Assembly (NCBI RefSeq): GCF_024298845.1
Contig: NZ_CP101160.1
Span: 248,001 to 312,000 of the forward strand
DNA from: Natronosalvus amylolyticus
Lineage (GTDB): Archaea; Halobacteriota; Halobacteria; Halobacteriales; Natrialbaceae
Length of the DNA stretch: 64,000 nucleotides
Direction: 5' to 3'
In this document: piece by piece, positions 1 through 64,000 of the stretch
How the letters are laid out: each line of letters starts with the position of its first letter
Position numbering within the stretch: the first letter of the stretch is position 1
Program-made: the position numbers and the translations under genes
The notes under the pieces: model-generated
What the model saw: the letters and a program-made list of their open reading frames with translations, nothing else
The model's database searches: none
What the model was told of the DNA's origin: nothing

Positions 1-155
1 ATATCGCCATTTGCGCCGCGAACATCGCCTTCGAACTGGGCGCGGATGTGGATTCGCTCGAACCAGCGTCAGAGGAGACGATTAAAACGGGCTTGCTCGA
101 GTCCGGTGAAGCCGAAGGAATGAAGGCGTCGGGAGAGTGGCCGTTCGACGGATAG
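1..155 (+). CDS. C-terminal end of an unidentified protein (5' truncated by window)
   Basis: An open frame (codons from base 3) runs into the window from the left and ends at a TAG at 153-155, giving about 50 residues that finish in GEWPFDG. The reading is acidic and has normal haloarchaeal codon bias, so it is very probably the real tail of a gene. The visible part (an Ala/Ile-rich helix followed by a Glu-rich stretch) is too short for me to assign a family. It converges on the cyanophycinase-family gene that follows on the opposite strand. Confidence 0.6.
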   Translation, partial: IAICAANIAFELGADVDSLEPASEETIKTGLLESGEAEGMKASGEWPFDG

Positions 156-221
156 GGTGTCGCTCACCCTATCGTCTTCGTTCCTCGTACAACCGATCTC
201 TCGCGATATCTTTTCTGGACC

Positions 222-1895
222 CTAGTAGGATTTGCTGTCGGTGGTTTCGTTCCCAGCTTCGTCGATAACCGACAGACGAACGGTGTCCGGATCATCTCGA
301 GTTCGGGGCTCGTGCTCGCCGCTCGCACTCGAGCCACTCACCGAGGTCGTTTCGTAATCGAGAACCGTTCCGTTCGCTAGCAACTCAGTCGTCACAGACT
401 CGAGGTTCCCATCATCGTCGCTCACGGCCCAATCAACGGTGGCTCGCGACCAGGGGCCAGACGAACGACGACGCACATCGAACTGGTCGATTGTGGGTTC
501 CGTCGTATCTCCGTTGTCATCGCCATCGTCATCATCGCCGTTATCGTCGTCATCGCCGTTATCGTCGTGATCTCGGTCGTCCGGCCAGACTGCCGCACGA
601 ACGTTCGACACCATGTACCGACCGCGGTCGTCCTCGGGATAGCTTCGACCCCACCAACCTCGCGTGTCCTCGTCTTGCCAGAGCTCCATCTCGAGATCAC
701 GACCTTGGACGCTTGCCGTCCCGCCAACGGAGGACTCGGTGTTGTCGACGAGTTCTTCGGTCATCAAATCACGGATTTCGTTATCGGCGAAAAGGTCACT
801 TGAGTCGCTGTTACCGCTGTAGTATGGGTCCTCTATGCAGTTCCAATCTTTCTCATCTGCGTGCGTGACTGTCCCGTCGTCGTAATGGAAGACGTCGCCG
901 TGAGTCAGGAAGTGGACGATGATGTCCTCGAGATGAAGGGCGTCGCTTCCAGTATCGACCTCGTACGCTTCCGAGAGGTCGATGATGGTGACACCGTACT
1001 CGCCTGAGACACGAGCGGTGTTATCGCTCGGATCGAAAATGAACCCCGTATTCTCTCCGACTCCGTACCCAATCTCGTTGCGTTCGATTCCGGCGTTGGG
1101 GTCTTCGTGCCACATGGCCCGCAAGAGGCGACCGAACCGCCCGCGAGCCATGAAGTGCTGGTCACAGAGTCCCTCGTCGAGGAACTCGAACCCGTCGGTG
1201 AGGAACACCCGATTGTCATTGTCGTCAAAGTACGTATCCTCGTAACTGACCCCGTCTTTCAACGCTCCGAAACTCTGACCCGCACCGATCATCGGATCGG
1301 ACATGATCGCCGCGCCTGCACTCGAGCCAGTGATCGCACCACCGTCATCGTACACGTCCTGAATCGCCTGCGCCACTGCAGTCAGACTGCCGTCGTCCTT
1401 TTTGAGCGCTTCGGTGATGCGCAACTGATTGCCGCCCGTGAACAGGATCACGTTCGCCTCACGAACGGTGTCCGCCCAGTCTTCGTCGTCTGCGTTTTCG
1501 ATCCAGGTCGACTCGTCTTCGTCGGTGTTCGGGTCGTCCTCGGTCGCGACCTCGATGATTTCGATTTGCGCTTCGGGTACGCCGTACTCGACGAAATCAT
1601 CTCGGTAGGCTTCAGCACTCGTCGTTGGCGTCCCGCTCGCCGTCGGCATGATGGCAAGGGATATCGAGTCTTCGCCGCCACCGAGGTCGATAATTTCCTG
1701 ATGGAGCCGTTCGTTTTCGGGTTCGAAACCGCCACCGATCGGCATCAACACACCATCCCCGTCCACTCGAGCACCGACAGGTGAGACACCGAGTGTCGCG
1801 CCGAGCAGTCCGGCACCGGTGACACGGATGAGGTGTCGTCGGCTGATCGTTCGCTGTCGCTTCCGTTTCGACTGCGGATTGTTATGTGATTCCAT
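222..1895 (-). CDS. Tat-exported cyanophycinase-family peptidase (S51) with C-terminal Ig-like module
   Basis: 557 residues. A twin-arginine signal (SRRHLIRVTGAGLLG, about residues 18-32) predicts export. The peptidase S51/cyanophycinase core follows: GGGFEPEN near 54-61, GGNQLRITE near 154-162, the nucleophile motif GSSAGA at 190-195 (Ser192 by family analogy) and DQHFxxRxRxGR at 245-256. Cyanophycinases cut the poly-Asp backbone of cyanophycin (multi-L-arginyl-poly-L-aspartate) into beta-Asp-Arg dipeptides. After the core comes a Asp/Gly/Asn-rich acidic linker (about 445-472) and an Ig-like module of about 85 residues that recurs at the end of the GH81 enzyme at 18.6 kb. A paralogue lies two genes upstream on the same strand. 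Substrate is inferred; exported S51 proteins could cut other acidic polymers. A TATA-like AT stretch lies about 30-45 bases before the ATG. Confidence 0.85.
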   Translation of the reverse strand: MESHNNPQSKRKRQRTISRRHLIRVTGAGLLGATLGVSPVGARVDGDGVLMPIGGGFEPENERLHQEIIDLGGGEDSISLAIMPTASGTPTTSAEAYRDDFVEYGVPEAQIEIIEVATEDDPNTDEDESTWIENADDEDWADTVREANVILFTGGNQLRITEALKKDDGSLTAVAQAIQDVYDDGGAITGSSAGAAIMSDPMIGAGQSFGALKDGVSYEDTYFDDNDNRVFLTDGFEFLDEGLCDQHFMARGRFGRLLRAMWHEDPNAGIERNEIGYGVGENTGFIFDPSDNTARVSGEYGVTIIDLSEAYEVDTGSDALHLEDIIVHFLTHGDVFHYDDGTVTHADEKDWNCIEDPYYSGNSDSSDLFADNEIRDLMTEELVDNTESSVGGTASVQGRDLEMELWQDEDTRGWWGRSYPEDDRGRYMVSNVRAAVWPDDRDHDDNGDDDDNGDDDDGDDNGDTTEPTIDQFDVRRRSSGPWSRATVDWAVSDDDGNLESVTTELLANGTVLDYETTSVSGSSASGEHEPRTRDDPDTVRLSVIDEAGNETTDSKSY

Positions 1896-2215
1896 ATCGA
1901 GGGAACTACCCTACAAAAAACAGTAATCGGCTATAATTTATAATTTTTGTTTGGTATACAACAAATGTTTCGATCCCAATACGAACCGGGTTGGATTATA
2001 AAGAATTATTCCAGACTCCTTGATTGAAGAAGCGTACTTCCAGATGAATGCCCTGGAGAGCGTATAGAAAGCCGGTTTTCGTCCTTGATTATCTATCGTC
2101 TTTTTATTGATAGCGCGTCTGGTTACTCTAATTTCACAGAAAAAACATATCTAGATCCGGATTAACTTGTCCCGTTTCTATGGTGCCGACACGTTGGCTG
2201 GTTTTTCGAGTACGT
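1896..2215. other. AT-rich intergenic spacer with promoter of the first cyanophycinase-family gene
   Basis: About 320 bases without a convincing gene. The part next to 1895 contains an AT-rich run (1926-1945) in the right place to be the minus-strand TATA box. The side next to 2215 would hold the 3' end of the PGF-CTERM gene transcript. No strong hairpin or repeat was seen. Confidence 0.5.
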
Positions 2216-3739
2216 TTAATTTCGACTGCGTAATCCCATTGGGACGATACCGAGGGCGATCAGGGCAACGACGATACCGAATCCTGGAATGGTATCATCG
2301 GTACTCTCAGTCGGGCCCTGGTCAGTCGTCACGTCATCGGCTTCGTCTCCCGCATCCGAATCGATCGAATCGTCTGTAGCGGAGTCATCATACCCCGGAT
2401 CTGTTGCATCCTCATCGGAGGGTGGGTCCGCATCCTCGTCGCCTGAGTCATCGCTGTCAACACCATCATCGGTTTCTACAGAGTCGTCATCGCTATCGTC
2501 CGCCGTCTCGTCGGCTTCGACCTGGAGTGTACCCGTATGCTGCTCATCGTCGACCAGCACGTGATACGCGTACGTACCGGGTTCGTCAGGTGCCTGTAGC
2601 GTGAACGAAACCGATCTGGACTCGCCACCGTCGAGTTCTACCGCTCGCTCCCCGCTCCGATCCTCCTCGAGCACCAGCGCAAGCGTTGCCGTTCCCGATG
2701 CTTCGCCGACGTTAGTCACCTCGGCCTCGACCGCTTGTGTTTCACCAGGATCCAGTGTCATTGTAGACGGTGACACGCTCAGTTCGAACGTCGCAGGATC
2801 GGGTGACGGACTGGGTACATACGGTGGGTCCTTTTCGTCTTCGTCGTCCTCGTCATCATCGGCTGTTGGTTCGATGACGGTTATCGTCATCGGTCCAGCG
2901 GCTGGCATCGTTCCATGCTCGGTCTCGAGTGTACCGTCGATGGTAACCGTCGAGCCAGGCGTCGCTGACTCAGCGACCATCACCTCGTAGGTCAGGTCGA
3001 CCTCGGTTGCCGTTTCCCAGACTGCGACGACGGCCTGGTTGTCATCTTTCACCGCCTGGATAGTGGGGAGTGGCTCGGCGCTGGTTACTTCGAGATCAGT
3101 GACATCCGAGTGTACGGTTTCGAGCAGTGCCACGGAGGAATCTGCCTCGGTAGCCGCAGTAACCGTGATTTTGGTTGATTCTCCGGGTTCGAGTTCTGGT
3201 TTCGCTATCGACCGATCGGTTTCGACGACAGTTATCGTCGTGTCGCCGGCCACTGGGACGCTCCCGGCAGCTGTTTCTACGTCACCGGTAATCCCATAGG
3301 TAGTACCCGGTTCGACGTCGTCGTCGACGCTGACCGTATAGGTTGCGGTCACGCTATCAGTCTCTTCCCAGACGGCGACGAGCGCTTCGTGATCGTCCTT
3401 GATGGCCGCTGTCGTTGTGTCGGGCGTCGCTTCGAGGGCCTCTATGGTGGCAAACCCGGTATCGATCGATTCGATGAGTGCCGGGTCCGTCGTGGAATCT
3501 GTCTCGATTGTTACAGTTACTGTCGTCGAATCGCCCGGCTCGAGCGTCTGATCGGCAATGGTTCGCTCAGCGTCGGCCACTTGCGTCGCTTCCGTTGCCA
3601 ATGTTATCGACGGGGTCTGGGTGTCGGGGTTCGCGGCTGTGCCAGCAATCGCCATCGAGAGGGCAGCAACGGTGAGGACGACGATCGCTGCCAATACGAT
3701 TGTTCGTTGCCCGTTCAATTGGGCTCGTTGGTGGATCAT
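2216..3739 (-). CDS. PGF-CTERM-anchored surface protein with repeated Ig/CARDB-like modules
   Basis: 507 residues. An N-terminal hydrophobic segment (about 13-35) is a Sec-type signal. Three repeats follow, each opening with a PGxST or PGET motif (PGDSTTVTVT, PGESTKITVT, PGETQAVEAEV), which look like beta-sandwich modules of CARDB/invasin type. A long Asp/Ser/Glu/Thr-rich stalk leads into the tail IPGFGIVVALIALG followed by RSRN. That tail is a PGF-CTERM signal, which archaeosortase A is known to cut and replace with a lipid anchor. The protein should sit on the outer cell surface. It lies between two exported cyanophycinase-family genes on the same strand, 28 bases from the upstream one, so co-expression and a role as binding or scaffold protein for the polymer are plausible inferences. 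No catalytic motif seen. Confidence 0.82.
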   Translation of the reverse strand: MIHQRAQLNGQRTIVLAAIVVLTVAALSMAIAGTAANPDTQTPSITLATEATQVADAERTIADQTLEPGDSTTVTVTIETDSTTDPALIESIDTGFATIEALEATPDTTTAAIKDDHEALVAVWEETDSVTATYTVSVDDDVEPGTTYGITGDVETAAGSVPVAGDTTITVVETDRSIAKPELEPGESTKITVTAATEADSSVALLETVHSDVTDLEVTSAEPLPTIQAVKDDNQAVVAVWETATEVDLTYEVMVAESATPGSTVTIDGTLETEHGTMPAAGPMTITVIEPTADDDEDDEDEKDPPYVPSPSPDPATFELSVSPSTMTLDPGETQAVEAEVTNVGEASGTATLALVLEEDRSGERAVELDGGESRSVSFTLQAPDEPGTYAYHVLVDDEQHTGTLQVEADETADDSDDDSVETDDGVDSDDSGDEDADPPSDEDATDPGYDDSATDDSIDSDAGDEADDVTTDQGPTESTDDTIPGFGIVVALIALGIVPMGLRSRN

Positions 3740-3767
3740 GACTGAGTGTAGGTTCGGCTGCGAGCCA

Positions 3768-5186
3768 TTAGCTCAGGGGCTCCCCGGTTTGCCAGGCAGA
3801 GATCACGTCTCGAAGTGTTTCCGTGTCGATGTGATCGTCGATCAGGGCGAATGTTCCAATTTCAACGTCGAGATGGACGTCGATTGCCGTGTACCGCCAG
3901 TCCATCTCCTGTACTTCGTACTCGCCTTCCCACCCCTCGGTACGCTCGTCCTGTGAAAACAGGAGTCGTACTTCGGTTCGTCGTTCGTACTCCCCTGTTG
4001 ATTCGACGGAGATGGCCGTCCCGCGAACGGTTTCTTGCTCGTTGACCGCGAGTTCCTCGGTGACGAGGTCTTTGACAGCCTGTGGCGAGCCGAACACGTC
4101 CCAGGAGTCCTGATTGGTCGTGTAAAACGGATTGTCCGTAACGTCGAATTTGTCTGTATCGTTCGGATCGACCGTTCGACTGTCGTAATCGAACACGTCA
4201 CCGTCTGAGAGGTGATGAACTCGAACGTCTTCGAGTTCGAGTGCCTCACTGTCGTTTTCTACCGCCTGGGCCTCCGAAAGGTCGATGACCATTACACCGT
4301 TTTCTCCGGACACACGTGCTCGTGGTTCGTCAGCCTCGAATATCAGGCCCGTGTTCTCACCAACGCCGTAGCCAAGGTCTTCACCTTCATGCCACAGGGC
4401 ACGAAGGAGCCGTCCGAATCGACCGCGTTCGTAAAAGTGCTGGTCTGCGATACCGTGACCGAGATAGCCAAGCCCCCGTGTGAGATACACGCGGTTGTCA
4501 TCGTCGTCGTAGTACGTATCTTCGTAACTGACGCCATCGAGCAGCGACCCTGTGCTCTGACCGGCGCCGATCATCGGGTCGGTCATGATTGCCGCGCCTG
4601 CACTCGAGCCGGCGACGGCGCCACCGTTTTCGACGTGTTCACGAATCGCGGTTGCGACGGCGACCTCCTCGCCATCCTCGTCGAAGAACGTCTCCGTGAT
4701 ACGAAGTTGATTCCCGCCGGAGAACCAGACGAGGTCTGCGTTTTCTATTTGCGCGGCGACGTCCGGATCGTCTTCGTTGCCCGCCCATTCGTCCGGGCCT
4801 GCAGGTGCCACTTCGATCTCCTCTATCGTGACTGCACCCTCCCCGTACAGCTGTTCGCCGTATTCGAGGAAATCGATGGACATCACTTCGATGCTCCGTT
4901 CGGGGTCGCTGTTTGCCGTCGGGACGATCGCAACGGTCGGCTCGTTACCGACGAGTTCGAGCAGCTCGACGTAGAGGGCCTCGTTCTCCGGTTCGAAGCC
5001 ACCGCCGACCGGAACGACCGGGCCCGGCGGCGGCGTTATTCCGCCGTTCGAATCGTCTTCGCTCGTCGTCTGTGCCCCCTCATCGGCAGTACTCGACGTG
5101 GAAAGGCTGGCCATACCGATAGCTCCTGCCCCGGTTGTTTTCACGAAGGTTCGCCTGTCGACGTCTGGTAGCTCATACCGTGTCAT
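3768..5186 (-). CDS. Tat-exported cyanophycinase-family peptidase (S51), second paralogue
   Basis: 472 residues from the chosen ATG; a further in-frame ATG at 5207 would add seven hydrophobic residues before the Tat motif and is less likely. The signal is DRRTFVKTTGAGAIGMASLS. The core shows the same landmarks as the paralogue at 222-1895: GGGFEPENE, GGNQLRITE, GSSAGAA with the presumed nucleophile Ser, DQHFxxRGRFGR, and GYGVGENTG. The C-terminus lacks the acidic linker and Ig-like module of its paralogue and instead ends in a short beta-rich extension. It is followed closely by the PGF-CTERM gene and is divergent from the ureohydrolase gene at 5310, sharing a roughly 120-base promoter region. 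Function as an extracellular cyanophycin-type depolymerase is inferred from family; the exact substrate is unproven. Confidence 0.85.
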   Translation of the reverse strand: MTRYELPDVDRRTFVKTTGAGAIGMASLSTSSTADEGAQTTSEDDSNGGITPPPGPVVPVGGGFEPENEALYVELLELVGNEPTVAIVPTANSDPERSIEVMSIDFLEYGEQLYGEGAVTIEEIEVAPAGPDEWAGNEDDPDVAAQIENADLVWFSGGNQLRITETFFDEDGEEVAVATAIREHVENGGAVAGSSAGAAIMTDPMIGAGQSTGSLLDGVSYEDTYYDDDDNRVYLTRGLGYLGHGIADQHFYERGRFGRLLRALWHEGEDLGYGVGENTGLIFEADEPRARVSGENGVMVIDLSEAQAVENDSEALELEDVRVHHLSDGDVFDYDSRTVDPNDTDKFDVTDNPFYTTNQDSWDVFGSPQAVKDLVTEELAVNEQETVRGTAISVESTGEYERRTEVRLLFSQDERTEGWEGEYEVQEMDWRYTAIDVHLDVEIGTFALIDDHIDTETLRDVISAWQTGEPLS

Positions 5187-5279
5187 GAGTATACAATAGA
5201 GGTACATGAAAGGTGAGAAATAAACTCGAGTGGTCTGTGCGGTTGTTGCCGATTTCTTCGACTGGTACGTATAGGGGAA

Positions 5280-5289
5280 GAATTATTAC
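5280..5289 (+). promoter_or_regulatory. TATA-like box of the ureohydrolase gene
   Basis: GAATTATTAC is centred about 26 bases before the ATG at 5310, the spacing of an archaeal TATA box for a leaderless mRNA. It lies in the short divergent region shared with the cyanophycinase-family gene on the other strand. Confidence 0.45.
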
Positions 5290-5309
5290 CACTGGACCGT
5301 GCACATACG

Positions 5310-6332
5310 ATGATGTCTGGAAGTCATCTTCCCCCAGCAACCAATGCTGCCCAGTTCCGGGCACAGACGGCTGGTTCGTCCCTCGAACTCCCATATGCGG
5401 GACTGAATACATTTCTCAAAGGTGAGTATCGACCTGTCGATGCACTCGAGGAAGCAGACGTCGGTGTTCTCGGCGTGCCGTACGATCACAAAGTGAGCAA
5501 TCGACCGGGCGCTCGCTACGGACCCGAAGCGATCAGAGAAGCGAGTAGCTGGTGGGGGTATCTGTCGAGTTTCAAAGGCGGACTGACGAACATGTATACC
5601 GGCGAAGTCGCCGACTACGACAAACTCACCACCGTCGACTGTGGGGATATCCCGGTGTTTCCCGCCGACGAGGCCACGACCCGTGAAGCGATTGAAGCGC
5701 ATCTGGCGACCGTCTCCGACCAAGCGTTTCCACTGTTGCTCGGGGGCGACCACTCGTGTACGTACCCGGCGTTTTGCGGATTTGCCCAGGGCGCGGAGCA
5801 CGATACCGTTGGTCTGGTCCAGATAGACGCACATACTGACACGACAGGGGAGAGTGACCTCTTCGATTCGCACTATCACGGCGCGTGTACCCGACACATC
5901 GCAGAATCGACCTACTCCGACTACGAGCACATCAGCCAGGTCGGAATTCGTGGCTACGAACGGCCCGGATTCATGGAATTCGTCGAGGAAACGGGACTGA
6001 ACCTGTTTACGATGGCTGACGTCCACGAACGGGGTATCGGACCGGTCGTTCGCGACGCCGTCGAGGCCGCCGCTGAAGACACCGACGCAGTGTACGTCAC
6101 CTTCGACATCGATTCCATCGACCCGTCGGTGGCCCCGGGTACCGGAACGCCGTGCCCCGACGGACTCACGGCTGCCCAGGCACTCGAGACGATGCAAATC
6201 CTCGGCGAGTACGACGCCGTCGGCGGCGCCGACTTGATGGAAGTCGCACCCTCGTTCGATCCCACTGGGCGAACCGCGCAGTTTGGCGCGTTCTTGCTGG
6301 TAACGCTGCTCGAGCGTCGTTTTACGGTCTAA
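5310..6332 (+). CDS. Ureohydrolase: agmatinase / guanidinobutyrase family
   Basis: 340 residues (start ATG 5310 or the adjacent ATG 5313). All manganese ligands of the arginase/agmatinase fold are present: GGDHS with His148, DAHTDT with Asp173, His175 and Asp177, and TFDIDSIDP with Asp266 and Asp268. The N-terminal SNRPGARYGP motif is typical of guanidino-acid and agmatine ureohydrolases rather than arginase proper. The enzyme would split a guanidino compound (agmatine, 4-guanidinobutyrate or similar) into urea and an amine. Divergent cyanophycinase-family genes and the nearby GABA-type aminotransferase and glutamate dehydrogenase suggest it acts on arginine-derived 4-guanidinobutyrate or agmatine. 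Cytosolic, no signal peptide. The exact substrate cannot be read from sequence alone. Confidence 0.85.
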   Translation: MMSGSHLPPATNAAQFRAQTAGSSLELPYAGLNTFLKGEYRPVDALEEADVGVLGVPYDHKVSNRPGARYGPEAIREASSWWGYLSSFKGGLTNMYTGEVADYDKLTTVDCGDIPVFPADEATTREAIEAHLATVSDQAFPLLLGGDHSCTYPAFCGFAQGAEHDTVGLVQIDAHTDTTGESDLFDSHYHGACTRHIAESTYSDYEHISQVGIRGYERPGFMEFVEETGLNLFTMADVHERGIGPVVRDAVEAAAEDTDAVYVTFDIDSIDPSVAPGTGTPCPDGLTAAQALETMQILGEYDAVGGADLMEVAPSFDPTGRTAQFGAFLLVTLLERRFTV

Positions 6333-6496
6333 CCACGCTGTTGGATACCGAACCGGGACCAACGCAAATGGCGGTCCGAGTAACGAGGGAACGGTCACAT
6401 CGGCTGCGAACTGAACCGATCACGGCACGACTTCGGGGCCCGTTTCGTTCCCGCCTCGAGCGCTCCGTCCCCCTATTTTCTTCCTCGAGCCGGGAT

Positions 6497-6507
6497 AAAT
6501 TATTTAA
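6497..6507 (+). promoter_or_regulatory. TATA-like box of the first chemotaxis transducer
   Basis: AAATTATTTAA lies in an otherwise GC-rich region, centred about 24 bases before an in-frame GTG (6526) and 30 before the ATG (6532). Position and composition fit a leaderless haloarchaeal promoter. Confidence 0.5.
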
Positions 6508-6531
6508 CCATCACGCTCCCAGACAGTGAGC

Positions 6532-8955
6532 ATGGTTGGTACGTTTCGAAAGCTGGTGCCGAAAGCGATTCGGCGTAGCTACGCGCTCAAATTTGGTATC
6601 GTACTGTTGGTAATTGGCCTCGCAATCGGGCTCGTCGGTATCGCGGGAACGGCACAAATCGAAAGCGAGGTTACCGAGAACGCGAACGAGGAGGCGGCGA
6701 CAGGCGCTCAGCAGGAAGCCGAAAAACTCGATGCCTGGATCGAACGCAACGAGTGGACGACGCGGATGATCTCTCAGTCGGCCGTCGTCCAAGACCGCGA
6801 CAACGAAGCGATAGATCGATATCTACAAAACTGGCACGATGAGCTTCCGGAAGGGACACATCACGTCCATTACGTGGATCTCAATCGGAACGAAGTGACG
6901 GCGAGTACGAACGAAGAAACCGTTGGGACCGAACTCGCTGCTCTCAACGTTCCGGAGGGGGGAGACTGGATACGATCTGATCTCGACGCCGACCAGGTAC
7001 ACCTTTCGGACAGCTACATCGACACGACTGGTGAATCCGACGAACCGGTACTGGCGTTCGTGCAACTCGTCGGTGACCAACCCGATCGCGTCATCATCTA
7101 CACGGCCACCCTCTCTAGTTACGCGAATCAATTCGAGAGCGCAGGGACCGACACACAGCTCACGTTCGCCGTCGACGATAGCGGCCGAGTGGTGATGGAT
7201 GACGTCGGTTTCGACGAATCGGACGCTTTCCACGCGGCGTACGAACCTGCGTCGACGCTCGAGGCTGCCAACACCGGTGATCGGGGATCGAGTCAACTCG
7301 ATGCCGACCCATCCGGCGCACTCGCTTTGCCGGGATATTCGTATCCCTCATCGCCATACGTTGTCGGCTACGCACAATCGGAACACACTGACTGGGTAGT
7401 GGTAGTGCATACACCGACAGCCGAGGCCTACGGCTTCGTAGAGGCAGTCACCCAGTACGGCCTATATGCGACGGGGTTCGGCGTGTTCGTCATCGCCATC
7501 GGTGGTATGGTCCTCGGTCGGAACACGGCAACGGCAATCGATCGACTGACCGCGAAGGCAAAACAGATGGAAGATGGAGATCTCGACGTGGAGTTCGACA
7601 GCCCTCGAGTCGACAACATCGGGCAGTTGTACGATGGGTTCGACTCGATGCAATCTCAGCTTCGCACCCAGATTCAGGTTGCCGAAAACGCTCGTGATGA
7701 GGCAGAAATCGCACGAGAGCAAACCGAGTCGATGAACCGACACCTCGAGGCAAAAGCAGACGAGTACAGTGAGGTGATGCAAGCGTGTGCTGATGGTGAT
7801 CTCACGGCTCGAATGGACGTCGACAGCGAGAACGAAGCGATGTGCGCGATTGCAACCGAGTTCAACGCGATGGTGAGCGACCTCGAGTCGACGACGGCGG
7901 CGGTCAAGACCTTCGCCGAAGAGGTTGCGACGGCCAGCGAGCAGGTGACGGCCTCGAGCGAAGAGGTTCGCTCGGCGAGCGAGCAAGTCACCGAATCAGT
8001 GCAAGAGATATCCGACGGGGCGGACCGCCAGAACGACCGATTGCAGTCGGTTACCGCGGAGATGAGTAGTCTCTCGACGACGACCGAACAGATCGCAGCC
8101 TCCTCGAATCAGGTGGCCGATATCGCTGAGCGAACGGCGGATGCAGGAGAACGCGGGCGAGAAGCCGCACAGGTTGCTATCGACGGGATGAACGAAATCG
8201 AAGACGAGTCGGCAGACGCCGTCGACGCCATCGAAGCCCTCGAGGCGGAGATGGCACAGATCGACGAGCTCACGGAGTTCATCACCCAGGTCGCAGAACA
8301 AACCAATATGCTCGCGCTCAACGCCAATATCGAGGCTTCGAGGTCGGATGCCGATGATGCGGGCTTTTCGGTCGTTGCCAGTGAGGTCAAAGAACTCGCT
8401 GCGGAGACCAAAGACGCAGCCGAAGACATCGAGGCGCGACTCGAGCGTATTCACGAGCAGACCGAACACACGGCGTCCGAAGTTCAGCTAACCAGCCAGC
8501 GCGTGACCGAGCACACCGATTCGGTTCGCCAGGCTGCAGACGCGCTCGAGGAAATCGCCGGCTATGCGGCGGAGACGAACACCGGCGTGCAGGAAATCTC
8601 GGCAGCGAGCCAACAGCAAGCCGCCTCGACGCAGGAGGTCGTCGCGATGGTCGAGGAGGTGGCAACGATTTCTCAAGAAACCACCGCGGAAAGCGAAAAC
8701 GTTGCGGCGGCCGCCGAAGAACAAACGACTGCCCTGACGGAAGTTTCGGGGAGTGCGAGTGAACTGACGACGCAGGCGAGCGAACTCTCGAGTGCACTCG
8801 ATCGGTTCGAGACGGATACCGACTTCGAGGGGGAGAGCCAACGTTCGAACGATGAGTTGGCCCCGAAAGCACCCAGTGACGAGTCAGACACGGACGAGGT
8901 TTTCGAATTTGCGGAACCAACGAACGGCGATTCGACCGAATCAGACACCGTCTGA
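6532..8955 (+). CDS. Methyl-accepting chemotaxis (Htr-type) transducer
   Basis: 807 residues from ATG 6532; an in-frame GTG at 6526 would add two residues. Layout: TM1 about 17-40, an extracellular sensor domain about 45-300, TM2 about 308-330, a HAMP linker with the ATAIDRLTAKAKQ helix and the MEDGDLDVEF segment, a second HAMP-like stretch, then the cytoplasmic coiled-coil signalling domain with hairpin tip EQTNMLALNANIEASR near 589-604. Gln/Glu-rich helices beside it should carry the methylation sites. The C-terminal tail is acidic. Transducers of this kind pass ligand sensing to CheA/CheW. Its place between the ureohydrolase and glutamate dehydrogenase genes suggests sensing of an amino acid or peptide signal, but no ligand motif can be read. 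Confidence 0.93.
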   Translation: MVGTFRKLVPKAIRRSYALKFGIVLLVIGLAIGLVGIAGTAQIESEVTENANEEAATGAQQEAEKLDAWIERNEWTTRMISQSAVVQDRDNEAIDRYLQNWHDELPEGTHHVHYVDLNRNEVTASTNEETVGTELAALNVPEGGDWIRSDLDADQVHLSDSYIDTTGESDEPVLAFVQLVGDQPDRVIIYTATLSSYANQFESAGTDTQLTFAVDDSGRVVMDDVGFDESDAFHAAYEPASTLEAANTGDRGSSQLDADPSGALALPGYSYPSSPYVVGYAQSEHTDWVVVVHTPTAEAYGFVEAVTQYGLYATGFGVFVIAIGGMVLGRNTATAIDRLTAKAKQMEDGDLDVEFDSPRVDNIGQLYDGFDSMQSQLRTQIQVAENARDEAEIAREQTESMNRHLEAKADEYSEVMQACADGDLTARMDVDSENEAMCAIATEFNAMVSDLESTTAAVKTFAEEVATASEQVTASSEEVRSASEQVTESVQEISDGADRQNDRLQSVTAEMSSLSTTTEQIAASSNQVADIAERTADAGERGREAAQVAIDGMNEIEDESADAVDAIEALEAEMAQIDELTEFITQVAEQTNMLALNANIEASRSDADDAGFSVVASEVKELAAETKDAAEDIEARLERIHEQTEHTASEVQLTSQRVTEHTDSVRQAADALEEIAGYAAETNTGVQEISAASQQQAASTQEVVAMVEEVATISQETTAESENVAAAAEEQTTALTEVSGSASELTTQASELSSALDRFETDTDFEGESQRSNDELAPKAPSDESDTDEVFEFAEPTNGDSTESDTV

Positions 8956-9312
8956 TAGGGATTATCGTCGGCGTTCATCGGTACCGACGAAGAACCGAGG
9001 CACAGCGTCGACAGCCGTCCTTCGAAACCGCCGGCTGGCTACGATAATCCCCATGAGCCGGTGTTGATAACAGGTGACCTGAACCACCCGTCCGCTGCGG
9101 GTAGTTCCTACAAGCCTTCACTCGCTTCGCTTACGCTGGGAACGAGTGAGGATGGTTCCAGAAGGTGGTTCGTTCTTGCGGATACGGTTCTCCGTGCCAC
9201 CATTGCACGGACCACTAGCATCTTACTCCTTGCACGTCCACACTGACGTGATGAGACGATCGAATGTAAAGTCGCGAAAACGGAGCGCCCCCCGATACAT
9301 GGGTGTGCGAGC
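8956..9312. other. Intergenic spacer with a 94-bp inverted-repeat structure
   Basis: About 357 bases. A 10-bp inverted repeat (GGGATTATCG at 8958-8967, CGATAATCCC at 9042-9051) brackets 74 bases directly after the transducer stop and could form a 3' hairpin or be a degraded foldback element. The rest (9060-9312) has short open frames on both strands but nothing I recognise as a gene. Confidence 0.45.
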
Positions 9313-9429
9313 ATGATGGCTCGAGACGCACGTGAACGATGCCCGCTTTGTGGCGGCTCGGGAAAACCGACGGAGAGCCGCTTTCACTGCACCCAGTGTG
9401 ACTGGGTCGAACAGTACCCTGCTGATTGA
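9313..9429 (+). CDS. CPxCG-type small zinc-finger protein (38 aa)
   Basis: The frame opens at ATG 9313 (a second ATG follows at 9316) and stops at TGA 9427-9429. The 38-residue product contains CPLCGG near 10-15 and CTQCDW near 26-31, the CPxCG plus CxxC pair of haloarchaeal one-domain zinc-finger micro-proteins, which are known to be expressed and often act in regulation. The stop codon ends one base before the ATG of the glutamate dehydrogenase gene, so the two are very likely co-transcribed and translationally coupled. It could modulate that enzyme or its expression; this is inference. Its small size explains why gene callers may miss it. Confidence 0.72.
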
Positions 9430-9430
9430 G

Positions 9431-10726
9431 ATGACAACAACCCCACCAGAAACGACGGAATCGACGAATAGCGAATCGAGCAATACTCACTCGCCGGTCG
9501 AAATGGCCGTCGATCAACTCGAGCGAGCCGCTGAACTGCTCGACGTCGACCAGGGGATGGTCGAACGGCTCAAACATCCGACGACGGTGTATCGCGTCAG
9601 TCTGCCAGTCGAACGGGATGACGGACAGACCGAGGTGTTCACGGGATATCGTGCGCAACACGATGACGTCCGTGGGCCTTACAAGGGCGGTATACGTTAC
9701 GCACAAGGCGTTACCGAAGACGAGTGCATTGCTCTCTCGATGTGGATGACCTGGAAGTGTGCGGTGATGGATCTGCCGTTTGGTGGTGCCAAAGGCGGCA
9801 TCGTCGTCGACCCGGACGAATTGACTGAGAAAGAACGCGAACGCCTCACCAGACGCTTTGCCGAATCGTTGCAGGGTGCAATCGGTCCGACGAAAGATAT
9901 TCCGGCACCCGATATGGGCACGGACGAACAGACGATGGCCTGGTTGATGGACGCCTGCAGCATGCAAGAAGGCGAGACGATTCCTGGCGTCGTCACCGGG
10001 AAACCCACCGCAATCGGTGGCTGTCCGGGCCGGGAGGAAGCGCCTGGCCGTGGCGTGGCTATCATCGCTCGAGAGGCAGCGGCATACTACGACATGCCGA
10101 TGGATGAGCTTTCGGTGGCCGTTCAGGGCTACGGTAGTGTCGGTGCCAATGCCGCTCGCCTCCTCGACTCCTGGGGCGCTACCATCGTAGCCGTCAGCGA
10201 CGTCAACGGTGCCATCTACGATCCGTCTGGACTCCAGACGATGGACATCCCGACCTACGATGAGCAACCTGGAGCGGTTACAGCGTACGATGGCGGAGAA
10301 ATCATGCCGAACGCAGAACTGCTCGAGCTCGACGTCGACGTGTTGATTCCGGCCGCCGTCGGGAACGTGCTCACTCGAGAGAACGCCGCTGACGTGTCCG
10401 CCTCCCTTATCGTCGAAGGGGCTAACGGGCCGACGACGACCGGAGCGGCCGAAATTTTCGACCAGCGAGATCTCCCCGTGATTCCCGACATCCTCGCCAA
10501 CGCGGGCGGCGTTACCGTCAGTTACTTCGAATGGCTCCAGCACATCAATCGGCGGTCGTGGCCGCTCGAGCGCGTCCGTGAGACACTCGAAGACGAGATG
10601 GTCGAGGCCTGGGAACAGGTCGCTCGCGAGCGTGACGAACGGCAATTGACCTGGCGGGACGCTACCTACGTCGTTGCGCTCTCGAGAGTGGCTGAGGCAA
10701 AAGATCTCCGCGGCCTGTGGCCCTGA
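9431..10726 (+). CDS. gdh: Glu/Leu/Phe/Val dehydrogenase family (glutamate dehydrogenase)
   Basis: 431 residues from ATG 9431. An open extension back to 9332 exists but overlaps the zinc-finger gene in another frame and lacks family similarity. The family signature is intact: [34 protein letters not shown] with the substrate lysines, [10 protein letters not shown], a Rossmann motif [12 protein letters not shown], and EGANGPTT. The enzyme interconverts glutamate and 2-oxoglutarate plus ammonium. A Ser/Thr/Glu-rich tail of about 25 residues precedes the core. Together with the neighbouring aminotransferase it would regenerate 2-oxoglutarate and release ammonium during amino-acid catabolism. Preferred coenzyme is not evident. 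Confidence 0.92.
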
Positions 10727-11010
10727 TGTCGCTACTCCATTCGCAGACAAAACGGTTCCTCGGAACTCCCTGACCGGTCCTGATTTTTGCTTGCTCCAAC
10801 CAGTCGGTACTGTCCGGGTGGCCAATACTCAGTTGCTCTCCAGTCCCGTCTATAGGCGGTGCAGGACGAGAACCCCGACCCTTGAGGTCGGGGTTGTTGA
10901 CGAGCGAAATTGGTCCAACCGGCGTTCACGCAACGATTCAGCCATCAAAATCACCAGACTCGGACCGAAATTAGTTGTGTAATTTGCTCACGATACGACC
11001 CTCGAAAGGG
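10727..11010. other. Convergent intergenic region with a strong hairpin
   Basis: About 284 bases between the 3' ends of the glutamate dehydrogenase and the aminotransferase genes. Apart from the hairpin listed separately, no gene is visible. Some tract composition around 10780-10920 resembles the edge of an IS200/IS605-type element, but no transposase frame remains. Confidence 0.4.
10871..10895. terminator. 10-bp perfect hairpin between convergent genes
   Basis: AACCCCGACC and GGTCGGGGTT form perfect 10-bp arms around a 5-base loop, followed by TTG. It lies between two convergent genes, so it may serve as a bidirectional 3' end structure. The sequence also resembles the hairpin found near the right end of haloarchaeal IS200/IS605 (tnpB) elements, so a transposon relic is the alternative. 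Confidence 0.45.
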
Positions 11011-12363
11011 TCAGTCTGCAGTTTGCATCGGGCTTTCGACCCCTCGAGTCGCTTCTTCGAACAGGGAGACTGCGAGGTCGATCTCGCGTGCAGTCACGTC
11101 GAGTGGTGGGAGGAAGCGGATCGTCTTGTAACCACAACCGAGCAACAAGAGTCCGCGCTCGAGTGCGGCCTGCACGATCGCTTCACGGCGAGCTTTGGTA
11201 TCGAATTCGACGGCGACCATCAATCCTCGTCCGCGGACGTCCACGCTCCCAGGCAAGGTGGCGTCCTCGAGGGCTTCGATCAGGTGTCGGCCCCGATCGG
11301 TGGCGTTGGAAAGCAGGTTTTCTTTTTCGATGATCTCGAGGGTTAGCGTTCCCTGGAGTGAAGAGAGCAAGTCGCCTGCTCCCCAGGTCGAGGAGAGACG
11401 GCCTTCCTGTTCGGGGAAAACGTCCTCGTTGGCCACGGTCGCACCGACACGAAGCCCCTTCGCACAGGTGATCACATCGGGTTCGATGGGCGTGTGGTCG
11501 ATACCCCAGAGCTCGCCGGTCCGACCGACGCCGGCCTGGATTTCGTCGCTAATAACGTAGATATCGTGTTCGCGTCGAATTCTCTCGATATCTGTGGCGA
11601 ACGAAGGAGAGGGCGCTCTGAAACCGCCTTCTCCTTGAACTGGCTCGAGGATGATGTACGAGACTTCGTCGGCGGGCAGGTCACCACGCTCTGGATGGAG
11701 TCTATCGGCGAGTACGTTACCGCCTGGCCCGTCGGTTTCCCAGCCACAGGTACACTCGTCGGTGCAGGTACAGTACGGAACGCTCACGATACCCGGGATT
11801 TCGGGGAAGCCCCGTCGGTGAACGGCTTTCGATCGGTTCAACGAGAGCGCACCGAGCGTTCGACCGTGGAAACCACCGTCGAACGTCACTCCTCGGTGGC
11901 CACCGTTGGTGTAACAGATTTTAATCGCATTTTCGACGGCTTCGGCGCCTGTGTTCGACAGAAAGACGGTGTCCATGTCGTAGTGACTCGTCGCATCGGT
12001 GAGCCGGTCCATCAACTGCGTGGGACCTGGGAAGTCCGTATCGTCTGCCGTACCGCCACCGCTGGCGTAGAAATCCTGGCCGGCGATTTTGGACGGTTCG
12101 GGGAGATCGTAGGCGTCCATTCGCTCCCGAATCGTTGGGTTGTTGTAGCCCAGTGGAGCGGCTGCAACGTGGCTGGTAAAGTCCAACAATACGTTGCCGT
12201 CGACGTCGGTACAGAACGGGCCGATGGCGTCTTCGGTGACGTCCCAGACGAACTCGTAGACGTAGGTGCTTGGTGCGGCAAATTCGTGATGGTGTGTAAC
12301 CCAGCGCTCTGCGCGGTCGGCTGGAATCGTGGATACGTCTGGCGTAACGGAATCGCGGTCCAT
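11011..12363 (-). CDS. Class III PLP aminotransferase, 4-aminobutyrate-type
   Basis: 450 residues from the ATG at 12363, chosen because a TATA-like TATGCTTATG sits about 27 bases upstream; an alternative ATG lies at 12396. Class III landmarks: SNTGAEAVENAIK, FHGRTLGALSL, EPVQGEGGF, ISDEIQAGVGRTG and the PLP lysine in ITCAKGLRVG (residue about 302). It should move the omega-amino group of GABA, ornithine or a similar amine to 2-oxoglutarate. A Cys-rich insert (PYCTCTDECTCGW) with four Cys in CxCx3CxC spacing sits in the middle of the protein and could bind metal. Divergent winged-helix regulator next door. In context it would take GABA from a guanidinobutyrate route; ornithine or acetylornithine specificity is possible. 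Confidence 0.85.
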   Translation of the reverse strand: MDRDSVTPDVSTIPADRAERWVTHHHEFAAPSTYVYEFVWDVTEDAIGPFCTDVDGNVLLDFTSHVAAAPLGYNNPTIRERMDAYDLPEPSKIAGQDFYASGGGTADDTDFPGPTQLMDRLTDATSHYDMDTVFLSNTGAEAVENAIKICYTNGGHRGVTFDGGFHGRTLGALSLNRSKAVHRRGFPEIPGIVSVPYCTCTDECTCGWETDGPGGNVLADRLHPERGDLPADEVSYIILEPVQGEGGFRAPSPSFATDIERIRREHDIYVISDEIQAGVGRTGELWGIDHTPIEPDVITCAKGLRVGATVANEDVFPEQEGRLSSTWGAGDLLSSLQGTLTLEIIEKENLLSNATDRGRHLIEALEDATLPGSVDVRGRGLMVAVEFDTKARREAIVQAALERGLLLLGCGYKTIRFLPPLDVTAREIDLAVSLFEEATRGVESPMQTAD

Positions 12364-12463
12364 GAGACGAAAACAGGAATACGGAGGCATAAGCATAGAG
12401 GTTCGTGCGGTGACTGCACGAATCGGGTTGTAGAACGAAGGAACGTGACGCGGCCAGGTCCAT

Positions 12464-12477
12464 AGATATATATAATT
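12464..12477 (+). promoter_or_regulatory. TATA-like box of the winged-helix regulator
   Basis: AGATATATATAATT is centred about 28 bases before the ATG at 12499, a clean leaderless-type promoter. It sits in the 135-base divergent region shared with the aminotransferase gene, where operators would be expected. Confidence 0.55.
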
Positions 12478-12498
12478 AGTCGCTCATGGTGAACGTAT

Positions 12499-12789
12499 AT
12501 GCCCGCCGCAGCGAGCGATAGCGACCAGACACTGGTATGGCCACCGACCGACTCGAACGTTCGAGAACGCCTTCGAGAGCAACCGCCGAGTGCAAAGCTC
12601 GTCGCCATCATTCTCGGTCAAAACACTGAAATGACACAGACTGAACTCGTCGAAGAAACGCTATTGCCTCGTCGGACGGTCCACCACGCGCTCGATAAAC
12701 TCGAGGAGCACTCGCTCGTGCAATCGCGCTCGAGTGTTGTTGATGCTCGCAAACGAATTTATTCACTTCGTTCGGAGTGCGGACCATAA
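12499..12789 (+). CDS. Winged-helix (MarR/TrmB-like) transcriptional regulator
   Basis: 96 residues, essentially one winged-helix domain. MTQTELVEETLLPRRTVHHA reads as helix-turn-helix and recognition helix (about 45-64), followed by LDKLEEHSLV and a wing (SRSSVVDARKRIYSL). Such short wHTH proteins are common haloarchaeal DNA-binding regulators. It is divergent from the GABA-type aminotransferase gene across a 135-base region, so it most probably controls that gene and itself. No effector domain is present. Confidence 0.82.
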   Translation: MPAAASDSDQTLVWPPTDSNVRERLREQPPSAKLVAIILGQNTEMTQTELVEETLLPRRTVHHALDKLEEHSLVQSRSSVVDARKRIYSLRSECGP

Positions 12790-13311
12790 CGACAACAGTT
12801 CCTACGGACTCGTCACCGCAGTGAGGACGAAACCACAAGCAAGATAGCGACTGTTGAGGCAGTGTTGGGATGGTTCGGCTATATAAAAGCACGAGTTACA
12901 TTTGGAATGTCCAAATCCTATTTGTTCCGTAAAGATGTGGAATGATGAGATATGCAAATGGGTGTCTCTGGAGGACTACCAGGCAGTTTGTTGGAATTCA
13001 ATGATGCACACTCGCCTTTTTTCAGTGCTGTTGTATCGGACTCCCACTCGAAACGGTCGTCAGATGTGTATTGTGTCACGCTACGGGTGTACTATACGGT
13101 ATCCTTCGTTGGTAATACGATTTAGACCTGATTTTTACAATCGTTAGACCTCGTATATTCCTCTTCAATCATAATTATTGCCGGAGAAGGTATTTGAACA
13201 TAGCAAATGTAAATTTGGTGGTCACCTTGGTGTCGTGTACCCCGATAAAAGAGCCCAGGAATTCGGTAATCCACCGTCTTCGTATCATCGGTACAACTCA
13301 TTTCCCAATTC

Positions 13312-13395
13312 TATAGTAGCCAATGAAAGTCATTGCACATCCTTTCGTAAGAGGATGTCGCGTTAGGTGTGTAAATCGTTTCACTGGCTACTATA
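13312..13395. repeat. 84-bp foldback repeat (MITE-like), family 1 copy A
   Basis: The ends TATAGTAGCCAATGAAA and TTTCACTGGCTACTATA are inverted repeats matching at 16 of 17 positions; the interior is also an imperfect palindrome. It matches the copy at 60031-60114 at about 72 of 84 positions without gaps. A TA at both borders is compatible with TA target duplication, as in IS630/Tc1-type mobilised MITEs (inference). Confidence 0.75.
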
Positions 13396-13818
13396 TTGTG
13401 TGAGAAAACAGCTCGTTCGATCCGTTCTCGGCGTATTGAAGAGATAGTAGTACAAGAGGGTCACACTGGATGTATTGAAAGCGTCTGTTAGTTTGCGTTC
13501 TCGGGTCTCAGTGGCCTCTTACATACGGCATGATCGGTACAACCGCGGTTACCCTCATGATTTGACGCAGAAAGGTGAGTTCGATTGCTCTTGATTACCT
13601 ATTACCGCCTCTGCAAGCTCGTCCATTAGTGTGTCTTTCTGTTCTACTATGCAAGAGGGCGTTCACGATGCGTTTGGACTATGCAAACACCAGCCGAAGT
13701 TACTTTGCTGTCCCGCCTCAATCCTCGGGTGGTCAGTGCTCTCAATGGAATGCGTCTGTGTGTATAACGTATCATGCCAGTACCAGTGTTATTTGTCTCG
13801 TGGTGACAGTGAGGACGT

Positions 13819-13902
13819 AATAGTAGCCAGTGAAAGTCATTGCACATCCTATCGCAAGACGGCGTCGTGATAGGTGTGTGAATCGTTTCACTGGCCACTC
13901 TA
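13819..13902. repeat. 84-bp foldback repeat, family 1 copy B
   Basis: Same layout as copy A: left end AATAGTAGCCAGTGAAAG, right end TTTCACTGGCCACTCTA, and shared interior including AGTCATTGCACATCCTATCG and AATCGTTTCA. It abuts a further degenerate copy on its right side. Confidence 0.72.
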
Positions 13903-13982
13903 GTAGCCACTGCAGACATATACTCCACCGGTTCACAGAGATCTCGCCGTTGGGTATGGAGATCGTTTCAATTATTACTGTT
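13901..13982. repeat. Degenerate family 1 foldback repeat, tandem with copy B
   Basis: It starts TAGTAGCCACTGC directly at the end of copy B and finishes GATCGTTTCAATTATTACTG, which matches the right end of the family. The interior has diverged. The two units appear to share the junction TA. Confidence 0.45.
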
Positions 13983-14846
13983 TGAAAATTCGAAGGTAGG
14001 GACTACAATTAACGTGCCACCATATCCCTCGTAGCCTACTGGTTATCGATCGTCTCGAAGCTATTGATTACACTGCCGGTATACGAATTGCGTATTGCGG
14101 TGAGGATGAAACCCACAACTTTACAGACTTATGGGTGTAATTTCTCTCGAAGAGGGAACGTGCTTGGCAGTACGCTCTGGAATCACGCCGCGAGGTATGT
14201 CGTTCTGTTGTGCAGTCTCGACGGCGCACCAATCGACCGGAAATTGGGTAGTATGAGACGCTAAGCGTATTATCTGTAGCTGTCAATAGTTTTAGAATGA
14301 TACATTAACCAAGATGGATTTTAAATCGAAAGACAGCGACTAGTTAGCTTGTCAATGTGCGTTATCCGTGGATTTTCTCTTTAAGTCTTCTACCAGATCA
14401 GTAGATTGTGTTGAAGATTATCTTGTTCCTAGATACAAACTCCTTTTCGAAATACTATCCGCTTCCAGCCCCTCGATTTTCCCCAATGTATTATTTTACT
14501 ATACTGTTCTATTTCATTATGTATGTTATTGGCTAACAACCTGTTGCCGTGGATGCTTCTGGTCAGTTCGTAAGAAACAGCTTCGGCTAGTGTAATTCAT
14601 ATTAAGTTAGTTTTATGCATGAACTCTCCATCTCTTTAGCTGCCAAGCCTGAACCAAGCGGGTAGTTCCACCGAAACGAATCACGAGTGCACTACGGAAA
14701 TTCATCGATAGTGCCCCGGCAAAGGACCCGTAGCCGCCTCAGGCGTCGAGAACGCCCGCATTCGGATTCGCTCTCGATCGCGTCTACTGTGACGCGTTTG
14801 ATCGAGCGCAGTCCACACACGGGTATGCTACAACATCGAAGTCAAC

Positions 14847-17048
14847 ATGTCATTTGAAAATTTCGAAGCGACGACCGACGCATCACAGACCATCGAAACG
14901 CTGCTCGAACGAATGACCGTCCGCGAGAAAGCTGCACAGCTCGCCGGCACGTACGTCGGCGAACTCGACGAACAGCGAACACCGGAGGAAGCTCGGAAGC
15001 TGGTCTCTGAGTATGGCCTGGGGTTCGCAACACCGTTCGGCTACGGTGCTGCCGCCTATACGGACCCAGTGGAGTCCGCGCGATTCGCCAACGAACTCCA
15101 ACGGATTGCGATCGAGGAGACCCGCCTTGGGATCCCGATCGCCATCCCCGTCGATGCGGTTCACGGACACGCGTACGTGGCGGGTGGAACAGTGTTCCCG
15201 CATAACCTCGGCATGGCGGCCACCCGAGATCGGCAACTGGTCGAAAGAGTCGGTACGGTTACCGCGCGGGAAGTAGCAGCGACCGGGGCCGCGATCACCT
15301 ACGGACCGACCTGCGATGTCGCTCGAGATCCACGCTGGGGCCGAACATTCGAGACCTTCGGCGCTTCCCCCCGTCTCTGTGGTGAACTCGCCGCGGCCAA
15401 AGCCCACGGAGTTCACGATGCCGATCCCGATGTCGGGGTCGTCGCCAAGCATTTTCCGGCCTACGGTGAACCCGAACAGGGAGAGGACACAGCGCCGGTT
15501 GATCGCTCGATGTCATCGATCTACCGTGATTTCCTTCCGCCGTTCGAGGCAGCGATAGATGCTGGAGTCGATGGGATCATGCCATGTTACAATTCGATCA
15601 ATAGCGTCCCATCCCACGGCTCCGAGTTCTTCTTGCGGAAGGTGCTTCGAGAGGAACTGGGCTTCGAAGGCTACGTAGCATCCGACTGGAACGGGATCGG
15701 GATGCTCCACGAGAATCACGGGACGGCCGAGTCGATGGAGGACGCCGTCGGGCAATCCTTAGTAGCTGGAGTAGACGTTCACTCTCTAGGCGAGGAGAAA
15801 CACGTCGAATACCTCGAGGCGCTCGTCGAGGACGGCACCGTCGACGAGTCGCTGCTCGACGACGCCGTCCGTCGGGTACTCTCGCTGAAAGCGAATCTCG
15901 GATTGTTCGAAAAACCATACGTTGACGTCTCGGAAACCCGGACGATCGTCGGAGCCGACGACCACGAAAAACTCTCTCTCGAGGCGTCCCGGTCCTCGAT
16001 TACCCTCGTGCAGAACGATGGCGTGCTCCCGTTCGAACCCGACATCGGGGAGGTACTCGTCACCGGACCGAACGGGGATCGACTCGATCATCAGGTCGGG
16101 GGTTGGAGCTGCAAGAACACCGACGATCTCTCGGGAATTACGGTCCTCGAGGGTGTGGAATCCGTCGTAGCGGCGGATACAAAAGTGACTTTCGAGCCTG
16201 GTGCGGGGATCAGCGAACCCGGTGACGTCGACGCGGCCGTCGACGCAGCGGCCGACGCAGACGCCGCGATCGTCGTCGTCGGAGAGAACTGGTACCTCCA
16301 CGAGTTCGGACCCGAGGACGTCGCTGGGCCGCCCGAATCGTTCCCAAACCGAACACAACTCGGGCTTCCAGCCCCACAACGGGACCTCGTCGAGGCCGTC
16401 GCTGCCACAGACACACCGACTGCAGTCGTAGTCATTTCGGGGCGCCCGACGCCGCTGCCCCGGATCGCCGAGACCGTGCCAGCAATCGCCTACGCCTACT
16501 ATCCGGGGGCACAGGGTGGTCTCGCCGTCGCTGAGACACTGTTCGGACTGGTCAATCCCTCCGGTGCGTTACCGATTTCCGTACCTCGGTCGACCGGTCA
16601 CTTGCCCACGCGCCACAATCACCTCTCGCACCCCTACCCGATCGGGCGAAAGGAACACGGTGAAACCTACGATCCACTCTGGCCCTTCGGCCACGGGCTT
16701 TCGTACACCGAGTTCGAGTACTGCAACCTGTCGGCGACTCCCGAACGACTCGCCGCCGACGAGACCGTTAGTGTCGAAGTCACCCTCGCGAACCGCGGGA
16801 CTCGCGCTGGTGCCAAACCGATCGACATCTTCGCCAGCCGGCCCTACAGTTCAGTCGTAACACCGGTTCGCGAACTTGTCGGGTTCGACCGTGTCCACGT
16901 CGATCCCGGCGAAGAGCGTACCGTCCGTTTACAGCTGTCTGCCGACCGTTTCGCGGTCGTCGGCCCCGATGGCGACTCCCGGGTTGAACCCGGTACTGTC
17001 GAACTATCCTGTGGTGAGCACTCGACGAGTGTACAGATCCTCGATTAA
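14847..17048 (+). CDS. Glycoside hydrolase family 3 beta-glucosidase
   Basis: 733 residues, no signal peptide, so cytosolic. The GH3 TIM-barrel domain (about 15-330) carries RWGRTFETFG near 163, KHFPAYGEPEQGED near 201 and the nucleophile motif EGYVASDWNG with Asp280. The alpha/beta sandwich domain follows (SSITLVQNDGVLPF, then VVGENWYLHEFGPED), and a C-terminal fibronectin III-like domain (about 640-733, GLSYTEFEY onward). This is full GH3 beta-glucosidase length. It should release glucose from the non-reducing end of imported oligosaccharides. With two GH81 endo-beta-1,3-glucanases and an Opp-type importer downstream, laminari-oligosaccharides are the likely substrate. A TrmB regulator is convergent with it. 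Confidence 0.92.
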   Translation: MSFENFEATTDASQTIETLLERMTVREKAAQLAGTYVGELDEQRTPEEARKLVSEYGLGFATPFGYGAAAYTDPVESARFANELQRIAIEETRLGIPIAIPVDAVHGHAYVAGGTVFPHNLGMAATRDRQLVERVGTVTAREVAATGAAITYGPTCDVARDPRWGRTFETFGASPRLCGELAAAKAHGVHDADPDVGVVAKHFPAYGEPEQGEDTAPVDRSMSSIYRDFLPPFEAAIDAGVDGIMPCYNSINSVPSHGSEFFLRKVLREELGFEGYVASDWNGIGMLHENHGTAESMEDAVGQSLVAGVDVHSLGEEKHVEYLEALVEDGTVDESLLDDAVRRVLSLKANLGLFEKPYVDVSETRTIVGADDHEKLSLEASRSSITLVQNDGVLPFEPDIGEVLVTGPNGDRLDHQVGGWSCKNTDDLSGITVLEGVESVVAADTKVTFEPGAGISEPGDVDAAVDAAADADAAIVVVGENWYLHEFGPEDVAGPPESFPNRTQLGLPAPQRDLVEAVAATDTPTAVVVISGRPTPLPRIAETVPAIAYAYYPGAQGGLAVAETLFGLVNPSGALPISVPRSTGHLPTRHNHLSHPYPIGRKEHGETYDPLWPFGHGLSYTEFEYCNLSATPERLAADETVSVEVTLANRGTRAGAKPIDIFASRPYSSVVTPVRELVGFDRVHVDPGEERTVRLQLSADRFAVVGPDGDSRVEPGTVELSCGEHSTSVQILD

Positions 17049-17224
17049 GTCCGACCGGTTCCGTTGATAGCCTGACCCTCACTCTCGTCGATGCTCCGTA
17101 CCGGGTTCGTCGAGCCAGTAACCGATCCGTTTGTGGACGCAAATCCCTCGAGATTACCCTTGTCTCCCGGTTCCGTCCCGATCGATATTATGCGTTTGTA
17201 GCCGTCGGTCCTCAGAACGTCTCA

Positions 17225-18304
17225 TCAGACGATTTCCCCCTCGACGTCGATTCCGACGAGGTCGATTCGATGGGCCTCTATATCCTCAAAAACGGCACCC
17301 CAGCCTCCCACGGTAACGAACTCGTCTCCGGTATCGACGATGACTGTGACGTAGGTGGCCACGTCCATCAGTGTCAGCGCACAATTCTGCCGTTCCACTC
17401 CAGGATACTGCATTCCCGTGACTGTCCCCGAGATTGTTCGCTCGACGTCGGTTTCCGTCTCCACACCCTGAATATCGACCTCGAGGACGTAGCCATCACG
17501 ATAGAGTGGCCAGGTGTCGCGGACGAATTCCTCGATGCTAACGTACCTCGCTTGAGCTGGAGCGTCGATATAAATCGGATCGTAGAGATCCCACTGGGAG
17601 GTCTGGAAGTACCAGTGAAAGATTAACGGGAGGAAACGGTCCCGGATCAAAACGCCGTAGCTGTCGTCGAACCGACCCTCCGGCGCGAAGAATGTGCGGT
17701 TGCGGTCGATAACGACCAGAAATGGCCCCGGAATCGTAATCGCACGCAATTCGGATACGGCGCCCTCGGGATCGAATTCCTCCTTCGAATCGGTGGCTCC
17801 ATCTACATACACTCCCGCCCGTACAATAACGCCTCTTTCTCGAGCGGCCTCCAGCGCCTCCCGCATGCTCGCCAACCGATCGGCACTCGCCGAAACCTCG
17901 ACGAAGGTCTCCGCTTCGTCGATAAGTTCGGTGGCTTGCTTGACGGCGGTCTCCATGTGGGTGGCGACGCTGATTCGATAATCCATCCGTGCAGGCTGCT
18001 GATACCGGGTTTCGATGTCCTCCGCGGCGTCCTGTAGGAGCTCCCCCCTGTCAGTGAGGTCCTCGAGCAGTTCGTCCGGCTCGCGTGGACGGACGTAGAG
18101 CTTCTCCTGTTCCATCGTTTCGACGTGGCCCGCCTCCTCGAGGCTCCGGAGCACGTCGTAGATCTGCGAGACCGGTACCGAGCAGTTCCGCCCAACCTCG
18201 ATGGCCGGGGACTGGCCCATCTCCAGTAGCGTCAGATACGCGTCAGCCTGGTAGGTCGTCAGGCCCGCGTATTCCAGCGCCGTTTGGATCGTGTCTCGCT
18301 CCAT
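17225..18304 (-). CDS. TrmB-family sugar-responsive transcriptional regulator
   Basis: 359 residues. An N-terminal winged helix (about 10-62: GLTTYQADAYLTLLEMG, then SQIYDVLRSLEEAGHVE) is followed by a coiled dimerisation helix (about 75-100), a PLD-like middle domain with ISVATHMETAVKQATE and the ligand-binding C-terminal half (about 240-359, LEVDIQG then TVTGMQYPGVE). This is the TrmB architecture; characterised members bind sugars such as maltose, trehalose or glucose and control sugar uptake and metabolism. Location between the GH3 and GH81 genes makes it the probable regulator of this glucan locus. Confidence 0.9.
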   Translation of the reverse strand: MERDTIQTALEYAGLTTYQADAYLTLLEMGQSPAIEVGRNCSVPVSQIYDVLRSLEEAGHVETMEQEKLYVRPREPDELLEDLTDRGELLQDAAEDIETRYQQPARMDYRISVATHMETAVKQATELIDEAETFVEVSASADRLASMREALEAARERGVIVRAGVYVDGATDSKEEFDPEGAVSELRAITIPGPFLVVIDRNRTFFAPEGRFDDSYGVLIRDRFLPLIFHWYFQTSQWDLYDPIYIDAPAQARYVSIEEFVRDTWPLYRDGYVLEVDIQGVETETDVERTISGTVTGMQYPGVERQNCALTLMDVATYVTVIVDTGDEFVTVGGWGAVFEDIEAHRIDLVGIDVEGEIV

Positions 18305-18608
18305 GCGCTCGTGTTACGGGGCATCTATAATAAGACCAACTGCTCACATGTCGGTGGTATCTGTACCTGGTTTGGAGTGAACGGTTGATATCCTCGCGAA
18401 TCCAGATTCTGCACCGTTGACGCCAGCGATAATACGATACTTTTCCGGGAAGGATCGATCTCGACCGTTTTCCTGACCAGTACACGTTGATCGGAATACC
18501 CTCGTGAACCACGACAAGAAAGTGGTCTTCATACGGTTACTGTGACTGTTGTCAGTGATTGGAAATACCGAGTCGGCAATTACCGGGAAGAGACCACAGT
18601 AAACCGTA
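18305..18608. other. Intergenic spacer upstream of TrmB gene
   Basis: About 300 bases between the TrmB start and the GH81 stop (both minus strand). The stretch CTATAATAAGA at 18325-18335, read on the minus strand as TCTTATTATAG, is centred 26 bases before the TrmB ATG and is a good TATA box. Nothing else recognisable. Confidence 0.5.
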
Positions 18609-21536
18609 TCAGGCAACGGCCACGGTCTTCGTCTCGGTAGCGCTATTTCCAGCTTCGTCCGTGACGGTGAGCTCGAGTTCGTATTCACCTCCGCCGTTTC
18701 GTTCGCGAACGGAGTCCTCCCCTGAGGCGCTGTCTCCACTCACCGCCGTCGACGTCGAGTCCACCACGGTACCGCTATCGTCGATCATTTCGATCTCGAC
18801 GAGATCCAGATCGCCATCCGGATCGGAGACGGCCCACTCGACGTTGAATCGCGTCCACGGACCGGAACTCGTGTCCGAAACGTCGAACTGGTCGATGCTC
18901 GGTGCCGAATCGCCCATGTCGCCGTCGTCCGCGTCGGTCGTCACCGAGATGGTGTTACTCGGGTCGGACTCGATTCCGTCATCGGACTCGGCCGTAACAG
19001 TGAACTCGTAGCCGGTGTCGGGATCGAGCCCGCTCACCGTCTCCGAGGTATTTGCCGATTCGCCGTACCTCGAACCGTCGACGTACACGTTGTAGTGGGC
19101 GGTGTTCGCACCGTCGTGATCCCACTCGAGGTCGACCGTCGTGTCGGTGTTCGACGGCGAGTGCAGATTCGTGGGCGCTGCTGGTTCCTCGTCGCCGCCA
19201 CCGTTATCGCCGTCTGAGTCGGTCGTCGTCGCCATCGAGTTCGCGGGGACGTCAAGGGACGTTCCGTCGGAGAAGGAGACGGTTATGGAAGAATCACCCG
19301 GGTTGTACGCTGCGTAGGTCAGCGCCCCATCGTCGGTGCTGAATACGGTGTACAACGAGTGATCGGCCGTGATCGACGGTTCCGGCGAACCGGTCGCGTC
19401 GAGCGCGGTGAGCCAATAGTATGTCTGGGCTCGGGACATGCCGAACTCGACGTCGTAATCGTCCTTATCCGCCTCCCATAGGGCGAGAGCATCTTGGCTG
19501 TCCGAGAACGCCCGAAACATCCACATGAGGTCGGGATAGTAATCGAAGTCGTCGCCGCCACGGTTCTCGACGATTTCCTGGTAGTTCGCCTCGGCGTGCT
19601 CGTCGTCCCAGCCGAGGTGATGCGAATAGCCGTCGAGTGGCATGAAGTTGATCCCGTGGATTGCCTCGATGTCGAGCGTCCACCAGGTCTTGTACCAGTA
19701 ACCGTTACCCCAGACGTTTGATGAATAGTCGTGGTCCCACTCCGGAGGGTGACTGTCCCCGTCAATATCGAACCAGTACTCCTGTACGGCGTGAAGCTCC
19801 GTAGTGTAGAGGAAGATGCCTGCGTCCCTGAGTTCGGTGTTGCCAGTGTACTCGCCCCACTCGATCATCGCGGCGTAGGCGTTCAGCGACTCCGAGGACG
19901 ACTCCTGGTTGTTCCCCTCTTCGAACAGTGCGTTTCCGCTTGCCCAGGAGTGACCAGCGTAGGGATCGTGGTTCCTGAGGAACGGATACTTGTCGTCCGA
20001 CCGGTCGTAGCCAGCATAGTCCCGGATCAATTGCTCGATCATGCCACCCCAGTTGTCGGAGTCTGCCCAGTCGGGATCCGTCCGTGCGATCGCCGCAGCC
20101 CCCTTCACGTAGTAGCCGTAGTGGAAGTGGTGGTCGTTGAGGTTATCTGCGGATCCGTGGCTATCGTGGTAGCCCAAAAGCGAGCGCCAGTTGTCGTTGT
20201 AGTAGAACACGTCCGGCGAGTCCGTATCGCCAGAAACGGTTGCGTCGAGCCAGATCTCGAGTTCGTCGCGCATCGCGTTCTCGAATCGGTCGCGGGCGTC
20301 AGTCGCCCCTACAGCCTCAGCTATCGGGAGCAACTGGACGAGACGTTCGAAGTTCTTCCCGGTCCAGTACGTGTCGTCTCCCGGATCCTCCGGTCCAGGG
20401 CGAATCAACTCGTCCTCGTCAGCTACTTCCTGAACGTACCCCTCGAGTTCGTCTTGATCGTAGTCCCCTACGTCAGGCAGGTACGGTAGCATGCCGCGGT
20501 ACTCGTAGGTGACGGAGAAGGACGAACCCGTGTACACGCGCTGTTCGCCACGCTGGGTGGTGTAACTCCAGGCCTCGGTCGAGGCGTCGCTATACTTCCA
20601 CTGGTGGGGATACAGCGTCGTTAACACGCCGTCAGAACCGCTCTCGGGGCGATCGACGGTCTCGAAAGAGAAGGTCGATTCGACCGTCGCTTCGTGTTTG
20701 TCGTAGACCCAGTCGATGCGTGTATCGACGATCCGGTTGTACGCGTAGTCGGCGTACGTCGACAGGGCGTCATCGGAGTCGTCGGGCAGGAGTGCCACCG
20801 ATAGGTATTCTTCGCCATCGAGGTCGGACGTTAATGTGTCGGAGCCGATGCCGTTCCACGTGGCACCTTCGGGGGCGAAGACGCCGTAGACGTTACCGTT
20901 GCTCTGGATCCGGAGGACGTTCCCCTCGTCGTGGACGTCGGGTGTGCTCGGGAACGATAACTCGGCGCCACCGCCCTCGTACTCACAGTAGAGGAACGGT
21001 GATCCCTGTGCCATCGTTACTCGGAGCGTCGACGACGTATCGGCTCCCCAGACGGTACTCACCGACCAGTCACCCCACCCATCGACCTGCGAATCGTCAA
21101 AGGTTCCGCCCGTATGACCGATGGTGAGATCGGTTTGTAATTCCATCATCGCGGTGACGTGGTCGAGCCTACCCTCACGGCTGAAGGTCCACTCCGTCGG
21201 GAAGCCCACGTCGAGTCCGTCTTCGGACGCGTCGACGTACAGTGGATGGACGAACAGGTTCTCTGAGAAGTCCTCCCAAAGGAGGCTACTCCACCAGTCG
21301 TTCGAGTCGATAGGGCCCTCGACGCTCGACGTAACGGATATCGATTCCGGTGGTTCGTCCATTCCATCGGGAAGCGTCGTCGTGTAACTACCACTTCCTA
21401 CCTGAACGATGTCGTGATCCGAGGCCGAAGCAGTGGTCGAAATCGTTCCACCGAGGCCGCCCGTCAGTGCAGTCGCCGCGACGAACGTTCGACGTGAAAG
21501 GTCGAAACTGCCGCAACTATCATCATTTCGTGTCAT
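18609..21536 (-). CDS. Secreted GH81 endo-beta-1,3-glucanase with FN3 and Ig-like modules
   Basis: 975 residues from the ATG at 21536 (a longer frame to 21602 has no signal-like start). A Tat signal (LSRRTFVAATALTGGLGG) without lipobox Cys predicts a released enzyme. The GH81 domain spans about 40-740: NDWWSSLLWED, then NDHHFHYGYYVKGAA, GHSWASGNALFEEG and NNQESSSESLNAYAAM with the family's catalytic acidic residues. A fibronectin III domain (about 785-870, APTNLHSPSN) and a terminal Ig-like module (about 877-975, SIDQFDVSDTSSGPW) follow. GH81 enzymes cut beta-1,3-glucans such as laminarin, curdlan or callose internally. The second GH81 in the window is cell-anchored. The terminal module is shared with the exported cyanophycinase-family protein at 222-1895. 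Confidence 0.93.
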   Translation of the reverse strand: MTRNDDSCGSFDLSRRTFVAATALTGGLGGTISTTASASDHDIVQVGSGSYTTTLPDGMDEPPESISVTSSVEGPIDSNDWWSSLLWEDFSENLFVHPLYVDASEDGLDVGFPTEWTFSREGRLDHVTAMMELQTDLTIGHTGGTFDDSQVDGWGDWSVSTVWGADTSSTLRVTMAQGSPFLYCEYEGGGAELSFPSTPDVHDEGNVLRIQSNGNVYGVFAPEGATWNGIGSDTLTSDLDGEEYLSVALLPDDSDDALSTYADYAYNRIVDTRIDWVYDKHEATVESTFSFETVDRPESGSDGVLTTLYPHQWKYSDASTEAWSYTTQRGEQRVYTGSSFSVTYEYRGMLPYLPDVGDYDQDELEGYVQEVADEDELIRPGPEDPGDDTYWTGKNFERLVQLLPIAEAVGATDARDRFENAMRDELEIWLDATVSGDTDSPDVFYYNDNWRSLLGYHDSHGSADNLNDHHFHYGYYVKGAAAIARTDPDWADSDNWGGMIEQLIRDYAGYDRSDDKYPFLRNHDPYAGHSWASGNALFEEGNNQESSSESLNAYAAMIEWGEYTGNTELRDAGIFLYTTELHAVQEYWFDIDGDSHPPEWDHDYSSNVWGNGYWYKTWWTLDIEAIHGINFMPLDGYSHHLGWDDEHAEANYQEIVENRGGDDFDYYPDLMWMFRAFSDSQDALALWEADKDDYDVEFGMSRAQTYYWLTALDATGSPEPSITADHSLYTVFSTDDGALTYAAYNPGDSSITVSFSDGTSLDVPANSMATTTDSDGDNGGGDEEPAAPTNLHSPSNTDTTVDLEWDHDGANTAHYNVYVDGSRYGESANTSETVSGLDPDTGYEFTVTAESDDGIESDPSNTISVTTDADDGDMGDSAPSIDQFDVSDTSSGPWTRFNVEWAVSDPDGDLDLVEIEMIDDSGTVVDSTSTAVSGDSASGEDSVRERNGGGEYELELTVTDEAGNSATETKTVAVA

Positions 21537-22032
21537 ATGTTTGCTCTGTGTTATCACGCGTTCATTGACTTGATAGGCGTCTCCATTCACGCGGTTAGAC
21601 ACCTCTCACGACGCGACGGGATAGTATCGGATCTCGATACGTATTGGCCGTGGCTATGTCCGTTCGCTCGTCAACTAGTGGCGTGACACAAGCTAGCTTA
21701 CCCAGCACCGATAATTAATTTTTTGGTGAATGTAAATTGTGGTGTCTGTGTAGCCCTAAAAACTACGTTCAGCCGTTGAATCCACTGAGTGAGACGTCTC
21801 GAGCGATCACTCATATATTATCAAAACAAACCCTGACCGACCAGGACGCTCGAGGCACCCTCCATATCCCTGCCCGCCCTGGCGCAGACTGGTAAAATCA
21901 TCGGCTGTGAAAGAATCAATGAATTATGGATCATCAACCGGCGTTCGACGGCGCGCTTTCTCTATAATTGAATCTTATCGCTAAATTGAACAAAATCATC
22001 AACCTTTTGACGTGGGCCGTTTTCGTCCCCAT
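21537..22032. other. Divergent regulatory region between GH81 and aldo/keto reductase genes
   Basis: About 495 bases without a gene. AT-rich patches at 21710-21730 (TAATTAATTTTTTGG), 21815-21830 and 21955-21995 could hold promoters for both directions and TrmB sites. I could not define an operator motif. Confidence 0.45.
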
Positions 22033-23004
22033 ATGGAGACGACCCCGCTAGGACAGACAGGTGAATCAGTCAGCGAACTGGCGCTGGGGACGATCTACTT
22101 CGGCAGCACGATCGACGCCGAGACATCCACCGATATTCTCGACACGTACTACGAGACGGGTGGGCGCTTTTTCGACTCCGCCAACAACTACCCGACGTGG
22201 CTCGATGGCTACGACGAGCCCGAGAGCGAGTACTTCCTGGGCGAGTGGATCGAAGAGCGTGGCGTGCGCGAGAACGTGACGGTTGCGACGAAAGTTGGGT
22301 TCAATCCGCCACATCTCGAGGAGCGTAGTCTCGACCCCGATCTGATCCGGCGGTCGGTCGACGAGAGCCTCGATCGCCTCGGGATCGAGACGATTGATCT
22401 GCTGTACGCCCATGTCGACGATCCCGACACGCCCCAGATCGCATACATGGAGGCGTTCGCCGACGTGGTGGAGGCGGGAAAGGTTCGTCATCTGGCCGCA
22501 TCGAACTTCCCCGCCTGGCGGGTGGCACGAGCCAACCGCATCGCCGCAGATCGCGGGTGGCCCCGATTCGAGTGCGTCCAGCCTCGCTTCTCCTACCTTA
22601 TTCCCGACCGCGACGCCGGCTTCGGCGGACAGCTCCCGGCCACCGATGAACTGGTCGACTACAGTAACCAACACGACCTCACTCTGATACCGTACTCGCC
22701 GACGCTGCAGGGCGCATATGGTCGCGACGACCGCCCGATCCCCGATGGGTACGTCCGGTCGGAGAATCGTCTGAAAATGGAGGTGATTGAGGAGCTCGCC
22801 GAGCGCAAGGGCGTCGACGGCAACGCCATTGCGCTGGCGTGGATGCTCGCTCGCGACCAGCGTACCGTGCCGATCATCGGCTGCTCAACGGTCGAGCAGC
22901 TGGAGACCAACCTCGAGGCGGCCGCGATCGACTTCACCGATGCCGAGCGCGAGCGGCTAGACGCCATCGAATCGTACGGGTTTGACGAGTGGGATCTGCG
23001 GTAA
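22033..23004 (+). CDS. Aldo/keto reductase
   Basis: 323 residues from ATG 22033 (METTPLGQTGESVS); an in-frame upstream start at 22012 is less likely. The AKR fold is clear: LALGTIYFGS, FFDSANNY with the catalytic Asp, TVATKVG with the catalytic Lys, LLYAHVDDP in the position of the usual His-containing motif, ASNFPAW, and the NADP-binding C-terminal VPIIGCSTVEQLETNLEAA. Such enzymes oxidise or reduce sugars and aldehydes with NADP(H). Position between a GH81 and the importer operon suggests a sugar substrate in the glucan locus. Confidence 0.87.
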   Translation: METTPLGQTGESVSELALGTIYFGSTIDAETSTDILDTYYETGGRFFDSANNYPTWLDGYDEPESEYFLGEWIEERGVRENVTVATKVGFNPPHLEERSLDPDLIRRSVDESLDRLGIETIDLLYAHVDDPDTPQIAYMEAFADVVEAGKVRHLAASNFPAWRVARANRIAADRGWPRFECVQPRFSYLIPDRDAGFGGQLPATDELVDYSNQHDLTLIPYSPTLQGAYGRDDRPIPDGYVRSENRLKMEVIEELAERKGVDGNAIALAWMLARDQRTVPIIGCSTVEQLETNLEAAAIDFTDAERERLDAIESYGFDEWDLR

Positions 23005-23188
23005 CGACATTTTCTTCGCCGTATACGGCGAGGATTCGTTTCGAGCGGGACCGGACGGTCGCATGAGAAGCCTGGTGTCTTGGGTATCCGCCAGGTATAG
23101 AAGGAGGGATTGCCCTGATTTGTGTGGATTCGCGATTTTGATGGCACCCCCTGAATTAAATTATCGTTGACTAGAACTGCCATATAGG

Positions 23189-23199
23189 AAATACTTATG
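23189..23199 (+). promoter_or_regulatory. TATA-like box of the importer operon
   Basis: AAATACTTATG is centred about 33 bases upstream of the solute-binding protein ATG (23227), consistent with a very short leader. It probably drives the whole five-gene operon. Confidence 0.5.
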
Positions 23200-23226
23200 T
23201 GGGTTGGATAATGAATCAGTATTCGT

Positions 23227-25014
23227 ATGGCTAACAGCCACTCACAGAGAGATTACAGTGATGTACTCTCCAGACGGACTTTCGTAACGCTCACAGGTGC
23301 CACCGGAGCTGCTGCAGTCGCCGGCTGTATGGGAGGCGACGATGACGATGATAGTCCCGGTGATCAGGACGACGGTAATGGGGACACCAACGGGGATACC
23401 GGTGTAAACGGAGCCATCAACGAGGATTACCCCGACGTGTACTTCGAGATGTGTGAAGTCGGGAATCCCGTCGAAGGATTTACGTACAATCCGTACGCTC
23501 CAGACGGAACATCCTCGAAGCTCGAACTCGTCTACGAGCCCTACGCGCTCTATGACACCGTCGAAGACGAGTGGGTTCCCGCACTCGCCGAGGACTGGGA
23601 CTTCGGCGGGACAGAGGGGACGATCCAACTGCGCGATGACATCGAGTGGGGCGACGGTACTCCCCTCGACGCCGAGAGCCTCATGGTACAGTGGACTATC
23701 CTCGAGGAACGAGAGGCAGCAGCCTTCGACTTCGTCGAAGAGGTCGAGGTAACGGGCGACTACGAACTCACGTTCCGCTATCCCGATGGTGCGAACCCGG
23801 ATATCATCCAGCAAGCCATCCTCGGGAACTACGCGAACAACCCGCCTGCTCAGTTCGAGGAAGCGGCCGAAAACGACGACGTCGCGGCGGTCGACATCGA
23901 CGTCGACGAGCCGATTCCGAGCGGGCCCTTCGAGCTCGACGACGTCTCGGACGCGTATCACCAACTCACACCACGTGAAGAAGGACACCCTCACGCTGAC
24001 AACTACAACTGGGGCGGCTACCGGATGCGAAACCGAGGGAGCAACCAGGCTGCCCATCAGTCGTTCATCGAACAGGAGCTCGACGGCATCATCAGCCTGT
24101 TTGCCGGCCCCGGGGTCCTTGGACAGTTCCCCGACTCCCTCGAGCAGATACAGATCCCCGGCGCGTTCGGGATGGGTCTGACACCAAACCACGACGAGGG
24201 TCCGCTGGGCCAGCGAGAGGTTCGCCAGGCCATCGCCCATTCGTTCGACCGCGAAACCGTCATCCAGAACGTGGGCCCGGACACCAAGGTACACCATCCC
24301 GCCTACACCGGGCTCCCCGAGGCCGTCAACGAGGGGTGGCTGGGCGAGGACTACGTCGAGGAGTACAACCAGTACAACCACGATCCCGAGCGTGCTGCCG
24401 AACTGCTTGAGGAGGCAGGTGTCGAAGCTGCCGACGTTCCTGCAGAGGTCATCGTCCCTGCGGGCTGGTCCGACTGGGTCATCGGTGCCAGCACCCTTGT
24501 CGACAATCTCTCTCAGGCCGGTTTCGAGGCGACCCTGAACACGCTCGGGGGCGCGTACTGGGGGCTCATGGGGAGCGGCGACTTCGAACTCCTCTGTTAC
24601 CCTCACAACTGGGGAACCGACGCGTTCATCCCCTTCTTCGCGCTTCGACACAAACTCCTCAACAGGGAGCATCCGCCGGGTTCGTGGTTCAACTATCCCG
24701 ACACGGTTGAGTTCGAGGGCGAGGAAATAGACCTCTCCGAGGAGGTGCCAAAACTCGCATCTAGCCAGGACGAGGACGAGATTCAGGAACTCGTCGAAAG
24801 GCTCACCCGACTCGTCAACGAGGATCTGCCGATGCTGGTCGTCATGGAGAAATACGAGCAGCACTTCATCGACCGCGAGTCCTGGGAGTTCCCGAACGAG
24901 GTCGAGGATAACCCACGGATGCGGGTGTTCTGGCCAATGTACCAGCTCCCGCGGACTGAGGACTCGCTTTCAGGTGCAGACACTCCGGGTCTAATGAAGT
25001 GTACGGGACGGTAG
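23227..25014 (+). CDS. Opp/Dpp-type ABC importer solute-binding lipoprotein
   Basis: 595 residues. A Tat signal with lipobox (LSRRTFVTLTGATGAAAVAGC, Cys34) predicts a lipid-anchored protein outside the membrane, followed by an Asp/Gly linker. The body has the family 5 (SBP_bac_5) pattern: LAEDWDF, the DIEWGDGTPLDAESLMVQW motif, VRQAIAHSFDRE and YNHDPERAAELLEEAG. In Thermotoga, proteins of this family are known to bind beta-linked gluco-oligosaccharides as well as peptides. Here, flanking GH81 and GH3 genes suggest laminari-oligosaccharides. First gene of an operon with two permeases and two ATPases, the next start lying 7 bases after its stop. Confidence 0.92.
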   Translation: MANSHSQRDYSDVLSRRTFVTLTGATGAAAVAGCMGGDDDDDSPGDQDDGNGDTNGDTGVNGAINEDYPDVYFEMCEVGNPVEGFTYNPYAPDGTSSKLELVYEPYALYDTVEDEWVPALAEDWDFGGTEGTIQLRDDIEWGDGTPLDAESLMVQWTILEEREAAAFDFVEEVEVTGDYELTFRYPDGANPDIIQQAILGNYANNPPAQFEEAAENDDVAAVDIDVDEPIPSGPFELDDVSDAYHQLTPREEGHPHADNYNWGGYRMRNRGSNQAAHQSFIEQELDGIISLFAGPGVLGQFPDSLEQIQIPGAFGMGLTPNHDEGPLGQREVRQAIAHSFDRETVIQNVGPDTKVHHPAYTGLPEAVNEGWLGEDYVEEYNQYNHDPERAAELLEEAGVEAADVPAEVIVPAGWSDWVIGASTLVDNLSQAGFEATLNTLGGAYWGLMGSGDFELLCYPHNWGTDAFIPFFALRHKLLNREHPPGSWFNYPDTVEFEGEEIDLSEEVPKLASSQDEDEIQELVERLTRLVNEDLPMLVVMEKYEQHFIDRESWEFPNEVEDNPRMRVFWPMYQLPRTEDSLSGADTPGLMKCTGR

Positions 25015-25021
25015 GCGCTTC

Positions 25022-26053
25022 ATGAACTGGCATCTCAAACGGGCAGGACAGGCGCTTTTCACGCTGTGGGCAGTGGTTACGCTGTCGTTCGTGATGATTC
25101 GAATGCTGCCCTGGAGCGCGGAGGACATCGTGGTCGCGGAGCTGATTCAGCAAAACCCGAATCTCGCCCAAAACCGCGACATGCTCCGTCGCCAGGTCCA
25201 GGATATGTTGATGATCGACCCGGACGCCTCGATAACAGAGGCCTACGTCCAGTACATGATGAGCATCATGCAAGGGGATCTGGGGACGACGTACGGAGTT
25301 CGATCCGGCGAAGAGGTTTCCGCGATCATCGCCGGAGCGCTGCCGTGGACGATCTGGGTGATGTCACTGGCGACGTTCGGCATGTTCGCCCTCGCCCTGG
25401 CGCTCGGAGCGATTATGGCTTACCGTGAGCAGTCGGCTTTCGACTACTCGAACTCAGCGCTGGCGATCGTTGCGGCGTCGATTCCCTACTACGTCGCAGC
25501 AGTAGTGTTCATCAAGTACATCGGGTTCAGCGATTTCCTGATCCTCGAAATGATCCCAGCCCGAAACCGGCTTCCGGACGGCGTCGCAGTCGGTCTGACG
25601 TTCGAATTCGTCTCGGGTGCGTTCAGGCACGCACTCCTTCCGGCACTCTCGTTCATCGTCACGGGCTATGGCTTGACCGCACTGGCGATGCGTGGGAACA
25701 GCATCCAGACGCTTGGAGAGGACTACGTCCGAGTCGCGAGGCTCCGAGGACTTCCTGATCGACGAATCGCTCTGCGATACGTGGGTCGCAACGCCGTCCT
25801 CCCGCTTTACACCTGGCTCATCATCTCCATCGGAACCATGTTCGGTGGAGCCGTGATTCTGGAACAACTGTTCAATTACCATGGGGTTGGTTACTGGATG
25901 CTCGAGGCCATCGAAGCCAACGACATGCCACTGATGATGGGGACGTTTATCGTCCTCACAGCAGCAATGGTGGTTGCAATCTGGTTTGGAGATCTGACCT
26001 ACGGGAAACTGGATCCACGCATTAAAACGGGTGATGAAGGTGAAGCGTACTGA
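25022..26053 (+). CDS. Opp/Dpp-type ABC importer permease, B subunit
   Basis: 343 residues starting MNWHLKRAGQALFTLW, the usual DppB N-terminus with one membrane helix. A periplasm-like loop follows (about 35-100), then five more helices (about 118, 150, 200, 275 and 310). The EAA-type motif that contacts the ATPases is visible at DYVRVARLRGLPDRRIALRY (about 240-259). Translocates substrate delivered by the upstream binding protein. The 3' end overlaps the start of the next permease gene by 20 bases, indicating translational coupling. Confidence 0.93.
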   Translation: MNWHLKRAGQALFTLWAVVTLSFVMIRMLPWSAEDIVVAELIQQNPNLAQNRDMLRRQVQDMLMIDPDASITEAYVQYMMSIMQGDLGTTYGVRSGEEVSAIIAGALPWTIWVMSLATFGMFALALALGAIMAYREQSAFDYSNSALAIVAASIPYYVAAVVFIKYIGFSDFLILEMIPARNRLPDGVAVGLTFEFVSGAFRHALLPALSFIVTGYGLTALAMRGNSIQTLGEDYVRVARLRGLPDRRIALRYVGRNAVLPLYTWLIISIGTMFGGAVILEQLFNYHGVGYWMLEAIEANDMPLMMGTFIVLTAAMVVAIWFGDLTYGKLDPRIKTGDEGEAY

Positions 26054-27182
26054 GGACGATACTGCGTTCGACGAGACGAGTGACGGTCAAGACTCGGAGT
26101 ACACCTCAAGGCTTCTCTCGGACGGCGGGCAAACGGCCCGTATGTTCGACGACACAGAGGTGACCGAGGTCACCCGGACCCAGCAGTTCGCAGAAGTGGT
26201 CGACGAGTCGATCGTTCAACCGACGAAGATCGCGTGGTCGGACTGGCGGACAAAGATAGGGATGATCATCATCTCCCTGTTTTTCCTCATGGGTGCCGTC
26301 ACGTCGTTACACAGACACGGCTACGAGTGGTTCAACGGCGCACTCGCCGCGGTTGGAATTCCCTGGCAACTCGGTGAGCCCCGGGCCCAGCAGGCACCGG
26401 AACGCTTCCTCCGCCCCTTCGAGTCGTGGGAGTACCCACTGGGAACTGACATGATGGGGCGGGATCTGCTTTCGGGGATCTTCTGGGCGACCCCCCAGAT
26501 GATACAGATGGTCATCGCGGCAGGGGTGTTCGTGACGGTGGTTGCTACCGTCATCGGAACCACCGCCGGGTACAAGCGAGGAAACACCGAGACGGTACTG
26601 ATGACCCTCACCGATATCGCGATGACGATTCCCGGGTTGCCGCTGGTGATCGTAATCGTCGCGCTTATCGATACGACGAATCCGTTCTTGCTCGGGATTA
26701 TTCTCTCCATCAACGCGTGGGCCGGCCTCGCACGGTCGATTCACTCCCAGGTCCTGTCGCTCCGGGAGCACTCCTACGTCGAGGCTTCGCGGACGATGGG
26801 TGTCGGCACGTCGGGGATCCTGCGGAAGGATATCCTGCCAAATCTGATGCCGTACATCATGATCAACTTCACATTCGCCGCACGAGGAGTGATCTACGCA
26901 AGTGTCGCGTTGTACTTCCTGGGCGTGCTCTCGTACGATGGGATCGGTAACTGGGGAGTGATGATGAACATGGCATACGCCGTCATGGGCGCCTTCGAGG
27001 TGCCAGGTCGGATGTACCTGCTCCTGGTACCGATGGCGCCTGTCGTCATCGTCTCGTTCGGGTTCATCCTGTTCTCACAGGGGACTGATAGGCTGTTCAA
27101 CCCGCGAGTCCGAACGCGCCACGAGGGAACAACGATGAGTGAAGCGGAGGACGAAAATACGATCCAGGGGCCTGTAAAATGA
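26034..27182 (+). CDS. Opp/Dpp-type ABC importer permease, C subunit
   Basis: 382 residues from ATG 26034 (a GTG lies in frame one codon upstream). The N-terminus is an acidic cytosolic tail of about 60 residues before the first membrane helix (KIGMIIISLFFLMGAV). The DppC signature is present: YPLGTDMMGRDLLSGI, then the coupling loop HSYVEASRTMGVGTSGILRKDILPN split by the EAA motif. It pairs with the B subunit. Its stop overlaps the start of the first ATPase gene by ATGA. Confidence 0.93.
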   Translation: MKVKRTEDDTAFDETSDGQDSEYTSRLLSDGGQTARMFDDTEVTEVTRTQQFAEVVDESIVQPTKIAWSDWRTKIGMIIISLFFLMGAVTSLHRHGYEWFNGALAAVGIPWQLGEPRAQQAPERFLRPFESWEYPLGTDMMGRDLLSGIFWATPQMIQMVIAAGVFVTVVATVIGTTAGYKRGNTETVLMTLTDIAMTIPGLPLVIVIVALIDTTNPFLLGIILSINAWAGLARSIHSQVLSLREHSYVEASRTMGVGTSGILRKDILPNLMPYIMINFTFAARGVIYASVALYFLGVLSYDGIGNWGVMMNMAYAVMGAFEVPGRMYLLLVPMAPVVIVSFGFILFSQGTDRLFNPRVRTRHEGTTMSEAEDENTIQGPVK

Positions 27183-28255
27183 GTTTGAACGACACATTCA
27201 CTTCGGAAACCGAACTGCAAGACGTATCTGATCCGATTCTCGAGATCCGAGACGCCGAAGTCGTCTTTGAGATGGACCGCGGCGTCTCCCGCGTCCTCGA
27301 CAACGTAAACCTCACAGTCGAGCGCGGCGAGATCCTCGGGATCGTCGGTGAGAGTGGCAGCGGCAAGTCGATGCTCGCCTCGGCAATTCTCGATGCCGTC
27401 GTCGATCCGGGCATCCTCTCTGGATCGGTCACATACTATCCCGAGAACGGCGAGCCCATCGATGTCCTCTCTCTCAGGGACGAGGAACTCAGAAAGCTGC
27501 GCTGGGAAAGCATCTCGATGGTCTTCCAGGGCGCAATGACCTCGTTCAACCCCACGATGTCCGTCCGTGGGCACTTCGAGGAGACCTTAGATGCCCACGA
27601 CTTCGACATCGAGGAAGGCATGGAGCGAGGACACCAGATCCTCTCGGATCTGTATCTCGAATCCGAGCGCGTGATGGACTCGTACCCACACGAACTCTCC
27701 GGCGGAATGCGCCAGCGCGCACTGATCGCGCTGTCGGTTCTGCTCGAGCCCGACGTGCTCGTAATGGACGAGCCGACCGCTGCGCTGGATCTGCTGATGC
27801 AGCGATCGATTCTCGCCCTGCTCGAGTCGCTCAAAGAAAAATACGATCTCACGATGGTGTTCATCACGCACGATCTGCCGCTGGTCGCCGAGCTCTCGGA
27901 CCGAATGGCGGTGATGTACGCCTTCGAACTGATCGAGCAAGGACCGACCAACGAGATACTGCAGAATGCGGGTCACCCGTACACGCGGTCGCTGCTCAAC
28001 GCGACGCCGAACCTCGATGCGCCGCTCTCTGAGATGCGCCCTATCGAAGGGTCGGCACCTGACCCAGTGAACGTGCCGAAGGGCTGTTCATACCACCCGC
28101 GGTGTTCGGTAGCGAATAATCGGTGCGTTGAGGCAGATCCCAAGTACCAGCAGATAACAGAAGATCACGTGGCCGCATGCTTCCACTGTGACGACGCGGT
28201 GGAGGCGATCCCGTTGACACACGAGCAGGCGGTCGTCCAGGAGGATGAGCCATGA
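27179..28255 (+). CDS. Opp/Dpp-type ABC importer ATPase, D subunit
   Basis: 358 residues. Complete ABC ATPase motifs: Walker A GESGSGKS (about 58-65), Q-loop MVFQGAMTSFNP, signature LSGGMRQRALIAL, Walker B VLVMDEPTAALD and the H-loop ITHD. The C-terminal oligopeptide-transporter domain includes GCSYHPRCSVANNRC, the Cys cluster known in this subfamily to hold an iron-sulfur cluster in some members. Works with the F subunit as heterodimer. Start and stop overlap neighbours by ATGA on both sides. Confidence 0.93.
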   Translation: MSLNDTFTSETELQDVSDPILEIRDAEVVFEMDRGVSRVLDNVNLTVERGEILGIVGESGSGKSMLASAILDAVVDPGILSGSVTYYPENGEPIDVLSLRDEELRKLRWESISMVFQGAMTSFNPTMSVRGHFEETLDAHDFDIEEGMERGHQILSDLYLESERVMDSYPHELSGGMRQRALIALSVLLEPDVLVMDEPTAALDLLMQRSILALLESLKEKYDLTMVFITHDLPLVAELSDRMAVMYAFELIEQGPTNEILQNAGHPYTRSLLNATPNLDAPLSEMRPIEGSAPDPVNVPKGCSYHPRCSVANNRCVEADPKYQQITEDHVAACFHCDDAVEAIPLTHEQAVVQEDEP

Positions 28256-29346
28256 ATAGCAAAGAGCCACTCCTCAGTATGGAGGACGTCGAGGTTCACT
28301 TCGAGGAGAGCACTGGACTGTTCGACTTCCGGAGCGAACCCGACGTGGTTCGCGCTGTCGACGGGGTCTCGCTCGATGTCTTCGAGCAGGACGTCGTCGC
28401 ACTGGTCGGCGAATCCGGCTGTGGAAAGACGACACTCGGCAAGACCGCTATCGGGCTCCAGCGCCCCACAGGCGGCAGCGTCTCTTACCGCGGCCAGGAC
28501 ATCTGGAACGCACGGGACGGCCGGGGTGACGTTGAAATACCCTTCGGCGACATCCGGCGATCCCTGCAGATCATCCATCAGGACCCCGGATCCTCACTGA
28601 ATCCGAATCGTCGGGTGATGAAGATCCTCGAGGTACCACTGAAGCGCTGGCAGAGCCAGATGAGCGCCGGCGACCGCCGTCGAGAGGTACTGTCGATGCT
28701 CGAGGAGGTGGGCATGTCACCACCGGAAGACTACGCCGGACGGTATCCCCACCAGCTTTCCGGCGGGGAGAAACAACGTGTCGCGCTCGTGCGTGCGCTG
28801 TTGATGGATCCCGATCTGATCCTCGCCGACGAGGCGATCAGCGCGCTTGACGTCTCGCTACGCGTCGAGATGATGGATCTGATGCTCGATCTCCAGAAGC
28901 GCTACGACACTTCGTTCCTGTTCATCTCTCACGACCTCTCGAACGCCCGTTATTTCGCCGCCCACGCCGGGGGGCGAATCGGGGTGATGTATCTCGGCCA
29001 GCTCGTCGAGATCGGTCCTGCCGAGCAGATAATCAACGATCCTCAGCACCCCTACACGAAGGTCTTGCGGTGGGCGACACCGGACCTAAATCCCGGAAGC
29101 GGTAGCGGGAAACCGCCTGTTCGCAAGATCGACATTCCGGATCCGAAGAACCCGCCGTCTGGATGTCGGTTCCACACGCGGTGTCCGGAGGCCCGTGAAA
29201 CCTGTACGAAGGAGATCCCACCCGAGTACACTCACGATGAGCTGCACACCGTTCAGTGCTTCCGAGAGGACGACACCCACGAGTACTGGTCGAGTCAACA
29301 GCTCGAGGACACCGACGCCGAACTGTTCAAAGCAGCCGACGACTAG
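28252..29346 (+). CDS. Opp/Dpp-type ABC importer ATPase, F subunit
   Basis: 364 residues. Walker A GESGCGKT, Q-loop IIHQDPGSSLNPN, signature LSGGEKQRVALVRALL, Walker B LILADEAISALD (Glu to Ala-containing variant DEAIS is normal for DppF), H-loop ISHD. The C-terminal domain carries GCRFHTRCPEARETC, again a four-Cys cluster as in its partner. Last gene of the operon. A family 2 foldback repeat begins exactly at its stop codon. Confidence 0.93.
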   Translation: MNSKEPLLSMEDVEVHFEESTGLFDFRSEPDVVRAVDGVSLDVFEQDVVALVGESGCGKTTLGKTAIGLQRPTGGSVSYRGQDIWNARDGRGDVEIPFGDIRRSLQIIHQDPGSSLNPNRRVMKILEVPLKRWQSQMSAGDRRREVLSMLEEVGMSPPEDYAGRYPHQLSGGEKQRVALVRALLMDPDLILADEAISALDVSLRVEMMDLMLDLQKRYDTSFLFISHDLSNARYFAAHAGGRIGVMYLGQLVEIGPAEQIINDPQHPYTKVLRWATPDLNPGSGSGKPPVRKIDIPDPKNPPSGCRFHTRCPEARETCTKEIPPEYTHDELHTVQCFREDDTHEYWSSQQLEDTDAELFKAADD

Positions 29347-29420
29347 TACCCTTCCAAACTCGACGTGTGAGCCGACCCCATCGGTTCGGTTCTCCTGTGC
29401 AGGGTTGGGAAGTAAACAGC
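29343..29420. repeat. Family 2 foldback repeat (CTAGTACCC type), shortened copy
   Basis: Starts CTAGTACCCTTCCAAAC, overlapping the stop codon of the ATPase gene, and ends GGGTTGGGAAGTAAAC. Both ends match the 88-bp copies at 38928-39015 and 51365-51452, but the interior is about ten bases shorter and more diverged. It may act as an operon 3' hairpin. Confidence 0.55.
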
Positions 29421-29516
29421 GATCCCCACAATCGGGGTATTCGTCACATTATTCTGCGACTGTATTCGAACACATTATCACGTTTACGTACGGTCGCCAC
29501 TGCTGTGCGCTCGGCG

Positions 29517-30458
29517 CTACTCCTCGAGACTGTCGGCGAGCCAATCTGCCGTATCTGCAGCCAGTCCGCGGAGGTTTTCGTCGACGTCCTGGTCAGCCAG
29601 CTCGCGGAGGTCCTCGATGGCCTCAGTGGCCTCGCCGTAGCCGAGCGCCCGAACAGCGTGGGCCCGAACGTAATCCACCTCGTCGTTCAGTCGCGCTCGA
29701 ATGGCCTCGATCGCCGGCTGAACTGCCTCGGGGTCGTCCTGAGCGATGATGGCCATCGTATCGAGTAGTGCGGTTCGGACGATGGGTCGGTCGTCGTTGA
29801 TCGTGGTGGCGAGTACTCGAACGTGGGGGGCGATTTGGTCGGGTTCTATCTCGGCGACCTCGACGATGGCGTTGGCGGCGAATTCACGAACACCCTGAGA
29901 GCGTTTGCGATCGCGTTCGTACTGTTCCTCTCGGTCGTTTGCGAGCTCCTGGAGCAGCTCCACAGTCTCGTCCTCGAGCTCCTCGAGTTCCCCCTCGTCG
30001 GGAACCAGCGTGACGGTGGGAGAATCCACGAGCACCTCGACGAGTCGATCCGTGTGGGGGACGAAGACGTCAACGTGATCGGCCAGCAACGGAGCGAGTG
30101 CGCCGGCCGCCCGAAAGCGCAAAATCGGCGGGTCCTGATCCAGCAACTCGAGCAGCTCAGGGACGGACTCTCGAACAGGCTCGGGATCGTGGCGAGCCTG
30201 TCTGGCGAACAGTAATGCGGCCGTGTTCTGTGCCACGAGGAACTCGTCTTCGAGATGTGGTCGAACGTCCTCGATAACGGTCTCGAGGCGATCCGGGTCA
30301 GCCGCCGATACGTGGGTGATCGTTTGGAGTGCCCACTCTCGAACCTGTCCCCAATCTTCGTGATCGAGGTACTCGACAACTTCCTCGAGGTCGATGGCCC
30401 CCGGGTTCTCCTTGGACTGTTCAAAGAGGTCCCTGACTGGGTGAGACATCTTGGACAT
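29517..30458 (-). CDS. HEAT-repeat protein
   Basis: 313 residues from the ATG at 30458, picked because a TATA-like GGATATTTG lies about 27 bases upstream; ATG 30449 is an alternative. The whole protein is a series of roughly 35-residue helical pairs with HEAT/PBS-lyase-type consensus (for example VRESVPELLELLDQDP, then VRAHAVRALGYGEATEAIEDL). Such solenoids act as protein-binding scaffolds; no enzymatic motif seen. It is convergent with the importer operon and divergent from the second GH81 gene. A regulatory or chaperone-like role in the locus is possible but not supported by sequence. Confidence 0.82.
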   Translation of the reverse strand: MSKMSHPVRDLFEQSKENPGAIDLEEVVEYLDHEDWGQVREWALQTITHVSAADPDRLETVIEDVRPHLEDEFLVAQNTAALLFARQARHDPEPVRESVPELLELLDQDPPILRFRAAGALAPLLADHVDVFVPHTDRLVEVLVDSPTVTLVPDEGELEELEDETVELLQELANDREEQYERDRKRSQGVREFAANAIVEVAEIEPDQIAPHVRVLATTINDDRPIVRTALLDTMAIIAQDDPEAVQPAIEAIRARLNDEVDYVRAHAVRALGYGEATEAIEDLRELADQDVDENLRGLAADTADWLADSLEE

Positions 30459-30580
30459 ATCAGGCCATTGTTCTTCGAGAACAAATATCCCCCGGTTCAC
30501 CCCGTCACAGGAATCTACAGGCGGTTCGAGGCGAGTGACTCCGGGTCGTCTGTAATTTCGCGAAATATGGTTGCTTCGAA

Positions 30581-30591
30581 CAACTTATAGT
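30581..30591 (+). promoter_or_regulatory. TATA-like box of the second GH81 gene
   Basis: CAACTTATAGT is centred about 30 bases before the ATG at 30616, fitting a leaderless or very short-leader transcript. Confidence 0.5.
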
Positions 30592-30615
30592 GTCGGCGAA
30601 CAAAACAGTTTGTCT

Positions 30616-33006
30616 ATGGGGAAAGACTACAGCCGTCGCACTGTCCTGTCGGTCGGCACAACGGGTGTAACGACCGCAATCGCCGGTTGTTCCAGCAGTG
30701 ATACGACGGACGATGAACCGGCCGGGAACGAATCGACGGACGATGAGACGACCGAAGATGAGCCCACAGACGATGGAGAGAACATCGAAGATATCGTCAC
30801 GGTGGGAAATGCCAGTTACCGAAGCACCAAACCTGCTATCGGACAGGAACCGCCGACGGAAGTCTACGTCGCCGAGGAGCGTCGAGGCGACCCCCTCCCG
30901 ACGAACAACTGGTGGGGAGCGCTCATGTGGGAGGGTCACCTGCTCGACAGCGACGCTTACATCTGGAGCCACCCGCTCGTGAGTACGACTGGCCCGCGAG
31001 GGTTCGTGTTCGGTGGCCAGGGCGAATGGGAAGCTGGGAGTGGTCCGGCTGGACCGAATTTCGCAACACGTCCAATCGAACTCGCAGCGACCGTCGGCCT
31101 CGAGGGAGCGACGTTCGACGAGTCCGTGGTGACTGACTGGACGGACTGGTCGGTCTCGTTTGCGATGGAGAGTTCGAGCGGTCGAATCGACGTGACGCTG
31201 GTTCGAGGCTCACCATACGCGTATCTGCGCGCAGACGGTGACCCCGTTACCGTTACCTTCGATCAGACGGACGCGACCCCCTCCGTGTGGGCAGACGCTC
31301 ACTCGACCATCGGCCTCAGTGTCGGCGACACCCACTACGGACTGTACGCTCCCTCCGACGCGGAGTGGTCGTTCGATGGAGACGAAACGTTCTCCTCGTC
31401 GCTCGGCGACGGCGAGTACCTCACAGTTGCATTGTTGCCAGAGGAGGGTGACGAAGCCCTCGAAACCTTCGGTGCGTACGCTCACGCACACGTCGTGGAT
31501 ACACGACTCGAGTGGGAGTACGACGACACGACGAGCGAGGTCCATACCACCTACCACTTCGAGACCGAAGCGATGGAAGGCGAAGCGTCGGGGACGATTG
31601 CCGGTATGTTTCCACACCAGTACAAGTACACCGACGAACAGACGCTCGGGTACACGTACGAATCGCCGCGAGGGACGATGGAAACGATCGAGGCGAGTTC
31701 GTACCACGTCACGCACACGTATCACGGGATCCTCCCCCACCTGCCGGCTGTCGGTGGATACGACCGAGACCGCCTCGCTTCGTACCTCTCCGAAGCAACG
31801 AGGGGAAAGATTATGCGACCCGGACTCGAAGGCGACGGAGACGGCGCGTACTGGACGGGGAAGAACTTCAATCGTGCGAGCGACCTCGTCGGTATCGCCC
31901 AGCAACTCGGTGACGAGGAGCAGGCCCAACGAATCCTCGACTCGATGCGAGAGCGCCTCGAAGACTGGTTCCAGGCGACCGACGGCGACGGCCAACTCGA
32001 CCAATCTCGTGTATTTTACTACAACGAGTTGTGGGGAACGCTCATCGCCTACCCCGCCCTCCACGGGGCAACCGAGTACCTGAACGACCACCACTTCCAC
32101 TACGGCTACTTCGTCCGGGGAGCAGCCGAGATTGCCCGCAACGACCCCGACTGGGCTAGCGAATCAGAGTGGGGCGGGATGGTGGACCTGTTGATCCGCG
32201 ACTTCGCCAACCCCGATCGTGACGACGACAGCTTCCCGTTCCTGCGCACGTACGATCCCTACAGCGGTCACTCGTGGGCGGGCGGTCCATCTGGTGGCGT
32301 TTTCGGGAACAATCAGGAGTCGAGTTCCGAGGCGATCAACGCCTACGCAGCGATCATCCAGTGGGGCGAGTACACGGACAACGAGCAACTTCGAGATCTC
32401 GGCGTCTTCCTGTACACTCGAGAGGTAAACGGTGCCCGCGAGTACTGGTTCGACGAGGACGGCGACTCACTTCCGGTGTTGGACGAGTGGCAGTTCGACC
32501 AGGCGACGATGGTTTGGGATAGCGGAGTCGCGTACACAACGTGGTGGACCGACCACCCCGAAGCAGTCCACGGAATCAACTGGGTGCCTCTCGGCGGACA
32601 CTCCCTGTATCTCGGCCTCAATACGTCGTATGCCGACGCCAACTATCGGACCGTCGAAGACGCCACCGACGGCAGCTTCTCCTACTGGGAAGACCTGGTG
32701 TGGAAGTACCGCGCGTTCTCGGATCCGGACGACGCGATTGCGCAGTTCGACGCCGACGGCGACGCGTACGATCCGGAGTTTGGCGACTCTCGAGCACACA
32801 CCTACCACTGGCTCGCCACGTTTCAACAGATTGGTTCACCCGATCCAACAATTAGCACAGATACACCACTGGCCGCCGTCTTTAGTGATGACGACGGGAG
32901 AACGTACGCCGCATACAACCCTGGCGAGGAGGAGACGACTGTCTCATTCTCGGACGGAACGACGGTCACCGTCGGACCGGGAGAAATGGGTACCACGCAG
33001 GAGTAA
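30616..33006 (+). CDS. Lipid-anchored GH81 endo-beta-1,3-glucanase
   Basis: 796 residues from ATG 30616; an in-frame upstream start at 30571 is not signal-like. The Tat signal has a lipobox (YSRRTVLSVGTTGVTTAIAGC, Cys25), followed by a Thr/Asp/Glu linker. The GH81 catalytic domain covers about 60-790: TNNWWGALMWEG, NDHHFHYGYFVRGAAEIA, GHSWAGG and NNQESSSEAINAYAAI with the catalytic Glu residues. It is clearly paralogous to the released GH81 at 18.6 kb but lacks FN3 and Ig-like modules. A division of labour is likely: the released enzyme opens the polymer and the anchored one produces oligosaccharides at the importer. Neighbouring context agrees; linkage specificity is inferred from the family. 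Confidence 0.93.
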   Translation: MGKDYSRRTVLSVGTTGVTTAIAGCSSSDTTDDEPAGNESTDDETTEDEPTDDGENIEDIVTVGNASYRSTKPAIGQEPPTEVYVAEERRGDPLPTNNWWGALMWEGHLLDSDAYIWSHPLVSTTGPRGFVFGGQGEWEAGSGPAGPNFATRPIELAATVGLEGATFDESVVTDWTDWSVSFAMESSSGRIDVTLVRGSPYAYLRADGDPVTVTFDQTDATPSVWADAHSTIGLSVGDTHYGLYAPSDAEWSFDGDETFSSSLGDGEYLTVALLPEEGDEALETFGAYAHAHVVDTRLEWEYDDTTSEVHTTYHFETEAMEGEASGTIAGMFPHQYKYTDEQTLGYTYESPRGTMETIEASSYHVTHTYHGILPHLPAVGGYDRDRLASYLSEATRGKIMRPGLEGDGDGAYWTGKNFNRASDLVGIAQQLGDEEQAQRILDSMRERLEDWFQATDGDGQLDQSRVFYYNELWGTLIAYPALHGATEYLNDHHFHYGYFVRGAAEIARNDPDWASESEWGGMVDLLIRDFANPDRDDDSFPFLRTYDPYSGHSWAGGPSGGVFGNNQESSSEAINAYAAIIQWGEYTDNEQLRDLGVFLYTREVNGAREYWFDEDGDSLPVLDEWQFDQATMVWDSGVAYTTWWTDHPEAVHGINWVPLGGHSLYLGLNTSYADANYRTVEDATDGSFSYWEDLVWKYRAFSDPDDAIAQFDADGDAYDPEFGDSRAHTYHWLATFQQIGSPDPTISTDTPLAAVFSDDDGRTYAAYNPGEEETTVSFSDGTTVTVGPGEMGTTQE

Positions 33007-33099
33007 TACTCTGAGACAAACGTACGTGAACACCAGTGACAGCTACTGTGGTATCCTATGGGAACTTCGGGCCCGTTACCCCCCAATCGGCAGCAATAC

Positions 33100-33109
33100 A
33101 CTTATTTAC
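33100..33109 (+). promoter_or_regulatory. TATA-like box of the CRTAC1-like gene
   Basis: ACTTATTTAC is centred about 27 bases before the ATG at 33132, a leaderless-type arrangement. Confidence 0.5.
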
Positions 33110-33131
33110 TCCTAGCAAGTCTTATAGGTAA

Positions 33132-34808
33132 ATGCACAAAGCGGTAGTGCTGGGACTGTTCGTCCTTCTCGTGGTGAGCGCTGGCTACGTCGTCGCGGGA
33201 CCGTTCGATATCGGTGATACGGGGGACGACACCCCGACCGAAACGGAGCTATCGTTCACCGAAGTCGCGACAGATGTCGGCCTCGAGTACGAATCGACGG
33301 AGCTCGACGCAGGCAACGGCAACGACGGGCTCTACGTCGCCGACTACACCAATAACCTTCGCGAGGACCTCCTGGCCATCGGCGACGACGTGGACGACGG
33401 TCCCGTCCTCTTTCGGAACACGGGCGATGGATTCGAGCGGACCGACGCGATTCCCGACATCGACGGACGCGTCCAGGGCGCACTCTGGCTCGATCACGAC
33501 AACGATGGGTGGGAAGACCTTCTGCTTTTGCGCCGTGGCGACACTCCGGTCTTCCTCGAGAACGAGGGCGGTGAGTTCGTCGAGCGAGACGTCGGTTTCG
33601 ACGACGCCTTCGGGGTTCCCGTCGCGGCCACCGCCGCCGACGCTGATGGGGACGGCTGTCCGGACGTCTTCGTCGCCGACTACGGTGATTGGACCCGAAC
33701 TACCCCAAAGGCCTGGACTTCTGGGGCCTTCGAGGAGGACAACGGGAATCCCAATGCCCTCTATCGGGGAAGCTGTGGTTCCTTCGAACGGGATGACGAC
33801 GCCGGAATCGGTCCCGCTGAGGCAGGCGCCCACTGGAGCATGGCCGCAACGTTCGCGGACCTCACCGGCGACGGCAACCCCGACATCCACGTCGCCAACG
33901 ACTACTACAATGACACCGTCTATCGCAACCAGGGCGACGGAACGTTCACTCGCGAGTACCTCGGCGAGTCGACCGACCGAAACGGCATGTCCTCTGCGAT
34001 CGGGGACGTAACCGGCGACGGCCAGCCGGAGATTTTCGTCACCAACATTTACTTCCCGCGCGATCGGCTCGACGAACTCGACGATCACCAGCGCATGCTC
34101 ATTGAGCAGTTTTTCGACAACCGATTGGGCAAGCGAATGCACGGTAACAACCTCCTCGCCTACCGCGATGGGGGATTCACCGACATGGGAGACGACCGCG
34201 GCATCGCCGAGGGGGGTTGGGGCTGGGCCGTCGTGCTGGCGGACCTCGACAGCGACGGCCAACTCGACGCGTTCCATGGGACCCAGGACGTCGTCTACTT
34301 CGATAGGGAGAACCCGGTCTACGCGTTACCGATGGTCTGGGTACAACACGGGGGCGAGTTCTACAGACAGGACGCCTCAGCGTCCGGCCTCGAGCTCACC
34401 GACGACCGGGGTGTCGTCCGGTTGGACTACCAGATTGACGGGGCTCTCGACGTGGCTATTGCGACCTACGACGACCGGTACCGCCTCTACCGAAATGACG
34501 CCGACCAGGGCAACAGCCTCCAGGTCGTCGTCGGTGGAGCCGAGACACTTGGCCACACTACTATCGGCGCCGAGGTTACCGCCACCGTCGACGGCGAAAC
34601 CCTACACCGGTTCCACAACGTCCGCGCGGACTACCAGTCACAGGACTCGCGCGTGCTCCACGTCGGGACTGGCGACGCCGAGACCGTGGACGAACTCCGA
34701 GTAGTCTGGCCCGACGGTACCGAACGCACCCTCGAGGACATCGAGACGGGCCAACGAATTCTCCTGACTCCCGATGGAATCGAAGAGAGCATTGAATACG
34801 AACCGTAA
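33132..34808 (+). CDS. CRTAC1-like FG-GAP/VCBS-repeat surface protein with UnbV domain
   Basis: 558 residues. The N-terminal hydrophobic segment (about 5-23) is an uncleaved anchor or Sec signal. Several FG-GAP/VCBS-type repeats with calcium-binding DxDxDG motifs follow (LWLDHDNDGWEDLLLL, AADADGDGCPDVFVADY, ADLTGDGNPDIHVANDY), forming a beta-propeller. The C-terminal ASPIC/UnbV domain is recognised by GAEVTATVDG and VDELRVVWPDGTERTL (about 475-550). Proteins of this class bind calcium and carbohydrate or protein ligands at the cell surface; no enzymatic activity is established. It follows the anchored GH81 on the same strand and converges with a DyP-like Tat protein. Confidence 0.85.
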   Translation: MHKAVVLGLFVLLVVSAGYVVAGPFDIGDTGDDTPTETELSFTEVATDVGLEYESTELDAGNGNDGLYVADYTNNLREDLLAIGDDVDDGPVLFRNTGDGFERTDAIPDIDGRVQGALWLDHDNDGWEDLLLLRRGDTPVFLENEGGEFVERDVGFDDAFGVPVAATAADADGDGCPDVFVADYGDWTRTTPKAWTSGAFEEDNGNPNALYRGSCGSFERDDDAGIGPAEAGAHWSMAATFADLTGDGNPDIHVANDYYNDTVYRNQGDGTFTREYLGESTDRNGMSSAIGDVTGDGQPEIFVTNIYFPRDRLDELDDHQRMLIEQFFDNRLGKRMHGNNLLAYRDGGFTDMGDDRGIAEGGWGWAVVLADLDSDGQLDAFHGTQDVVYFDRENPVYALPMVWVQHGGEFYRQDASASGLELTDDRGVVRLDYQIDGALDVAIATYDDRYRLYRNDADQGNSLQVVVGGAETLGHTTIGAEVTATVDGETLHRFHNVRADYQSQDSRVLHVGTGDAETVDELRVVWPDGTERTLEDIETGQRILLTPDGIEESIEYEP

Positions 34809-34911
34809 CAGCCTCCGACAGCGACCAGTCACAGAATCCTGTAGGCGGGTACGTCAAAGCGGGCGGGAGTGAAATAACGGAGAAACTGATTCGGAATCGA
34901 TTTCGACGAAC

Positions 34912-36225
34912 TCACTGCTCATCCGGACGTGGTGATGGAAGTGCCCGCAGAGATCGGGGTGGAACGAGGTACGTGCCTCGACGCTCGGTCGTGAGGAAGT
35001 CGACGATTCCGCTCTTGTGTGCCTCGACGTCGGCGAAGTCGTCCATCGCATTTCGTGTCTCGATAAAATCCTCGATGCCGGACTGGAGCGAGGTGAAGTT
35101 CATACCAGCGTCGTGGGCAGGGTCCGAGATATTCCCCTCCGACCGGCGAAGAATTAGCGGCTCGAAATCGTCGTCGCGAGCTCGAGCAGCCTTCGCCGAA
35201 TGGCCGACGCATCCGTGCTCGCGGGCGTGCTTCTCGAGGTTCTCGACGCTCTCTTCGGTGATGCCGCTGTCGGCACCGAGTGCTTCTCCGGTCCGGCCGA
35301 TATCCTCCGGCGTGTGGTCCATCGTAAACATCTGCCCGACACGCGTCTCCTCGTCGAACTCGTACCAGCTGTCGAGGTCGATGCCGAGTCGAGATGCCAG
35401 CAAGGTCGTGCCGCCGGAGAATGGGCCGTCGTCCCAGGTAACCCGGCTCTCTTCGGGGTTCGAGTCATCGAATCCGGACTTATAGCCCATCGACATCGGG
35501 GCATCTTCGTCGATGGCGTCGTGGTCGAGTTCCTTGGCCGGGTTTCCTCGGCCGACGACGGCGGGTCGGCGTTCGACCTTCTCGAACACGCTCGAGAAGT
35601 CCCCTTTCACCGTAACGCCGTTGAGGCGATCGACATCGTCGAATAGCGCCTCTTCGACCCCGAGCAGGACGGAGCCGTAATCGCTGTTCAGCACGATGAC
35701 CGCATCGGCGGACTCGGGAGTAGCATCCTCTTCGAGCCGCTTGATGACGGTCGCTGGATTCGGTAGGTCGATGCCGGGCGGAAGGTCCGCATCGAATCGA
35801 TCAAAGTATCCTGGAGCATATCCGATGAGGAAGAGCAATCCCTCCAAAAACGTGGCACCCGCAGTTCCACCCGTTCCTCGCTGGTAGGCGCGTTCGACCG
35901 ACCGGAGTGTGTCCTCGACAGCGGCACGCTCGTCATCGGTTGGGGGGATGGACCCGGTGTACTCGACGAACAATAGCAGCTGCTGCTGTGGCAAGATTGT
36001 ATCCCCGCTCGGTTCGCGGACCATAAAATCGTTCCAGGCGTGCTGGCGCTCGGGTAGCGCCGAGAGATCTTCACGCCCCTGGGGAAACTTCGGCTCTCCC
36101 GGATCGGCGACATCTTCGTCGGTCTCTGCGTCCAGACACGCCGAGAGCGCACTCGCGCCGCCGATTGCGACGGCACTTCGGACAAACTCTCGTCTTGGGA
36201 CTGCTCGATTCGGTTCCAGTGACAT
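34912..36225 (-). CDS. Tat-exported DyP-type-peroxidase-like protein (haloarchaeal DUF7405-like)
   Basis: 437 residues from ATG 36225, which sits just before the Tat/lipobox signal (PRREFVRSAVAIGGASALSAC). The body is about 400 residues with two ferredoxin-like halves; LILRRSEGN followed by MNFTSLQSGIEDF resembles the C-terminal DyP peroxidase pattern, and His in GCVGHSAKAARA takes the place of the proximal heme ligand motif. The distal GXXDG motif of classic DyPs is not obvious, so heme chemistry may differ. Genes of this type are, as far as I recall, found next to CRTAC1-like genes in haloarchaea, as here (convergent, about 100 bases apart). Function is not established; oxidative or iron-related role is a guess. 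Confidence 0.68.
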   Translation of the reverse strand: MSLEPNRAVPRREFVRSAVAIGGASALSACLDAETDEDVADPGEPKFPQGREDLSALPERQHAWNDFMVREPSGDTILPQQQLLLFVEYTGSIPPTDDERAAVEDTLRSVERAYQRGTGGTAGATFLEGLLFLIGYAPGYFDRFDADLPPGIDLPNPATVIKRLEEDATPESADAVIVLNSDYGSVLLGVEEALFDDVDRLNGVTVKGDFSSVFEKVERRPAVVGRGNPAKELDHDAIDEDAPMSMGYKSGFDDSNPEESRVTWDDGPFSGGTTLLASRLGIDLDSWYEFDEETRVGQMFTMDHTPEDIGRTGEALGADSGITEESVENLEKHAREHGCVGHSAKAARARDDDFEPLILRRSEGNISDPAHDAGMNFTSLQSGIEDFIETRNAMDDFADVEAHKSGIVDFLTTERRGTYLVPPRSLRALPSPRPDEQ

Positions 36226-36460
36226 AGCCACGTGTTGGAAGTCAGGAAAGAAAACTTTGGGGTTCAGCATTTGAGGCCATCGCGGACTCGCCATAGTCAG
36301 TCTTTCCGTCAACGACCGGAGGGCACGGGAAGGGCGATCATGTGCAGCTCCGCTGAGAGTACCACAGGATAAAGCAAATTTATCGAGTTTCCGCTCGAGG
36401 CCCGTTCGTGCGGCCTGGATATTCCCTCAGCCGATATATTTAATATGTGCTACTATAATT

Positions 36461-36468
36461 ACTTATTC
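36461..36468 (+). promoter_or_regulatory. TATA-like box of the second chemotaxis transducer
   Basis: ACTTATTC is centred about 27 bases before the ATG at 36491, within an AT-rich promoter region (36440-36470). Confidence 0.45.
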
Positions 36469-36490
36469 GCCAGCGAGTAAGTTGTCATAC

Positions 36491-38857
36491 ATGAGTTCCA
36501 TCTCTTCATCACTCGTCCCGTCGTTTATCAAGCGGCGATACGCTGCGAAGTTCGTCGTATCGATACTCTTCGTGTTGATTGCCATCGGCCTCGTCGGCGG
36601 GGTCGGCTACGTAGACGTAAACGAGACTCTCGAGCAGGACGTCGAGGACGAACTCCACTCGATGTCCGTGATGCAGGCAGATTCACTCGACGAGTGGACC
36701 AGTAAAATGTCCTCTCAAGCTCATTTATTGAGCGAGCGCCAGGAGATCCAACAGGGAGACACACCACAGATCGAGGCCCAGTTCGCCTACGAACGTCCTG
36801 CCCGACTCGACGATGCCGCGTCGCTCTACGTCGTTGAGATCGATTCGGGTGAAGTGATCGCTAGCTCCACCGAGGGAGATCGTAACCCCGAGGGAACGCA
36901 TATCGATGACATTGACGACCCGTGGGCAAACGAGAGCGTTTTCCAGGAAGCCCACGGCGACAACGTGTGGATGTCACCCGGAACGTACCGATCGAGCGGT
37001 AACCCCGACCGTGCCGTCGTTGCATTCGTTACCCAGGCAGGGAACGACCGCGTGGTCGTTTTCGAGGGATCGATCGACGTCCGAATCGGCCAACTACACC
37101 AGGGCGGTGAGTCTCAGTTCACCGAGATCATCGACACGAACGGAGAGTACGTCCTGCGCGCCGAGGACGACGAGCTGGACGCCACCGAAGGGGGTGCCAT
37201 CGACGACGACCGTCAGCTCGAAGCTATCCAAAGCGCCGCTGCGGATCGCGAGGTTCAGTTCACACGACACGACGGTATGCTCCGGGCGTACACCCCAGTC
37301 GGCGCCGGCGACCGAACCGGTGATTGGGTCGCGGTGACGAATGTGCCCGCCAGCGATGCCTTCGAAGTTCGTGACACTGCCGGACTGAGCGTCCTGTCGA
37401 TCATCGCGACCGGTTTCCTCACGCTCGGCATCATGGGCATTGTCCTCGGCCGCCAGACGGTGACGCCGATCCGTCGTCTCCAGACCAAGGCCCGGTCGAT
37501 GGAGGCGGGTGACCTCGAGGTCGACCTCGAGAGCGGTCGAACCGACGAGATCGGCCGACTCTACGGAGCCTTCGACAGCATGCGCATTTCCTTACGGGAG
37601 CAGATCGACGATGCGCGCAAGGCCCGCGACGAAGCAGATGCCGAGCGCCAGCGCATCCAGCATATCAACCAGGAACTCGAGAAAACTGCGGATGACTACA
37701 GCATCGTCATGCGACGCGCCGCCGAGGGTGATCTCACTGCTCGCATGGATGCCAGTACGAGAAACGAGGCCATGGTCGAGATTGCCGACGAATTCAACGC
37801 GATGCTCGCCCAGATCGAGCAGACTGTCGAGCAAGTTAACGCCTTTGCCACTGCGGTCGCCACCGCATCCGAACAGGTCACCGCCTCTTCCGAGGAGGTT
37901 CGGACGGCTTCCGAGCAGGTCGCCGAATCTGTCCAAGAGATTTCCGGAGGTGCCAAGCGTCAGCACGAAGCCTTGGGTAAGGTCGACTCAGAGATGTCGA
38001 ATCTATCTACAACTACCCAACAAATTGCTGCCTCCTCGAACGAGGTCGCCGATATCGCCGAACGAACGGCCGAAACCGGTCGCAAGGGCCGACAGGCCGC
38101 ACAGGACGCCATCCAGAGTATGCGAGAGACCGAAACTGAGGCCGGATCAGCTCTCGAGGAGATGCATGCCCTCGAAGAAGAGGTCGCCCAGATCGACGAA
38201 CTTGTCGAACAAATCCAGGAAATTGCTGGCCAGACCAACATGCTCGCACTCAACGCAAACATCGAGGCCTCTCGCTCCGCTTCGAACGAGGACGGCGGCT
38301 TCGGCGTCGTCGCTCAGGAAGTCAAGGAACTGTCCACCGACGCCAAACAGGCCGCCGACAAAATCGAACAACGGCTCGGATCGATTCGTGAGCAGACTGA
38401 CGACTCGGCCACAGAGGTCGAAGCTACTAGTCAGCGCCTCCAAAACGCCAGCAGCCGAGTAAAGGAGGCCGTCGAGGCGCTAGAGGTGATAGCTCAGTAC
38501 GCAGCCGAAACCAACTCCGGCATCCAGGAAATTTCCGCTGCCACCGAACAGCAGGCCGCCTCCACGCAGGAGGTCGTCGCGATGGTCGACGAGGCTGCCT
38601 CCGTCTCCGAGGAGACCACTGCCGAAGCCGAGAGCGTCGCCTCCGCTGCCGAAGAACAGACCGCCGCACTCACCGAAGTGTCGGGTTCTGCCTCCGATCT
38701 CTCCGGCCAAGCGGCACATCTCTCCGAGGTGCTCGACGAATTCGACACTGACGCCGACAGTGAGAGCAGCATGGAAACCGGTACGTTCGACTTTGTTGAC
38801 CTGGACTCCGCCCCCAAAGCCGAGGACGGTTACGCTAACGACGTGCATCCAGACTAG
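36491..38857 (+). CDS. Methyl-accepting chemotaxis (Htr-type) transducer, second
   Basis: 788 residues from ATG 36491 (a TTG at 36482 is in frame but unlikely). TM1 about 15-38, an extracellular sensor domain about 40-290, TM2 about 296-320, HAMP with TVTPIRRLQTKARSMEAGDLE split over its two helices, and the cytoplasmic signalling coiled coil with hairpin tip GQTNMLALNANIEASR near 580-595. It is similar to the transducer at 6.5 kb in the cytoplasmic part but differs in the sensor domain. Lying after the beta-glucan locus, it may detect a breakdown product; this is position-based inference only. Confidence 0.93.
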   Translation: MSSISSSLVPSFIKRRYAAKFVVSILFVLIAIGLVGGVGYVDVNETLEQDVEDELHSMSVMQADSLDEWTSKMSSQAHLLSERQEIQQGDTPQIEAQFAYERPARLDDAASLYVVEIDSGEVIASSTEGDRNPEGTHIDDIDDPWANESVFQEAHGDNVWMSPGTYRSSGNPDRAVVAFVTQAGNDRVVVFEGSIDVRIGQLHQGGESQFTEIIDTNGEYVLRAEDDELDATEGGAIDDDRQLEAIQSAAADREVQFTRHDGMLRAYTPVGAGDRTGDWVAVTNVPASDAFEVRDTAGLSVLSIIATGFLTLGIMGIVLGRQTVTPIRRLQTKARSMEAGDLEVDLESGRTDEIGRLYGAFDSMRISLREQIDDARKARDEADAERQRIQHINQELEKTADDYSIVMRRAAEGDLTARMDASTRNEAMVEIADEFNAMLAQIEQTVEQVNAFATAVATASEQVTASSEEVRTASEQVAESVQEISGGAKRQHEALGKVDSEMSNLSTTTQQIAASSNEVADIAERTAETGRKGRQAAQDAIQSMRETETEAGSALEEMHALEEEVAQIDELVEQIQEIAGQTNMLALNANIEASRSASNEDGGFGVVAQEVKELSTDAKQAADKIEQRLGSIREQTDDSATEVEATSQRLQNASSRVKEAVEALEVIAQYAAETNSGIQEISAATEQQAASTQEVVAMVDEAASVSEETTAEAESVASAAEEQTAALTEVSGSASDLSGQAAHLSEVLDEFDTDADSESSMETGTFDFVDLDSAPKAEDGYANDVHPD

Positions 38858-39232
38858 TGGTTCGTCACGGCTGCATGTGTGAGCCGGACGATGAGGTTAG
38901 CTCCACACATCGACGCTTGACGGAGTCCTAGTGGCTTCCCAAACCTAAACTGGTGGGTGAAATCAGGCGGTGCGATTCGATTTCACCCATGAGTCGACGT
39001 TTGGGAGGGTACTAGACCAGAGTGTCCAACCCACACGAGGAGTACGCCCCTCGATCCCTGGATCATGATCTCAGACGAGTCGATTTCGAAATTTCGCTTC
39101 GGACCTTCATTCCGATTCGGAGCACGGCTCTCTACTGCGTCGACGCTATCTGCAGATTTCATGGCAGAGTGCCTCGAGGTCGACTCCGGGCATTCTCCTT
39201 TACGCTTGTAAAACACGGGACATCGGCCGTCC
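38858..39232. other. Intergenic spacer containing a family 2 foldback repeat
   Basis: About 375 bases. It holds the 88-bp repeat at 38928-39015; the remainder (39016-39232) has only short frames without acidic protein character. No gene is recognised. Confidence 0.5.
38928..39015. repeat. 88-bp foldback repeat, family 2 copy (CTAG ends)
   Basis: The element begins CTAGTGGCTTCCCAAAC and ends GTTTGGGAGGGTACTAG, inverted repeats matching at 14 of 17 positions. An inner perfect 11-bp pair (TGGGTGAAATC at 38954-38964, GATTTCACCCA at 38979-38989) strengthens the hairpin. Reverse-complemented, it aligns without gaps to 51365-51452 (about 61 of 88 identical). Confidence 0.7.
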
Positions 39233-39472
39233 TCAATCTCGCTGACAATACCAGAGGATCAAGAGGATTCCAGTCGCTGTAGTGCCTAGCAAGGCGAAAT
39301 TCATGATAGAGATGATGAACGCATCCGCCGGTTGCGTGTCGATTAGCATGGCCACGAGGTTAAGGAAAAATAGGACCGTCACGATAAGTAACAATAGATA
39401 GAGGATAGGAGCGTATCGACAAATGAACTCCCTAAAGCGACACTGATCGGAAGATGATCCTTCCACAGTCAT
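39233..39472 (-). CDS. Small two-helix membrane protein (hypothetical)
   Basis: 79 residues with two hydrophobic helices (about 20-44 and 50-74) and a short polar N-terminus, ending ILWYCQRD. I do not recognise a family. Size, two-helix layout and the ILWY-plus-charged tail recall the small membrane protein at 59617-59916, but similarity is weak. Neighbouring sequence is non-coding on both sides. No clear promoter seen. Confidence 0.45.
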   Translation of the reverse strand: MTVEGSSSDQCRFREFICRYAPILYLLLLIVTVLFFLNLVAMLIDTQPADAFIISIMNFALLGTTATGILLILWYCQRD

Positions 39473-40494
39473 CGGACCCCTGTGTCGGGCCGATTTGTTC
39501 GGAGACTCACGCCATATTCTGCAAACTCTACCGTTATCAATCCTCCGAGGCCCGGTTGCGGTATCGAATTCTTCCGACTCCCGATGCTAATGTCCCACGG
39601 GAGCATTGGATGTCGAATAACGCCCGTGCAAAGGGTTCGGCGCCCCTGTAACGGGCGCGACCGGTGACGCCTCGAGTCACCGACTGCTACCTGTGATCGC
39701 TGACGCCGGTACTGAGGCAGTGCCATGAGGATTGATTCTTTAGCTGGTAAAAAATATTTTTTGATACGGTTGGTCGTAGTCTCTTCCCAGTGATAGCCAA
39801 CACGGAATAGCGACCACCGGAAAAATTGCAATCTGCCGTATGAATAATTTTCGAGTTGGTTCCAAAAAGGCGGCCAATATATTTCGTGTATTTTCAATTA
39901 TAATCTAATTATCAAGCAGTAGAATTATATTTCCACCCTATGCATGTTTGTATGGTGATTGTTTTGTATATTGGCATTATAATTGTGTGTAGGACACACA
40001 ATTCAGACCTGGCGTTAGACCAACATTTCATCCACGAGTTGTGGAAGGGAGTCAACACAGGTTTTCAGTGTAAAACCACGTATCGAACGGGATCCGGTCG
40101 ACGTGATCGAGATAATCGTAGCGTTCAACCAACAGACGGAAACCACAGATACGGAATCAGTACCATTAATCACAGCATCGACAAGCAACTGTATCTCAGT
40201 TAACCGATACAGTAATCCTGTAGCTGTATTATTGTCGTCCCGTTTAAATACCAGGGTGACAACAATACCTTGCAGACAAATAGTAGTGTAGTAATTAGGC
40301 AAGATAGCTGACCAACAAAAATAGCATTTTTATTATTAATTAGTATTATACTAACATTATAGGTTGTGTAAATAAGCGTGTCTGACGTCGAGGTGAACTT
40401 ACCGATCACCGACCTCTGTTGAGTGCATTCCCCCGTGTCATACTACCGTTAGCTCGAGCGACAGCTGCCACCGTATGTGAAAGCAAACGGGTGG
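39473..40494. other. AT-rich region without recognisable genes
   Basis: About 1 kb. From 39720 to 40400 it is much more AT-rich than the flanks. Open frames here encode basic, cysteine- or isoleucine-rich peptides unlike haloarchaeal proteins. A perfect 10-bp hairpin lies at 39981-40003. I read it as decayed or foreign non-coding DNA. Confidence 0.5.
39981..40003. repeat. Perfect 10-bp hairpin in AT-rich spacer
   Basis: AATTGTGTGT and ACACACAATT flank a 3-base loop (AGG). It stands alone in non-coding DNA and could be a regulator site, a terminator or a relic of a mobile element end. Confidence 0.4.
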
Positions 40495-40755
40495 TTAGCC
40501 GTGTTCGTCATCCGCCGACACCGGTTCGCCGTCTTCCATCGGCCACTCGAGTTCGACTTCCAGCTCGGCCTCGTCGTCGGTGGCCTCGTACTCGACTTCT
40601 AGTTCGAAGTGCTCCGGAACCGCCACCGTGAACCCGTTCTCTCCCTCGATATGGATCGTCCCCTCTTCAACACCGGCAGCGACTTCACGCAAGATCGCCG
40701 CGCCGTCCGCCCGACTCATCACCCGCTCTCCTTCGTGTTCAGTCTCATGGTTCAT
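40495..40755 (-). CDS. Amphi-Trp domain protein
   Basis: 86 residues from the ATG at 40755 (MNHETEHEGERVMSRADGA); upstream in-frame ATGs at 40791 and 40863 exist, but the chosen start fits the usual length of the family. The domain pattern is SRADGAAILREVAAGVEEG, then FTVAVPEHFELEVEYE and the amphipathic ELEVELEWPM motif with its conserved Trp. Amphi-Trp proteins are small and widespread in haloarchaea and some bacteria; their function is not established. Stand-alone gene here. Confidence 0.72.
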   Translation of the reverse strand: MNHETEHEGERVMSRADGAAILREVAAGVEEGTIHIEGENGFTVAVPEHFELEVEYEATDDEAELEVELEWPMEDGEPVSADDEHG

Positions 40756-41365
40756 CGATTCCGCTTCGTTATCGTGGTCCTCATCGACCATAACCGGCTT
40801 ACCACGGCCATCGATAAAATAGACTGGGCTGTATGGAAATCCAGATCGGAAAGCAGTGGCCACTTCCAGAGCTTCGTCAGAGCGTGTAACAGAAGTGTGG
40901 TGCCCAGAACGAATTCACAAGGCGTCTGTATCACTGAGGGAAGTGCTAACGATGGCTCGAGACCGTTCGAGTAGTCGGAAAATGGATGGCAAAGCCACGG
41001 CGGACGGGGAGTGGATGTTCAAACTCGAGTGAGCGTCAATCGGCTCTGATCCACCTGCCATGGCACCCGTATTGGATCGAGACGAAAGCCGCTGCTCTAC
41101 CAGTAACACTGCTCGGCTGCGCGAACAAAACCGATACGTCGCATCGTTCGCTGTCACACTGTTCTCCAGGCTAATGTGGTTTTCAGCTGAAGCCGACGAA
41201 GACTCCCCGGAAGCACGAGTTTTGTTGCGCTTCATGCAATCGAAATAACTGTCGTTTCACTGTAGTCGGCACTTCCTCAAGCGCTACCGTATCAGCACAA
41301 CCAACAACTACACGAGATAAATCAGCGCTCCTCGAGGAAACTACCCATTATTTCGACAATACGTG
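40756..41365. other. Intergenic spacer without recognisable genes
   Basis: About 600 bases upstream of the amphi-Trp gene and downstream of the alcohol dehydrogenase gene. Short frames occur on both strands, but none shows acidic composition or a motif. No repeat family member found. Confidence 0.4.
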
Positions 41366-42406
41366 CTATTCATCGAAGGTAAACACTGGCTTGCACGTCT
41401 TTGAATCCAGAAATGCCGTAAACGCCGCCGCCGGGTCCGAAAGTGAATACCTGTCATCGATAATTCCGTCCGGGCGGATGGTGTTTTCCGACATGAGGCT
41501 GAGTGCTTGCTCGAAGTTGGCCCATTTCGACCCGTACGAGGTTTTGATGTCGACCTCGCCCCGGACGATCGTTGACATGGGTATCTCACTGGCGCTACCG
41601 GGGAGACCAACGACCACGATCTGCCCACCTTTTCGGACGATTTCTACCGCCAATTCAACACCGGAGTGATGACCAGTGGTATCGAAGACGACGTCAAAGC
41701 CGATGCCGTCTGTTATCTCCTGTGTCTTCGAATCGAGTGTTTCCCCGCTAACGGCCGTCTCGATGCCCAGGTCCTCGAGTAACGGGAGTCGATACTGTTC
41801 ATCCTGTGACAACCCGGAGACAAGAACCCGGCCGCCAATCGAATCGGCGATTGCGGCCACGAGTGCACCGATCGGACCGGGTCCCTCGACGAGTACGGTA
41901 TCTCCGGGAGTGACCGTGGATCGGGAAAGGACGGCTCGAGCAGCGACGCTGAGTGGTTCCGTAATGGCGGCGTGCTCCATGGGAACGCTCTCAGGAATCG
42001 TGTGCAGTTTGTCTGGGTTGGCGACTGTATACTCGGCATAGGACCCATCTCTGTGCATTCCCTTCACTGAGAAGTTCTGACAGACGTTGGATTGTTCGTT
42101 CAGGCACTGAAAACACGTGCCGCACGTGCGAGTAGGATTCTCAACAACACGATCACCCTCAGCAAAGTCGGTGACAGCGGACCCTGTTTCCACGATCTCT
42201 CCAGCGTATTCGTGACCCATAATCCGTGGCAGTTCCACCCACTCGTAACCGCCCTCGTAAAGATAGGCGTGGACGTCGCTTCCGCAAACACCGGTCGATC
42301 CCACCCGTATCAAAACCTGATCGGCATCGATTTGTGGTCGTTCAAGCGTGTCTACTCGAAGTGATGATGGTCCTGTTTGGACCACAGCTTTCATTGTATC
42401 TTTCAT
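41366..42406 (-). CDS. Zinc-dependent medium-chain alcohol/polyol dehydrogenase
   Basis: 346 residues (ATG 42406; ATG 42394 is an alternative start of the MKAVV core). Catalytic zinc site: GVCGSDVHAY and GHEYAGEIVETG with Cys and His-Glu; structural zinc site: four Cys in TCGTCFQCLNEQSNVC. The NAD(P)-binding motif is LVEGPGPIGALVAA. The family includes threonine, sorbitol, xylitol and glucose dehydrogenases; the exact substrate cannot be told. It is divergent from an amidohydrolase gene across 292 bases, suggesting it belongs to the same catabolic island. Confidence 0.88.
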   Translation of the reverse strand: MKDTMKAVVQTGPSSLRVDTLERPQIDADQVLIRVGSTGVCGSDVHAYLYEGGYEWVELPRIMGHEYAGEIVETGSAVTDFAEGDRVVENPTRTCGTCFQCLNEQSNVCQNFSVKGMHRDGSYAEYTVANPDKLHTIPESVPMEHAAITEPLSVAARAVLSRSTVTPGDTVLVEGPGPIGALVAAIADSIGGRVLVSGLSQDEQYRLPLLEDLGIETAVSGETLDSKTQEITDGIGFDVVFDTTGHHSGVELAVEIVRKGGQIVVVGLPGSASEIPMSTIVRGEVDIKTSYGSKWANFEQALSLMSENTIRPDGIIDDRYSLSDPAAAFTAFLDSKTCKPVFTFDE

Positions 42407-42698
42407 GTGTGCATGGTGGACGTCGGCTTGTCCCTGTGAGTAACTCGCACGGGGCCCTATTAAACGTACGTATCAATGTGTGAGTCAGACCGTATGCCGG
42501 CAATCGTTACTACAGACCCCGTGCATCTCAATGAGGAGGGCGTTGTGACACACACGGACCCTATGAATTCATTACGACAGCGGTTCACATGGCAGACATG
42601 GACTTCGACAAGCGAAGCTACCAGTGGCGACAGCACTCACGAGACGTACAGTTCCAAACAGTTCGTCAGTCCCAAACCGGTTACCGGAGGCCGTGGCG
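42407..42698. promoter_or_regulatory. Divergent promoter region, alcohol dehydrogenase / amidohydrolase
   Basis: 292 bases. CTATTAAACGTACGTATC (42456-42474) is a plausible TATA-containing segment. A GGAGG at 42686-42690, eight bases before the amidohydrolase ATG, looks like a ribosome-binding site and supports the choice of start 42699. An IclR operator may lie here but no palindrome stood out. Confidence 0.4.
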
Positions 42699-43706
42699 AT
42701 GACAATCGAGACGAATCACGCTAAATGGCGTGCCGAAAACGGTGTCATCGACATGCACACGCATCTTGGCGTCGATTATCTCGAGGAGGCGCTCGAGTAT
42801 ATGGACCAGAACGGAATCACAAAGCTAGTCGATATCACACCCAATACAGACGACAGGTTCGACGATCTCATGGGGGCTATCGAGCCATATCCGGACCGGT
42901 TTGGCGCGTTCGGTGGATTCGACTTCGACGGTTTCGGTGAATCGGGCTGGATCGATCGAGAACTCGAGCGAATGGAGCGCTACGTCGATGCCGGGGCCGT
43001 CGGGTTCAAGATTCACAAGGCACTCGGAATGGAGTACCGTGACGCAGATGGCGAACTAATTCCCGTGGACGACGAACGTCTCTCGCCGTTGTTCGATAAA
43101 GCGGAAGCGCTCGATACGGTCATTGCATTTCACATCGCCGATCCGAAATCGTTTTTCGAACCGCTCGACGAGGTAGACGAGCAATGGGTCGAACAGGGGT
43201 GGTGGTGGGGTGACCGCGACCAATATCCGTATCAGTGGTGGGCACTGATTCGACAACTCGAGCGGGTAATTGAACGCCATCCCGGGACGACGTTTCTGGG
43301 CGTCCATTTCGGCTGTGCTGCAGAAGAAGTCGGTTACGTCGCTGACGTCATGCGAGAGAATCCAAACTACATCATCGACGTTTCTGCTCGTCTTCCGTGG
43401 TTTGGGGCACAGCGGGCGGACATGGTTCGAGATATCTTCCTCGAATTCCAGGATCGAATTCTCTTCGGGACGGATCTGGCAGTTCGCGAACCGATCATGC
43501 TCGGTGTGCCACAAGGGTTCGAACCGACAGACGAAGACGTCGAGACGTTTTACGACGCCCACTGGCAGTACTTCGAAACTGATGACGTAGATATCGACCA
43601 CCCCACTCCGTGGGTCGGCGACTGGACGGTCGATGCGATCGACCTGCCTCGCGACGTCCTCGAGAAGTTCTACGTGACCAACGCTGAACGGTATCTCGGG
43701 CTGTAA
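42699..43706 (+). CDS. Amidohydrolase-2 family metal-dependent hydrolase/decarboxylase, paralogue 1
   Basis: 335 residues from ATG 42699. TIM-barrel metal-binding pattern: DMHTH at 18-22, FKIHK with a Lys, AFHIADPK, HFGCAAEE and FGTDLA with the catalytic Asp. This matches the ACMSD-like/COG2159 branch of the amidohydrolase superfamily, whose members hydrolyse or decarboxylate ring-derived and sugar-acid-derived substrates with one divalent metal. A very close paralogue lies at 49203-50222, with the same first residues (MTIETNHA) and same ending pattern. Substrate unknown. Confidence 0.85.
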   Translation: MTIETNHAKWRAENGVIDMHTHLGVDYLEEALEYMDQNGITKLVDITPNTDDRFDDLMGAIEPYPDRFGAFGGFDFDGFGESGWIDRELERMERYVDAGAVGFKIHKALGMEYRDADGELIPVDDERLSPLFDKAEALDTVIAFHIADPKSFFEPLDEVDEQWVEQGWWWGDRDQYPYQWWALIRQLERVIERHPGTTFLGVHFGCAAEEVGYVADVMRENPNYIIDVSARLPWFGAQRADMVRDIFLEFQDRILFGTDLAVREPIMLGVPQGFEPTDEDVETFYDAHWQYFETDDVDIDHPTPWVGDWTVDAIDLPRDVLEKFYVTNAERYLGL

Positions 43707-43963
43707 GTACCGGCCGACGATACTGCTGCTCGAGAATTCAGAATGATACCAGTCGTGGGTAACTTGATAGGGATAGTTGTAGTCACGTATCGCCGAGGGT
43801 CAAACCCGTAGCGAGCGCTCTGCGGTAAATTGTCACAACAGTCCCTGTGAGACGTTCTCAGGTATGAGCGGTCACTCGAGGCAGTCCGGGTCGTAGAAAC
43901 GAGACGCTCGAGACGATGGGGTCGTAGAAACGGGGCGGGTCGAGGCCGGTTATCGATTCCGTC

Positions 43964-45082
43964 TCACTCGTGTGAAATCCGGTCGAGAAGCGGTTGACAG
44001 TACTCGCGCGAGTAGCGTTGGCATCGGTAGATCATATCGCTTCCCCGATTCTGTTCTCGGAGTGGTTCTTCGTACTCCCAAACGAGATCACCCGCAGGCG
44101 TGATCTCGAATAGCCACTGCTGATTTCCCGAGCAAACTAGCGTGTTCCCGTTTGGAAGCCGCTGTGCGCCTGATATCGCCGGACTGTAGAAATCCTCCTT
44201 TGGCGAACCACGGTACTCCCAGACGATCTCCTCAGTAAGCGGGTCAACTTCGATCACGCGCGACCAGCCGCGTTCGGTGCCGTTGTCGAAGACCAACAGG
44301 TTACCGTTCTCGAGCATGTGCGGCAGGTGCTGGCCATCCAGTTCGCTGGGGCCCCAGGCCCAGACGATTTCGCCGCTCGGATAATCGATGACGCCGATGA
44401 CGTCCACGCTCCGATACGAAAAGACGATGTTTCCGGGTTCGAATCGAACCGGACCGTCACCCCCGAGTTCTTTCCGGTAGGTTTCGTTGTCTGGGATGAC
44501 CTGAAGCGTGTTGTTGTGTGCCCAGTCGAATCCGTATCTGGTGTCGATACGATTCCTGACGAATTCCCAGTCTTCGCTCGACAGTTGTTCACGAAGTTCG
44601 TCGAAGTGGTCCTCGCCGCGCCACTCCCAGTGGAGGTCCTTCGCACGATCGATCTCGACAATGTAGGGGTTGCGTACGAGTTCGGGCGCAATTTCCGGAA
44701 CCATGTGATCGTCGAGAGTATGTAACAGCATGTGCCCGTCTGGAATATCGGGGGCGCTGTGATCATGTACGCCCACCAGCTGCATGTCGTGATCGATTCG
44801 GCAGTGGTACGACCAGACGACGTTGCTCTCGGGGTCGAGTTCGCGAATCCCTGCCTCCTGTATATTGGTCCGATCGCGGGTCGGATAGATCAGGTTCCCA
44901 TCCGGGAGGAGTTTTGCGTAGGACTGCAGGGCCGTTTCGACCGTCCACTGGTGGATTACCGTTCCGTCCATGTCAACCAGATAAATGTGGACCGGATCGT
45001 CGGGTTCTTTGTAAATGTACGAGATCAACGTCAGTCCATCCGACGCCCGCTTCGGGTCGTGGTATCGGAGTTCCTCAGTCAT
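43964..45082 (-). CDS. Arylsulfotransferase (ASST)-like beta-propeller protein
   Basis: 372 residues. Repeated blade motifs of the ASST/PQQ-like propeller are visible: YLVDMDGTVIHQW, LLPDGNLIY, RELDPESNVVWSY, GVIDYPSGEIVWAWG, HMLENGNLLVFDNG, RLPNGNTLVCSGNQ and EITPAGDLVWEY. Family members transfer sulfate between aryl groups without PAPS, using an active-site His; HDHSAP and the AHNNT motif offer candidates. Bacterial ASSTs are periplasmic, but no signal is present here, so it may be cytosolic or have a different role. Not in an obvious operon. Confidence 0.75.
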   Translation of the reverse strand: MTEELRYHDPKRASDGLTLISYIYKEPDDPVHIYLVDMDGTVIHQWTVETALQSYAKLLPDGNLIYPTRDRTNIQEAGIRELDPESNVVWSYHCRIDHDMQLVGVHDHSAPDIPDGHMLLHTLDDHMVPEIAPELVRNPYIVEIDRAKDLHWEWRGEDHFDELREQLSSEDWEFVRNRIDTRYGFDWAHNNTLQVIPDNETYRKELGGDGPVRFEPGNIVFSYRSVDVIGVIDYPSGEIVWAWGPSELDGQHLPHMLENGNLLVFDNGTERGWSRVIEVDPLTEEIVWEYRGSPKEDFYSPAISGAQRLPNGNTLVCSGNQQWLFEITPAGDLVWEYEEPLREQNRGSDMIYRCQRYSREYCQPLLDRISHE

Positions 45083-45226
45083 GGTGCTTCTCCGAGTGGG
45101 CTCTCGAGGGTTATACCCTCGGACAGAACGGTTGATAGTTTCGCTGAAGGACGCTCCAGGCGACAGTCTAGTAAAGCCTCTGTCCGACGGTATAGTAGCG
45201 TAGCCAGTGCCCGCTGGTCCTCGTCA

Positions 45227-45889
45227 TTACTGTGAGGTTTGACAACCATACTCGTCCCTCACGTCTGTGGTATATAATTCTACGCTCTCGAAGGGGTACG
45301 TACGGTCGATACTCGACACGTCATGCGCTTCGATTGGGGACGAACAAGGTCGAGCGTCATCGTAATAGTCATGCTTCTCGATCAGTCGCTCACCGATCGA
45401 TTCGATATCCCCTGACGCAATTCCGTCGAAGAATGCCCTCGCCTGTCGAAGACTTCGAGTCTCATGGCGGGTCGCCTCGAGCGGTGTCCCACTGTAGGCA
45501 ACCGGGACGATGTCGTAATCTGGTCCGTAACATTGTTCGAAAATGTACGTGGCACGTTCGAGGTGATAGTCGGATGTGACGAGCGTCACTCGGTCGGTCG
45601 TTCGGGGGAGGTTATCGACGAGTAGGCGGCTGAAGTACCCGTTTCCGATAGTGTCGAGCGCTCGGTTCTCGAGGATAATCCGGTCAGGACCGACGCCTGC
45701 ATCAACAGCGTACTGTTTCATTATCACACACTCCGCTTGGCGTGCGGCCGGATTGGTGAAGCCACCCGTAAAGAGGAGCGACGTAGCATCGCTCTCTCGG
45801 AACGTTTCGACGCTCACGTCAACTCGGCCACGGAGATGTGTCACCTCACGTGGAGTCCGTGTTCGGCACCCGAGGGTGACGATAACCAT
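45227..45889 (-). CDS. YdcF/SanA-like (DUF218) protein
   Basis: 220 residues from the ATG at 45889 (MVIVTLGCRT), the normal start of the domain; a longer frame to 45964 lacks family features. DUF218 hallmarks: LFTGGFTNPAARQAE, AGVGPDRIILENRALDT and VTLVTSDYHLERA. Fold is Rossmann-like; members such as E. coli YdcF bind SAM and others affect envelope integrity, but the biochemical function is unsettled. Position within the catabolic island gives no clear hint. Confidence 0.8.
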   Translation of the reverse strand: MVIVTLGCRTRTPREVTHLRGRVDVSVETFRESDATSLLFTGGFTNPAARQAECVIMKQYAVDAGVGPDRIILENRALDTIGNGYFSRLLVDNLPRTTDRVTLVTSDYHLERATYIFEQCYGPDYDIVPVAYSGTPLEATRHETRSLRQARAFFDGIASGDIESIGERLIEKHDYYDDARPCSSPIEAHDVSSIDRTYPFESVELYTTDVRDEYGCQTSQ

Positions 45890-46007
45890 GGGAGAGAATT
45901 CGCTACCGGTAGAATAAACCTGTCGGGTAGTTACAGCCAACATGCCGTTCTCATAAGCGGGCAATCAGCGGCCGATGCTCGAGAAAGAAACCTCGTTTTC
46001 GACGGTG

Positions 46008-46745
46008 TTATTCCCGTGTCGTCACGTGGTTTTCCAGGATACCGACACCGTCGAATTCCACTTCGACGACATCGCCCTCGGCCAGTGAATCGGGGCCGAA
46101 CGGCGTTCCACTAGCGATGACGTCGCCCGGTTCAAGCGTAATCAGTTCGGAGACTTCCGATACGAGTTCGGGGACGGAGAATATCATATGTTCGCGTGTC
46201 GTTTCCTGCTTGGTTTCACCGTTCAATCGGAGCTCGAGTGTTGCATCCAAAGGGACCTCATCAGGTGTGGCAAGGACTGGACCCATTGGAAGTGATGCGT
46301 CGAAGGCTTTCCCTCGAACCCAGTTGCGCTCTTCTTCCTGATCGTCGCGGTTCGAGACGTCGTTGAGGCAGGTAAAGCCGGCGACGACATCCATGGCTTC
46401 AGATTCGGAGACATCGCGACACTGCTCACCGATGATGATACCGAATTCGGCTTCGAAGTGAACCACGTCTCGCCCGGGAGGGAGTTCGATGGCGTCACCG
46501 TGTCCGACGACGCAGTTCGGCGTCTTCAAGAAGAGTTCGGGACGCTCTGGGATGTCGTCCATTCCAGACTCCTCTCGGTGGTCCATGTATCCACCCGCTT
46601 GACAGATGATCTTCGTCGGCTCACTCGGTGGCAACAGTGTGATCGACTCCTGATCGTACACCGTGTTTCCAGATTCGATACCGGAGTCGGTCAATTCGCC
46701 GGACCGGACGTAGCCGGACGGATCCCTAAATCGTACTATGTGCAT
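46008..46745 (-). CDS. Fumarylacetoacetate hydrolase (FAH)-fold family enzyme
   Basis: 245 residues from ATG 46745 (a GTG two codons upstream is possible). The FAH core shows the acidic metal motif FEAEFGIIIG, the helper motif GFTCLNDVSNRD, GKAFDASLPMGP and LEPGDVIASGTPFG. Family members hydrolyse C-C bonds in 2,4-diketo acids or act as hydratases and decarboxylases on 2-keto acids, using Mg or Mn. In haloarchaea FAH enzymes act in the diketo route of deoxyhexose degradation (for example rhamnose). Together with dehydrogenases nearby this would fit a sugar-acid or ring-cleavage pathway; specific substrate is inferred only broadly. Confidence 0.85.
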   Translation of the reverse strand: MHIVRFRDPSGYVRSGELTDSGIESGNTVYDQESITLLPPSEPTKIICQAGGYMDHREESGMDDIPERPELFLKTPNCVVGHGDAIELPPGRDVVHFEAEFGIIIGEQCRDVSESEAMDVVAGFTCLNDVSNRDDQEEERNWVRGKAFDASLPMGPVLATPDEVPLDATLELRLNGETKQETTREHMIFSVPELVSEVSELITLEPGDVIASGTPFGPDSLAEGDVVEVEFDGVGILENHVTTRE

Positions 46746-47228
46746 CGTCACTTGACCATCGTTGAGCCGCTATACTATCTTTTCGGTTTGCTGCGTGTCA
46801 TTTCGCCTGCTCGGTCTTTTCCTCCAGCTCAAACAACGGCCGTACTGATGTGTGATCGACGTACACCGCCCCATGTGAACAACGTACAGGAGCCGTTTAC
46901 CTGGGGGAAACATCTGGAAAATGGTGTTACAGTCATATTGATGTAATGGTGAGCCTGCCACTGCGTCGACTTTCGCGTTCCTGACTCGGTGCATTCCTTC
47001 GCTGTCCAATGTCTGGAATGCGATTTTACCCACCATCTCATGTATGATGAGTTTACCATGGGAAAACGATTGCTCGTTCGCGGTATACTACTGGCCATCA
47101 CACACTCAACAGACAATTATCCGTGAGTGGGACGTACACATATCACTGCCCAGTCGTCCAAGACACCGGTGAATGAACCATCCCGGGAGTATATACTACC
47201 GGGGTTCCGATGGCTTCCGTGTTACGGC
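46746..47228. other. Intergenic spacer without recognisable genes
   Basis: About 480 bases between the FAH gene start and the DMFase-like gene stop (both minus strand). The first 60 bases should carry the FAH promoter. No gene, hairpin or repeat family member was recognised. Confidence 0.4.
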
Positions 47229-48953
47229 TCACGGTTCGAAAGAAGGATTGCCCCCATGGAAAAACTCGTCGAGCATATTCAGCGTAAATTGTTGGAGTCG
47301 TTCATCCGGTGTCGCGATAGTGGGAGCATACGCTTTGACCCTGACGTACGGCCACGAAATGTCCCAATCTGGATCGGGATCGATCGCCCGTGTGTACGCG
47401 AGTGTCCCTGCACTAAAGACAGTCGCTCCTGAAGGGGCAGTGTACGCCACGGCGTCGGCATCTGCCGGTTTGTGAATGTCGAGGTCGCTACTTCCCGCTT
47501 CGTGGTGGAAGAAGTTCGTTGGTTCGCCAGCCAGAGGACAGTCGTCTCGAATCCAATCCCACTCGGGCCCGACTACGGCCTCGATGGTATCGCCTGCCTC
47601 GAAACCGGTGTTGGCCATCCACGGATGGTCCATAGCTTCGACCGTCACCTCGTAGTCAGGGAAATTGTAGAGACCTGCACCCCAGCCCATTACTCCCTGT
47701 AGTTCACACTCTGGAAGCCCGACATCTCGGAACAGGCCGGTCCGACGTTCGTCCTGTATCGGATCGTCTTCGACCGTCTCTTTGTAACAGACGTACGATC
47801 GCCCCTCCTCGTCGTATCTAATCTGCCAGTAGGCGATGTTGGACCCGAAAAAGCCGAGACTGACGCCGTTGTCACGGGCCCTTTCGAAGGCCAGTCGCTG
47901 TTCTCGGCTCCAGTATTCGTCGTGACCTGCGCTGATGACGGCGTCGTACGCCTCGAGTACGTCTGGAGCTCGGTGGACGTCGTAATCACAGGCATAGGCA
48001 ACGTCGTATCCCTCCCGCTCGAGAAAGCGCAACAAGTGGACTGCATACCCGAGATGAAAGGTTATCTCGTTGACGTACGGTCGGTCGTGTGACACCTCGT
48101 TTGCGGGGGTGCCATTGCTCGTGTGGTCGTACAGGCTCTTACCGCCCCAGCCGTTATACGCCTGTGCCGTTGCCAGCGGAAGCTGAACCAGCCCCGTTGC
48201 GTCTCTGTCGGGATGTGGCCGAACGACGAACGGATGTGCCGTGGACGTCCCCTCGACCGGTCCGTTCAACAGCACGAATCGGGCTACGTAGAGGCCACTC
48301 AGCCAGTCTTCGGGAACTTCCAGTATATCGGTATACTCCCAGTCACAGGCCACCCGACCGGTATCGGGGTCGGGGTCCGGTACCGGCTGTCGCTGCCCGT
48401 TGGTTCCATCGTCGGATGCCTGGAGGGTTGTGACGAGTCGACCTCCCGCACCGTCGTACCACCCGAGACGGTAAAGGTCGATACGATATCGCCACTCGGA
48501 ATCGGTGCTCACTGCAAACTCGAGGGTGCCACCCGGCTCGACGCTCGTCGAAGAAGTGTACCCCTCTATTTGATGGGCCACAGCGGCGGGCCGCTCGCTC
48601 GGTGATTGTTGTGGTTGCCAGCCGTCGTGTCCCGCTCGCTCGTTCTCAATAGCGATTGAGCGTTCGTCGGTTTCCGACTCGTCTGACTCGTCATCGAGCT
48701 CATCATCCTCCGAGGGCTGTCCGGTGGAATCGGATTCGCCATCGTCACTATCGCCCCCAGTCTGTGAATCATCTGATATCGAGAGACAACCGCTCGTCGC
48801 GACGACCCCTCCCAGACCAGCTTTGAGCCAGCCCCGGCGACTCCAGCGGTTGGCGCCCTCAAGAGACGGCAGGTGCGTGTAGGAATTACTATTCCCCTCT
48901 TTCCTATCGCTATTCTGGGGTTGTTTCTCCTCGCTATCGCGTTCCTCACTCAT
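47229..48953 (-). CDS. N,N-dimethylformamidase beta-subunit-like Tat lipoprotein
   Basis: 574 residues from ATG 48953, which follows a TATA-like GAGTTAAGTC about 30 bases upstream. The frame stays open to 49268 but that part has no signal character. Residues 38-56 are a Tat signal with lipobox (WSRRGWLKAGLGGVVATSGC, Cys56), then an acidic Ser/Asp/Glu linker to about 115. The rest matches the large-subunit domain of N,N-dimethylformamidase: YRIDLYRLGWYDGAGGR, AYNGWGGKSLYD, YDAVISAGHDEYWS, FFGSNIAYWQ and the ending TLNMLDEFFHGG. DMF hydrolases are known bacterial enzymes; most haloarchaeal homologues are uncharacterised, so amide hydrolysis is only a family-level inference. Divergent from amidohydrolase paralogue 2. 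Confidence 0.8.
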   Translation of the reverse strand: MSEERDSEEKQPQNSDRKEGNSNSYTHLPSLEGANRWSRRGWLKAGLGGVVATSGCLSISDDSQTGGDSDDGESDSTGQPSEDDELDDESDESETDERSIAIENERAGHDGWQPQQSPSERPAAVAHQIEGYTSSTSVEPGGTLEFAVSTDSEWRYRIDLYRLGWYDGAGGRLVTTLQASDDGTNGQRQPVPDPDPDTGRVACDWEYTDILEVPEDWLSGLYVARFVLLNGPVEGTSTAHPFVVRPHPDRDATGLVQLPLATAQAYNGWGGKSLYDHTSNGTPANEVSHDRPYVNEITFHLGYAVHLLRFLEREGYDVAYACDYDVHRAPDVLEAYDAVISAGHDEYWSREQRLAFERARDNGVSLGFFGSNIAYWQIRYDEEGRSYVCYKETVEDDPIQDERRTGLFRDVGLPECELQGVMGWGAGLYNFPDYEVTVEAMDHPWMANTGFEAGDTIEAVVGPEWDWIRDDCPLAGEPTNFFHHEAGSSDLDIHKPADADAVAYTAPSGATVFSAGTLAYTRAIDPDPDWDISWPYVRVKAYAPTIATPDERLQQFTLNMLDEFFHGGNPSFEP

Positions 48954-49202
48954 TACAGAGTGATTAGCCGGAGATGACTTAACTCTCATTACGATAGCCC
49001 TGAATTCATTGACTGCGTGAGTATGGTGACGAACGAGTTCTCCCACGTCTCTGTCTCTCCCCCACAACAGAAACGTATAAGTTACCCGCCCATTGTTATC
49101 TTCCCACATGGGAATGCCAGCTACGACTGAAGCGATTACCAGTGACCACCACGGAATAGCCCCAATACTGCACGGTCTGTCGCGTTTGGGAGGGCACAGC
49201 GC

Positions 49203-50222
49203 ATGACTATCGAGACGAATCACGCCGCGTGGCGACGGGAGAATCCAGTTATCGATATGCACACGCATATCGGTGTCGACTATCTGGACGACGCCGTTCG
49301 ATTTATGGATCAGAACGGCCTCGAGATGATGGTCGACATTTCAGCGCATACCGGCGAGAGCTTCGAAACACTCATCGAGGGGTTTTCGGAGTATCCCGAC
49401 AGGTTTGCAGCGTTCAGCGGAATCAACTTCGAGGATCTAGGCGAGGACGGATGGATCGAACGCGAACTCGAGCGAATGGAAGAAGCCGTCGAAGCCGGGG
49501 CCGTCGGGTTCAAGATTCACAAGCGGATGGGGATGGTGTACACCGACCCTGACGGCGATATCGTTCCCGTCGATGACGAGCGGCTCGCGCCGATTTTCGA
49601 AAAGGCAGCCGACCTCGATGTCGTCGTCGCGTTCCACATAGCCGATCCGAAGGCGTTCTTCAGGCCACTTACTCCCGAGAACGAACGGTACGAGGAACTG
49701 TCGGAGAATCCCGACTGGTGGTGGGGAGACCGAGAGAAACACCCCTACGGCTGGTGGGAACTGATCCGACAACTCGAAAAAGTCATCTCTCGGCATCCCG
49801 AGACGAAGTTCCTCGGCGTTCACTTCGGCTGCGCCGCAGAAGAGGTCGAATACGTCGCGGACGTTATGCGGGACAACCCGAACTATATCATCGATGTTTC
49901 GGCGCGACTCGGCGAGATGGGGCGTCACGACCCAGAGCGCGTCCGGGACATCTTCCTCGAGTTCCAGGACCGGATTCTCTTCGGTACCGACCTCGGTGTA
50001 AGGGAGTCGGTCATGCTCGGTTCGCCACAGGGATTCGATCCCACGGACGAGGACGTCGAAGAATTCTACGACGCCCACTGGCACTACTTCGAGACCGACG
50101 AAGCAGAAATTGCACATCCTACGCCGATTCAGGGTGACTGGACGGTCGATGCGATCGACCTGCCTCGAGACGTGCTCGAGAAGTTCTATTTCGAAAACGC
50201 CAGAAAACACCTGAAGCTGTAG
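49203..50222 (+). CDS. Amidohydrolase-2 family metal-dependent hydrolase/decarboxylase, paralogue 2
   Basis: 339 residues. The metal motifs equal those of paralogue 1: DMHTH at 18-22, FKIHK, AFHIADPK, HFGCAAEE and FGTDLG. Both proteins start MTIETNHA and end with PRDVLEKFY plus a short tail, and a stretch of the 3' coding DNA (for example GACTGGACGGTCGATGCGAT) is identical, pointing to a recent duplication. It lies beside the IclR regulator, which is convergent, and is divergent from the DMFase-like gene. Likely acts on the same or a related substrate as paralogue 1. Confidence 0.85.
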   Translation: MTIETNHAAWRRENPVIDMHTHIGVDYLDDAVRFMDQNGLEMMVDISAHTGESFETLIEGFSEYPDRFAAFSGINFEDLGEDGWIERELERMEEAVEAGAVGFKIHKRMGMVYTDPDGDIVPVDDERLAPIFEKAADLDVVVAFHIADPKAFFRPLTPENERYEELSENPDWWWGDREKHPYGWWELIRQLEKVISRHPETKFLGVHFGCAAEEVEYVADVMRDNPNYIIDVSARLGEMGRHDPERVRDIFLEFQDRILFGTDLGVRESVMLGSPQGFDPTDEDVEEFYDAHWHYFETDEAEIAHPTPIQGDWTVDAIDLPRDVLEKFYFENARKHLKL

Positions 50223-50482
50223 TCCGCAGCAGTTTTTCGGATGACTACTCTGTGACCGAGCCATGTGCTACCACAGTTCGTTTGGCAGAGGTAAACGTGA
50301 TGATTTTGTCGATGGTAGCCGTCTCGAGTCTACATATGGGGTGTCTCATTGACTGCTATAGTCACGTACGGCGTTTCATCAGCCCCCCATCACCAGTCCG
50401 GGCACCGTCTTCGCTCCTTCTCAAAGGCGCTGGTAACTGGACACGCCAGCAGGGGAAACACGAACCGACGAAAAAGTCGAAT
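50223..50482. other. Convergent intergenic spacer
   Basis: 260 bases between the 3' ends of amidohydrolase 2 and the IclR regulator. No convincing gene; no strong terminator hairpin identified. Confidence 0.4.
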
Positions 50483-51265
50483 TCACAGCGAAGTCGAGTT
50501 GATCTCGATAACGTTGACGCCTCGCATGATCATGTCCGGCAGTTCGCGCTGGAGTCTGTCTTCGTCCATTCGACTCGAGGGACCGATGATACTCAATGCA
50601 CCCAAAACGCTTCCGTGTTGATTCTTAATCGGTGCTCCAACCCCAACCAATCCGTGTATCGTCTCCTGATTGTTGAACGCTATACCCCGCTTTCTGACCT
50701 CCTCGAGTTGCTCGAGGAGTGCCTGCTTCTGTGTGATCGTGTGTTCAGTAATTTCCGTGAGACCTCGAGTATCGATAATCTCCGCGACGCGTTCGTCTGC
50801 GAGGTGGGCAAGAATTGCTTTCCCCACCGCAGTATGGTGGAGTTCGCTGCGATGACCGACGTACAGGGGGGTCTGGACGGCCTGTTCACCATAGGCCACG
50901 TAGAGGCAAACACCCATTCCGTGTTCTTCGACGGTGAATAGGGCCATCTCGCCGCTCTTTTCGGCGAGTTTGTCTACTTCCGTTCGAGCCAGTTCCAGGA
51001 TCGGAATGCGGGATTTCGCGTGGTGGGCAACGTCGATGAACCGTAATCCCAGGTGATATCTGTCGTTTGCGTCTTTGTACACGTAATCGTTCTCCTCGAG
51101 CGTTGCCAGGTGGTTGTAGACCGTCCCTTTCGTTACCCCTATTTCCTTCGAAATCTCCGTGACTCCAGCGTCACCGTGTGCTCGTAACGCATCGAGAATC
51201 TCGAGCGTTGTCTGCACCGCCTGGATCCGCTTTTTTCCATTTGACGGATCGATGGACGAGGACAT
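50483..51265 (-). CDS. IclR-family transcriptional regulator
   Basis: 260 residues. The N-terminal winged helix (about 14-75) shows LEILDALRAHGDAG, TEISKEIGVTKGTVYNHL and NDYVYKDANDRYHLG. The C-terminal effector domain follows (RTEVDKLAEKSGEMALFTVEEHG, GHRSELHHTAVGKAILAHL, and GAPIKNQHGSVLGALSIIGP). IclR proteins control catabolic genes in response to small organic acids or sugars. A TATA-like CATTTAAGT (minus strand, about 51288-51296) lies about 27 bases upstream of its ATG. It sits in the middle of the catabolic island and is the best candidate for its controller. Confidence 0.92.
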   Translation of the reverse strand: MSSSIDPSNGKKRIQAVQTTLEILDALRAHGDAGVTEISKEIGVTKGTVYNHLATLEENDYVYKDANDRYHLGLRFIDVAHHAKSRIPILELARTEVDKLAEKSGEMALFTVEEHGMGVCLYVAYGEQAVQTPLYVGHRSELHHTAVGKAILAHLADERVAEIIDTRGLTEITEHTITQKQALLEQLEEVRKRGIAFNNQETIHGLVGVGAPIKNQHGSVLGALSIIGPSSRMDEDRLQRELPDMIMRGVNVIEINSTSL

Positions 51266-51364
51266 TTAATTGGTATGGGTACTCATGGCACTTAAATGTT
51301 CAGGTGTGGTAAACGATCGTTCCGTACCAACGGGTCAATTCCGGTTTATCGGTTTATCGCTACA

Positions 51365-51452
51365 CTACTACCCGCCCAATCGTCGGCAGTTGGATAAAAC
51401 CGGACACCCGCAATCGGTTTCACGCACGAGTACAGGTTTGGGAAGCCACGAA
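51365..51452. repeat. 88-bp foldback repeat, family 2 copy
   Basis: CTACTACCCGCCCAATCGTC at the left and AGGTTTGGGAAGCCAC at the right match the reverse complement of the 38928-39015 copy, without gaps and with about 61 of 88 identities. It fills most of the spacer between the IclR start and the sulfatase stop. Confidence 0.62.
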
Positions 51453-51498
51453 CACTGTGAAAATATCGAAATCGGACACGACGAGACTGCTTTATTGG

Positions 51499-53052
51499 TC
51501 ACCGCTCTCGAGGAAACGCATCCATCGTGCGGGTAAGTGCCTCGATTTGTGTGTCCGACCGACCGTGTTCCTGATACAGTTTCAGCAGTTCGTCCGGGTT
51601 CGCGTACAGATACGGACCTTGCGAGGCAGTGCGCGCAAGTGGGTCCATTCCTCGTGCCTCGACCGGTTGCTGGCTGTGCCATTCATCGGTAAGGTGTGTG
51701 ACGATCCATCGGTCGAGGAGTGCCCGCATTTCGGCCGTTTTCTCGGGCCTCGATTCGACGAGATTCTTCGTCTGATTGGGGTCGTCATCGAGGTTGTGTA
51801 ACAGTTCCAGCCCGTCGTTCGGTAGTCCTGGATCGTTGTAGAGACCTGGATAGGAGAAAACTCCCGGATGGATGAGACGAACGTACATCCACTCGTCCTG
51901 GTAGACGGCACGACCGTACGTGTAGATGCCGTGGCCGGCGACGATAACGTCGCGACCGGAGAACTCGTCACCCTCGAGTGCGGGGGTAAACGGTTCGGCA
52001 TCCCAGTCTGTCGGGATATCGATTCCAGCGAGTTCACAGACGGTAGGGAGTAGATCGAACTGGTATACCTGAGCGTTCGTTCCGGTACCGGCCGCAGCGT
52101 CGGTCACACCGGGCCATGAGACGATCATCGGTACCTGCTGGCAAGCGGGGTGTGGAAACGCATGTTCGGCGTAAATACCGTGTTCACCGAAGGCTTCACC
52201 GTGGTCGGCGGTGATGACGACGGCCGTCTCTTCTCGAACGCCGTGGCGCTCGAGACAGGCGAGCAGTTTTTCGACCTCAGCATCGACGCGTCGGATACTG
52301 GCGTCGTAGCCGTCGACGAACTGGTCAACGTCCGCGGTGCTGTCCACCGAATCGGGCATTTTGTATTCGTAGAACTCCTCCCAACCCGGTCTATACTGCG
52401 ATGCACTCGGCCACAGATCCGCCGTTCTGATGCCGGTCATCTCCTGTTGGCCGTCGATAGTTTCCTGGTCGGGCCATGCTGGTGTGGGACCTGATTCGCG
52501 CACCGGGTCGACGAAGTTCTCGATCCCGAGATACGGATGGTGAACGTCCCAGTAGTTGACGTGCAAGAGCCAATCATCGTCTGTAGCGTGCTGGTCGAGC
52601 CACGATTTGGCTACTGGTGTGACCTCCGAACAGTCTTCGACCGCGGGACCGCCCGCAGTTGCTGTCGGCATGATCGACTCCTGAAAATTGGCACTGAAGT
52701 GATAAGCGAGATGGCGCTGTGAGAACTGGCTCACTGATGCCGTATAGATGCCGTTTTCAGCGAGGTGACGAAACGCTGGCACTCGATTGGCGTCGGGGTC
52801 GTGACCCTCGCCCGGTTCGTTGTAGCGCTGTCCTTCGCCGTGGTGAGTGACGACGCCAGTGTTGATCCCCATCCGACAGGTTGCGAGCGCCGTTCGGCTC
52901 GGCAGACACGGTGTATCGGACGCGTAACATCGGTCGAACCGCATCCCCTCTTCGGCGAGGGTATCGATCGTCGGGGACGTGTCGCGTTCGTAGCCGTAAC
53001 AGCCCAGGTGGTCCGGTCGTAGCGAATCGATATCGAGAACGAGTATCCTCAT
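51499..53052 (-). CDS. Type I sulfatase (formylglycine-dependent)
   Basis: 517 residues, no signal peptide, hence cytosolic. The formylglycine motif CLPSR is at 49-53 with the following TALATCR helix (CxPSR core intact). Metal site elements include DIDSLRPDHLGCYG near the start and TADHGEAFGEHG later. Family members remove sulfate from sugars, choline or aryl esters. Its start overlaps the stop of the Gfo/Idh/MocA gene by ATGA, so the two are translated together. Being intracellular, it should act on a small imported sulfated compound rather than a polysaccharide. It needs a formylglycine-generating enzyme, not seen in this window. Confidence 0.92.
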   Translation of the reverse strand: MRILVLDIDSLRPDHLGCYGYERDTSPTIDTLAEEGMRFDRCYASDTPCLPSRTALATCRMGINTGVVTHHGEGQRYNEPGEGHDPDANRVPAFRHLAENGIYTASVSQFSQRHLAYHFSANFQESIMPTATAGGPAVEDCSEVTPVAKSWLDQHATDDDWLLHVNYWDVHHPYLGIENFVDPVRESGPTPAWPDQETIDGQQEMTGIRTADLWPSASQYRPGWEEFYEYKMPDSVDSTADVDQFVDGYDASIRRVDAEVEKLLACLERHGVREETAVVITADHGEAFGEHGIYAEHAFPHPACQQVPMIVSWPGVTDAAAGTGTNAQVYQFDLLPTVCELAGIDIPTDWDAEPFTPALEGDEFSGRDVIVAGHGIYTYGRAVYQDEWMYVRLIHPGVFSYPGLYNDPGLPNDGLELLHNLDDDPNQTKNLVESRPEKTAEMRALLDRWIVTHLTDEWHSQQPVEARGMDPLARTASQGPYLYANPDELLKLYQEHGRSDTQIEALTRTMDAFPRER

Positions 53053-54143
53053 AACGTCATTTCTGTTTTTCTGGTACTGCCTTCAACGTCGACCCAGTTG
53101 CCGGTTTTCTGTGACTCGTACACCGCATCCAGCACCTCCAGAACCGTCACGGCATCGCGCAGATCGGCTGGCACCTGTACATCGTTACTATCTCGGGCGT
53201 CGAGGAACTGTTTCATGAAGTCGAGACCGTAGCCCCCGCCGTACCCTGGAATGGGTGCGTAGTCGTACGTGAGATAGCGCCGAGGGGTGCTCGAGTACTC
53301 CTCTCGAGTCGACTCGAATTCGACGGTCGTCTCGTCTTCGAACCCGAAGTAGTCACCCATCGGATCCCACGAAACGCGACCATCGACTCCCGTGATCGAG
53401 AGTTCGGTATCGTATCGACCTTCGCGCAGGTAGTACCCACACTGTAACGTGCCAATCGCTCCCGAAGCTAGTTCGAACTGCAACGCTGCCCCGTCCTCTA
53501 CGTCAACCGTTGGTGTCTCGTAGGTGAGACTTGCGTTGACACGGGCTATCGGGTCCTCGAGAATCCACGGCAACAGATCGATCCAGTGGATGCCGAGCCA
53601 CTGGACGATACCGCCACGACTCGCCGCGCTATCGAAGAGATAGTGGTCGTCGTCCCGGTACGCCAACTGGGAAGCGAGGAAACGGGCATCGACAGCACGA
53701 AGGTCACCGAAGAAATCGGTTGCTGCACGCGACTGTAGTTCCTGTGAAGCTGGATGGCCGCGCCAGGTGTATGATACGCACACGGTAGCAGACTCGTTTT
53801 CAACGGTGTCGAGTAGCGGCAGGAGGTCCTTGGCCGTGCGGGCTGCCGGTTTCTCTGTATAGACGTCGATACCGCGTTTCACCGCAGCTTCGATAACGGC
53901 TGGCGTGTCCCTATTCGAGAGCGTGATCCAGACGATATCCGGTGATTCGTCGTCAAGCAGTGTTTCCGGATCGCGGTACATCGAAACGTCGTCGCTACCG
54001 ATATCGATCCCCTCCTCGAGGTCGAACGCAGGGTCCGGCTCACATACCGCGGTAATCGTCAGTGGGAGTTCGTCGATGCTCTCGAGGTAGGGTTCGGTGT
54101 GGTGGTGGTTCAGTCCGATATAGCCGACTGTAGGTTCACTCAT
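53049..54143 (-). CDS. Gfo/Idh/MocA-family oxidoreductase
   Basis: 364 residues from the ATG at 54143 (MSEPTVGYIGLNHHH), chosen because it overlaps the upstream stop by ATGA; a longer open frame to 54287 runs over the neighbour and is rejected. The Rossmann half ends near the TEKPAA motif (about residue 105), which carries the conserved Lys-Pro; the C-terminal alpha/beta domain has GIVQWLGIHWIDLLPW and GYGLDFMKQFLDA. Members oxidise or reduce sugars, inositol or sugar acids with NAD(P). Middle gene of the LLM-Gfo-sulfatase operon. Confidence 0.9.
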   Translation of the reverse strand: MSEPTVGYIGLNHHHTEPYLESIDELPLTITAVCEPDPAFDLEEGIDIGSDDVSMYRDPETLLDDESPDIVWITLSNRDTPAVIEAAVKRGIDVYTEKPAARTAKDLLPLLDTVENESATVCVSYTWRGHPASQELQSRAATDFFGDLRAVDARFLASQLAYRDDDHYLFDSAASRGGIVQWLGIHWIDLLPWILEDPIARVNASLTYETPTVDVEDGAALQFELASGAIGTLQCGYYLREGRYDTELSITGVDGRVSWDPMGDYFGFEDETTVEFESTREEYSSTPRRYLTYDYAPIPGYGGGYGLDFMKQFLDARDSNDVQVPADLRDAVTVLEVLDAVYESQKTGNWVDVEGSTRKTEMTL

Positions 54144-55126
54144 GCGTCGCTCAACTCTGGGATAATTTCTTCGCCTATTCGCTCGAGACACCGGAGCGTG
54201 GTGTCCTGTGGCTGTCCGGGGAACTGCACGCGCAATACGACGTGATCGACGCCGAGGTCCTCGTAGGTGCGCAGTTTCTCGATACACGCATCGGGTGATC
54301 CGAGCACGAACTTCTCGGCCAGTTCGTCGTAATCGACTTCAACCTCGTGTTCGTCCATGTACGTCTGTCCCCACCGTGCGTACATCTGGTACAGTTTGAG
54401 CAGGTGCGGTTCGATGGTGTCACGGGCTTCCTCGTAGGAATCGGCCACGAAGCAATCTCGCATCAAAATCACGTCGTTCTCCGCCCGGTCCATTCCGAAC
54501 TCCTCGAGTGACTCTTCGTACACGCCGATCTGTCGCTCGAGGTCTTCGGTCGTCGAAGAAGCGCTGGCGATCCAGGCGTCGCCCCGATAGGCGGCCCGTT
54601 TGATCGCGATATCTGCATGCCCGCCGATCCAGATCGGCATTCGGTCTTCTGGACGGGGGCTGATGAAGACATCGTCGAACTGCCAGTGGTCGCCGTCGTG
54701 ACTCACGCTCTCTTTGGACCAGAGGCGTTTGAGCAGCGAGAGCGATTCCATGAACATCGGCACGCGATCGTCCATCGAAACGCCGAACGGAGTCAGTTCA
54801 CGTTCCCGGTAGCCGATTGCAGCACCGAAGCGCATTCGGCCAGTAGAGAGTCGATCGATCATGGCAACCTTCTCGGCGAGATGAATCGGGTTGTACAACG
54901 CTGGCAATACGGCCATCGTCGCCAGTTCCAGTCGTTCGGTCTGGGAGGCGATTGCGGCGAGCGCCGTGATGGGTTCGACCACGCCCTCCTCGTGGACGTG
55001 ACGTTCACCCACCGCTGCCGAGTCGAATCCGACCGATTCCATCAAAGCTGCCTGTTCGAGAAGGTCCGTGACTTCGAAGTCGTCCTCGGGCGTGTAGTAC
55101 TGGTTTAGAAAGACGCCAAATTTCAC
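54140..55126 (-). CDS. LLM-class (luciferase-like) flavin/F420-dependent oxidoreductase
   Basis: 328 residues. The bacterial-luciferase TIM barrel is clear: MKFGVFLNQYY, GFDSAAVGERHVHEEG, LELATMAVLPALYNPIHLAEKVAMID split over strand 4, GRMRFGAAIGYRERE, and MPIWIGGHADIAIKRAA. These enzymes use FMNH2 or reduced F420 to hydroxylate or desulfonate small molecules. A flavin reductase gene lies about 3 kb away in the divergent arm, compatible with a two-component monooxygenase. First gene of a three-gene operon. Confidence 0.9.
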   Translation of the reverse strand: MKFGVFLNQYYTPEDDFEVTDLLEQAALMESVGFDSAAVGERHVHEEGVVEPITALAAIASQTERLELATMAVLPALYNPIHLAEKVAMIDRLSTGRMRFGAAIGYRERELTPFGVSMDDRVPMFMESLSLLKRLWSKESVSHDGDHWQFDDVFISPRPEDRMPIWIGGHADIAIKRAAYRGDAWIASASSTTEDLERQIGVYEESLEEFGMDRAENDVILMRDCFVADSYEEARDTIEPHLLKLYQMYARWGQTYMDEHEVEVDYDELAEKFVLGSPDACIEKLRTYEDLGVDHVVLRVQFPGQPQDTTLRCLERIGEEIIPELSDA

Positions 55127-55481
55127 GATTGGGTCACCTCGAGCACATCCCTGGTGCGGGCGTAGATTTCGCTACCTGTTGGTGTCGAAACACCATGGTT
55201 AGTCGTGGTACGAATGGGCATTCATCCGACTCGAGGGGGCGATAGGTAATAATTTTACGGGGTGGAAAGCGACCAACACGTTGGGTAATCGAATAGTTGG
55301 TGGGAGCCAAGACGGCAGTAGAATTAAGTGACCGCTCACCTCCTCTGAGATATGGATAAGCAGGGAAAAACTGCTAACAACGGTGTTGTGAGCTTTCAGT
55401 CAGTACGATGTCTGGGAACGCCTTCCCCCGTCTCGAGCGAATGTTCGCCGCGACCTGCGGGACACGCGGGAGGTTGCTAGA
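55127..55481. other. Divergent regulatory region
   Basis: 355 bases between the LLM operon (leftward) and the TIM-barrel isomerase (rightward). AT-rich patches at 55240-55256 (GATAGGTAATAATTTTA) and 55318-55328 (AGAATTAAGTG) could hold divergent TATA boxes. An IclR site would be expected here but is not obvious. Confidence 0.45.
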
Positions 55482-56252
55482 ATGCAAATCGGCCTCTGCT
55501 CGATAGCCGACGGAGAGTCGGCTATCGAAGACGTGATCGACACCGCCGCCTCTGTCGGCTGTAGAGCGATCGAAATCTGGGGGAGAGACCACGTTGGCGA
55601 TGGCTCACCTGCTACCTGTCGAGACATTCGAGATGCCGCCACGGCACGCTCGCTAAACATTGCCGTATACGGGTCGTACCTTCGTCCCGGGACACCGGAG
55701 TACGAGACGGAAGTCGAGTCCGCCCTCCAGACGGCCGACCGACTTGGGGCGTCCATGATCCGGGTGTGGGCCGGAACGCAGGAGTACCAGGATCGGACGG
55801 ACGAACACTGGGACCAGGTCGTCGCCGATCTGATCGACCTTACCGACCGAGCAGCGGCCTACAACCTCGAGGTCACCATCGAGAAACACGAGGGGACCCT
55901 CACGAACGATGGCGACGGCGCGCGACGGCTCATCGAAGCCGTCGACCGAGATACCTGTCGACTCAATTGGCAGCCACTGTTTGGCCTTCCAGCGGACGAG
56001 ATACTGGCGGAAGCCCACGACCTGGCACCGCTTTCGAACAACGTACACGTACAGGCCGTTCCGGAAGCCGGTCTGAGCTGGGAGCATCGTTGTCTCCTCG
56101 AGGAGGCCCATTTCGACCTTCCAGCCGTTCTCGAGGTATTCGAGGCGGGCGGATTCGACGGTTGTGTCGAGATCGAGTTCGTCACCGACGAAATGGCGTT
56201 CGAGACGGCACTTCGACGAGACGTTGCGTACCTCGAGAGCCTGCTGAACTAA
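55482..56252 (+). CDS. Sugar-phosphate isomerase/epimerase-like TIM-barrel protein
   Basis: 256 residues. Xylose-isomerase-like TIM barrel (AP endonuclease 2 superfamily): MQIGLCSIADG, VGCRAIEIWGRDH, ASMIRVWAGTQ, LEVTIEKHEG with a metal-binding Glu, VHVQAVPEAG, and FDGCVEIEF with another Glu. Related enzymes isomerise or dehydrate keto sugars, hydroxypyruvate or inosose. Divergent from the LLM operon; next gene is the PLP lyase about 240 bases downstream. Confidence 0.85.
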   Translation: MQIGLCSIADGESAIEDVIDTAASVGCRAIEIWGRDHVGDGSPATCRDIRDAATARSLNIAVYGSYLRPGTPEYETEVESALQTADRLGASMIRVWAGTQEYQDRTDEHWDQVVADLIDLTDRAAAYNLEVTIEKHEGTLTNDGDGARRLIEAVDRDTCRLNWQPLFGLPADEILAEAHDLAPLSNNVHVQAVPEAGLSWEHRCLLEEAHFDLPAVLEVFEAGGFDGCVEIEFVTDEMAFETALRRDVAYLESLLN

Positions 56253-56289
56253 CGGAGCAGCTTCGAATTCCAGGTGGGTTCTGGCTAGC

Positions 56290-56393
56290 GATAGTAGCTA
56301 TTGAAACGAAGTCCACACCGATCGCGATCCGTTTTTTCGATAAGGCGGACAATGCCTTTCGATGACTACGATAGCGGCTCAATGGCTGCTATA
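56290..56393. repeat. Diverged family 1 foldback repeat
   Basis: Left end GATAGTAGCTATTGAAA and right end GCTCAATGGCTGCTATA are inverted repeats at about 12 of 17 positions and resemble the TATAGTAGCC family ends. The interior is longer (104 bp in total) and does not match the 84-bp copies well. Confidence 0.45.
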
Positions 56394-56496
56394 GAGCCGC
56401 AGAACTGCTCGAGCCGACGAAAACAGTTCGGATGAAGTACGTATATCGAATTACTTATTCATTAGCCGAGATATAGCACCACTGTGATCAACTCAC

Positions 56497-57708
56497 ATGT
56501 CTGACGACGAGTCAATTTACGACGAACTGGACGTTCCAACCGTGGTCAACGCCGCGAGTACCAAAACGCGAATCGGGGGGAGCCTCATTCGGCCGGAAGC
56601 TGTCGAGGCGATGGTGAGCGCCTCCGAATCATTTGTCCGCATTTCGGATCTACAAGCTCGAGCGAGCGAACTCATTTCGGAAGTCACCGGATCGGAGGCC
56701 GGATACGTTGCGAGCGGTGCGGCAGCATGCCTGACGCTCGGGACGGCCGCGTGCATCGCCGGTACCGACCTCACCGTGATGGACGAGTTGCCGCACGCGG
56801 AAGACGCACGCAACGAGGTGATTATGCCACGTACCCACCGGAATGGCTACGATCACGCCCTTCGACTCGCCGGTGCGCACATCGTTGACGTCGGTAACAA
56901 CGACAATCATCTCGGAACGGGTTCGGTGAACACGGAGTTGTGGGAAATCGAGGGAGCAATCACAGACAAGACGGCGGCCGTCATGTACATGCAGAAATCG
57001 TACTCGCAGCCGGAACTTTCTGACGTCGTCGACGTCGCCCACAAACACGACGTACCAGTCATCGTGGACGCGGCCGCGGAACTCCCACCAAAACGAAACC
57101 TCGAGCGCTTCATCGACGAAGGGGCAGACCTCGTCGTTTTCAGTGGCGGAAAGGCTATTCGCGGGCCACAATCGTCTGGTATTCTCGCCGGCAAACAGGA
57201 ACTGATCGAATCGGCTGCCATGCAACACCTCGACATGCACGTTGCGGAATCCGTCTGGGAACCGCCAGCGGACCTTATCGACCTCGACCGATTCGCAGGC
57301 GTTCCGCGACAGGGAATCGGACGCCCGCTCAAAGTGGGCAAGGAAGAACTGGCCGGACTCATCCGCGCGCTACAACTGTTCGTCGAGGAAGATCACGATG
57401 CGAACGTTACTGAATGGACAGAGCGAACCGAGTCCATGGCGAGCGCTTTGAGAGCCGAACCGGGCCTCTCTATCACGGTTACGGAGGGCGAGAAAACAGC
57501 GGTAGCCCCGGAAGTATTTGTTCGAGTCGATCCAGAGGTTGCTGGAATCGATGCAACGGCGCTCGTTGGCGAGTTGCGCCGAGAAGACCCGCGCGTGTTT
57601 GTCGGGCCGGACCACCTACACGAGTCAGCGTTCACGGTGAACCCTATGTGTCTGACCGACGATGAGGCCGATTACGTCGTCGAACGCGTTCGGTCGTATC
57701 TCGACTGA
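56497..57708 (+). CDS. SelA/DgaE-like fold-type I PLP enzyme (probable ammonia-lyase or aldolase)
   Basis: 403 residues. The domain pattern fits the SelA-like branch of fold type I: TVVNAASTKTRIGGSLI at the start, GYVASGAAACLTLGTAA, VPVIVDAAAELPP with the Asp that holds the pyridine ring, and DLVVFSGGKAIRGPQSSG with the PLP Lys. Relatives include D-glucosaminate-6-phosphate ammonia-lyase and related amino-sugar-acid lyases, besides selenocysteine synthase itself, which is unlikely here. It probably removes ammonia from an amino sugar acid. A leader of about 45 bases separates a TATA-like ACTTATTCATT from the ATG. Confidence 0.82.
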   Translation: MSDDESIYDELDVPTVVNAASTKTRIGGSLIRPEAVEAMVSASESFVRISDLQARASELISEVTGSEAGYVASGAAACLTLGTAACIAGTDLTVMDELPHAEDARNEVIMPRTHRNGYDHALRLAGAHIVDVGNNDNHLGTGSVNTELWEIEGAITDKTAAVMYMQKSYSQPELSDVVDVAHKHDVPVIVDAAAELPPKRNLERFIDEGADLVVFSGGKAIRGPQSSGILAGKQELIESAAMQHLDMHVAESVWEPPADLIDLDRFAGVPRQGIGRPLKVGKEELAGLIRALQLFVEEDHDANVTEWTERTESMASALRAEPGLSITVTEGEKTAVAPEVFVRVDPEVAGIDATALVGELRREDPRVFVGPDHLHESAFTVNPMCLTDDEADYVVERVRSYLD

Positions 57709-57852
57709 ACGAGGGAACAGATTACCGTTCGAATGCCCCTCGAGGGAGGTCGGTCTGTTGTGACGACCTTTGGAAAACGAATTCCACGACCGATACGATT
57801 ATCTGGGCTCACGAGAAGGGTGTTGTCAGCAGGTTCAGACAATGGTGATACT

Positions 57853-58398
57853 GTGAAACGAGTGCAGTTTGGAGAGGCTCTCGAACGAAAGTTTCCGGAA
57901 TCGGTCGTTTTCATCGTCGCTCCTGACGACGACGGCAATCCGAACGTGATGCCGGCTGGCTGGAGTATGTTTACGTCCAACGACCCACTGATGATCGCCG
58001 TAAGTGTTGGGTTCCCCCGGTACACACACGAGCTACTCGAGAAGGCCGAGGACTACGTGGTCGCCTTTCCGAGCGCGGCGCAGAAAACAGATATCGTCTA
58101 CTGTGGCTCGAATTCGGGGGCCGATGTCGACAAAGTGGACGCGAGGGAAATGGCGCTCTGTGAGCCAGCAAAAATTTCGACGCCGTTACTCGAGGATGCG
58201 GCTGCCTGTTTCGAATGCGTTTCCGATACGGCCTTTGAGACCGGAGACCACACCGTTTTTGCGGGTGAAGTGGTTGCCGCCCACGTCTCGGAGACGCACG
58301 ACGAGCGGGTAAAGAACCTCGGTCGAACGTGGGGGGACGGTCCCGAACGGTTCAAGACGCTTTCCGAACTGCTCGAGATGGATCGGTGGACACGGTAG
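57853..58398 (+). CDS. Flavin reductase-like FMN-binding protein
   Basis: 181 residues from GTG 57853 (VKRVQFGEALE); an ATG start at 57733 would add 40 residues unlike the family. Fold motifs: FPESVVFIVAPDDDGNPNVMPAGWSMF split around the FMN-phosphate loop, PLMIAVSVGFPRYTHELLE, VVAFPSAAQ and HTVFAGEVVAAHV. Members reduce FMN with NAD(P)H, or bind FMN as part of two-component monooxygenases. Downstream of the PLP enzyme on the same strand; likely partner of the LLM oxidoreductase, though this is inferred. Confidence 0.82.
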   Translation: MKRVQFGEALERKFPESVVFIVAPDDDGNPNVMPAGWSMFTSNDPLMIAVSVGFPRYTHELLEKAEDYVVAFPSAAQKTDIVYCGSNSGADVDKVDAREMALCEPAKISTPLLEDAAACFECVSDTAFETGDHTVFAGEVVAAHVSETHDERVKNLGRTWGDGPERFKTLSELLEMDRWTR

Positions 58399-58502
58399 GT
58401 ACCTTCGGCATCCTCGAGTAGATGACAACAATCCCGATCAATCGAGGTCCCGGATTGAATCGATTTTTACATCGCCAAAACCGTAACAGCTACAATGGTA
58501 CA

Positions 58503-59168
58503 ATGGGACACACTGGTATAATGCTCGCACGCTTGGTGACACAGCCTCGGTATTTTTTCAAAGAGCAGACGAAATACCGCGGCACCAGAACCCAGTCGAT
58601 GCTCGTGGTCGCAATCGGTATCGCTTTCGCACTGACGCATGTCGGCGCGTACTACCAGCTCGGAGATACCGCAATTGACCTGTATGAGGTGATAATTCTG
58701 CACGTTGCACTCAGCCTTGCCGTTCCCTTCGGCATCTGGCTCACTTCAACGATACTGATGGCGATGGTCTCTCGTATCCTATCAAGGGGGTTGCTAATCG
58801 GTGAACTGTTCCGACTGGTCGGGTGGGGACTCTATCCGCTCCTCGTGGCTGGTCTCATACAGAGCGCTGGCCGTCTCTACGCGATACAGGGTACAGCGGC
58901 CCCAGAACTCGGTCTCTTCTCCCATCTAAGCTACGAGTGGGAACAGTATGGAACGTATCTCGAAACGGCCAACAACGACCCGGTCTTCCTCGTCGCGACA
59001 CTCCTTGCAGTTGCTGCCGTCCTCTACGCGGGGTACCTGTGGACGATTGCTGTTAAAGAACTCAGTCATTTCGACAACGTAGAAATAGCCACGTCAACAG
59101 CACTCATTATTTCAGCAATTCCGACGACGCTATGCCTTCTCTGGATTGCCGCCCCGTTCTACCTGTAA
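58503..59168 (+). CDS. YIP1-family integral membrane protein
   Basis: 221 residues from ATG 58503 (MGHTGIMLARLVTQP). The start pattern LVTQPRYFFKEQ is typical of the Yip1 domain in archaea, followed by five hydrophobic helices (about 33-50, 62-85, 98-120, 157-180 and 193-215). Function in archaea is unknown. Alone on its strand between the catabolic island and a small membrane protein. Confidence 0.78.
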   Translation: MGHTGIMLARLVTQPRYFFKEQTKYRGTRTQSMLVVAIGIAFALTHVGAYYQLGDTAIDLYEVIILHVALSLAVPFGIWLTSTILMAMVSRILSRGLLIGELFRLVGWGLYPLLVAGLIQSAGRLYAIQGTAAPELGLFSHLSYEWEQYGTYLETANNDPVFLVATLLAVAAVLYAGYLWTIAVKELSHFDNVEIATSTALIISAIPTTLCLLWIAAPFYL

Positions 59169-59393
59169 CGCCCAAAACCGTTTTGATTAGCCAGAAGACC
59201 ATCTACAGTGACTGAAATGATTTCAGTGGCGCACTGAGACCGTATGATTCGTCACGAACCATGCGCTGTCCTCGAGGAAATCGAGCGTTCTGATAGGGAG
59301 GATTGTAACTGATTACCGGTCACTGCCGGTCCGGGTCTGTCGCTGACCGATAAGAGGCGACAACATACCCTATGAGGCTATTTCCGGATGAAT

Positions 59394-59476
59394 TATAGTA
59401 GCCATTGCAAGTCATTGGACACCCTAACGCAAGACGGCAACGCGTTAGGTTCTAAATCGTTTCAATTGCTACCATA
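59394..59476. repeat. 83-bp foldback repeat, family 1 copy C
   Basis: Starts TATAGTAGCCATTGCAAG and ends TTTCAATTGCTACCATA; interior shares AGTCATTG, CGCAAGACGGCA and AAATCGTTTCAA with the other copies. TA is present at both borders. Confidence 0.7.
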
Positions 59477-59582
59477 CCACTGGTGTACATCCACAACGCC
59501 GTAGAGCCGAACTGAATTGAAGTGTCGGTCGACATCGACACGAATGAACCAATGAGCTGGACTCGTTGGCTCGTTATCCATA

Positions 59583-59591
59583 ACGTATTTA
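59583..59591 (+). promoter_or_regulatory. TATA-like box
   Basis: ACGTATTTA is centred about 30 bases before ATG 59617 and supports that start. Confidence 0.45.
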
Positions 59592-59616
59592 GCCCCGTTA
59601 CTCGTTGACATCGATA

Positions 59617-59916
59617 ATGAATCCGAGCGTAGACTCCGAGAGTCCCGCAGCGAACGATGAGAACAAATCGATCGGTGTTCGGTTTGCCGAATCAACAGTT
59701 GGCGCGCCGATCGTGGCGGGGTTGCTTTTTATCGCCAATTCGTTCTGGCTGCTCCTCACCACTACCGGCGTCGTCCTCACGCTGGTTGCCATTGCAATGT
59801 GGGATGGGGTCATGGCAGGCGTTATCGGCGTGTTCGGATTGAGCGCGATCGGCCTTGGTCTGTTTGGCTACATTGTCGTGCTATGGTACGTTAGTCGGTC
59901 AGAAACCCGTTCGTAG
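59617..59916 (+). CDS. Small membrane protein (hypothetical)
   Basis: 99 residues from ATG 59617, supported by the TATA box at 59583. A polar acidic N-terminus of about 25 residues is followed by two or three hydrophobic segments (about 30-52, 53-72, 72-92) and a short charged tail (VSRSETRS). The acidic start is typical of haloarchaeal membrane proteins. I do not recognise a family; it may belong to the many uncharacterised small membrane proteins of the group. Confidence 0.62.
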   Translation: MNPSVDSESPAANDENKSIGVRFAESTVGAPIVAGLLFIANSFWLLLTTTGVVLTLVAIAMWDGVMAGVIGVFGLSAIGLGLFGYIVVLWYVSRSETRS

Positions 59917-60526
59917 CGACGCCCTTTTGCCTTCGTTCGAAGCGCTCGAGTTGACGTATAACGTTCGACGAGTGCCTCGACAGTGAGTGATTGCATCCAC
60001 AAATGTGGCCAACTGGCCTCGAGTACAACCTATAGTAGCAATTGAAAGTCATTGCACATTCTCTCGCAAGATGGCATCGCGATAAGTGTGTAAATCGTTT
60101 CAATGGCTACTATAGTTCGCCGACAACTGCTCGGTTTGTGATCGTGTGTCCCAACCAATCGAAGCCTATGCCGTACAAGTGCCCAGCGATTTGAGCGGTA
60201 TCGACTCGAGGAGTAATCTGGTGAGGAAATACTCCGCATATAGAGCGATCGCGGATACGTTCTTGCAACAGAAAGAAAGGAGCATCGGTGTCTCATCGAG
60301 ACAATCAGTAGCAGTAATTTCATCGGGTTTGTTATCGTCTCTTACCGGTCGGCGACGAACCGGAGTGATCGCTAACCGGTAAGCCGTTACAAAAATCCCT
60401 CTGAAGGGCAATCTATCGTGACTCGATACTATCCGTTGGCACTCGCTCAGTCAGACATCATCGGGTCAAGCGAGTCATTGTAAATAAAAACCGGAGGGAC
60501 TTTCGCGTGCGTTCGGATTTTTAGCT
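59917..60526. other. Intergenic spacer with a family 1 foldback repeat
   Basis: About 610 bases. It contains the repeat copy at 60031-60114. Short frames on both strands downstream of the repeat (60120-60420) have no acidic protein signature. The permease gene's 3' end is at 60527; no ATPase gene follows it here. Confidence 0.45.
60031..60114. repeat. 84-bp foldback repeat, family 1 copy D
   Basis: Ends TATAGTAGCAATTGAAA and TTTCAATGGCTACTATA are inverted repeats; gap-free match to copy A at about 72 of 84 positions. TA at both borders. Confidence 0.75.
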
Positions 60527-61540
60527 CTAGAGATCGGCCTCTATCTCGTCCTTCTCAGAGGCTTTCTTCTCGTGGCGGGCCCGCAGACGCGGGTTGAAGA
60601 TTCTGTCGAGTCCTTGAGAAAGGAGGATTAGGCCCATCGACATGAGCAACAGGACGAACATCGGCGCGTACAGCCAGTGACCGGAAAGTCCAGGGTTCGA
60701 GACGGCCGACCCGATGTTGTACGCGTCGTTCATCATCACGCCCCAGTTGAGACCGCCCTGGGGCAGCACACCGATGAAATACAGGCCAACGGACTGGAAG
60801 ATGACACCTCGGGCAGCCCCAGCCGATCGAATCGTGATGTACGGCATGAGCTGAGGCATGACGTCATCCCAGAGTATTTCTCCGGAGTTCCGTCCCATCG
60901 CCCGTCCAGCTTCGATGTAGGACTCTTCACGTATCGTCAGGACCTGTGAGCGCAAGGCTCGAGCGAGCCCCGGCCAGTTGTCTATCGCGAGGATGAAACC
61001 GACCAGCCAGGGACTCGTCGGCGGATAAATTGCGACGATGACGATGATCAGTGGGAGACCCGGGATACAGATGACGACGTCACTGATTCCCATGAGGACT
61101 TCGTCCCAGTAACCGCCTTTGTAACCAGCGACGGTCCCAATAACGACACCGATACTCATCGCGACGACGGCTCCGGAGAAGGCGATGATGAGCATGTCGG
61201 GCGTCGCGTGAACGAGTTGTGCGAGAATCCCTCGACCGCCGTTATCGGTTCCAAGCGGATATGCTAGACTCTGGAACGGCGGGGCGTATCGGGGGTAGTC
61301 GCCTACCCGCGGGTAGGGAATGAACCGGATGACCACGGTCCCCACGAACACCAGAAAGATGATCATGGCGATACCGAACGACGCGCGCCAGTCGGACCGG
61401 ATAATTCGGTACGGGGTGAATATATTGAGATCAATCCATCGGAAGAGTCGCTCTTTTCTCGTCAACGGATCGCTGTCCGCGACGATGTTGAACACGTCAA
61501 TGTCGTCGGCCTGATTATCGTTGGGGTCTGAAGTTGCCAT
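60527..61540 (-). CDS. Opp/Dpp-type ABC importer permease, C subunit (second system)
   Basis: 337 residues. Acidic N-terminal tail, then helix ASFGIAMIIFLVFVGTVV. DppC signature YPLGTDNGGRGILAQLVHATPD, with the coupling loop ESYIEAGRAMGRNSGEIL. Downstream gene of a two-gene permease unit (12 bases from the B subunit stop). No ATPase genes lie next to it in the window, unlike the importer at 23-29 kb. Confidence 0.92.
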   Translation of the reverse strand: MATSDPNDNQADDIDVFNIVADSDPLTRKERLFRWIDLNIFTPYRIIRSDWRASFGIAMIIFLVFVGTVVIRFIPYPRVGDYPRYAPPFQSLAYPLGTDNGGRGILAQLVHATPDMLIIAFSGAVVAMSIGVVIGTVAGYKGGYWDEVLMGISDVVICIPGLPLIIVIVAIYPPTSPWLVGFILAIDNWPGLARALRSQVLTIREESYIEAGRAMGRNSGEILWDDVMPQLMPYITIRSAGAARGVIFQSVGLYFIGVLPQGGLNWGVMMNDAYNIGSAVSNPGLSGHWLYAPMFVLLLMSMGLILLSQGLDRIFNPRLRARHEKKASEKDEIEADL

Positions 61541-61552
61541 TTATAATCCTCG

Positions 61553-62584
61553 TTAGTAGCTCTCTTTGTTTTCCACGCTAGCTCTTGGGTCGATAAACCC
61601 ATACGTGAGGTCGGCTATCAGGATACACGCCACCGTAATGACGGTGAAGAAAATAAACGCCCCCATCAGCAGCGGGTAATCCTGGCGCATCAAGGCGTCG
61701 AAGGTGTACCATCCGATCCCGGGATACGTGAAGATTCGCTCCATGATGACGCCGCTGCTGAAAATGCTGCTGAGGCCGATCATGAATCCAGTGTACAGGG
61801 GCAAGACAGCGTTCCGACCGATGTAACGAATCGAGATTCGGCTATCTTTCAATCCGCGTAATTCTGCGACTCGGAGATAGTCCGACCCCATCACCCGGAT
61901 ACTGTTCGCGCGCATAGCCAGGGCACCTGAACCGAATCCGACGACCATACCGGAGAGGATCGGAAGCGTTCCATGATGCAAAACGCCCTGCATGAAATAG
62001 GCGTTGAACCCAGGTACTGAATCGGAGTACGCTCGCCCTCCGTGTGGGAACCAACCGAGACCGAACGCGAGCGTCGCGAGCATAACGATTGCGGCGACGT
62101 AGTAAGGAATCGAGTCGAGTACGATGATGACGACCGTCATCACTTTGTCGAATCGCCCACCTTCTTTGAACGCCATTACGGCCCCGAGAATAATCGTTAC
62201 GGCGAACCCAAGCAGAAGGCCGTAGACGCTAACGAAGATCGACCAGGGCATTGCCCGAAACAGGATGTCGAACACCGGTTCTCCGTAATAAATTGAGATG
62301 CCGAAATCCTGATACAGCAACAGATCGCGCATGTATTGGTAGTATGCGATGTGTAATGGTACATCCGGCGTAATACCCGTATGGAGTTCGATAAGCCGAT
62401 TGACCTCTTCGGGGTCCCTGCCGCCGCCACCCGAGGCGAAGTCGCCCCCGCCCCCAGTCATGAATTCCTGTCGCAACGAGTCGATCGGACCGCCTGGCAT
62501 GAGGCGGTACATAACGAACGTCAGACTGGTTGCAGCGAATATCGTTATGATAGCCTGTCCTATACGCTTCGCGAAGTACCTCAT
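61553..62584 (-). CDS. Opp/Dpp-type ABC importer permease, B subunit (second system)
   Basis: 343 residues from ATG 62584 (MRYFAKRIGQAIITIF), the same length and start pattern as the B subunit at 25 kb; an ATG at 62608 would add eight residues. A Gly-rich loop (MTGGGGDFASGGGG) sits in the external segment after helix 1. The EAA-like motif is DYLRVAELRGLKDSRISIRY. It pairs with the C subunit gene downstream. The solute-binding protein is probably the partial gene ending at 63651, with a cupredoxin-like gene inserted between them on the other strand. Confidence 0.92.
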   Translation of the reverse strand: MRYFAKRIGQAIITIFAATSLTFVMYRLMPGGPIDSLRQEFMTGGGGDFASGGGGRDPEEVNRLIELHTGITPDVPLHIAYYQYMRDLLLYQDFGISIYYGEPVFDILFRAMPWSIFVSVYGLLLGFAVTIILGAVMAFKEGGRFDKVMTVVIIVLDSIPYYVAAIVMLATLAFGLGWFPHGGRAYSDSVPGFNAYFMQGVLHHGTLPILSGMVVGFGSGALAMRANSIRVMGSDYLRVAELRGLKDSRISIRYIGRNAVLPLYTGFMIGLSSIFSSGVIMERIFTYPGIGWYTFDALMRQDYPLLMGAFIFFTVITVACILIADLTYGFIDPRASVENKESY

Positions 62585-62743
62585 TACTATCCATACGATT
62601 CGGTTCATCCTCTATATGTGTTTTGGTGTCATCACACACATTCAACAACAGCCTGATAATTTGTCCGGACTAACTCGTCTCGTGGCACTCGTTTCACTTT
62701 TCACAGTCCCCGATAATCCGTACACACCGTCCCAATAGGCAAT

Positions 62744-62753
62744 AGATTAATAG
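62744..62753 (+). promoter_or_regulatory. TATA-like box of the cupredoxin-like gene
   Basis: AGATTAATAG is centred about 27 bases before the ATG at 62776, fitting a leaderless transcript. Confidence 0.5.
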
Positions 62754-62775
62754 TGGTTACCTGTGACACACTGGT

Positions 62776-63183
62776 ATGCACCGGAGAAAATACGTTTTCA
62801 CCGCAGCTGGATTGCTTACCCTTACTGCTGGGTGTATGGGAGACAGTGACCAGGAGGAAACCCTCGAGGAATTACCAGAATCGGCCACGGTAGAAGTCGA
62901 TGACGGGGCCTATTCACCGTTACATTCACACGTTGGTACCGATGGCACCGTCACCTGGGAAAATACCGGCGACACCTCACACCGGATAGATGCATTCCAG
63001 TTTCATGCTGGTTCGGCCGGATGGACGTTTTCGACGGAACTCGAGCCAGGGGAATCTGCCACCCATACGTTCGAAGCGGAGGGACTGTACGATTTCACTG
63101 ATCAAGCCCATGGTCAGTTCGCGATGTGCGGTCGAATCCGTGTCGGACACGTCGAAGAAGGCTCGAGTTTGCCCTGTGAGTGA
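62776..63183 (+). CDS. Cupredoxin/halocyanin-like lipoprotein lacking the usual Cys ligand
   Basis: 135 residues. Signal with lipobox AAGLLTLTAGCMG (Cys20); the signal starts MHRRKY, so Tat export is possible. The body (about 38-125) has the cupredoxin frame: VTWENTGDTSHRID with the first His ligand, LEPGESATHTFEAEGLYDF, then QAHGQFAMCGRIRV. In a standard blue copper site the second loop reads Cys-x-x-His-x4-Met. Here His and Met are correctly spaced, but the Cys position is Asp (DQAH) and a Cys follows Met instead. Copper binding, if any, would be unlike type 1. It lies between permease B and the binding-protein fragment, in the opposite orientation. Confidence 0.75.
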   Translation: MHRRKYVFTAAGLLTLTAGCMGDSDQEETLEELPESATVEVDDGAYSPLHSHVGTDGTVTWENTGDTSHRIDAFQFHAGSAGWTFSTELEPGESATHTFEAEGLYDFTDQAHGQFAMCGRIRVGHVEEGSSLPCE

Positions 63184-63650
63184 TCGCGTCTCAACAAAAG
63201 AGGCGACAGACCCTACGCAAATATCTGGGAGAAAGCACGACTCGCTTACGGTGACGATGAAGCCGTACATTTCGAACGGTAGCGTCATCTGGGAGTGAGT
63301 GGTTTGATCCATCTTGTTTTCCAAGAGGCTAATTACGGATCGAGCGTCGCTCGACGCTGCTAAACGAACGCGGGGCGGTCCGAGACGTACGGCTGCATGG
63401 TTACAATCGATGGTAATTCCTTGGTATAGACCGCCTCTTTATCCATATTGTAACCCAAGTCGTGTCGGCCGGGCAATCTCTGACCAGCACCAATGTTTTC
63501 AGATCTATCGAGATCCATCGCTGAGCGGCGACGGAACATCGGTGCGTAATTTAAACAAAAAACGAACAACACTTCCGGCGTGTCGAAACTGGTATCCCGC
63601 CAGTTGTGTGACGATGGTTGATTGCTTACCCTGGCGGTCGGCTGTGTGGA
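63184..63650. other. Intergenic spacer without recognisable genes
   Basis: About 470 bases between the cupredoxin-like stop and the binding-protein stop (convergent). Short frames only; none supported. No repeat family member seen. Confidence 0.4.
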
Positions 63651-64000
63651 TTACCGTTCGCGACCCTGCATCACACCGAAGCGGTGAACCAGATGCTGGG
63701 TCCGGTCTGGCACTTCGTGGTAGAAGGGGTGATCGTCGGGGAAGGCGAAGTCACGCGTGTTGCCCCACAGCGCGTTGACCTGCGGGAAGAGGTCGGGACG
63801 TGGCAGGTCGTAGTTGAAGTACGTCGCGAAATCCTTGATGATCTCGATTGAGGCTTCTTCGTCCTGCGTGTTGACGAACTCGTCCCACATCTCGATGAGA
63901 TTGACCTCCTTGGTCGGTCCCTCAAGATAGATATCGCCCGGATTTTCGGGAATTTCGACGACGATCGGTCGACCGTTGTTGGGCGAGACCTCGAGGCCCT
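63651..64000 (-). CDS. C-terminal end of an Opp/Dpp-type solute-binding protein (truncated by window)
   Basis: About 115 residues read leftward from the window edge to the stop near 63651. The segment (EMWDEFVNTQDEEASIEI, then NALWGNTRDFAFP and HRFGVMQGRER at the end) matches the C-terminal lobe of family 5 binding proteins, where the last helices pack on the ligand lobe. It is most likely the partner of the permease pair at 60.5-62.6 kb, whose gene order would then be binding protein, B, C with the cupredoxin-like gene inserted in between. Confidence 0.75.
   Translation of the reverse strand, partial: GLEVSPNNGRPIVVEIPENPGDIYLEGPTKEVNLIEMWDEFVNTQDEEASIEIIKDFATYFNYDLPRPDLFPQVNALWGNTRDFAFPDDHPFYHEVPDRTQHLVHRFGVMQGRER

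Follow-up and report, generated by a model that had tools for sequence, protein, structure and literature searches.

The short foldback repeats in the window, i.e., the whole 64,000-nucleotide stretch of Natronosalvus amylolyticus DNA analyzed here, are best explained as copies of a non-autonomous 80-bp MITE of the IS630/Tc1-mariner type, a reading to which we assign a probability of about 0.88. The initial annotation had arrived at an IS630/Tc1-type MITE, and this proposal is now strengthened by about 120 copies in the genome, by related ends in haloarchaeal IS630 elements, and by empty sites in a sister species. The element is short (80 bp), non-coding, bounded by terminal inverted repeats, and dispersed over approximately 122 places.

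Structure of the Element and Its Copies in the Window

With the flanks trimmed, the element proper comprises 80 bp (79 bp in copy C) between two TA dinucleotides, with the outer layout C-TA-[TAGTAGCCAnTGAAA...TTTCAnTGGCTACTA]-TA-G and the consensus C-TA-[TAGTAGCCAgTGAAAGTCATTGCACACCCTATCGCAAGacgGCGTCGCGGTAGGTGTGTAAATCGTTTCAcTGGCTACTA]-TA-G. It has 15-bp terminal inverted repeats and no coding capacity, and forms a near-complete hairpin (foldback z = −7.4 versus shuffles). Exactly 80 bp were measured for 41 of 43 cores, and pairwise identity of copies ranges from 51 to 100% (median 87.5%), with one identical pair. Longer versions of the MITE, with identical ends and another, extended interior that is palindromic, were seen at L241 (G003:C62:7928) and L329 (G003:C133:38581).

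The four copies listed in the initial annotation were all recovered in place, and an unbiased repeat search assigned them to one family. Copy A (80 bp, 13314..13393, plus strand) lies between TA duplications at 13312–13313 and 13394–13395; a diverged counterpart occupies the matching site in the relative G004, which makes A an old insertion. Copy B (80 bp, 13821..13900, plus strand) is flanked by AA and TA and abuts the left end of the older, degenerate copy E (approximately 13901..13980, plus strand), which is still legible in the sequence. B is missing from G004, where only E is present (C12:337610–337687, recognized at E = 1.3e-9). A further degenerate copy, F (56292..56371, minus strand; covariance-model match C5:304288–304375, E = 2e-12), was also found in G004. 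The same applies to copy C (79 bp, 59396..59474, plus strand; TA duplications 59394–59395 and 59475–59476), which is 96% identical in G004 within a stretch of about 98% identity, and to copy D (80 bp, 60033..60112, plus strand), which is 90% identical there and shows the complete C-TA-element-TA-G arrangement with TA at 60031–60032 and 60113–60114. Identity in the repeat search was 86% for A and D and 85% for A and B, and the lower score of C is due to its 1-bp gap. The earlier estimate that A and D agree at about 72 of 84 positions was therefore right (86%), and the count of at least four clear copies stands, with the degenerate E and F as two additions. The 84-bp unit described at that time applies if both TAs are counted, but the element itself is shorter by these four bases.

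Further repeats were observed in the same region. A second foldback family is represented at 38931–39012 and, partially, at about 51412–51450, and also lies beside copies of the 80-bp family at L012, L025, and L026. It measures about 82 bp between TA, with ends GTGGCTTCCCAAACC / GTACCCTCCCAAACGTCGACTC within CTAG, and these resemble TAGTACCGTCCCAACC / TAGTAGCTTCCCAAGCGTCGAGT, the termini of an IS630 element of 1.2 kb from haloarchaea (L195, L196). Since the second family thus resembles a different haloarchaeal IS630 group at its ends, IS630-derived MITEs recur in this genome. A third repeat family (about 59310–59370 and 60327–60398) contains an inner palindrome, TTACCGGTCAGCGAC...GTCGCTGACCGGTAA; a repeat of about 70 bp is found in G004 and is absent at window position 58422. 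From this position to the window end at 64000 and on to C5:317864 (C5:306422–317864), an 11-kb stretch shares about 98% identity with G004, compared to about 90% in the surrounding DNA, which suggests a recent exchange between the two species.

Copy Number and Distribution

The window lies on contig C5 (417 kb), and the genome comprises 4.2 Mb. Exact TAGTAGC...GCTACTA ends spaced 58–78 bp apart occur at 45 places in this genome, compared to 4 for a reversed control pattern. From 40 copies we built a covariance model, which returned at least 150 strand-specific matches (E-values from 5e-29 to 0.003), corresponding to at least 122 distinct places after removal of strand duplicates. The genome-wide search that the initial annotation had recommended thus yielded about 120 copies, and the family is far beyond chance. 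Among Natronosalvus genomes, the model gave 0, 2, 4, 25 (an incomplete genome), 66, 98, 107, and at least 108 copies, the last value being that of our own genome. Copy numbers range from 0 to 107 across the host family, with some genera at zero, and sampled genomes from other families of the order contained almost none under a stricter filter. The 84-bp unit (element plus TAs) is also carried, at 74–89% identity, by plasmids of Natrinema, Haloarcula, Natronorubrum, Halomicrobium, Haloterrigena, Halostella, Natrialba, and others; the phage records searched with this unit gave no match. The patchy distribution of the element is typical of mobile DNA.

Target Site and Gene Context

We could examine the borders of 43 distinct copies. 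TA is present on the left in 37 and on the right in 37, and on both sides in 32, in line with the initial observation of TA borders in most cases. Furthermore, the left border reads C-TA in 32 of the 43, and the right border reads TA-G in 25. Both hallmarks of IS630/Tc1-mariner insertion, duplication of a TA target and preference for CTAG, are thus found. The preference for CTAG is seen although this motif is scarce: it occurs 38 times in the window, compared to about 240 expected from base composition, i.e., it is about six-fold depleted. IS630 of Shigella favors a TA that lies within CTAG (Tenzen and Ohtsubo 1991, as cited in PMC2170065), and the rule given there, together with the Tenzen papers it cites, is that TA is duplicated, preferably inside CTAG. 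For ISY100, occasional AA or one-sided TA flanks were described in vitro as minority products (PMC2170065), and these resemble the flank exceptions seen here (AA or one altered TA); the exceptions are explained equally well by later mutation.

According to heuristic gene calls, none of the 43 copies lies inside a predicted gene, which agrees with the intergenic position noted for the first four. By the same calls, the flanking genes are convergent in 13 cases, tandem in 16, divergent in 8, and undetermined in 6.

Filled and Empty Sites in a Sister Species

Two comparisons with G004 were made, one between 337 kb of C5 and 400 kb of contig C12, the other covering 20 kb of C1. Three insertion polymorphisms between our genome and the sister species were identified, one of them reciprocal. 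The copy at C5:345032–345111 corresponds to an empty site in G004 (CGGTGGC-TA-[80 bp]-TA-GAACACC versus CGGTAGG-TA-GAACACC), and so does the copy at C1:1092396 (GGCATC-TA-[79 bp]-TA-ACAACCC versus CGCGTC-GG-ACAATCC at G004 C45:14741–14742). In the reciprocal case, G004 is filled at C12:261670 (GAAAC-TA-[~80 bp]-TA-ACTGACGGC) and our genome is empty (GCGAC-TG-ATTGACGGC). The elements are mobile, having inserted at sites that are empty in the other species. All three empty sites keep a single dinucleotide, which is a clean TA in one; GG and TG in the other two require later mutation. Copies A, C, D, and F are common to both genomes, so the insertions span a range of ages. The empty sites with GG and TG, copy B with no clean duplication, and the absence of any sign of present-day movement count against the reading as an IS630-type MITE.

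Two further sites deserve mention. At C5:89222, an 80-bp element and an adjoining element of the second family are both missing in G004. At L177 (position 19303), the match to G004:C45 ends at a MITE copy of our genome, about 140 bases from the contig end, as if the repeats broke the draft assembly of G004 there.

IS630 Relatives and the Possible Source of the Transposase

Our genome contains three matches to DDE_3 (PF13358), which we read as remnants; they lack MITE ends and were ruled out as the source of the MITE. In the host family as a whole, DDE_3 genes are present in 68 of 121 genomes. The commonest high-scoring haloarchaeal IS630 group has a modal length of 1,055 bp and is hosted by Natronococcus, Natrinema, Natrialba, Halosimplex, Halorubrum, and others. 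Among 74 resolved elements of this group, TA flanks both sides in 71, and C-TA is found in 65 and 62 on the two sides, respectively. The ends read TAGTA(G/A)nC(G/A)TTAGAA, also given as TAGTAGnCRTTAGAA, and are thus similar, but not identical, to those of the MITE. Compared with the MITE end, they reached a mean score of 7.5, versus 2.95 for 1,899 other TAGT 17-mers, a set from which MITE-like sites had been removed, lowering its score a little. The best match comes from Halorubrum aquaticum (L288), whose end TAGTAGCCATTAGAAA is one base apart, by an indel, from the MITE end TAGTAGCCATTGAAA. At L079, an element of the 1,055-bp group is inserted within a MITE copy, at CTAG and with TA on both sides. 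At positions 11–15, however, the IS630 group reads TAGAA almost without exception and the MITE TGAAA, and the transposase of this group may therefore not be the actual partner.

Neither among the haloarchaeal IS630 elements nor in searches for solitary ends did we find a full-length IS whose ends are exactly TAGTAGCCAnTGAAA. The search for a matching transposase that the initial annotation had called for was thus successful in part: related TAGTAG... ends, the TA duplication, and the CTAG target were recovered, but not the exact end. Solitary ends that continue unlike the MITE gave 13 and 11 matches with two patterns covering about three quarters of the possible continuations. Most of these matches were inspected or corresponded to copies already known, and all but two were read as mutated, truncated, or longer-interior MITEs; for the remaining two (L237 and L238), no paired copy was resolved. 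Four other IS630 types (ATACTC..., ATAGTG..., TAGTACC..., and TAGTGTAGC...) were rejected because their ends do not fit.

We infer mobilization in trans. The terminal repeats would be bound by the transposase of a haloarchaeal IS630 element, from a group whose ends start with TAGTA(G/A)nC; the enzyme would cut the MITE out and insert it into a TA, which is thereby duplicated. The partner could be the 1,055-bp group with ends TAGTAGnCRTTAGAA, the nearest one found, or an unsampled sister group. Copies would subsequently decay without visible function, and few if any new ones are probably made in our genome today, as its IS630 genes are remnants.

Alternative Explanations

Three other origins were weighed against a MITE of the IS630/Tc1-mariner type. 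The repeats could be a conserved structured RNA or regulatory element, i.e., an 80-nt hairpin transcript acting on its neighbors or as a terminator. The strong foldback (z = −7.4) would suit such a role, as would the 92% of pair cells that are standard (26–45% in slid versions), two inner positions that are G-T in many copies and would be tolerated only by a one-strand RNA, and the frequent placement between convergent genes (13 of 43). Covariation is weak, however, with two-sided changes in only 5 pairs (shuffled mean 3.5), driven by one pair in the terminal repeats that splits two subfamilies, and inner changes are mostly one-sided. Moreover, where the sister species has the same copy, its conservation does not consistently exceed that of the flanks (copy versus flanks: 0.75 versus 0.64/0.49; 0.68 versus 0.76/0.66; 0.96 versus 0.96/0.99; 0.90 versus 0.99/0.90; and 0.76 versus 0.54/0.69). 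Weak covariation and the lack of a consistent excess of conservation over the flanks argue against a regulatory RNA, in which one would expect compensatory base changes and, among orthologous copies, purifying selection. Gene context is mixed, copy number falls to zero in a congener, and an Rfam search of the window gave no match. We consider an RNA highly improbable. The initial annotation had named a lack of further copies, or copies that prove to be conserved RNA, as outcomes that would overturn its reading; copies turned out to be numerous, and little points to a conserved RNA.

Only marginally more credible, and still very unlikely, is a small mobile repeat (SMR) as in Haloquadratum, an element with inverted terminal repeats moved by unknown machinery and without target duplication. 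According to PMC3119063, SMRs are of similar size (HqIRS41 has 80 bp), with prominent terminal repeats and many copies, and here, too, the exact transposase partner was not found. Yet SMRs are defined by the absence of target duplication, whereas 32 of our 43 copies have a TA duplication; their ends are unrelated to any transposon, whereas ours resemble an IS630 group; and SMR-A targets IS605-type elements, whereas our copies lie in ordinary intergenic DNA. A MITE of another transposase family with TA or CTAG borders, e.g., some IS5 subgroups, seems the least probable origin. IS630 is not the only family that duplicates TA, and the direct partner was not found, but the first 5–8 terminal bases, the C-TA...TA-G layout, and co-residence are common to the MITE and the haloarchaeal IS630 group. 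Apart from the question of origin, the hairpin interior might itself be under selection, as a second site for the transposase or a host factor or as a one-strand RNA. The interior is recognizable at about 74–89% identity in many haloarchaeal genera and its length is fixed near 80 bp; we regard such selection as unlikely, if less so than the three origins above.

Comparison with Known Systems

In our literature search, we found no earlier description of the 80-bp family, a new, fairly ordinary representative of a well-known type of element. This high-copy element of haloarchaea is unannotated; its consensus, target rule, and host range as defined here are useful for annotation and strain typing. 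Plant Stowaway and other Tc1/mariner-type MITEs are likewise hairpin-forming and TA-flanked and are moved in trans by related transposases; these are eukaryotic, and their sequence is unrelated to ours.

MITEs of Haloquadratum walsbyi are short and non-coding, share only the terminal repeat with a transposon, and moved even where no working transposase remained, according to the description in PMC3119063, on which our comparison is based. A similar puzzle is posed here by about 120 copies in a genome with no intact matching transposase, as for some of the H. walsbyi MITEs. The SMR-A and SMR-B elements of H. walsbyi are alike in their size of 80–110 bp and prominent terminal repeats, but differ in having no target duplication and no related transposon, according to the same source. 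The 1,055-bp haloarchaeal IS630 group differs from our element at positions 12–13 (or by one missing base) and is not represented by an intact copy in our genome, but shares the outer end TAGTA(G/A)nC, the TA duplication, the CTAG target, and the host range. Finally, while the element has no transposase and only 80 bp, unlike IS630 and ISY100, it corresponds to both in its TA duplication, CTAG preference, and short terminal inverted repeats (PMC2170065).

Follow-up and report, generated by a model that had tools for sequence, protein, structure and literature searches.

An 82-bp mobile foldback element of haloarchaea that duplicates TA or TNA targets and rebuilds stop codons

Background

REP sequences are palindromes that carry a tag at one end and are not known to be flanked by a target duplication. 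Their length is given as 20-40 bp in the cited part of PMC3733652. The closest counterparts in print of the element analysed here are the small mobile repeats (SMR-A and SMR-B) of Haloquadratum walsbyi which, in the portions of their description drawn on here (PMC3119063), have no transposase, inverted ends unlike those of any transposon and no target duplication, and whose mobilisation the authors call enigmatic.

Here a foldback repeat is analysed that lies within a 64-kb stretch of haloarchaeal DNA (G000:C5:248001-312000, from a genome of 4.22 Mb); this whole stretch is called the window, and its genome the host genome. The repeat had been predicted from the sequence of the window as an 88-bp family of three copies, possibly MITEs or terminator-like palindromes comparable to REP sequences.

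Results

Window copies and the extent of the mobile unit

The repeat at 38928-39015, its partner at 51365-51452 and the shortened copy at 29343 are all present as originally predicted. The length of 88 bp needs correcting: the mobile unit measures 82 bp, the outer CTA and TAG being target sequence. To the three predicted copies must be added a fourth, at 38857-38928, which adjoins the named copy directly upstream and had been overlooked. The features are as follows.

38855-38857, plus strand: TAG stop of the chemotaxis-receptor gene 36482-38857 (ORF list; MCPsignal and HAMP domains), its G being the first base of the next feature
38857-38928, plus strand: related 72-bp foldback with another outer arm, TTCGTCA...TGACGGA (covariance model, E = 3.8e-4; sequence)
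38929-38930, no strand: TA spacer common to the two tandem elements (sequence)
38931-39012, plus strand: 82-bp element GTGGC...GGTAC, flanked by CTA and TAG (covariance model, 100.2 bits, E = 2.2e-29; about 40 genome places by BLAST)
39013-39015, no strand: TAG 3' of the 82-bp element, forming with CTA at 38928-38930 a CTAG-type target (sequence; rule from flank statistics and empty sites)
29344-29346, plus strand: TAG stop of the oligopeptide ABC transporter ATPase gene 28252-29346 (ORF list; ABC_tran and oligo_HPY domains)
29346-29416, minus strand: 71-bp copy, right end towards the upstream gene (covariance model, 37.5 bits, E = 1.8e-9)
51368-51449, minus strand: diverged 82-bp copy (covariance model, 76.3 bits, E = 9e-22; this copy is in the model's alignment)

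The shortened copy thus lies, as predicted, at the stop of the importer gene: it is a 71-bp form whose first base completes the TAG. The 51.4-kb copy lies between a sulfatase gene (51499-53052, minus strand) and an IclR-type regulator gene (50483-51265, minus strand), 49 bp after the sulfatase stop, and its flanks no longer match. Folding better than that of shuffled sequence is seen for the 38.9-kb copy alone, with z of -5.6 on one strand and -5.1 on the other; the other two fold no better than shuffles (z of +0.9/+0.9 for the 51.4-kb copy and -0.3/-0.5 for the 29.3-kb copy).

Random expectation, which the prediction had named as a possible explanation of the matches, does not account for them. 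The pattern CTAGTACCCTCCCAAAC, with at most 3 mismatches, has four matches in the window (29343, 38928, 38999-39015 in reverse, and 51365) where 0.06 are expected, and four were reached in 0 of 100 shuffles. BLAST against the whole genome aligns the 51365 copy with the named one at 74% identity over 85 bases (E = 1.4e-5). A covariance model finds all four window members (E of 2e-29 for 38931-39012), although the 38.9-kb and 51.4-kb copies are among the 29 host-genome copies from which the model was built, so that their own match to it is by construction.

Family size and spread

The genome-wide search and gene-end statistics that had been proposed as a check bear the family out. With the named copy as query, BLAST finds the element at about 40 places in the genome (identity up to 98%); a 21-base right-end pattern allowing up to 3 mismatches has 59 genome matches, and its reversed control none; and the covariance model finds 92 non-redundant places, down to E of about 1.5e-4, after removal of opposite-strand duplicates and weaker rows. 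Of these 92 copies, 47 measure 82 bp, 67 fall within 80-83 bp and 10 are of the 71-bp form.

At E of 0.001 or below, the element is found in 25 of 61 genomes, nearly all from one family, probably the Natrialbaceae: 8 of 8 in the genus, 16 of 29 in the rest of the family and 1 of 24 in the rest of the order. Of 125 genomes of the family, 29 contain a left-end pattern, whose control matched once over all of them. One genome (G019) holds 199 right ends (control 0). Another (G020) holds 14 copies, 12 of which are identical across all 82 bp, and this identity argues for recent spread there. The plasmid collection gave no match with the window's copy as query and one, in Halobiforma lacisalsi NZ_CP019286, with a relative's copy; among viral contigs, three stretches carry one exact 20-base pattern match, all in the same unrelated context, and the other element pattern had no match. 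One Planctomycetota contig also came up in the search for the element.

Insertion sites and target duplication

Insertion with target duplication is proved by two empty sites in a sister species (genome G004, matching Natronosalvus hydrolyticus). At the end of a PAN-like gene the host genome reads CC-TAA-[82 bp]-TAA-GCGAAA and the sister species CC-TAA-GCGAAA, a 3-bp TAA duplication at the stop; at the end of a glutamine-synthetase-like gene the host genome reads TTC-TA-[71 bp]-TA-GGGCG and the sister species TTC-TA-GGGCG, a 2-bp TA duplication, within CTAG and again at the stop (both gene names were assigned from the encoded C-termini). The other relatives compared, too, are without the element at both gene ends, most being too diverged to align as empty sites. 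A joined-flank search among the retrieved loci returned mostly array matches.

The flanks of the remaining copies tell the same story statistically. Among the 51 host copies of at least 60 bits, the same 3 bp (mostly TGA or TCA) stand on both sides in 14, where 2.3 are expected by re-pairing; 17 share 2 bp alone (11.0 expected, a high figure because TA is so common); and 20 share neither. For the 40 weaker copies the corresponding numbers are 3, 8 and 29, so that, by the rule used, 49 of the 91 host copies with flanks have no matching flanks, many of these copies being old. In G020 matching 3-bp flanks occur in 4 of 14 copies (0.4 expected); the pairs there are TTA/TTA twice (in the same surroundings and hence not independent), TAA/TAA, TGA/TGA, TTA/TAA (site TTAA) and CTA/TAG nine times (site CTAG). 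The occurrence of 3-bp and 2-bp duplications in one family looks as if the T and the A of two Y^T half-sites were separated by a single base or by none. CTAG itself is scarce in the 64-kb window (38 occurrences, against 416 of GATC), in line with the CTAG avoidance noted for Haloquadratum in the cited part of PMC3119063.

Insertion at stop codons

Genes ending in C-TAG, C-TAA-G or C-TGA-G offer CTAG, CTAAG and CTGAG as targets. Because G comes first at either end of the element, TA plus G restores a TAG stop; a TAA or TGA stop survives the insertion as well, since it is this very triplet that is duplicated. The position near gene 3' ends that had been claimed for the family proves to be sharper than claimed, insertion being often in the stop codon itself: the stop of a predicted gene adjoins an element end in 47 of 169 copies (16 of 51 host copies of at least 60 bits and 7 of 40 below, with G020 contributing 6 of 14 and G019 18 of 64). 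The genes here come from a simple codon-usage score trained on the window; arrays and duplicated surroundings make some of the copies dependent on one another, and a sister subfamily is included in the G019 part. Every other single stop distance has few counts, except 84 in G019 (7 counts), which is one element further out. The C-termini encoded at these sites look like those of ordinary genes, and the element occurs there in both orientations relative to the gene.

When copies of the 169 without a recognisable duplication are dropped, 115 remain, 32 of them at a gene stop and none inside a gene; random positions of the window, scored in the same way, fall within a gene in 341 of 1000 cases. 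CTAG has 38 sites in the window, of which 36 were scored: 5 coincide with gene stops, 7 lie inside genes and 24 elsewhere. Target choice together with loss of harmful insertions would therefore suffice, and there is no need to assume that the element actively seeks out stop codons. A search of the open-access literature, judged by title or opening of the abstract, brought up no prokaryotic MITE described as rebuilding stop codons, and stop-codon targets are not mentioned in the excerpts used of a review of prokaryotic MITEs (PMC10969869) and of a Halobacterium paper (PMC10264941).

Anatomy, arrays and loop flips

From GTGGC at its left end the unit passes through an outer arm, CCTGAAC and an inner arm to the loop, and from there through the second inner arm, GTCGACG and the second outer arm to GGTAC at its right end. 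Its two ends are related yet distinct (GTGGC versus GTACC, reversed), and outside them stands TA, or TNA repeated on both sides. Of 18 predicted pairs, 5 show both-sided changes in some copies. Copies of the host genome adjoin one another with spacers of 2, 3 and 3 bp; the 2-bp spacing seen at 38929-38930 recurs at C1:1088661/1088745 and in arrays of G019, which have a period of 84 bp. Copies also adjoin other foldback families, and two host copies (L016, L021) have the right end of another such family.

In some copies the loop is reversed relative to the ends. One G020 copy (L107) has such a loop, and its left arm is a perfect match of its right arm, unlike those of its 13 sister copies; in the host copies at C1:642159 and C5:195472 the common loop is found in reverse; and two further loci (L220, L221) appear by eye reversed relative to L219. 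Template switching across the hairpin would explain these flips, and would also explain the covarying arms without selection on RNA. The flipped loops also caution against taking the matched arms of palindromes of this kind as sufficient evidence of selection for RNA structure. Helical phasing was considered for the 11-bp step between the 82-bp and 71-bp forms and set aside, most 71-bp copies sharing one loop and looking like one subfamily.

Several neighbouring structures were also observed. Another foldback, with 43-nt arms (TGATAGGGATTATCG...CGATAATCCC), lies at 8945-9064 of the window; relatives of it adjoin copies of the 82-bp family at three loci (L004, L015 and L174), with TCA shared at L004. 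At eight loci (L170 to L173 and L175 to L178) a right end of about 21 bp (GTCGACGTTTGGGAGGGTACT) stands alone, lacking any left half; the one at L177 is found in N. hydrolyticus as well (L090). In G020, two copies of a 1.53-kb repeat unit (loci L100 and L103) each contain the 82-bp element, identical in both and with identical flanks, so that this element was carried along by a larger mobile element.

Search for a helper transposase

IS630 transposition duplicates TA at CTAG, and IS30 is known both for duplications of 2-3 bp and for inserting beside ends. Among the sampled matches to PF01609, PF13358 and PF00665, no parent transposon with GTGGC/GTACC ends was found. For PF01609 (6 genomes, 116 hits, 30 loci scanned for inverted repeats) there were several IS end types, none like GTGGC/GTACC. 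PF13358 gave 45 hits in 6 genomes; the loci scanned, drawn from a 20-locus selection and from further places in G019, G020 and G004, have three IS630 end types, one faintly similar to the family's ends, as judged by pairwise comparison for a 379-aa group of G019 and G020 and by end-pattern scan only for the rest. PF00665 had no hit in 5 genomes, which makes IS30 and IS3 types unlikely in those five.

A half-element profile run over all retrieved loci found solitary or degraded ends only and no convincing pair 0.4-3.5 kb apart; each of the five end pairs it returned has at least one end below 7 bits. Two candidates were rejected: the solitary 21-bp right ends as possible parents, which stand beside unrelated sequence except for one full-length copy (L174), and the region between two inverted G020 copies as a carrier of a transposase, where a gene for a Zip-type transporter and an unassigned ORF lie instead.

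The window's first foldback family (13312-13395 and 60030-60115, with arms also at 13822-13899) reads CTATAGTAGCC...GGCTACTATAG. Since its ends are similar by eye to those of a 1.06-kb IS630-type element of G020 (TAGTAGGCGTTAGAAGTAATTGC), it is probably an IS630 MITE.

Discussion

The reading favoured here, with a probability of roughly 0.8, is that of a non-autonomous, MITE-like mobile element of 82 bp (also in a 71-bp form) that is moved in trans and inserts at Y^TA^R and Y^TNA^R sites. A transposase supplied in trans, presumably of DDE type, would cut the element at GTGGC...GGTAC. Insertion at a symmetric Y^TA^R site (CTAG, TTAA) would yield a 2-bp TA duplication, and insertion at Y^TNA^R (CTAAG, CTGAG and similar) a 3-bp TNA duplication. 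Stop codons are among such sites, the G at both ends rebuilding TAG, and TAA or TGA being the duplicated triplet. Insertions at gene ends would leave the protein unchanged and hence persist, while those within genes would be lost, presumably by purifying selection. Each insertion would leave a target at both ends, at which further copies and other foldback families could land to form arrays with 2-3 bp spacers. The arms can pair, and occasional template switching across the hairpin may flip the loop and keep the arms matched. Several points count against this reading: 2-bp and 3-bp duplications in one family are unusual for a single transposase, the sampled transposase families yielded no autonomous relative with these ends, 49 of the 91 host copies have no matching flanks by the rule used (though many are old), the proved empty sites number two, and the genes were called by a simple codon score.

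The gene-end position and the paired arms, with both-sided changes in 5 of the 18 pairs, could also point to a device of the transcript--a terminator or RNA-stabilising hairpin kept by selection at gene 3' ends. This is unlikely, and the terminator-like role suggested at the outset is not upheld: there is no terminator-like site in 38700-39200 (sought as a hairpin followed by a T run, a bacterial-type consensus in an archaeal host), two of the three window copies fold no better than chance, either end of the element faces the gene, and Rfam has no match in 28000-52000; moreover, the position follows from the target sequence and the matched arms are explained by the loop flips. More improbable still is a single-strand palindrome of IS200/IS605, REP or PATE type moved by a Y1 transposase, even though the hairpin form would suit it and such palindromes are, in the excerpted account of PMC3119063, common in haloarchaea: IS605-type (Y1) elements are there said to leave no target duplication, whereas here the duplicated triplet varies yet matches on both sides and the TAA and TA empty sites are contrary to it. 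IS200/IS605-derived PATEs have neither terminal inverted repeats nor target duplication; the element has both. Length, a palindrome with asymmetric inner motifs, position after stops and tandem arrays would all befit attC-like recombination sites of an integron-like gene-capture system, a reading that can be given next to no credence, as copies are scattered singly over the chromosome, the target is duplicated, and the arrays are built of nothing but the palindromes, which have no genes in between.

A narrower form of the favoured explanation would make the helper an IS630 (Tc1/mariner-like) transposase and the family an ordinary IS630-derived MITE, 3-bp duplications being a tolerated variant. 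The TA duplication at CTAG fits IS630 behaviour; the ends of the 1.06-kb IS630-type G020 element (TAGTAGGCGTTAGAAG / TAGTAACCGTTAGAAT) resemble those of the family (TAGTGGCGTTCCAAG / TAGTACCGTTCCAAG), with the same GGC/ACC difference; and a resemblance to those IS630 ends is seen in the other foldback family of the window too. Yet the likeness was drawn by eye and needs an offset and a one-base gap, two further types of IS630 end, ATACTCAAGG and TAATGATCAAG, are unlike those of the family, and the clear TNA duplications, including TAA at an empty site, are not IS630-like; an IS630 helper is thus a tentative proposal. Equally speculative is a broader one, in which a foldback lineage would have spread through a haloarchaeal family as an 82-bp unit, moved by an undescribed kind of transposase that tolerates a stagger of either 2 or 3 bp at Y^T(N)A^R, with stop codons as safe harbours that its ends rebuild and with arms kept matched by hairpin template switching.

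The 82-bp element of the favoured reading offers a clean case in which end sequence and target choice jointly render insertion into a stop codon silent, which would explain the pile-up of short palindromes at gene ends in these archaea. It also supplies empty sites, targets and near-identical copies with which to seek the helper of a haloarchaeal small mobile repeat.

Comparison with known systems

The proposed likeness to REP sequences goes no further than one trait, that of a repeated extragenic palindrome, since the element, at 82 bp and with target duplications, is unlike a REP of 20-40 bp (PMC3733652, as excerpted). The probably IS630-related foldbacks of the window (13312-13395 and 60030-60115) are similar in length (about 80 bp), in their CTAG/TA sites and in occurring in the same arrays, but differ in their ends and inner motifs.

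The suggestion of a MITE holds insofar as this is a transposase-less mobile foldback: its ends are inverted, its arms are paired, its 82 bp are too short for a protein, and its target duplication is established by two empty sites and the flank statistics. Going by the parts of PMC10969869 used, it shares with MITEs its short, non-coding form, inverted ends, target duplication and presumed movement in trans; it differs from them in that no parent transposon was found, in its two duplication lengths, in a length of 82 bp that is constant across genera, and in ends that rebuild stop codons.

The small mobile repeats of Haloquadratum, as characterised in the cited portions of PMC3119063, resemble the family in being haloarchaeal, about 80-110 bp long (HqIRS41, 80 bp), non-coding and present in many copies, in having inverted ends and in inserting into other mobile elements. 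The ends of SMRs are unlike those of known transposons and their mobilisation is described as enigmatic; for the family, the sampled transposase families gave neither matching ends nor a helper, which is consistent with this. The family is set apart from them, on that description, by its duplication of TA or TNA, where SMRs have none, and by its targets, which are frequently stop codons, while some SMRs prefer PATE and IS605 palindromes. It is, in short, a real, mobile and well-delimited element whose ends are elegantly fitted to its target.
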